From NCBI GenBank assembly GCA_001969505.1, contig LSSK01000196.1, positions 27,483 to 63,833 of the forward strand: a stretch of 36,351 nucleotides of DNA. Direction: 5' to 3'. Every line of letters begins with the position of its first letter. The first letter of the stretch is position 1. The position numbers and the translations under genes are program-made. Below are positions 1 to 36,351 of the stretch, piece after piece. The notes below the pieces were generated by a model that saw nothing but the letters and a program-made list of their open reading frames with translations, was not told the DNA's origin and did no database searches. The stretch is from Zancudomyces culisetae. Taxonomy: Eukaryota; Kickxellomycota; Harpellomycetes; Harpellales; Legeriomycetaceae.

Positions 1-753
1 TTTGCTAGCTTATAATCGGTTACAATTGCTGGTGCCTACAGCTTTTGACTACTAATCTACGACTTTGATATTATTTAAAAGATAAATCCTTTGAAATAAC
101 TACAATTTCAGCTTTTGAGAATATCGAACTTTATTTCGAGTTGAATTGACTTGACTTGAAATAGACAGTATTTTCAGAAATCAAACATACTAATATAGAT
201 ATGTATGTACTAAAAATTAAATACCAATAAATCTAAATAAAAAAGTGAGACTCGTTTAAATGTTATATGCTCAAGACAACCATATGTGGCATTTTGTAGG
301 ATAGAAACTCTTGGTTACCTAATGTATTAATTACATTCGATGGCTCTTTGTCGGGTATATACTTATCTTTCTGTGCTTAAAAGAATGACTATTGATATTT
401 TTTATTCTTCTAAATTTTAATAAAAGGACTCTTTGATCCAACTCTTGCCTGAGGTTAAAACGGCTATATTTTTTATATTATTTTCCTACTGAGAAAACCC
501 CATTTGATGAAAAACTCTGCTTAGGTAAAAACTACTATAAATGTATAGCTAAATAGATAAACTTTTTACAAAACTTTTAAAAAATACCTTTACACAACAC
601 AATAGCTATACATTTTATTTTCCAGACCAATTTAACTCTTACTGATATCATTACAACAAAAAAAAACCATTGTTGAGTATATCGCTTTTGCCATCCAACA
701 CTCACCCGTGTATCATGTTTGTACTTACCATTCCTTGTCATCAAATATTAAAG

Positions 754-954
754 TTAAAACCCGACCAATACTCTCGAAATCAGATACTCTTTTGTGTCTC
801 CTGTAATAAACATATAATGTAAGCAGCCTTGCAATAAACACATCGATACATCCAAACACATTTATTCATTTCGTCACTATACATGCTAAACTTTTTGTTT
901 ACCTCTATACTTACCGCCATCACTACCCACCTGCCCACCTCCAATGTCACACCG
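754..954 (-). CDS. Candidate 3' exons of an unrecognised split gene
   Basis: Two exon-like blocks on the minus strand join in frame. Block one is 954-915, preceded by ...ATGTAG and followed by a consensus donor GTAAGT. Block two begins at 800 after TTTATTACAG and runs to a TAA at 756-754. The joined reading ends with GDTKEYLISRVLVGF and stop, preceded by a Gly-rich DIGGGQVGSDG stretch. The one-base/two-base phases match. I do not recognise the family, and the upstream exons are not resolved; a possible one lies around 1080-1180. A second frame of block two is also open and ends in another GTAAGT, so the reading is uncertain. Transcript data would decide. Confidence 0.2.
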
Positions 955-2325
955 CTACATCTCATTTAATCCCCACACTCATTATTGTGTTTTTATTTGG
1001 TAACTAGTGTATGTAAATTCTACACATCTTTCTTCATATCTTTATACAAAACTCTACAACTCTATTTTCAACACTACCGGTGCTTTTTTTCTAACAATAC
1101 ATAGTGAAACATCGTTTTTCATGTTACGAATCACCATCAGTTCATCCACTTGTGATTTATTCAAAAATTACATACTATCACCCTTGTACACCTTGCTAGT
1201 CTCCTTTTTTCTTGCTCATTCATTTTTTTTCACAAAATTGACTTGTTACACAAGACTACAGAAAGGATATTAATCTTTTTTTTTTCTATTGCCATTCACC
1301 ATCTATCTTTTGTACAACACTGAAATGAGCATTTTTTTTAAAAAAAAGTTCTCATATTAGCACTAATAACAAACTATCAACAATCGTAAATTGACGCGCT
1401 AAAAAAAAACCAGTGGTTTGTTGAGATCCTTCACACATACATTCTCTCATTCTCCACTTTCCACCTCTCGCCCTCACTCTCCCCTCTCCTACTTCTTACT
1501 ATTGTGAAAAATAATTCATAAGTTATAAATGAAACAACTGGAAGCTAGAGATAACACCACTTTTAATCTAACAAAACTAATATTTATTTCTTTACAAACA
1601 TGGAGCCTATAAAAGATATGAAAAACTAATAATACTGATAGTATTAGTATTCATATGCCACTAGATTAAGACAAGTAACAACCAGACTCACCAGGATATT
1701 ACAGTAGTACTTTTTACTTTGCTCTTTGAGCCTTTTCTCTACACTACATAACTCGGTTTATATCGCATACTCGTTCAAATACTACCATTATTAGAGCTAT
1801 TATGTTTGGAGCTCGTATTGTAATTAAGAAATAAAATCAGGTCTGGTTATTGAACTATAAACATAAATATATTGCACAAATAACAATACCACGCGTAACA
1901 CACATGAATAACCACCTATTCCCAATGGTTCTCTTTTCTAACTTTCTTTTTCTTTTTGCATCTCTCTTTTTTTCCTCCAAAAATAATGGTCATAAATGTA
2001 TATGAGAAAACGGAAAGCAAGAATAACGCGCACAATCACCATTTCTCCCCTCTTTGCTCTATTCTGAATAAAAATTCTATACTATTCCTTGTTAATCCAT
2101 TTAAATATATCCTTTCCTGCTTTTTTTTGGTATTGCGTATTCTATTATGGTATTACTCTACTTATCTCAATCACAATTTTAATGAACATAGTTAAATTCC
2201 ATATTATTCCACACAAACTGAACATATTTTTGCCGATACGTTGGGATGAAGGCCTAGCACCTTAGTTCATGTATGTAAGCGTTGATTTATTATTAAAAAT
2301 ATTTATATATGTGTGTACTGATCAG

Positions 2326-2593
2326 GAATTAATAGTGCAGCAGAGTAAAAACAATGATAATGATAATGATAAAAGGCCAAGAACTCTTACCCATCCATCA
2401 CCTTCACATCTTTTGAATATTTATTTACGAGAAATCATGAGTATTGTGTGAGGTGCTTACTTTGAACCACGTGATACACAACAAAGCCATTTAGAAAACA
2501 AAAAAAACAAAAAAGCGTGGCTACAGACCACAGCTCTCAAACGAAGGGAAAAATGGTTTGAAAAACACATTTAGTGAGCTAGCAAAGAAATAA
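2326..2593 (+). CDS. Candidate exon pair of an unrecognised gene
   Basis: Exon-like block 2326-2445 follows ...TGATCAG. It encodes an Asn/Asp-rich then basic, Pro/Ser-containing stretch (NNDNDNDKRPRT, then PSPSHLLNIYLREIM). A 49-nt putative intron (2446-2494, ending CATTTAG) is followed by 2495-2593, encoding a Lys-rich segment KTKKTKKRGYRPQLSNEG, then a helix-like LKNTFSELAKK and TAA. Codon phases match, but the donor would be GTGTGA, which is not consensus. An ATG at 2269 is in frame with the first block, so a two-exon protein starting there is possible. No family is recognised. The opposite strand is also open across 2521-2790 with an F-rich translation that looks like a shadow. Confidence 0.22.
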
Positions 2594-3503
2594 AAATAAG
2601 AGGGCCAAAAACAAAGAAGCACAGATAATAATATATCATGTGAGCTACAGATTTTTATGATATTGCTTTTTTTTTCTTTGAAATTTTCTTTACGGTATAG
2701 AAAGCACGAGCAATGTTGACAAAAAAAAACGAGCATAACAATAAAATGACCAAATAAAATGCTATTACCATATTGTGGTAACGACACCACTCTTAATAAA
2801 AGCAGGTTAAAAGCTTCGCTTAGTGACTAAAGATGTAAAAATCAGGTTTAATTTACTTAGTCTAGCTTATTAAAACCAGCTTTTTTTAGTTTCTGTTATT
2901 CCAATTGTAGAAAATTTCTAAAAGGTGAATAGTAAACGAGCACATGCAATATTTTAGGTCTTAGCTAATAATATTTTACAAATAAGCAATATTTACAGCA
3001 ATAAAAGAAGAAAAACTACATTTATATGCATTAAGATTGTACAAACAGTTATAGAACATAAACAAACTTTTGCACTAAATTTTTCTGCTTGGCACAAGCT
3101 AGATTCTTTTCAATAATAAATTTATGCCTATATTAGTTTTAAAATTCTGTCGCTCGTATAGTCAATCTTTGGTTGCACTTAGAAATCAGGATAATCGAAA
3201 CAGCAATAAGAAAAAAACATAGTAAAGAAAAAAGAGTGTGTGAAAAGGTATAATTCCGGGATATTTTTTGTAGACTAGTGGAACATTAGAATAAAGGGAA
3301 GAGAATTGAGAAAAAAACGGATAAACGCCTTACAGAATCATACAAACAAGGAGTAGCTGAGAGGAAAAATAAGGAAAAGTCATAGTTGATAGCTCTGTTA
3401 ACGTATGCTTAATTATTATCCTTGGGAGAAGAAAAAAAGGAATTAATTATATATATAGATAGAAGTAGAGGGTGTAGGAATTTAAAACAAGGAATATAGT
3501 ATA

Positions 3504-5898
3504 ATGGAGAGAGAATTTTGTTGTATAATTGATAAAGAACTGGAGGGACTACAGATTCGCGATGAAGAATACAGGAAGAATCGGCTGACTGAGATTATTG
3601 GGGACATTAACGAAAGAATAAGCACTCATGAACCGTCTAATTACGATGATGTTTTCAATACGATAGTGGAATTCAAAGCTATAGAGATCGTGAATGCAGA
3701 AACGGTAACTAAAGGTGGAGAGCGATATGTAGAGTTTTATATAAAATACGGTAAATTCGATGCGAAAAGGAGATACTCTGAGTTTGCATCACTTGAGCAA
3801 ATCCTTAAACGTACATACCCGACTGTGATAGTACCAGTTATCCCAGAAAAGCATAGTATATGTAAGACAGCTAATCTGTTTAATATATTTTTGACTATTT
3901 ACAAAGCCAGAACATATGATACATATAACCTGAGGTGCTAATGCTTCTATTACAAAATGAAATAGTTGATTTGTCACATTTGCGTAAAAAGGAACTGGAA
4001 AAGACACGAGAAGTGCAGGTACGAAAAAGGATGCTGGCGAGCTTTTTAAATAGAATATGCAGAAACCCGGTACTGAGAAGAGAGCACATTTTTCACAGGT
4101 TTTTGGAGAACGGAGTAGCATGGACCGAGGTGCTGTATTCGCCAGCCGTTACGACTCTTCCGGAAAACAAACTATATTCATCACCCTCGCGTTCAGTACA
4201 TGGTACACAGCTGGATGAGGATATTGAAAAGTTACAACAGAAAGGGTATTATAAACGACCACAAATAGCAGCAGACAACGATTATGCAAAGAATATAGAG
4301 ATTCCCAAATTCTACGGCTTTTTCGGTGATCAAGAGGATTACCAGTGGTCAGAATGTGAGATTTTTACAAACAAGTTCAAAAAGGTGTGGAAAAACAAGA
4401 TCGAGGTGGTTGGACATAAAATAAGCGAAAAGATGACAGGTAAACGCGTGATATCATTTCCATTTTGTTAATCTATTTTCATTAATTCAAGTCTACCAGT
4501 ATTTTAACTTGTGTGGTATTAATACAAACCTAAAAACAAAAATAGAGTTGAATAATAGCTATACACAGCTTGGAGCGTTATTAAACGGCTTCAGTTTGGA
4601 TGAAGAGGACGAGTTAGCATCTAAAATTGAGCACGCGGGACAGGCTATAGACCAAACATACATTGCATACAAAAGCTATATACGTAAGCATGAAGAATAC
4701 ATAAACGAACGAGCGCACGAGTATTCACAATTGGTAGACGAAACACACGATATTCTGGAATACCGCAAGATAAAAAGCGTTCAGCTTAGTAATACAGCAA
4801 AGGCAATGAAAAAATACAAAAAGCAATTGGAATACCTTGTAGGAATGGATCAAAGTGCTAGTCTGCTAACACGCGCATTGGACAACCAACAAAGTGACGG
4901 TATTCCAAACGACCACCTACTGGAGAATGGCGGCGGCAATGATAATGTGAGTGAGGACGGACAGCGAGCCTCGTCCGTATCCACATCCACATCCGCATCC
5001 GTATCCATACTCATATCCGAACCACCATCCTCATCACCGTCCTCATCACAACCACCATCTTTATTCACAAACGATCGACGTTCATCACCAGACAAAGATT
5101 CACAAAATACATCATCCGACTCGTATGAAGGGATTGATTACGACGATCTAGATAGCGAAGACGAACCTCTGGCGCAATTTGAGCTAGAACAGTCAATGTT
5201 ACCAGACGGCTCGATTCTACCTTCCACAATTCCTTCGCTCAAAATTAGACATAAACCATCATCCTCACCCCAAAAGCATTTTGGACCCACAAAGTCGATC
5301 GATTCCAAAAACGAAAATAAACATCCCAAAAACATCAATACTGCACTTATCAACCCCCAAACAAATACCTCGCGATCCATTTTGTCGCTACTCCATTTAT
5401 ACTCACCAACGTTTATTATCCCCGCCTCACTATCCATTGCAAACTCACTTATTTCCCAACTATCGTATAAGATCTATACACTCGCTGATATTGATCCTAT
5501 CTTACAGCGCCGGTTGAAGATTGCCAAGTTATCCGATTTGTTGGTTGTCACTAAGTCTCATACAGAAATGCTTCAGCATGACATGCGACTCATAAACGAA
5601 AGTGTCTCCAACACTTTGTACCAGTTCCAAGTCAACAAAATTGTTGATTTGAGGCTGTTTCTGCTAAGGTTTACATTGCTGTCCATCATTTGTAATAACA
5701 AGGTATGCTTTTTTTTCCTTTCTCTTTTTATTTTATCACACAACATTTGAGCTATTTCTTATTGCATCATCGTGTACATAACTATTATACTTTTAAGGCT
5801 ACGTTATTACTAACACTCTTCACGCTTTTTTTTTTGTATCTGGATAGTGTTTAAAGTCTTGGAATAACACTTTAGATTTTCTTGAACAATTTCCATAG
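3504..5898 (+). CDS. SNX41: Snx41/Atg20 family sorting nexin (PX-BAR)
   Basis: Four exons: 3504-3861, 3966-4439, 4546-5702, 5848-5898, giving 679 residues. Introns of 104, 106 and 145 nt start GTAAGA, GTAAAC and GTATGC; the third has a perfect TACTAAC branch site at 5808-5814. The PX domain spans roughly residues 56-150, with the phosphoinositide-binding RRYSEF at 89-94, followed by VPVIPEKHS and RKRMLASFLNR. The BAR-like helical part carries LGALLNGFSLDEED and IEHAGQAIDQTY, which are family hallmarks. A Ser/Pro-rich acidic linker separates the helical halves. The 16-residue last exon encodes the conserved final helix (LKSWNNTLDFLEQ). In yeasts these proteins pair with Snx4 on endosomes and act in recycling, the Cvt pathway and selective autophagy; binding of PI3P is a family property. 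Snx41 and Atg20 are close paralogues, so the exact symbol is uncertain. Confidence 0.93.
4974..5018 (+). repeat. Hexanucleotide-like repeat in the SNX41 linker
   Basis: Degenerate tandem copies of a 6-bp unit (ATCCAC/ATCCGC/ATCCGT) inside SNX41 exon 3. They encode an alternating Ser-x tract (SVSTSTSASVS) at the start of the Ser/Pro-rich linker. The period is a multiple of three, so copy changes would alter linker length without a frameshift. Confidence 0.75.
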
Positions 5899-6396
5899 CA
5901 TACACTTTTTGCTTTTAACTTTTCATTATTTCCAGCATTTGATGATAGTCAAGGAAGGAGGAAATACAAAGAGAGAAACAAATAAAGATCAAGTACTGGT
6001 AATATACCCTCATTCTCCACCCCCTCCCTCCCTCCAACACACTCTGGTTTCTTTTTTTCTGTACATTCAATAGAATCAAGTCATTTTCTATTTACTAAAC
6101 ATCATTTTACTCGAACTTTGAAAGAAATAATATCAGCTGGTAGGTAAAAAAAAAGGCTCTAAAAAGTCAAAATTACAAAATGAAGTTGAAAGAGGGGGTG
6201 GTTAGCTACAGGTAATAAAGCTACAAAACAGTATCAATAATATTACCAAAAAAAAAACATTAGAAAGGTAAATGTAAAAGTTACATCCCTTAGGTTCGCA
6301 ATAATATCAACAAATTTATCAACATGGGTTAATGATCAAAAAGAAAAACCATTAACAATAAAATCATGTGGATCAGGTTTTTCTTCTCTTTTTCTT
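5899..6396. other. Convergent intergenic region
   Basis: About 500 bp between two convergent genes. It should hold the 3' ends of both. An AATAAA sits near 5980 on the plus strand, about 80 bp after the SNX41 stop, and could direct polyadenylation. No further gene is visible. Confidence 0.55.
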
Positions 6397-7149
6397 TTAT
6401 ATCAAAAATGTCAAAAATACAACTGTTGCTGCCAGTGCAACCATACTATTCGCATTATATGCTTCGACCATAGACTCAGACGCATTGATGTCCCTTTTCT
6501 GCCCTTTCCCCTGTTGCACCTGTACTTGCCGCCGTTGAAGCTTTTGTCGTTTAATTTCTCGTTTTTTGTCGTCAGGACCATTTTTATTCGGTTTTGGTTG
6601 GTAGAGAATCACAGATTGAGAGTTCAGTGATGTTGTTGGAATAGTTACGCTTTGTTGTTGTTGTTGGCTACTGTGAGCAGATACCAACAATCCCAGCTTA
6701 TCACCCCTGCCCACTTTGGCCCTCTTACCCATACCTCCGTTTTTAAGTTTGGAGGCACAACCATTCTTAATACCTTTACTCTTCGAACCATCTGTCCGTT
6801 TTTTTTGCTCCCTCGACATACCAGCTTTATTGAATGTTGAAGACGCTGGCTCTTTATCAGATGGTTGGTACCCAGAACTATAAAACGGGCTTAGCTGCTG
6901 CTCGAATTTTGCATTTTGTGCTTGACTTTGCACATGGCTTGGACTTAATACTCGCGTTTGTGCCTGTTGCTTCCACTGCTGGTGTAAAATATGACCAGAA
7001 AAAAGCTCTTCTTCAATGTGTGAAGGGAGTCCTACTTTTTTTTTATCATCTAACTTTATCATAGACGGTAGAAAACATATAGTTACGCTACACAAATACA
7101 GTGCCAACAATACCCTGAAAATCACGCCCATATAACCCCGACGCATCAT
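6397..7149 (-). CDS. Secreted basic Gln/Lys-rich protein, probable GPI anchor
   Basis: Single-exon frame of 250 residues starting MMRRGYMGV. Residues about 8-27 form a hydrophobic signal-peptide core (VIFRVLLALYLCSVTICF) after an Arg-containing n-region. The mature part is polar and very basic, with Gln runs and Lys/Arg clusters such as KKREIKRQKLQRRQ. Several Lys-Arg dibasic sites could be processed by a Kex2-type protease. The C-terminus is a short hydrophobic tail (MVALAATVVFLTFLI) directly after small residues NANS, the usual layout of a GPI-attachment signal. No catalytic or known binding domain is visible, so the function is unknown; cell-wall or surface location is inferred from the two end signals. 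It converges on SNX41. A type I membrane protein with almost no cytoplasmic tail is the alternative. Confidence 0.6.
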   Translation of the reverse strand: MMRRGYMGVIFRVLLALYLCSVTICFLPSMIKLDDKKKVGLPSHIEEELFSGHILHQQWKQQAQTRVLSPSHVQSQAQNAKFEQQLSPFYSSGYQPSDKEPASSTFNKAGMSREQKKRTDGSKSKGIKNGCASKLKNGGMGKRAKVGRGDKLGLLVSAHSSQQQQQSVTIPTTSLNSQSVILYQPKPNKNGPDDKKREIKRQKLQRRQVQVQQGKGQKRDINASESMVEAYNANSMVALAATVVFLTFLI

Positions 7150-8302
7150 ACCAATCTATATCTATTTCTATCGCCCTATTTACTCCCTTCCTGGTGCTCG
7201 TTACTGTCTTCGCTGTGAATATATTTGTATTTATACTGGCGTGCACCTTTCTACTTCGCCTCCGTCCTTTTAGCCGCACAAAAAAAAGCTCGCTTTTGAC
7301 ACTCGAGTTTACCTCTTATCTAGTGGGGTTTTTTTCTTTTATAGTGAAAAAAGTCAAAGAACACTGAAAGGGTACACACAATTATCGTTTATGCATATAC
7401 TTTTTCAACTCTTGTCCCAATAGCTGTATTATGTACTGGCCTTTTATTCCCCTTCAATAGCTCCCAGTATTGTATGGTCTACTGATAGTTATATCTCGCC
7501 TTTTTATTGTAAAAAGAGTCTACTCTGGTTCATTTCAGAGGTTCTCTTTTTTTGTCTTAGACATTAACTTTGTATTATTATACCTTCTGGTTTGCTTTTT
7601 TCGTAACAGTGGACCTATATTCCGCTGTCTTGCTTTTTATGGTTTACTGGTTTCTCGTATTACTCCAAATCAACTAAAGTCCGAATACTAATAGCTTATA
7701 CCCCCTTTTTTTGCTTCAGCTATTTTTTGTGACTTTTGTCCCCGTTTTCCAGCTGCTATGTTCTCTTGGCTAACGAGATGGGACAAAGATAATAGAAGGG
7801 GTCTTTCTTAAATGATTGACGGGTGTTATAGGAAAAAATAAAAGACGAATTTAATCCCGGGTTTTTACGAAAAGTTTTTTAATTGGAAAAAAAATATCGG
7901 CTAGGCAAAGAAACGTGTACTAAGAGTAAATCCAAAAGTGAAATGATTTTTTTACCCGAAAAAAAATGAAAGTAATATAAGAGGCGTTTTCAAGTCTCTT
8001 GGTATATCACGGTATATTAATGCTCAATAGCAAACAAGAACAAGCTGAAAATACTAATAGTGCTGAAAATTCCGGTAGGAAAAAAATTTTAAATCAACTT
8101 TTATTGCTAACCATTCGCCATTTATTCACCTTCTACTTCTTTCTATAATGATCTTTAATTCTGGGAAAAAAAAGAAAACGTACTATTCTTGTACTTTATT
8201 TACAAAAATTGAACAACGTTACGATTTTCGCCATGTTTTTTTTTGTTGATTATTGTACAAAATCAAGATAGTAAAAAAATTTTTTGTTCAACACCCTTTG
8301 TT
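7150..8302. other. Intergenic region upstream of the GPI-type gene
   Basis: About 1.15 kb. The first few hundred bases should contain the promoter of the minus-strand gene ending at 7149. An open frame at 7470-7691 encodes a Phe/Leu-rich sequence from a TTG codon and has no recognisable similarity; I do not call it. Poly-A and poly-T runs are frequent. Confidence 0.45.
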
Positions 8303-9232
8303 ATGATTTCTAATTTACTCAAATTATCTAAGGACGATTTAAAATTTCGTGCTAAATTCATGTTTGATTTGGCAGGAAATTTTGAAAACTGTTTACATGT
8401 ATTTGTTTTATTTTTTTTGGGACTAATTTTTGTTACCGTTTATTAAAATTATAATAGCATCTAGCAAATGGGTGGGTCAAAATAAATTCAAAATGGCTAA
8501 TCAAAATGGCTAATCAAATTGCAGGAGGCAAAATGCTTAAACCTCCGGATGACCTTCTAGGTAATTTATTTCTCTTGGGTACTGTTGTTTTGTTGGTGTA
8601 TTTTCTCAATTCCAAACTTTGCTGAATTTTTTTCTCATTGGCTTTATAAGTTCTAAAGGGGTTGTTTACTTTGATTGTTTTTTAATAACAAATACCCAAC
8701 ACGCAAGGTTTTATATGAATGGAACATTGGTCTATTGAGGCTTAGTGCATTTAAATGCAGCAAAAAGGTTTATATTGACATTTTACACCGTTTATTAAGG
8801 TAAAAACTGAGCATTGTTGGGGGTTGTACATCACACATTTATCAAAGTTTCCAAGTAAATGAGAGAATAAAAAAACACAAGCAATTAATAAACTAAACAG
8901 TAACCCGACTTGTGTTTCTTGTATTTCCACTTTAGGGAATTCCACTTTGAGTCTTCAAAAGCTACTGTTGGTATATCCCTTCAAGAATTCCGTACACTTA
9001 TCGAAATATATCACAGGTGTAGCATCTGACTGCACACGCGAAACCAAAACTAACCTGCTTCTAGAATAGTTAGGCCAGTTTTTGGTGTGTTTAGGTAAAC
9101 AAAAGCATTACTTGGATCTAGCTGCTTTTACCTTAACCTTTCTCTCTAGTTTATGAGCTGGCCTTTTTATTTTTGAAATTTAAAAGGTTGACTACCCGAA
9201 ACGCTGGTATCAATATGTTTGCAACCAAGTAG
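8303..9232 (+). CDS. Candidate five-exon gene, function unknown
   Basis: Proposed exons 8303-8398, 8708-8799, 8936-9016, 9065-9094 and 9187-9232, giving 114 residues; all four joins keep the frame. Donors are GTATTT, GTAAAA, GTGTAG and GTAAAC; acceptors end CGCAAG, TTTTAG, TTCTAG and AAAAG. Introns are 309, 136, 48 and 92 nt. The third intron has an ACTAAC branch-like site just before its acceptor. The product would be mostly helical with no membrane segment: it starts MISNLLKLSKDDLKFRAKF, contains KKVYIDILHRLLREFHFESS and LQEFRTLIEIYHRIVR, and ends TTRNAGINMFATK. I do not recognise a family. The first exon and its long intron are the weakest part; an alternative start near 8533 is possible. 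Confidence 0.35.
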
Positions 9233-10231
9233 CTCGCTACTTGATAGAACCAAATATTTGCTTTATTCGAATCTCGTTTTTCGCTTTTATACTCCCGCTA
9301 AATATTTTTTTACCAACCAGATGCGTTTGTTGATATCTGAATTGTATCAGCCATCATGCTTTTTCGCAGACTTTGGTATATCACCCAATACCATTTATTT
9401 AAGTTCAAACGGATAAATGGATAATAGGTGTATAAAAAAAGGAAAAGTCAAACACCTATTTACTGTTGTCACTGAACAGCATGCATTGTCAAAATGGTGG
9501 TGCTTTTTCTTTACTAAAGTGTTTAATTGTGTAAAAAATAATAAAAGAACAGGAGTATGAACAAAACACTGCCATAATACATTCTAAATATACTGCTGCA
9601 AAAACTACTAATGGTGTAATAGCCAGTGGAGTAATAAATCACCTTTAGCTAGAAGTACATTTTTCCACGTTGTGCTTTAAACAATATTTTCTTAGTATTC
9701 CCACACCCCTTCCCTCAACTGCAAAAGTTTTAGAGTCCCAAACCCTGGTACCTAGAAACGCACACCAGGTAATTTGTGGTAGCTGTATATGTTAACTCAT
9801 ACACAGTGCACTCTCTATTATTATGACTTACAATTGAGTTTAATTGTAAACCTAAAGTCCTATTCGACGTTGAGTGTTCTCACCTCTACCTTTTACGTCT
9901 TATCCTTTTTTTAATCTTGTATTCATTGCTGCTTTTCACAATTGGAAAAAAATGCTAGTCAATTAAAATATTTCTAATTTGTTTTTGGTGTGGTTTGTTT
10001 GTGAGTGCTTTGTAGCTACTAAGTGCACGCACGTGTGGTATTTTCTTTACTCGCTTTTAATTTATTGACATTACAATAAGAAAATTAAGCACAACTGATA
10101 ATGAAACAGCCTGTAATAGAAAGATCAAGTAAGCCTAAATAGAAACCAAAAATGTATATGCTTGTTGACTCGTTATTATTTGCTGTTTACCACTCTTTCA
10201 TTTTTTGGAAAATGGGTGATAAAATGAATTT
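9233..10231. other. Intergenic region with weak exon-like blocks
   Basis: About 1 kb. Short plus-strand open blocks bounded by AG and GT occur around 9556-9620, 9694-9771 and 9819-9916. The last two join in phase and end in TAA, but without a recognisable family or a clear first exon I cannot support a gene. No RNA gene is visible. Confidence 0.35.
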
Positions 10232-10602
10232 TCAAAACAAATTGTTAAAAAAGGGGAGGTGTGGTCGAGGCTGCATACTACCAAAATTGCCAAGATGCAA
10301 CGCTTGTGATTTTATTTCTGGTTTGTGATTCCGTGCATGTTTTAACATTTCAGGTACTCTTCTTGCCAAGCATAAATTTATTGGGGTTTGATAACCCAGG
10401 TCTAATTTCGAATTAATGATCACATGCTTCACATTTTTGCTTATTTCCAAAATCTTTATAATATTTTTGAGTACAAAAGGACCACATTTCATACCAGATT
10501 TTAAATCGATAAAGCAGGATTCTGGTTTCCAAGCCAAGTTATTTGTTTACAACCATAGCACGTAGTTTGTAATTATATTCATTCTGTTATACCCAGCATC
10601 AT
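10232..10602 (-). CDS. Candidate two-exon small protein, function unknown
   Basis: The main exon is 10521-10232: 96 codons including the stop, open from its 5' border and with varied composition. It contains SGMKCGPFVLKNIIKILE and HVIINSKLDLGYQTPINLC, and ends PRPHLPFFNNLF. There is no good ATG at its 5' end. A 10-nt first exon at 10602-10593 (ATGATGCTGG, donor GTATAA) with a 71-nt intron ending in CCAG would give an in-frame 99-residue protein. Alternatively translation begins at the internal Met of SGMKCG, or upstream exons are missing. It lies 240 bp beyond the 3' end of the CXXC zinc protein gene on the same strand. No family is recognised. Confidence 0.3.
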
Positions 10603-10840
10603 ATTCACGAATATGAGTATAATTATGGTATCGGTGAGTAAAAATGTAGTATTTGCAGCCAAAAAACACAGACTAATGAAAAAAAAACGACAAGTAAGCC
10701 TAGGGTAGTGGGATCAAGATCTCTGTCATACTGAATTGAACAGTATTTATTGACTAGTTTGGGTAAAACACTATTGAACCACCTTTGTACTCAAAATAAA
10801 AAATCAAGGCTTAAAACCTAAAACCTAAAAGCACACAATA

Positions 10841-11842
10841 CTACTTGAGCTTGACAAAGGATGACTCAAAATCCATAATACTGACCTCTACATCGGCCTA
10901 TGTATATTAACACGCATGTTTATGTCGACTTTGTCTATAAATCATATAATATAAACCTACATTTTCATCGTAGTCGGCCCAATCTCCCATGGAAAAATCT
11001 ATTTCGTTAAATTTTGTTACGGAGTCGACACCACTTGCAATCCACTCGCCCTATAACAACAGAATACAAAAAGGGGCGGATTCTTACAACCAAAAGCACT
11101 ATAAGGCTTAACATCAATAGCCATTTAAATAAGCTAGGTGTTTTACCTTGGGTGAAAATTCGACGGGTTCAATACCCCTACAATCGAGTGTCAATATTTG
11201 TTGAATTTTCATGTTATTCTCGATCTTATACTCTTTTGGACCGCTTATGATAGCTATTTATTGAATCGAATAAAAGAGTTTAAAAAATGAGCTATAAGAT
11301 TTGACACGTTACAAAGAATACCTATTAAGAATGTTATATACACATCAAACTTACATGCAGAGCCCTCTCGTTTGCAAAATTTGCACTTTCCTACGTAATT
11401 AGAAGTTCCTCTACTTCCATGCATCGCTACTTCATCCTATATCCGGATCAATTATGAACAATTAACAAAGTGCACATGTATGCCCATATATAAATAGTAA
11501 AAGTCAATAAAATTTACAAATACGTAGTGGTAGCAGCTGGGGTTTAGAAATGTAGATTACCTTTGCGCTAACTGTAACAAAGCTCTCTGTAACTTCTTGG
11601 CAGCTGGAGCATTTCATCTATTTCAAATTCGGATTGCATTTAGAAAACTTTGCCTAACACCACTATTTTTGCAAAGTACCTTAAAATTCCAGAGAAAATC
11701 TTCATCCTTAGGTTTCAGGTCCGTTACATTTGTCAACTCTGCCCGTATTTGCAATGCCAAGTTCTATGAGGGTGATACACACAGAAAATCTGTTCATAAT
11801 ACGTGGTAAACGCGCTTGAGTTAATACTGCACTTACCACCAT
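10841..11842 (-). CDS. CZIB: CXXC-motif zinc-binding protein (UPF0587/DUF866)
   Basis: Seven exons on the minus strand: 11842-11837, 11763-11680, 11617-11561, 11436-11355, 11253-11147, 11050-10961, 10897-10841. They give 160 residues, the same length as the human protein. Every junction is GT...AG and keeps the frame; introns are 62-124 nt with donors such as GTAAGT and GTAGGT. The first exon encodes only Met-Val. The second gives NLALQIRAELTNVTDL and the third MKCSSCQEV with the first CXXC pair (Cys33, Cys36). The fourth gives GSRGTSNYVGKCKFCKRE with the second pair (Cys67, Cys70). Later exons carry LDCRGIEPVEF, GVDSVTKFNEIDFS and DWADYDEN, all conserved in the eukaryotic family (yeast YCR090C, human C1orf123/CZIB). 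The four cysteines should bind one zinc; the cellular role is poorly known. It is divergent from SmD3, probably sharing a promoter region. Confidence 0.93.
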
Positions 11843-12260
11843 TGTATAATTTCTCAGTATTCTGTTGATGTGCTTGGCCTTTTTGGAGCTTTATCTTCTT
11901 GATAGACTTCAATAAAATATAACAAGATGGAGGGGAAATGAAAACAGTAAATACTAATTTGAAGGGTAGATGGAGATTGAATTTAGCTAGCTGGTTGTTA
12001 TTTGCTGGCTTTGGAAATTTAATTTGTGGGCACTCTGGGCAATTTTTTCTGATCAATTAAATTATCTAATGCTTTAAATTTGACGTAAAATAAAAAAAAA
12101 AATTTTTATGTGCGTAACAAAGATTTATAGATATTTTATTTGTTAAATTGAAAATACTTGAAAATACTTGAAAATATTAAAATAAACAATTTAAATAAGC
12201 TGTAAAATATATCATCTAAACAATATACATTAATTAGAACACGAAGAAACACTCGATAAA
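11843..12260. promoter_or_regulatory. Shared divergent promoter region
   Basis: 418 bp between the start codons of two divergently transcribed housekeeping genes (CXXC zinc protein, minus; SmD3, plus). It must contain both promoters and 5' leaders. It is AT-rich, especially 12060-12240, with a direct repeat of GAAAATACTT near 12148-12172. I see no defined factor-binding motif I would name. Confidence 0.5.
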
Positions 12261-12929
12261 ATGTCTATAGGAGCCACTATTAAACTATTACACGAATCAG
12301 TCGGGCATGTTGTAACAATAGAACTTAAAACTGGACAATTATACAGAGGCACGATGGTAGATGGTACTGTTTATAAATTTTGGGATATACTAACTTTTAC
12401 AATTCTTTTTTTTTTTGTCGATGTGAGGGTTTTTATATATAGTAAGGAGCATTTCCTAACAAAATTTATTGTTGACAACTTCTTTTAGTGGAGGACAATA
12501 TGAATGTTCAGCTGAGAGGAATAACTGTCACAGAAAGAGATGGAAGAACATCGTACCTAGAACAAGCGTATATTCGTGGATCTCATATTGTATTTTTTAT
12601 TGTTCCCGACATGCTTAAAAACGCTCCGATGTTTAAAAAGATTGATCCTAAATTTGCTAAAATGCGAGGTATTGGAATGAATCGGGGCAGAGGTTTGACG
12701 AAACCCTCAGGTAATACTACATTTCTTAATATAATTATCATCTAAAAGCATTTTACCTTTTTTTTTGATACTTGTATGGTTCTAGTATTTTTAGTTTTTT
12801 TTTCTTCGAGATGAAAAAAGAAGAGGTAGAAGGGAAGATTTAAGCATTACTTATATTATATGTGTATATATATATATTCGAATAGCACAAGCAAAAGCAG
12901 GACAAATGCATTCAAGAATGTCTCGGTAG
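12261..12929 (+). CDS. SMD3: Sm core protein SmD3 of spliceosomal snRNPs
   Basis: Three exons: 12261-12363, 12489-12710, 12886-12929, giving 122 residues. Introns are 125 nt (donor GTACTG, CCTAAC branch-like site near 12450) and 175 nt (donor GTAATA); both junctions are phase 1. The Sm fold is clear. The Sm1 motif runs from [19 protein letters not shown] through GTMVD to EDNMNVQL, and Sm2 contains [25 protein letters not shown] and YIRG supply the loops that contact the U-rich Sm site. The tail contains RG dipeptides ([11 protein letters not shown]), fitting arginine methylation in this family, and ends in a 14-residue last exon [14 protein letters not shown]. SmD3 pairs with SmB in the heptameric ring on U1, U2, U4 and U5 snRNAs. 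Without the last splice the frame would run into intron sequence ending NIIII. Confidence 0.95.
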
Positions 12930-13651
12930 TGCGATAACGGTTGATCAAGAATTAGATACACGTGTTCATGACTATTTGATTTTTGAGAGCCCTTGACCAA
13001 GGGTTAATGTATTTCAGAATGGTTACGCTTATTTTTTTTACATGGCTGATATTGTAACTAGAAATAAGAAACACACTTTCAAGTCTAACATAATTGTTTT
13101 ATTTATAAAATACATACTTGTTTTCTAAATTTCCTATCCTAACGAAGCTCTATTTTTTTTCTTTTTCTGGTTATAAATAAAATAAAACAATGAAAGGGTA
13201 TAATAGCTCAAGAATATGAAACAGATACGATATAGTAAATAAGAAACGATAATAATAGTGATAATAATAAAAGTAGAAACTAAGATAAACGGCAGTGATA
13301 GAAATTCATATCTCTTGAACCCACTATTTGCTTTTTTTTCTTACAAATAAAAGAGGGCCTATTCAGAAGTGGAGTTTCGAAATATAGTTTTTAAAAGGAA
13401 AAGAAGGGGAGGTGGAGGTGAAGATAGAGGTGGAGATAGAGAGGAGGAAAGAGAAAGTTTGTGTTGTTGATTTTAAAAGGAATTTCGTAAATAAATACAA
13501 ATACACATAGATACTAAAGGCCAAGCTAACATCAGGGATGTCTTTTTTTTGATGATATTGAAACAAGTGAGAGTCAGAAAGTGTGGAGGAAGGAAGAGAA
13601 GGAAGGGCTGTAGGTAAAAGAATGAATTCACGTAATCGATAGTGCTGCTTC
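12930..13651. other. Convergent intergenic region
   Basis: About 720 bp between SmD3 (plus) and the velvet-like gene (minus). It is A-rich on the plus strand, with a GA-rich stretch at 13395-13460. The minus strand is open over 13363-13665, giving a Ser/Phe-rich translation that I take as non-coding or 3' UTR. No other feature is seen. Confidence 0.45.
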
Positions 13652-14470
13652 TCATGATAAAACACGTACAGTGCGGCTCATTGTGCTACACAGGCTGTTT
13701 GTTGCTTTCTGATTGAACCTTTAGTGATATGTATATATTTGAAATTTAGAGATGTGAGTGATCAAAAGTAGAGGAAAAAAGGCATAGATTTTATTTTTTT
13801 TAGTTGTGGAGATAATGGATAATGTAGTTTAGCACCACAAGTACATGAGTATAAAATAAGGAAAATGGAAGAGAGAGAGAGAGAGAGACTTACATTGGGC
13901 CCACTAGTACCTGTTCCATATCAAAAACGGCGATTTTAAAGCAATAGCTTCCTGGATAATGAATTTTTAGGTTCTCAAATTCAAATAGAATCGCTCCACC
14001 ATCTTGAAATCCTTCGGATACGGTATTTCCTTCGTAGAAAATAGAGCTACTACACTCAATAAAACTAGAAACTTCCTCGCCATTTTCAAGCAAAAGACTC
14101 AAGTGAGCTACAAATACATTGCCCTCAAATTCGTCAGCTGGAACCGAACTATTTTATCATTTGAATTTTCGTTATTATGTTACCTGTTTCCTGTTTCCTG
14201 TTTCTTGTTTCTTGTTTATCTTTTTATTTTTGATAAAAAAGGTAGAGAAAAAAAAGAAAACGATGAAAGGTAAAAGCAAAGTTAATGTATATGTGTGTGT
14301 GTTCTATGAAAAAGTGAACACAGTTTATTCATCTTACAAGACAGAATGTATAAAAATACGTCCAAAATACTTACTTTCCATCTGCATCGTTTATATCAAG
14401 CTGACATGCTATGGTAAACTGGCTTCCACGAGTAATACAGTCACGAAAGTTTATAACGTTAATATTATAC
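13652..14470 (-). CDS. Velvet-like domain protein, 5' end unresolved
   Basis: Three minus-strand exons: 14470-14375, 14148-13894, 13718-13652 (stop). Donors are GTAAGT twice, acceptors end AAATAG and CTAAAG, introns are 226 and 175 nt, and all phases match. About 139 residues are covered. The order of motifs follows the velvet fold: a YNINVINF strand, CQLDINDADGN, then NVFVAHLSLLLENGEE. The most diagnostic block is GGAILFEFENLKIHYPGSY with FKIAVFDME, against the family pattern G-x-F-x-F-x-DL-x-(10)-PG-x-Y-x-F. The end TNSLCSTMSRTVRVLS resembles the closing region. Missing or diverged: the N-terminal Arg/Cys-Gly block and the DPPP motif, so it is an atypical member. Velvet proteins are NF-kB-like DNA-binding regulators of development and secondary metabolism in fungi. 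A Lys/Glu-rich reading with an ATG near 14714 could be the missing first exon, but its donor would be unusual. Confidence 0.55.
13871..13888. repeat. (GA)n microsatellite next to a donor site
   Basis: Nine GA units (CT on the transcribed strand), lying immediately downstream of the GTAAGT donor of the second velvet-like exon. Confidence 0.9.
14183..14217. repeat. 7-bp tandem repeat in a velvet-like intron
   Basis: About five copies of CTGTTTC/TTGTTTC in the intron between the first two detected exons of the velvet-like gene. Confidence 0.8.
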
Positions 14471-15850
14471 CTATATTTTAACGCGAATATATATAAATGT
14501 TAAAATTAATAAACAAGTGATCAGGTGTATTTAATAAATGTTTGGTTATTGTAAATTATTGGTTTTTTATGTTAGTTTTAATATAGTATGTTATGTGATA
14601 TATGCTATCGCCGAGAGTGACATCTACTCCTCTTCCACCTTCACCCGCTCACTTTTTCCATTTCCATTTCTTTTTTACTTTCTTTCTTTCTTTCTTTCTT
14701 CTTCATCCCTTTTATACTCTCAGTTGTACAGCAATAGCGTCTTGGAATACCACCACTTATCTTTCCATTTACTTTAGGAGCGTCGTGGGATTTTAGTTAG
14801 TTGCAAAATAAATACAAGCGATAATAGTGTAATGATTACTGTTTATGTACCTAATACTCTCTAAAGAATAATCCACTTGCATCTTTCATGGATAAAATTT
14901 ATTTCATAGTAATCGATATATGAAGTATATACATCCGTACAAATTTTCCTCCAGCTATTTATAATTGTTTGTTGTCCGTGAGAAAGAAAAAAAATATGTG
15001 TGTGCGTGTGTATTTGTGTAAAGATGGTTCAGTTTGAAATATTTGGACTGTTAATGAGGAAAAATAATAAGTTGTTCATTTTATACCGGTTTTTTATTTT
15101 ATTTTTATTTGCGTATTCTAGTTTTTTCAAGTATTGGTTTGTTATTTAGAAATGTAAAACTAAGAGGAACATGTTAAAAAGTAAAACAATCACAACACCC
15201 AAAAAAAAAGTTGAGCATTTAGTCGTTTCATACTTGAAAGCTTTATCCGGAATAAATAACCTAATTCAGAAAGATTTAGAAATTTAAAAAAACCACATAG
15301 ATGGAGTGTTTTGTAGGTAGCTTTCTGTATCGAATGAACATTTCCCTATCAAGCTACCTGATACAACAAAGTTACAAAAGCAACAAAAAGCTGAAAAAGG
15401 CAAATACCGCAGGTTATTTTACAAATCGCTGAATATTTCATGTATATGAAAAAAAAAACAAAAGAAAAAAAGGAGAGAAAAAAAAGCAAACGGAAAGGTT
15501 TTGCTATCAATAGTACAAAAGTAGGCTATCTTTTGTTATCACTAATCACCTATCTAGCTTTAGTAATCGTTGACACTGTCAACACTTCTCATTGAGCCAA
15601 AAGAATTTGTGGATCGGGTTACTAGAAATAGAGAATATGAATGTGAATGATAGTAATAAAAAAAAAAGTTAAAAAGTTGATGCACAAAAATTATAAAATG
15701 ATTTTTTTTTGCAAAGGGATTTAAATGTAACCACATCATAAGGTAAACCACCAAAACAGGTCATGTAGTTCATAAAATACACATCATTATCCATTAATAT
15801 AAGGTTATCGCTCTTTTATACAATTCGCCACTGCTCGTTGGATAGTGGTT
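14471..15850. other. Sparse region upstream of the velvet-like exons
   Basis: Contains a (CTTT)n microsatellite at about 14677-14701, which lies on the putative 5' side of the velvet-like gene. It also holds two short plus-strand ATG frames: 15024-15149 (41 residues, one hydrophobic stretch) and 15301-15432, listed separately. On the minus strand a short exon-like block ends at 15560 (TRSTNSFGSMRSVDSVNDY, after CTATTTCTAG). No recognisable gene. Confidence 0.4.
15301..15432 (+). CDS. Small open frame, 43 residues
   Basis: ATG at 15301, TGA at 15430-15432. The product starts MECFVGSFLYRMNISL and ends in a basic tail KSNKKLKKANTAGYFTNR. Composition is varied and the frame has no obvious splice. 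No family is recognised, and a frame of this length is not rare by chance here. Confidence 0.2.
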   Translation: MECFVGSFLYRMNISLSSYLIQQSYKSNKKLKKANTAGYFTNR

Positions 15851-16503
15851 TTATGATGCCGACAACCTCCAAATATATTTATTTGTATAGTTTGGTTTGG
15901 TTAGACATTTCCGTAAGCAGTAGAAAAGCGATGCATTAATAAAAATTGTTTCACTTTTTTTTAATTTTGTCTCTCCTTGATAATATTGAGTTACAACCCC
16001 GAATTTGCTCATTTGATTTCCATAAACATTTGTAATAAAACAAGCTTTTGTACTGAAAAAAAAATTAAAAAGTAGTGATTAAAAACCATAATTTATTGTT
16101 AATAATGTTAATAACGTAAACCTGGGTAAAATTGCCGATAGATTTTAGAGATTTATTAACGTGCACTAAAAAAAATAAAATCGGCGGAATTATTTTTCAC
16201 TAATATTGTTACATCTCACATTAGAGAAATAAAAAAGTCAACCAATCGACCCTCTTATGTATTGAAGAATAAAGCTGGATGTACTCATCACTTTCAAATT
16301 TTCCATATTGGTAAAAAAAGTAAATAGATAAAAAAAAACATGGGAGTTTACATTAATAAGGAAAAGTAGTTTGCGTCTTACAAACCTATTTTTGAGTTTT
16401 AGCCAATAGGCGTGAAAAGCCGTACAACTCATGAATAACTTGAAACTTTGGTTTAATTCGTAAACATCTCTGGTTACGTTCCACAAAAAAAATTTTTTGA
16501 TTT
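15851..16503 (-). CDS. Candidate 3' exons of an unrecognised split gene
   Basis: Block one, 16503-16382, follows ATCTAG and ends before GTAAGA; it contains WNVTRDVYELNQSFKLFMSC. Block two starts at 16283 (YIQLYSSIHKRVDW). It either stops at 16221 or splices after the codon base before GTTGAC. Block three starts at 16052 after a strong TTTTTTTTTCAG acceptor and stays open for 66 codons to TAA at 15853-15851. It contains ITNVYGNQMSKFGVVTQYYQ and ends YIWRLSAS. All three can be joined in frame if the GTTGAC donor is used. I recognise no domain. Upstream exons, if any, lie beyond 16560, where ACTAAC and further AG sites are present. Confidence 0.25.
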
Positions 16504-17533
16504 CTAGATCAAATATTAATTAAAATCGGAGTCTTGATTGCCAATTATTTGTAGGGACTAGAAATTTGTTTGTTTGTTTTAAATTACACTTTGATAAGTC
16601 CATGCATGCTAAAAGTGAGAAAAAATGAGAAAAAAAAGCTAAAGCTTACACAAGTTAGTAAAATAGAAAAAAAGAATTAATAAACTAAATATATTTTTTC
16701 CCCATCTGCTTTGCCTCAATAGAATTTTTTTTTGTGTTACTAGGAGGAGGGGGGAAGAGAGACTTTAAAGGCTGATGTATCACACCTCAAACTTCGTATA
16801 TTGTACAGATTTTTTTTTGTTTTATCTGCCTATTTTCTTTTTAAGTATATCTTTGTGAATTTCTTTTATAAAAATTAATCTGAATTTACATTTACCAATA
16901 AAGATTGGTTTGATGTACGCGAAAAAAAGCATAAACCTTTGCAAAAAAAACTCGAGTTGACATAAGAAAGAGAAAAAAACATCTAGTTTGGTGTATTGGA
17001 TGTGATTTTTGAGAACTATAACAGGGTCACAAGAGCAACAGTGACATTTTCCCCCAGTATTTTGCGGTCTTTACAAATTTAGATAACTGATGAGAAAAAA
17101 AAAACACTAGAGATTTTCCAAAAAAGTATCAGGAACATGGTCACTTTGTATTGTGTTTTACAATATACAAGGTCAAAATTTGAAGGAATGGAAATGTTAT
17201 TTATACTCTTTATCAAGAGAGAATAAAATTTATATGTATACGTGATTGAGATGCACATACAATCATTTACTTTTTCATTGATTAGCTGGTTATACACTAC
17301 TCATTTCACATAAATAAAGAGAATTTTAATTTATATAGGAATTACAACAGTATCCTGTCTGTTAAAAATGGCAATATTACAGGCGAACTCGTTAAAGATT
17401 TGTAAAATTAAAATTAATATTACATTCCATAATCGATTCGCAGGTCTATTTATACTCTCAAAGGGAATAGACATTAAATAAATAGCTGTGATTATAAAAA
17501 TGCGAATAATATAATTGCAAACATATTAGCAAA

Positions 17534-17590
17534 TATTACCATTGAAACATTACCATTGGAATATTACCATTGGAATATTACCATTAGAAA
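17534..17590. repeat. 14-bp tandem repeat
   Basis: About four copies of TATTACCATTGGAA, with single-base differences at the edges and a decayed fifth copy. Confidence 0.8.
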
Positions 17591-17759
17591 TTATCATTAG
17601 ACCATGAAAAAATTTAAAAATAAAACCACGCAGTCATTCCTTCATTAATGATATCAATTTATTATGCCAGGATGGGGGATGGGATTTACACTGAATATTT
17701 GCTTTACAAACCGCAGCCGATTAATATAATTTTATTTACAGTATATATATGACGTAAAC

Positions 17760-17891
17760 ATGATTAAATTACGCCTAAAGTCTTTCCTAATCAAAGAGAA
17801 AAACGTGGGCCATATATTGAGTGTTTTTGTTTTTGTTTTTGTTTATAATTTTGTTTGCAATTTTGTTTGCTTTTGGAAGGATAAAGGATAA
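17760..17891 (+). CDS. Small open frame with one membrane-like segment
   Basis: 43 residues from an ATG at 17760: a basic start MIKLRLKSFLIKEKN, a Val/Phe-rich hydrophobic segment encoded partly by a GTTTTT repeat, and an end FWKDKG. The repeat origin of the hydrophobic part makes chance likely. Confidence 0.15.
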   Translation: MIKLRLKSFLIKEKNVGHILSVFVFVFVYNFVCNFVCFWKDKG

Positions 17892-18641
17892 GAGAAAGAG
17901 TAAAACAAGGAAAAAGGGGGCGTTGGGGGACCCATGGTAGCTTGCGTCTTTCTATTTCGAGAGTGTAGGTATTAAAAAAAAGCTAGTTTTGGTGTAAAAG
18001 CTTGACAAAAATTTTTTTTTTTTGCAAATCACCAGATATAATTCCGAGTAAATTATAAAATTTGTCACAAAGCAATTACATCTGGTTATAATTACGATTC
18101 TCATAATCTTGCTTTAGCAAAGAAATGGTAAAAGATCTTTGTGGGTATAGTGAATATAAGGTTATCCGTATTAAGGCCTTGCTCTTTAATTTGATACCAA
18201 ATAAGTAATTAAACACGCCAAAAAAAAACTGCACCTTCACAAACAAAAGCACCGTTTTGATAATTTTATTATTATTTTTACTTAAACTAATGTTAACGAA
18301 ATGTAACAGTCACTTTTACCCATTCAAAGACCCACTCAAAGCCTCGCTTTAGAATGTGAGTAGGAGTAGGGTAGATTGTATAGTATGAACAATGAAACTG
18401 AAAATAGTTTTATCCTTAATTAGTAAAGCGGGAAAGAGAGAGAAGGAAGGAAATGTACCGGAGAATGAGATGGAGCGGGAACAGAAAGTAGGGTGGGGTG
18501 AGAAATAAAAAGACAGAAAGAAATTATGAAGTGGCCACTAAAAAATAGCCAATCAATAAAACTACCCATTATTTGGATGTGAGCAATTTAGCACCACAAT
18601 CAAAAAGTAACCTAATCTAAATGGTATTTGTGGGAAGTGAA

Positions 18642-18661
18642 GGGGGAGGGAGGGAGGGGGG
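18642..18661 (+). other. Canonical G-quadruplex motif
   Basis: Four G-tracts (5, 3, 3 and 6 G) separated by single A bases, inside a purine-rich stretch on the plus strand. Confidence 0.8.
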
Positions 18662-19162
18662 AAGGTATTGGAAGTAATGAGTGGAGGTGAGAGAAGGAGG
18701 GGGTAGATTTTCATAAATCAATTAAAAAATCTGTTAAATAGATGACATAAATGAATGTATTTTTTATTTATTGAAGTTTAGTTTTCATTTATTAAAAAAA
18801 TTTATTGTCCCAGATATTTAGTAATTAATATGAGACACAACAATCATCTGGATTTAAACTACGTCATCATGCAGAGCCATAAACAAAAATACATATCCAT
18901 TGGTTCCATCCTAGAAAAATCTGATTGTTGGGTATTGGTGAGAGTTGTATTTGATTATCCTATTTACCACTGGAAATAAAAGGTGGTATATTTTCCCCCC
19001 AGTAATTTTCTTTGTACAACGCTTTTGTTCAAAAAAGAATAATGCTCTTGCACGTAGATAAAGAATGCCTATAAAATAATAAACAATAAATTCTGGCCAA
19101 TTCTGCCACTAAAGCACACCTAATATAGTAGAAAACCTTGAGTTCACTAAACACAAGTGCAA

Positions 19163-19184
19163 GGGGGGGGGGGGGGGGGGGGGG
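19163..19184 (+). repeat. Homopolymer run of 22 G
   Basis: Uninterrupted G run (C on the strand of the giant gene), 540 bp past that gene's stop codon. It is exceptional in DNA this AT-rich, and its length may be imprecise because of sequencing. Confidence 0.9.
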
Positions 19185-19582
19185 AAGAATAATCAAAAGA
19201 ACATTGCACAAAAGGATAGAACGAGCTGGAGAGGGGAAAGATAAGAAGAAAAAGATGGAGCAATGAAGCGAATAAGCGAACGAAGCAAAAAAAGAAAGAG
19301 ATAGATAAAGAGAGGTCAAAAAAAATAAAGGAGGGGTTGGCTTTTGTTGCGAACATATTTAATTCGAAATAAGCGATACGAGTTTTTGCAGAAAAGATAA
19401 GAGTTTTAAATAAGAATGATATTGTGTGGGATAATTTACAGTTTCCTCAAAAGAAGAGTATTCGAATTTCGTAACGATTTCTCGAAAGAATTATAAATGT
19501 AAAAAAATATAAAGAGGAAAAAGAGAACTATAAAGTTATAAATGTGAAGATTCCCAATCTATGTACGTTACAAGTGAAGAAT

Positions 19583-19603
19583 TGTGTGTGTGTGTGTGTG
19601 TGT
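19583..19603 (+). repeat. (TG)n microsatellite
   Basis: About ten TG units, 120 bp past the stop codon of the giant gene, probably in or near its 3' UTR. Confidence 0.85.
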
Positions 19604-19722
19604 AAAAGGGTGGGATTGGATATAGGGGATGATATTTATACATAGAGTACTAGCTTGAAAGAATAGAAAAAATCAAAATGATATTGGGTATATGAGTCAA
19701 TTTATTAAATGAACAAAAATAC

Positions 19723-22700
19723 CTAGATAAAGATAAAGAAAAGAGCAAAGAAAATTAAATAGAATGGATAGTAGGAGTATGTTGTGGGTTTCAGAGCAGC
19801 ATTTAATGGAACGGGTCTGATGGTGGTTATTTCTTTAAGAGATGATGCTATGGAGGAATTGAAGTGTTTTATTTCATCGAGACGGCTATCATAAGCCTGG
19901 AGAAACTCGGCTTTTTGTTTGCTAATAAAGGAGTCGAGTTGATTTTGATTGGCTGGAGGTTTGTAGTTTTGAGCCAACTCATCCCTTGTTGATCGGACCT
20001 CAATGGCGAGATTGGATATTCTGGAGGAGGTTTTTTGAAGTAGGGTTTTGGAAGCATGGATATCCATGTCCAAATCCTTTCCGGGTTGATTTGGGAGTTC
20101 ATTGAGGGAGTTGTAGTAGTTTATTTTTTGTACAAGGATATCAGCCTGGTGAAGATCAAGAACTACTTTATCATGGAGTTTATTGTAATCGTTAGAAATG
20201 GAATGTAATTTTTTTAAACGATTAGAGTAGTCGGATACCACTTGTATAGAAGCAACAGTGGGCATATCTTTCAGTAAAGTGGATATGTCTTTGGGTGAGG
20301 AACGGGGTTTTAGTAGTGGTTGGGCACCTTGACGTTTGATGAAGGATGAAGTGAATGTGCCATGAGATAAACCTGAGCGTAAAATGTTGTCTCTGAGTAA
20401 TAATTCGGAAAAATTTTCAGCGACCATAATCTTGATTGCATCCAGTTGGCCGTTAATATTATTGAGAGTAGTGTAATTGACCTTAATATCATTATTTCCA
20501 AGAGTCTTGTAGCTTTCAAGTTCACCGGAAACCGATTTCAATAAAGCGCCACAATCTTCACAATAAGGCAACAAGTCTACTAGTTTATCTTTGTATAATT
20601 CAAACTTTCGCTTTATCAATTGTTGATAATACTCTACGGCTTTGGACTGAGCTTGGGGCATATTGATATTAAGCGATTTTAGAGTCTCAGGATTATTAAA
20701 TAGTGTGGTGCACAAGGAGCGGGCAGAATTAATTTTTTCTTCAAAGTCAGTGGATGACTGTACTGAATAATTGGGGGGTTCTGATGGAATGGAAACTTGT
20801 ATATTTTCATTGGAAATATCGAGGAATGGAAGAGCAATATTAATGCCATAGAGTTCATCTGCTTTTTTAATTTTGGATTCCATATTCTTGATTGTTTTTG
20901 ATAGTTTATCTTTTATGTTATTTAACACATTGGTAAGGTCACTTAAAAGTGACAAAATTTTGCTAACTCGTTCTGCTGAAATCGAGTTGATTTGAGAGAA
21001 ATAGTTGTTAATGTTAGTAATCAATTCTTTATATTCATTCTCCCTTTCCTTAACTTTATGTTTTATTTTTAAAAGTTCATTTCTGGAAATTTGCAGTTTA
21101 TTTAAAGCAATTTTAACATCCTCTTTTGACTTGGTTTCGATACTTTCTTTAATGGTTTTACAGTTAGTATCTACATCCAATATTTCTTTTTCAGCATTAC
21201 TAATATTTTGGGTAATTTGATCCATTATTTCCAAAAGTGAATCATGATATTTTCCAAATTCCAATATTTTCATGTAATCTTTGGCTGTAGAAATATAGTT
21301 TTGGATACTTGATTGATTATTAGAATAGTACGTAGGGTTATTCGAAAATCCAGCAAGTGCCTTCTGTAAGGATGTGAGTGCTAATTCATAGCCTTGAACA
21401 ATGTTGCTGTAGTCTAGCTTTAGCGGCTTGGGAGCTGTTGCCTCTGTACCATCTATTAGGCTATTTCCAAATGTTATCAACTCGGGTATTTTCTTTGCGG
21501 TATTTTCTACTGCTTTTTCCAGCTTATCAAAATTTCCGAGATACGATTCAAATGAACTCTGATAGTTATTCACAGCAGTTTGAGAAACATCTACATCGTT
21601 TTGCAAATCATTATCATCGAACCGCACATCAAGGCCTGGTTGATTCATTCTCCCCCCTTCAATGAAAAGTATTTTTTTAATTTTTTTTAATAGTGAACCG
21701 AGTCTAACTATTCGACTTTGATCAGCTTTAAAAGGATCAATATTTCTACGCTGTCCATCTTTCTCCATTAGGTTTGACTCGATTTTCTTTGTAAACTGAT
21801 CAATTTCAGAGTAAATGTGAGAAAGTTCGTCCATAATACCATTAACAACCTGGATAATTTGGTTGCAAATAGCTAGAGCTCTTCCCATATCATTGAAAAT
21901 TGGCTTTATTCCACTTGGAATTATATCGCCGTATAGTGTGAGAAGGGAAATGAATATAGGGTTATTTTTTTTGTAAAAGGTTACTAAATCACCAATGTCC
22001 TTCATGATGATTATTTTATTCTCGTTGTAGTATGACCTATTCAATTCCGACAACTTTTCAAGTCTTTCCAACAGATCACCAGGATTCTTTATATAAGTAA
22101 AAATTGGTTTTATCTCATTGGTGAGAGCACTAGATATAAAACCTTTGTTTCCATCTTTTGAAAGATTTAATATAAATTCCATAAAGTTGGTTTGGTCAAA
22201 ATCCTGGATTCGTAATAGTTGTGAATCATGATATCTATGCTTAATAATAACTTCAGCAATATTCCTCACTGATTTTTCGCTATTTGATGACTTGATTTTC
22301 CCTACCGTACTGTTGAATTTGTTCTGTATACTATTTACTAGTGCTATTTCGTTTTTTTTGTCACTATTGATGTCTTCATTGTCTAATTTAGCATCAAGTA
22401 ACTCTTTATTAATATCGTCAAAGATGTCAGAGGGTGTGAGTGGCAGAGACGTGATTTTATTTTCTACACTTTTTTCTACTCGAACTGGATTTTTTCCTAT
22501 TTCTTGCTCAACCTTTTTTATTAGTTCATTGATTTCATTTTTATTGTTGGTAATCGTTTTTGAATTCTCTGAAATTTTATTTTCAAGTTCTTTAAAACTA
22601 GTGTTCAAAGTGGTGGATTCAATGTGATCATTAAAATACTTTTCAAAACCAGCACAGTTTTTGTAATCTTTCACTTTTTCATCAATCTGAGTTGCCATGT

Positions 22701-25700
22701 TGGAAAGAGTAGTATAATAATACTTTGCTTTTATCAGGTCGTGTTTGAATTGATAGAGTTGGTTGATATCGCTCTCTGATTTTTGTCCCAATATTTTTTC
22801 GTTTTTCTTTCTTAGATCATCCATTGTATCATATTCTAATAATTCTGTGTATAATTTTAAATACTTGTTAAGAATAGATTTTATTTTTGCATTGTTGATC
22901 ATATTGCCCATTAGACAGACAGAGTTAGATTGTATGGTTGACTCAAATTTCCAAGTATATGAAAGGGGTTGCAAAGTATTTTTTATATCTTTAACAAGTC
23001 CCTCATTAAATGTTTGCTGGGATCCATTGTTTAATGTATATTCGTAATGAATATGAGTGATATCATCATCAATAGTAACAGGTGTTTTAGGCTCATTTTT
23101 TATATCTTTTACAGGACCATCACTAAATGTTCGCTGGGATCCATTAATTGAATTATAAATGTAATCATCAATATTATCAATATCAACATTATCATCAATA
23201 TCGAAATCATTATATAAGTCATCAACTTGTTTATCCAAGACATTGGCTACACTATTTTTGATTCTTTCTTGAAGGTTAATTAATTTTAGATAACAATTCT
23301 TAAGTAGCAATTCAATATTTTTACTAAATTGTCCATAAGGTTCAGAATCCAATAATACCCATTTTTCGTTTTCACCAAGTGGTTCAGAAAATTCGGGGTC
23401 ATTTAAATAATCATCATAATATTTACCCAGCTTTTTGTACATCTCATCTAGCTGCTTGTAAAATTCCATATCACCGAGTTGTTTATCATTTATCCTACCA
23501 ACTAACAGACCCAGGCTATAACAAAGTTTATACATACCAAGAATTACCTCCTTCTTGCCCTCTTGTAGCTCTTTATAGTTAGCCACATTCTGTTTAAATA
23601 CAGTTTCGAGCACATTAAAGGTATCATCTTTAATATTATTGATATACTTAGTTATTCCATTAATTATTTCTCCAAAGCTGATGATTTTTACGGATTCATT
23701 ATTATCGTTGTAGGTAATATCTTTACCACTTAACTTTGATATATCATTTTCTAAATCGAATACCAAATCGAGAGAATTTTCCATGGAGGTAATTGCATTC
23801 TCAACTATAGTAGCACACTCTGTTTTTTTATCATCAGTACATTCTATAAATGTAGTTAACGCTGTTTCTAACTCTTTTAATTGAGTATGTAGATCTAGAT
23901 TCCCAAGAGCCACAAGTTTACTCAAGACACTATTAAAGCTTTTTAAACCTTGATTCACCTCTTTCAATCCATTATATTTTTTTACATTTGAAATAAAATA
24001 ATCCAACTTATTTTTTAGATCGACTTTGAATTTTAAACTCTTTTTTACACACTCTTCATATTTTTTAACGGCATACACAAACCTTCTGTTGTTCTCATTC
24101 AAATCACTCATTTTTTTAAATTCAGTATTGGCCTTACTGATCAATTTGATTAAAGTCTGGATTTTCGTTGTCTCTGGTTTACCATCTCCGTTGTAAAATT
24201 TTGTACCGTCTATATTTTTAGCAATCTCCTTCAGTGCAGTTTTATAATCTGTTAGTCTTGCATTGTTTGATACGAGATTAGCTAACAATGCCTCTCCTTT
24301 CTCTGAGATATCACTAGCAGCTTCTCTTATATCGGTTACACGTGATTTTAAGGTTTCTAACTTGTGTTCTGGAAATTTTGATATAACATCTAGAATTTTT
24401 TTGGCATTAGTCACAATACCTGTTGGCTGATCAAGCAATTTTGCTGACAATTGTTTTTTATTATCAGATTCTTCAAGATAACTAACATACTGTTTCCAAT
24501 CGCAAACCAAATTTTTATGTTTTTCATAGATACTCCTTAATTCCTTCGCTTTATCACTCTTTTCTTTTATTCTTTTATAAGAATCTCCTTGAACTGAACC
24601 TTCTCCAAATGCACCATCAAAAAGTTTAATCTCAGAATCTATTTTACCATATTCTTCATTAAACAGCTGAAGTTCTTTTTCACATTTGCTTGCATCAGGC
24701 TCTCCATCCAATGAATCTATTTCGCACTTTAAATACTCGTTATGTTTCTCGTCAAAACTCTTTGCAATATCCGAATCAAGTCCATTTGCCACAAAATCAA
24801 ATATATTCTCCAGCTTAAAATCATTTTTCTTCAGGTTTTCACTGTTATATACCAAGTTGCTCCTAAACTTTTTGAGATTATCTGTAGAGAAGTATTCCTT
24901 TTCATCATGAAGAACATCTAGTGCTGTATCCTTGATAATATCTTTAAACCTCTTCTTGCTTTTTAATTCATACAACCTCGATAGTTTTTTACCGCTCTTT
25001 TGAATTGTTTCCAAGGTTGTGTTACTTTTCAAAAGTGCCCTATAGCCATCAAAAACCGAATCAAAATCTCTGAGCCCCGCAATATCTATCCAATCACCAA
25101 TAACGGTAATAAACTTGTACTTGTCCCTGTAACAGTATAAACCAGCCATATTAACAATTTTTCTTATATTAGCCAAAAGTGGCGTGTTTTCACCTCCAAG
25201 GTCGTATTTTACTTTGAATATTTCGATTTTTTTGCATATTCGGTTTATTTCTCCCTCAAACATACCAAGTTCGACAATTTTTTTTGCTGCTTTCATTGCT
25301 GCTGTTTGTTTATCCATAGTTGTCTGACTTGTAAATTCCTTTAGCGTATTCAACAGATCGACTTTGGTGGCCGCGCAGTTCACATCCAAACCATCGGATT
25401 CCTGTTTTAAGTCGATGTATTCGTTCAAAAATTCTTGAAGCAAACGTGCGTCTTTATACAAAGCAACCTCTTTTCGGAAAGTATCCAGCGTCACCTTATT
25501 AATTCTTGTCTTTTTATCATTGAGTATGCTTCCTAAAACTCTATCGTTCTTGTTACCCCCTTTGAACTGGTATAAAGTTTCATCCAGGTATAATGCATTT
25601 TCAAATACTTTTTTCCTGTTTCTGGTTAATATATCTTTTAACACCAAAAGCTGTTTCTTCGGCTTATCAATTTCAAAAGCATTCATGTAATTGTTAATTA

Positions 25701-27355
25701 GAGCTGAAAACCCGCTTTCCATTGGAGTATTACTATCAAAAATCCTACTAAAGCCAACCCATAAGAAATATTCATAAATATCGTCACAGTTCCTTTCTGC
25801 ACCAACTGGCCGGGAAAATGCTCGATATAATGGATATACAATATCGTCAAATTCAGCCACTGCACTCCCTAAGCCTTCAGTTTCTCTCTGTTCCTTACTC
25901 AAAAATCTCACTGATGACGGAGTTTCTTGAAAACTTTGTGGAATGCGCAAAAAACTAATACTCCCATTACATTCATCAAGTTGTTCTTGAAATTTTCCTA
26001 AAATAATGCTGTCCATATACTTGTCCATCATTGATGATATGTTACTATTGACAAAAAATGATACTTCATCACGATACAATTTGGCTATTAATATCACTGA
26101 GCGACGTACATTTGTTAACTCTGTGATACTTCCAATTATGCCTTTTATCTGTGTTGGACAATTCGTAATTTCTTCAAAAGTGACCAAGTCGGTAGAAAAG
26201 TCGATGTCCATTCCTGTTAAAAAATCAGCAGAAAATACATTTCGTTGATTTTTAAAGTTTTCACCTTGTGCATCGATTTTACTTTTCAAAGCTGCAAAGT
26301 TGACATCATTTATGTTTTTTTGTTTTAACAGCTCTTCAATCGTTTCCATGACATTTTTTGTGCACAAACGTTCTTGTGAATTAAATGCCACATGGTCCAA
26401 ATAATTTACTTTGACGTCATTCAGTCTATCTAACCTCAATAGAATCTTATATACCGCTTCAGTTTGTTCAAAAACATTATCCAATTTAATTTTACGTTCC
26501 ATTAACTTCATAAGCTCCGCATTACGTATCTCATCAATAAAATCCTTGGCCTCATTATTGTTTTTGTAAATGGGAACAGGGGGTGCTCCATTATTCATAT
26601 ACCTTTCTACCGCAACTTTGAATCCTTCTTTAGTCACAGACTCACTCCCGCGCTTTACCAACACCTCGCCCACAACTGTCCCTAATTCAGTGCGACCAGT
26701 ATTTTTGTATTCTTTCTCCATGATTCCAGTATTCACATACTCATATTGGTTCATATCCACAGATTCACGTTTATCCAAAAAGCTACCACTGTTGCTCTTT
26801 ACACCTATTCCTTTGCTGGCTCCCTTCATATCCTCCCCTTTTTTTTCATCCACATTTAAACCCAATTGTTGCAAATCGACTCCATTTTTGTTTTTCATAT
26901 TCAATACACCAGCTATTTATGAGTTACGTATGATTAGTATATACTAGTATCCTTTGGGTTATGTACAATACAATTATTGTATTTATAGTGATAAATCCAA
27001 TTTTGACCTTGGTTTCCAGTTGATTACAACAATCCGTTTCATCAAATCAAATCAAATCAAACTAAATCAAACCAAATCAAACCAAATCAAACCAAATCAA
27101 ACCAAATCAAACCAAATCAGAAAATAGCAACCATTAAGAAAAAAATTAATCAAGATTAACTCAATTACCTGATATGCCTTTGAACTCTTTAGCATCATTA
27201 AAATATACCACCCCACTTTGTTTAGTAGCATCACTAAACTGAAGGTAGTGGTATTGTTGCACGGTTTGCTCACCACTCGATCCATCGCGTGATACCACTC
27301 CTCCACACCATAATGCTGATACCACACAAAATTCAAATCCAATTCTAGCTTTCAT
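19723..27355 (-). CDS. Giant secreted helical protein, probable GPI anchor
   Basis: Two exons, 27355-27169 and 26912-19723, give 2458 residues. Exon 2 has no ATG at its open 5' border. The upstream ATG frame ends at a GTAATT donor, and the acceptor CATAAATAG at 26913 joins it in phase (split Ala63). Exon 1 begins MKARIGFEFCVVSALWCGG, a signal-peptide-like start. The rest is almost entirely charged, Lys/Glu/Asp/Asn/Leu-rich and helical, with many heptad-like stretches (about residues 400-1250 and 1400-2300) and few cysteines. Around residues 1318 and 1357 a segment is duplicated (NGSQRTFSDG and NGSQQTFNEG, each followed by VKDIKN). The C-terminus PLNAALKPTTYSYYP followed by FYLIFFALFFIFI fits a GPI signal; a tail anchor is the alternative. 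No known domain is seen. A fibrous surface or cell-wall protein is inferred. Nothing suggests a break: one 7.2-kb frame is intact. Confidence 0.8.
27041..27119. repeat. 10-bp minisatellite inside intron 1 of the giant gene
   Basis: Five copies of ACCAAATCAA plus one ACTAAATCAA, preceded by four copies of the related 5-bp unit ATCAA. It lies within the 256-nt intron 27168-26913, so on the transcript it reads as TTTGATTTGG copies. Confidence 0.9.
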
Positions 27356-28238
27356 TCTTGATTCTGATAAAAACGTCTTAGCTTGCTTTTTATTTTTACT
27401 TTTTTACTTTTTTAACTTGTAATTTTTATTATTTTTCTAATGGTTTTTTTCTGCACAATAGTCTTGTTCAGTGAGTCCTAAAGTATTGTTGCTACTGCTA
27501 CTGCAAATATATAAATAAATAATGTTATTGAATCCTTATTACTACCGTGGCTTTATAGAAAATTCTTGGCTGAAACAATTAAAATTGCACACTATTAACT
27601 ATATCTTTTAAATTTTTTTTTTACTTTAAACTATTCAACTCCTAACGACTTTAGCTTAATTACCATACCGAAATGTGATAATGCTCTTAAAATAGTAATG
27701 AAGCGCTGATGGAGAAGTTGGAAGCCATATTTATAGATTTTTTCAGTTTTGATAGACCCCTTCTTCTATTAGTATGGGCTGGGTTTATGAGGTTCACTCT
27801 TCTTTTGATGTACATAGCACTTATAATTTTCTTTAAAACTTCTTTAGTTACCATTTCTAACTCTTATAACCTGCTTCTAAAAACACATTAAGCCGAACCA
27901 CGAATCGATCGCTACCAATCATCAAGAAAACACTTCTACTTTTAAAATGTATATTTTTTCCTTTGGAAATAAATGTTTTTCTCCCATAAATACACATCTA
28001 CATTTAGTATAGGTCTAAAATAGCACAAAGTGATATGGTATTCCAAAAATTCTTTATTTAAGGACACTTCCCATTTGAGAAAGCGCAAATCGATTTGCTA
28101 AAAAAAAGATAATAATCTAATAAAGCGTGCTGCAGATTCTTTACTCAATTCATTTTTGAAGTACACTTTCCATAACATGGCGAAATGCAAAATTAGTTTT
28201 TCAGTTCTTATTTTGATATTTTCGGTTATCTATTTTAG
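27356..28238. other. Region upstream of the giant gene
   Basis: Should contain the promoter of the giant minus-strand gene. The plus strand has a 60-codon ATG frame at 27709-27891 (hydrophobic, starting MEKLEAIFIDFFSFD). It also has a 29-codon ATG frame near 27521 (LNPYYYRGFIENSWLK) and an open block after ACATTAAG at about 27893-28011 (HESIATNHQENTSTF). They might be exons of one gene, but no family is recognised and the joins are not compelling. Confidence 0.35.
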
Positions 28239-28471
28239 CTATACAGGAGGTCCTAGGTTTTTACACTCCGAAAGATTGGTTTATCTACAGGCCTTATTTT
28301 AATATTTTTCATATAACGGTCGCTTGGGAACCCAAGAAAGCACACTACGTTTTTTTGGAACGGATCTTTTTTTCTGTAAGTTCTAAAAAGCTTTTTGCTA
28401 ATATATTATTGGTATAGTTTAGATTATTAAGAAAGTTAAGCAAGTCAAAAAAATATATAATATTCGAGTAA
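28239..28471 (+). CDS. Candidate terminal exons of an unrecognised gene
   Basis: Exon-like block 28239-28375 follows CTATTTTAG and ends before GTAAGT. It encodes a Trp/Tyr-rich stretch with FYTPKDWFIYRPYFNIF and VAWEPKKAHYVFLERIFF. A 42-nt intron with a GCTAAT branch-like site and acceptor GGTATAG leads in phase to 28418-28471, encoding FRLLRKLSKSKKYIIFE and TAA. The upstream part is unclear: an ATG at 28177 (MAKCKI) would connect only through a 43-nt intron with a GTTTTT donor. That ATG alternatively opens an unspliced 41-residue frame to 28302 with a signal-peptide-like start. No family is recognised. Confidence 0.3.
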
Positions 28472-29437
28472 AAACTCTTTAAAGCAGTAATAAAAATCCC
28501 TACATGTTACATATTACACATTTGCATTTGCATTAAATTTACCAAACGAGAAAAATAACACTGCTAAGTAATCCAAATATAGCTGAGTATCTGCAGACGT
28601 ACTTGGACTTCCAAAGAAGCACACCCATATTTAGTTATTCTGTCTTTTCATATCTGAGCTATTGGCAATAGAAAATTCACTAAATAGGGTATTAACACCT
28701 GCACTCTGATATACACAAACATCAAAGACGTTTGTTATAAATATATCATTTTATTTTGTGCAGCAAACACCAAAAAAAGAAAAGAAAAAAAAACTTCAAT
28801 CACAATTGGTCACCACAATGTATATCTTTCCAAATAGTACTCATCAGTAACATCTCTATTCGCCTCTTTCGACAGTAGTTTGCAATGGTTCGGATTAATA
28901 GTTAAATTTTCTGGTTTGTAACTTTTTTTTCTTCCTACTGCCTCGTGCTGCTTACATCTCTTTTCTTTAAGCAGGCACGCATTTTTTGAGTGTTATAAAA
29001 CTGCCATGTATCCACTATTATCTTTACAGAGTTGGAAGAAGAAGAGTAGGCCCGCTTTCGGACCACCCTGTATAGTTACAGCTTTTCTATTTATTTTCAA
29101 GCGTTTTTTTTTTGCGATTTCTATTTGATGTACTCTGCACCAACACCACAAGGTGCCTATTGTACTTGCATCCATATTTTTGCCCTAAAAAAGGATTTAT
29201 CGCTTTTTTGTTTGTTTTTTTTTGTGTCACTCCATCTGCCGATTCTTCAAATCCGTACGAAGAAAATCTCCAGGACAGCTAACGAACAGTAACACAAATT
29301 TCAGATATACCCAGTGAAGTGAATAAATAATATTTATTGAAAAATTAATTCAGCATGCAGAATATGCAAGTTGTCAAACCCACCAATTAAAATTATACGT
29401 AACAAAGTTATTAAGCTTTTGGAAAGAAAAAAGGGGA
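28472..29437. other. Intergenic region
   Basis: About 970 bp downstream of the permease gene on the minus strand. A plus-strand open block around 28581-28671 (EYLQTYLDFQRSTPIFSY, stop after YWQ) and a 29-residue minus-strand ATG frame over the same bases both look protein-like, so neither can be called. No RNA gene is visible. Confidence 0.35.
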
Positions 29438-30877
29438 TTAGAGTATATATCTGAACTGAGGATGGTCATCGTATAGTTGTTCTTGTTCAACCTCAGTCAA
29501 ATGAGAAACATCTTCTGCGTGTTTATCCCTATTTGAGTTTACCTTCTTAAAGTACATTGCAAGAATAAAGGTTAGCACAATAGTGAGGAGATTGAAGCCA
29601 GCAATAAACATGTATCCCAGTGTGAATCTGGGGAGGTACTTTGTGGTAAGCATGACCGGAATAATGGCACCCGATAGATTTCCAATAGAAAAGACAACTG
29701 CTGAGACAACCAAACGCTTTCCAATTCCGCCCTGGTTAACTGACATCCATGAGAGGAATATTGGGAAAGATGGATAGAGCCCAATACCCACGCATACAAA
29801 TGCAATAATCTTTAGAGTTTTACCAGATCCGAAATACATTAAAAACAGGGCTGCTGTCTCAAATCCCAACATAGCTATAATGTTCACAAATAATGGTACT
29901 CTCTTTGGAATATATAGGGAAGCTATTAGAGATATAAGCCCAGCAGCGCCTGGAATTCCAGTCATGTATGTTGCAGTAACTGAGCTGTATCCAAGGCCTT
30001 TAAGCAGGGTTGGTCCAAATATTCCCACAAAATTCAAGCCATTGATAATCGCTAGATTTCCAATACAATATATGGCCGTTTTCCAGTCAAAGATTGCCTT
30101 AACTGCTCCCCAAAACGAAAGTTTTGATCTTGTAGCAAGTCCTTGATCGGCTCTTAGTTTTTTCAAAAGTACAGTTTTCTCTTCTGTGGTCAAAATTGTA
30201 CACGTTTCGGGGTAGTTTTCAAGAATAAAATACGAAGCCACTCCAAAAATGAGCGTAATTCCTCCTTCTACCAAGAAAATCATCTGATAAGGCTTCAATG
30301 ATGACTTTACCGATGCAAGAGCACCAGCCAGTGGACTTCCAACCATTGCAGAAATTGGAAGTGAAGCAAAGAACACTCCCATTCTGAAACCGATTTCCTC
30401 TCTGGTGTACCAGTATGGAAGATACGCAACCATACCTGGTGAAAAACCAGCCTCGACTGCACCCAAAATCGATCTAAATACAATAAAGAGACTGGCAGTC
30501 TTTGCCACGGCTTGCAACATACATGCTACAGACCATGCCACAGCAATAAAAGAAAACCAGTATCGCGGTTTAACTTTCTTCAACAGTATGTTTGCTGGAA
30601 GCTCCAGAGTTGTGTAAAATATGTAAAACGTAGCTGTAACCAAAGCCTGTAGCGAGTCAGTTAACGACAGCTCTTTGATCAATCCATTTACCAAAGCGGC
30701 ACCTATATTACCTCTATCCATCAACGAACCGACATAAAGAATGACTATTATCGGGAGAAGCCTTGTATCAAGTTTTCTTAGAGCCTTTTTTGAATGGATA
30801 AGCTCCTCTGCGGTTAACGCAATTTGTGTATTAACTGCTATCTTTTCATCCCCAAGTGTTACTTCTTCACCTTTCAT
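29438..30877 (-). CDS. MFS anion:cation symporter (Dal5/Tna1-like permease)
   Basis: 479 residues in one exon, starting MKGEEVTLGDEK. The sequence shows the ACS family (TC 2.A.1.14) plan: a cytoplasmic N-terminus, then RKLDTRLLPIIVILYVGSLM with DRGNIGAA at the end of helix 1. About six helices follow, with FRSILGAVEAGFSPGMVAYL and PYWYTREEIGFRMGVFFAS typical of helices 4-5. A cytoplasmic loop contains LTTEEKTVLLKKLRADQG, then six further helices. The tail ends DDHPQFRYIL, matching the common D-x-x-P-x-FRY close. Fungal members carry anionic organic solutes such as allantoate, nicotinate, biotin or pantothenate into the cell with protons. Substrate cannot be set from sequence. Length is normal for the family. 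Unlike most recognised neighbours it has no intron. Confidence 0.92.
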   Translation of the reverse strand: MKGEEVTLGDEKIAVNTQIALTAEELIHSKKALRKLDTRLLPIIVILYVGSLMDRGNIGAALVNGLIKELSLTDSLQALVTATFYIFYTTLELPANILLKKVKPRYWFSFIAVAWSVACMLQAVAKTASLFIVFRSILGAVEAGFSPGMVAYLPYWYTREEIGFRMGVFFASLPISAMVGSPLAGALASVKSSLKPYQMIFLVEGGITLIFGVASYFILENYPETCTILTTEEKTVLLKKLRADQGLATRSKLSFWGAVKAIFDWKTAIYCIGNLAIINGLNFVGIFGPTLLKGLGYSSVTATYMTGIPGAAGLISLIASLYIPKRVPLFVNIIAMLGFETAALFLMYFGSGKTLKIIAFVCVGIGLYPSFPIFLSWMSVNQGGIGKRLVVSAVVFSIGNLSGAIIPVMLTTKYLPRFTLGYMFIAGFNLLTIVLTFILAMYFKKVNSNRDKHAEDVSHLTEVEQEQLYDDHPQFRYIL

Positions 30878-31517
30878 TTTTTTTTTGTTCTTGCGTTTCG
30901 CTATTCCTTTGTGTTAATGCTTTTTTTTAATATTAAATTATATTGCTTTATGTATACACAGCTTTTGAGTATGTACTTTTATACAATCACAGTAAGATAA
31001 AAATTATGATTTAGTCTATTTGAATACACTACATCTGGCCATTATATACTTTTTCTTGATACTCTTATTCTGAACATTTGTAGTTTTTATGCATGGATAT
31101 GAAACATGTGTCGAGTTCAAAATATGGTTTTGATAAAACTCAAATACGCCCGAATGTTTGTGAGCATAGATATTTAGTTTACTTTCTGGTTGAATTAGTC
31201 TATAATGCTTAAACACTTTTTTCACATTTTAAATCCGTTTCTTTTGAGTAAAAAAAAATAGATTTTCGCGCAAGTTTAATTGCAGATTTGTTTAAAATCC
31301 TTGGAGAGGGGAGGGGTTCAGACAATTGGTATTAAATATATGATATTTAGATAATTTCAGGGGAAACTTTCACAAATGCTAAAAGACACTTCACCCCTAT
31401 TTTGTTGATTCTGGCTATAAAGTGGTTTTATATGCGATTCTGACTAACTAGTCCGCTGTTAATAGCTGAATTCTCATGACAGGTAAATCAACATGCATAT
31501 CTCTATATTGATTATGT

Positions 31518-31590
31518 TCGGATGTTTGGATACTTGGATATTTAGATATTTGGACATTTGGATATTTGGATATTTGGATATTTGAATATT
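31518..31590. repeat. 8-bp tandem repeat
   Basis: About nine degenerate copies of GGATATTT in an otherwise featureless stretch upstream of the permease gene. Confidence 0.8.
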
Positions 31591-33041
31591 GAAAAGATAA
31601 AGTATATACTACTATTCTACCCCTTTAACAACACCTTTCCATAGTTTATTATCTTTTTTAATCATCGTGCAACTTATATGGGATAAAGCACTGTGCTTAC
31701 CCATATTTTTGTCAGAATTGTTTGGGTCTGTTCAAAAAGCAAACCAACACATATTTTGTAAGATACAGGCCAATACCCATGGTCACTTTTAAAAATGGTT
31801 TGAAAACAATGTTTTCAGCGTAATACAATATCCTGATCCATAATGTTTTCTGGGTTACATCTGGACAAATTTTGGAAAACCCGAGATGGGAATTCAATGG
31901 CCCCATTGTTAGCCTTTTTTTCCTATACAAGAGCATGAATATATGTATTAAGCATACCACCTCTGTATAAAACCAGTAAATCTACATGAAGTTCTTTTGA
32001 ATTTGGAGCAACAATTTCACAAGAGAAATTATCAATTTTGTATTTTTATTGTATTAAGTGGGTTTCAGCATTAAATGCAATAATATTTGTCGAAGATTCA
32101 TAGAACTTTTCAAGAAATAAATGAAGCACAATTCCAACATGTTTTAAATGTGGCCAAAGTCAAAAATGTTTCCAAGTTTCAACGTGAAAGTAAACGCAGG
32201 TAAATATAATAAATCACAAAATAATGTATATCGCCGGACTTAAAGGTTACAGGATCGCACATGAAAAATGTATTCCTGTGTAACTGCGCTCCAGTTTATT
32301 CAAATAGATTTACTGCATCGCATTTTATGAGTTCAAGCATATGTATCCTATCAATTGCTGCAATACATATTCAGTAATTAGAGATTTTATTACTATTATT
32401 GTTGTTCATACACTGTTTTGTTCCTAATGTTATAGCTGTTAATTTTGAAAAAAGATTGTGTCTATGCTCAAAGTGTGACCACTCTGAAAAATCGATAAAA
32501 ACAACTCTAGCTACTACAAACTTTGCTTGAGTCAGAGTTTTTTCTGGTCTGTTTATTCTATACACCTATAGCAGGGTTTTTCAACGCAAAAAAATTAAAA
32601 CATAAAAAAACATCATCTGAAAGCTCAGACCTCTACAAAAATAGATGGATATAACGAAAACCTTACTTTTATCTCATTTTTATCTCGTTCATTTTGTTCA
32701 TTTTTCCTACTTCGATTACGTAATGCTACCAGACTTTATTTCAATCTGAAACAGCTAACTATCCCTATAAAGAAATTCTAGACCAAATATATATTCGTAC
32801 TAAAAAGGCCAACATCCAATTGCAATACTCAATATTTTTTTTTGGAAAAACAGCTGTTTGGTATTCAAGGTGTAGTGGTTGAATGGGTTCAAACACAGTC
32901 AGTGGAGTATATGTGACAGTATGCAAACCAGCACTATAGTTGATTTATACCTGACCACACACTTTTACTATTTGCACAAATGAAAAGAGGAACAGGTGGT
33001 GTTAATATGTATTACATTAAATAATTTAGTGGTAATGTATA

Positions 33042-33149
33042 ATGTCTTGTGTGAGTTATCTTTTGGAAGTGCTAGGTATTTTCGACTCCAAGCCTTCTGC
33101 ACTGTGCGCACTTGGAGCTGAAAGCCCATCCGCACAAATCATAAAATAA
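33042..33149 (+). CDS. Small open frame, 35 residues
   Basis: ATG at 33042, TAA at 33147-33149. Starts MSCVSYLLEVLGIFDSKPSA and ends ESPSAQIIK. The opposite strand is open in two frames over the same bases, one after TTTCAG, so coding strand and reality are unsettled. Confidence 0.15.
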   Translation: MSCVSYLLEVLGIFDSKPSALCALGAESPSAQIIK

Positions 33150-33381
33150 GGAGCATGTGCCTACATAGAGTCAGTGTGCATGTATTTCTGTGATCGTTAC
33201 TATTTCCTCACATATATGGTTATATTGCTAAAAATGTCTGAAAAAAAAGAACGCTAATAATAATTACCAAAACGGGGGGGGGAGTAGTATTATCAAGACC
33301 CAAACAAGGAAAAACAATGGTTGTAATACCGTCCCCTAACAAGAAAGCATGCAAATATAACAAAAAGTATAAAAAGGTAAA

Positions 33382-35103
33382 TTAATAGGCCATTGCACGA
33401 AGCTTCTCAATATCTTCAACAGTTTTGGGGCAGGTTGTAAGGTTGAGATGGCCATTGCTAGTCACAACGATATTATCCTCAATTCTAACACCACCAACAC
33501 ATCTATATTCTTGTACACGGTCAAAGTCTACAAAGGATGACAACACAGGAGATTTCTTAAGATCGTTGATGAGGTCGTCAACAAAATAAATTCCAGGCTC
33601 AACAGTCAGAACCATACCTTCAAGAAGCTCGCGACGAACTCTTAGGTAGCGAATTCCTGGTTCATTTATTCTTTCGACACCCTTTGGATAACCAGCACAA
33701 TCGTGGACATCAATTCCAAGGAAGTGGCCAACACCATGTGGCATAAAGTAGCCGAATACATGGCTTGCAAGAATATCCTCCAAGTTTCCTTTTAGAACAC
33801 CAATGTCTAGCAAGCCTTGAGCACCAATGCGGGTCGATATGCGGTGGATATCCTCCCATTGAACGTGTGGGCGGATATTTTCAAGACAGGCCATTTGCAT
33901 ATCCAGAACAATCTGGTAAATTTCACGCGCTTTTGGAGCGAATTTGGGTCCGATGGGCCAGGTGCGTGTTATATCTGCATTGTACCCATTGTATCTCCCA
34001 GCAGCATCAACCAAGATAAGCTCTGATTCATCATCCATTATTTGGTTGTTATCAATGTAATGTAGAGTTGCTGCATTTCTTCCCTTTGCAAAAATCGATG
34101 TATATGCTTCGCATTGGCAGCCTTCCTCAAGTAGTTTTCCAACGAATTTTCCGCATGCATTATATTCAGCCTGGCCCACTTTCACCTCCTTCATTATCTT
34201 TTCATGAGCGATTGAGCTCACATCACTGGCCCTTTTTAGTAGCTCTATTTCACCAGAATCTTTATAAACTCTTGCCTCGTGGATAGCACTATTTTTTTTG
34301 AGACAATAGGTATTAGAAACATAGTCTTTAAACAAAATTGCATAAGATCACTTACTCTAAAAGTTCGTCCGAGTCTATCTCAACGTCTAAGCCCTTCAAA
34401 AGTGCATCAGATTGGTATCCCACCCTGTAAACCTTTTTAACGCCGAGCTCTTTTACCAGTTGTGGTATGGCATCGAAAAACGCAACTCGCTCAAATCCAT
34501 ACTTCTTCTTGAGATCATCAAATGTTGCTATTTTTTTTTGAAACAAGATCAGCACAGGTTTGTTAGATAAATACATTTTAAAATTAGAGAAAATAGCAGA
34601 CAAATGCAGAGTTTCCAATCAAACAGAAGCATTAAATAAAATAAATGACTTACGTCTTTTTCCGATCCACACCTCATCATCAGGAGAAACGTATGCTGTG
34701 AGCAAAATTGGTGTCTGTGACGAAATGTCATAAAACAAGGCAAAATCTTGCTGGTTTACACCCGAGACATACAGCATATTTGAATCTTGGATGAATGAAT
34801 ATGCCTATATGTAGATATTTAAAATTTCAGCATGTTGAATAACCACTTCCACAAATATATAAGCATAATTTTTTACTAAAATGCTAGCAGTGTCAAATAT
34901 AATGAACAGAGTCCTCGGCTCATAATAATCCGGAAAGAAAAAGAAAAGTTACGTACCCCATCAGAGTCTGGGTGGCATTTTTCACCAAAACCCTGAACAA
35001 AGAATGCAGCGCTTTGGTCTGTCAAGCGCTTTGCAACATTCAAACAGTGTTGGGCAGCCGAAAAGACTGGTCCTGCTCTTTGCTCTGTTGGTAGTTCTAA
35101 CAT
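33382..35103 (-). CDS. PEPD: Xaa-Pro dipeptidase (prolidase), M24 family
   Basis: Four minus-strand exons: 35103-34957, 34804-34654, 34527-34356, 34288-33382, giving 458 residues. Introns are 152, 126 and 67 nt with donors GTACGT, GTAAGT and GTAAGT; phases 0, 1 and 2 all match. The N-terminal AMP_N-type domain fills exons 1-3, with FIQDSNMLYVSGV and DDEVWIGKR. The pita-bread catalytic domain is in exon 4. All five metal ligands are visible: Asp251 and Asp262 (LVDAAGRYNGYNADITR), His345 (HGVGHFLGIDVHD), Glu387 (TVEPGIYF) and Glu427 (GVRIEDN). The enzyme cleaves dipeptides with C-terminal proline or hydroxyproline, normally as a cytosolic Mn2+-dependent homodimer. Length is slightly below the human enzyme (about 490). 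Reading straight past the exon 3 donor would give a premature stop right after DSDELLE. Confidence 0.95.
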
Positions 35104-36351
35104 TTTTCTGATATACTATTTTCTTGTTGCTGTTTCTGTCTTGCTTTTGCTATGGAATTGTGATTATTTCCTAAAACACGTTATATTCGTACAAAAAGGT
35201 AATCGAAGAATTTTTCTTATTTAGCTTTTCAACCAAGAACTATATAAACGATTCTTATCAAACTCAAAAAAGAAAACGCTAAGAATCCCCCTATTTATCG
35301 TTTTTCTTTTGTTTCCTTTTTTTTCTATGTCCAAATTTGTTAGCAATTATTAACTTGGTGGTTAATTTTGTCAAGCCATGATTATATAATAATGGTAAAA
35401 TCGAAATTTGCAACAAATAAACAGTCGCTGGAGGATGGAAATGGGGAGGATTATTAATATATGCTTTGAGTTTACTTGCCTATCCCTAACGAATTTATAA
35501 AGAATGTTAATAAATGTTGAAATCATGAATTTAACTGGATGTTACCCCTCCCTCTTCGAGGTGGAATTATGTGAATACATTAATAATCGCCTGACAATTC
35601 CCAGAAACTCCCCTTCAGCTTTTTGAAGTGGTTTTTTGAGCTACTTTGTCAGATGTTATATCCTCGGAGCCACTTCTACTTTTCCGGGAACTAGCAGGTT
35701 TATTGCAATAAAAAATTCCTACATGCTCTTAAACCTCACTGCTACACCCCTTGGCAATATCTTGGTTAAAATTTTCTTATGTTATGTAAACATAAGACAT
35801 AGTACAAAAATTGGCAGACATTGAAGAAAAAAAAAGCTGCTCACAAAAATTTGTTTGTTTCACCTTGACAGTTGTGAATGTGAAATTGTAACTCAAGCCC
35901 TCATTTTAATAATATGTGCTAGGGTGCCATACCAGCTCAACCACCACAACACAGCACATACCACCATTTTCAAAATCTAAGATCAAAATAAAAATGCGCC
36001 AAGCAAGTGGGTGGCCAGAGATTCCCAACAACGCTTCCAATGTGTTGGCCTAAAGCGCATTTTCTGTGTATGTTAGCTCTACGTCTAGTGAAAATCTGCA
36101 CGAGTCAAAGTAATATTCGCCTGTAGGCTGAGGGGACCTAGGCCGCAATTGGTCTCTCACCGGTTGTGCTATCTTGGGTCACTATCAAGATGAATCCTAA
36201 ACAAATAGTTATAGTGCAAAAAGCGAAAGATAAAGCACAAAAGACACAATTATTGAATAAAATAAAATACAAGAAAATTTAAGAGAGGTTAAACACAAGT
36301 GATGGAACACATTCCGATAGACTTGCATCTCTAAAAGAGAAAAGCAAAGAC
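35104..36351. other. Region upstream of prolidase to window end
   Basis: The first few hundred bases should be the prolidase promoter. A plus-strand open block at about 35593-35703 (FLKWFFELLCQMLYPRSHF, stop after FSGN) follows CAATTCCCAG. The overlapping 35636-35824 frame is also open, so neither is called. Around 35990-36063 the DNA is locally GC-richer, with imperfect inverted repeats. A 30-residue Lys/Gln-rich ATG frame lies at 36190-36282. No tRNA or other RNA gene could be confirmed. Confidence 0.4.

Follow-up and report, generated by a model that had tools for sequence, protein, structure and literature searches.

Among described fungal surface proteins, the Als and Flo adhesins are GPI-anchored cell-wall proteins of large size, with a signal peptide, a GPI-type C-terminus and a distal N-terminal part that binds. 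Giant coiled-coil proteins are also known among the Golgi tethers of the giantin/golgin type, which are cytosolic and carry no signal peptide. For the insect gut fungi of the order Harpellales, a genome comparison proposes, in the sections available, that these fungi depend on adhesion proteins; it describes spores that discharge glue within the gut, and of four classic fungal adhesins, Harpellales genomes were reported to hold few or none (PMC5954228). The same sections present FISCoG.g2, a Harpellales fasciclin-domain adhesion protein of 562 amino acids with Fas1 domains, for which extracellular adhesion is proposed (PMC5954228). Filiform spore appendages and a secreted holdfast are described for several Harpellales genera, Zancudomyces not being named in that portion of the text (PMC7270078). 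Zancudomyces culisetae, for which a transcriptome has been reported, belongs to this order and inhabits insect larval guts (PMC12611240); its host larvae are those of mosquitoes. In the parts of the literature that were examined, the grip of Harpellales on the gut of mosquito and black-fly larvae has no protein-level explanation.

The window, meaning here the whole stretch of 36,351 nucleotides that was analysed, corresponds to C413:27483-63833 of the Z. culisetae assembly (23.1 Mb, 859 contigs). On its minus strand, one stop-to-stop frame of 2397 codons (26916-19723) contains the large second exon of the gene considered here (Table 1), and joining 27355-27169 to 26912-19723 gives a protein of 2458 amino acids, in frame and free of internal stops. 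A protein search matched exon 2 to the hypothetical protein AX774_g2083 of Z. culisetae (2458 aa, 99% identical), from which the window copy differs at 19 residues. Another contig of the same assembly, C444, is 99.4-99.6% identical to the window over about 17 kb that span the gene and its neighbours, and because this high identity extends through both, C444 is a second haplotype rather than a duplicate elsewhere. The equivalent exon join on C444 reproduces AX774_g2083 letter for letter, and the exon 1 protein is identical on C444, in agreement with the earlier note, which had described a signal-peptide exon and an intact 7.2-kb exon encoding 2458 residues. At the level of sequence the gene and its frame are real, its splicing being predicted.

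Table 1. Features of the gene, with residue numbers of the protein and positions in the window
Feature	Residues	Window positions	Strand	Description
Exon 1		27169..27355	-	62 codons plus one base; signal-peptide-like start
Intron (predicted)		26913..27168	-	256 bp; starts GTAATT, ends ATAG
Exon 2		19723..26912	-	remainder of the 2458-aa protein plus stop codon; public model AX774_g2083
N-terminal putative head	66-760	24820..26904	-	little heptad-like periodicity, mixed predicted structure; soft boundary
Putative helical stalk	761-2430	19810..24819	-	hydrophobic periodicity near 3.45-3.55, acidic linker excepted
Acidic Asp/Asn-rich linker	1290-1390	22930..23232	-	no heptad periodicity
GPI-signal-like C-terminus	2433-2458	19726..19803	-	Asn-Ala-Ala, short spacer, hydrophobic tail

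The predicted intron carries TACTAAT at 26939, ending 20 bases ahead of exon 2; the TACTAAC site of an LSM-domain gene at window 12234-12745 served as the local splice comparison. Two LSM-domain exons lie there, the second passing the Pfam cut-off and the first not, and we take them to resemble SmD3. This SmD3-like gene flanks the giant gene on one side, with the genes for an MFS transporter and an M24 peptidase on the other. Between the haplotypes, the intron shows 3 substitutions in 256 bp and exon 1 shows 1 in 187 bp with no indel, counts that are too small for telling the two apart. The intron also differs by a 40-bp indel, not a multiple of 3, within a minisatellite of the 10-bp repeat TTTGATTTGG at about 27040-27120. 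In a search of the same genome, this minisatellite accounted for 10 of 13 matches; the 10 lie on 8 other contigs, among them C374:13312-13438, C465:6937-7041 and C325:17643-17720. Stretches taken from these three contigs gave no hit to the gene.

The two ends of the protein are its most hydrophobic parts. The top 15-mer is residues 2444-2458 (mean hydropathy 2.37) and the best one not overlapping it is residues 7-21 (1.80), the next reaching 1.60; both of the leading segments are terminal, which supports the signal-like character of the two ends proposed in the earlier note. At the N-terminus, Val-Val-Ser precedes Arg after the hydrophobic stretch and suits a cleavage site under the -3/-1 rule for signal peptides, but Glu8 within that stretch is unusual and counts against a signal peptide. 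At the C-terminus, Asn2433-Ala-Ala is followed by a charge-free hydrophobic tail that reaches the last residue, 2458, so that the C-terminal 45 residues satisfy a rule of GPI geometry that no internal 45-mer passes (0 of 2303); this rule is a simple one of our own making and no substitute for a trained GPI predictor. Counting against the GPI reading is Lys2437, located in the spacer that separates the proposed anchor site from the tail; it is the sole charged residue of the last 28, seven before the most hydrophobic tail part of about 15 residues. N-glycosylation sequons number 16, fewer than in shuffled sequences (25.7, SD 4.5), and lend no help to a secreted protein.

In composition, the protein is rich in Lys (10.7%), Leu (10.3%), Asn (8.5%) and Asp (7.3%), with Ser and Thr together at 12.6% and Cys at 1.0% (22 Cys outside the signal peptide), which accords with the earlier description of a Lys/Leu/Asn/Asp-rich rather than Ser/Thr- or Cys-rich protein. 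Heptad-like power in the four stalk segments scored (residues 760-1290, 1390-1880, 1880-2080 and 2080-2440) is 3.82, 3.64, 5.49 and 3.02, against shuffle means of 1.27-1.29 (SD 0.23-0.42). It is at background in residues 66-300 (0.94 vs 1.30 in shuffles), in residues 560-760 (1.34 vs 1.22) and in the linker at 1290-1390 (1.5 vs 1.33). Residues 300-560 are intermediate (2.21 vs 1.30, SD 0.38), and because they show some periodicity the boundary of the head is soft; a scan in 49-residue windows finds no peak at 3.5-3.6 in residues 100-560. AlphaFold2 models assign helix, with very low confidence, to 36% of residues 100-549, 78% of 750-1290 and 70% of 1380-2458. Both models were made from the single sequence (mean pLDDT 36.5 for residues 100-1290 and 39.3 for 1380-2458), contain no residue with pLDDT of at least 70, and are too poor for meaningful fold matches. 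Since periodicity is strong at 760-2440 and mostly missing at 66-760, a head on a coiled-coil-like helical stalk appears to fit better than helix throughout. The claim that nothing but charged helix lies between the terminal signals therefore holds for residues 760-1290 and 1390-2440 and fails for 66-300 and 560-760, where periodicity is at background. Internal repetition is slight: self-BLAST listed no internal repeats, and block comparison found nothing clearly above shuffles (best score 87; ten shuffles 58-83) beyond a short duplication within the linker, residues 1318-1335 and 1357-1374.

Compared with the Als and Flo adhesins, the protein shares a signal-peptide-like start, a GPI-like C-terminus, large size and an N-terminal part that could bind. 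It differs from these Ser/Thr-rich proteins in its Ser and Thr content, in matching no corresponding Pfam domain and in its helical, charged stalk, which, unlike their repetitive stalks, holds one short duplication and otherwise internal similarity barely above shuffles. With FISCoG.g2 it has in common the fungal order and a proposed extracellular adhesion role, but it is 2458 residues long and has no Fas1 match in Pfam at E up to 10. Giantin and the golgins resemble it in giant size, helical periodicity and a C-terminal hydrophobic segment, whereas the signal-peptide-like exon and the lack of a family match set it apart from them.

Profile searches gave no family. Exon 2 matched none in Pfam at E up to 1. 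When E values up to 10 were admitted, the complete protein gave one Pfam entry, an unrelated AI-2E transporter (0.51), and three entries of NCBIfam, a prokaryote library (MCE, 0.093; cytochrome b562, 0.2; SMC, 3.7), all of them far below their cut-offs; PDB sequences gave no match, either at E up to 1 or at E up to 10. That the protein has no recognisable family, as the earlier note had it, is thus consistent with all three collections, and at threshold none of them gave the match to an intracellular motor, kinetochore or Golgi-tether family that had been named as evidence against a surface protein; profile searches can miss diverged coiled coils. Three queries were searched against about 5.8 billion protein sequences. 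Whole exon 2 (7982 candidates scored) found AX774_g2083 alone, as did residues 1640-2080 (7956 scored); residues 66-1290 (7992 scored) found none, the full-length protein itself lying outside the length range of that search. These protein searches required shared 5-residue words and scored a limited list of candidates, and there may be a diverged orthologue in Smittium. Among viral contigs 12 stretches fit the search pattern, and among bacterial and archaeal contigs 46, with 0 confirmed in either set. In the literature, AX774_g2083 is named in no paper found, and a search on Harpellales with 'orphan gene' returned none; papers found for GPI proteins of helical or coiled-coil type in fungal walls included none of such kind by title or start of abstract, and those on trichospore, appendage and holdfast were, as listed, taxonomy, morphology or unrelated work.

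These features point, with a little better than an even chance in our judgement, to a gene that is single-copy and lineage-specific and whose product is a secreted surface protein, GPI-anchored and with a head on a helical stalk. In such a protein, exon 1 would be spliced to exon 2 and the signal peptide would direct entry into the secretory pathway, with cleavage and lipid anchoring (GPI) to follow. The head (about residues 66-760) would then be held off the plasma membrane by the extended coiled-coil-like stalk (about 760-2430) and might bind, for instance where the fungus attaches itself within the insect gut. We infer splicing, secretory entry, cleavage, lipid anchoring, shape and binding, and are least sure of the last steps. 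It is unlikely, though worth weighing, that exon 1 is unused and that an ATG near 26900, which sits just within exon 2, starts a cytosolic giant coiled-coil protein held to a membrane by its C-terminal tail in the manner of a Golgi tether. The long helical periodicity and terminal hydrophobic segment would suit such a tail anchor, and the sequons are depleted, but the public model AX774_g2083 includes exon 1, and exon 1 recurs with its 5' flank in a decayed relic on contig C127, though this is no proof of splicing. Moreover, the tail is at its most hydrophobic over about 15 residues, which extend to the last residue, with Lys2437 the one charge nearby, and no tether family was matched. Rather improbable, in our view, is a secreted protein that lacks a GPI anchor at the surface, being either held by an ordinary short membrane segment at its C-terminus or kept back within the secretory pathway; the tail suits a membrane segment too and the GPI call comes from the self-made rule, yet the hydrophobic tail ends the protein and is preceded by a small-residue site.

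Searching the same genome with the whole of exon 2 and with seven pieces yielded, besides the gene and its second haplotype, two decayed relics, one on contig C43 and one on C127. The C43 relic is a part of exon 2, matching window 22045-20792, and shows 390 differences in 1163 aligned coding sites, stops, and 28 alignment gaps, 23 of them frame-breaking; its divergence at the three codon positions is 0.37, 0.32 and 0.32. The C127 relic matches window 27900-27013, which takes in exon 1 together with about 545 bp of 5' flank and the first part of the intron, with 22 of 23 gaps not multiples of 3 and two stops in exon 1. A second, weaker match on C127 (window 24807-24372, 56% identity; blastn E 7.5e-18, protein E 0.0016) is doubtful in its placing because it overlaps the end of the main match on the contig (2465-2594); if real, it would link the exon-1 module to the body of exon 2 in a second copy that has lost a large piece. 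Apart from this match, the two relics each cover their own part only. The expression 'undescribed system', used in the earlier note, is too strong for one gene and two dead relics. Beside the C43 relic, at C43:18115-19486, an open frame encodes a small Cys/Arg-rich protein that looks secreted, with sequence repeated across a run of N; beside the C127 relic, at L022:3519-4007 (C127), lies a 163-codon open frame that is very rich in Cys and resembles a metallothionein.

Between the haplotypes, exon 2 carries 26 substitutions (19 nonsynonymous, 7 synonymous) and no indel. A plain site count gives a nonsynonymous/synonymous ratio of 0.68 (0.0032 to 0.0047); under the observed transition bias, neutrality predicts that 71% of non-stop changes are nonsynonymous and 73% were observed, so that omega becomes 1.1 (one-sided p 0.66). 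Substitutions per kb are similar in exon 2 (3.62), upstream (3.36) and in intergenic sequence (3.59), and the changes in neighbouring genes (MFS 2 nonsynonymous and 4 synonymous, M24 none) are too few for comparison. The codon positions are about equally diverged from both relics. The residues thus show no clear sign of constraint, amino-acid changes running near the neutral rate; segregating weakly harmful variants would equally raise the haplotype ratio. A clear in-frame codon signal, sought in exon 2, is slight at most: codon preference is -0.033 in frame, compared with -0.049 and -0.053 for the two other sense frames and no more than 0.003 for the antisense frames; codon usage lies near the expectation from base composition and below that of 9 of 10 comparison open reading frames of the same genome.

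Decay could account for much of this, the gene being non-functional or on its way there, the last member of a family that is dying out, with its frame open by chance: both other copies are dead, the haplotype changes look neutral, as does the even divergence of codon positions from the relics, and codon preference is weak. Moreover, the chance that 26 random substitutions leave the frame open is 0.44, and because of this the haplotypes alone are uninformative on stops. We nevertheless hold decay to be very improbable on two counts. If half of the distance to the C43 relic lies on the intact branch, and 3.1% of random changes are nonsense, exon 2 should have gathered about 37 stops when unconstrained, and 0 are found. 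All 8 indel events between the haplotypes fall outside the gene's exons, in about 7.4 kb beyond these and the MFS and M24 frames, a mostly non-coding sample that predicts about 8 in the 7.4 kb of the gene's exons; the chance of the observed 0 in exon 1 and exon 2 is about 3 in 10,000, a rough estimate, since part of the 7.4 kb may be coding, one event borders the MFS frame, and a repeat accounts for at least one. A gene whose frame is kept while its residues drift fits a requirement for its existence, length and helix, with residues that matter little or change under pressure; such a required long helical protein with loose residues fits both the near-neutral changes and the preserved frame. 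The gene exemplifies a held frame with sequence drift at about the neutral rate.

Regarding function, codon usage is weak evidence against an abundant coat protein, so that a tether, adhesin or receptor of low abundance becomes the likelier reading. Of the 'surface layer or tether' envisaged earlier, the layer is weakened, codon usage bearing no sign of high expression, and the tether or adhesin is kept as a reading of the sequence. For the GPI-anchored head-and-stalk protein that we favour, a role as surface tether or adhesin is the likeliest, though taken by itself it is on the doubtful side. A tether or filament is plausible by analogy because of the Harpellales reports of adhesion, glue, appendages and holdfast. 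More speculatively, and with a low probability, it might represent a fungal surface protein of a new kind, found in Z. culisetae or close kin alone. The residues of its very long helical stalk would drift freely provided that frame, length and helical periodicity persist, and the stalk would serve as a mechanical spacer that presents a fast-changing binding head to the insect gut lining, or the protein would build a filament such as a spore appendage. A giant orphan surface-protein candidate with two dead relatives provides a concrete, testable candidate for attachment.

On the 3' side of the gene, window 14500-19000 forms a stretch of about 4.5 kb with no open frame of at least 94 codons. The pairing of C413 with C444 would be expected of a heterozygous diploid, or of a mixed culture.
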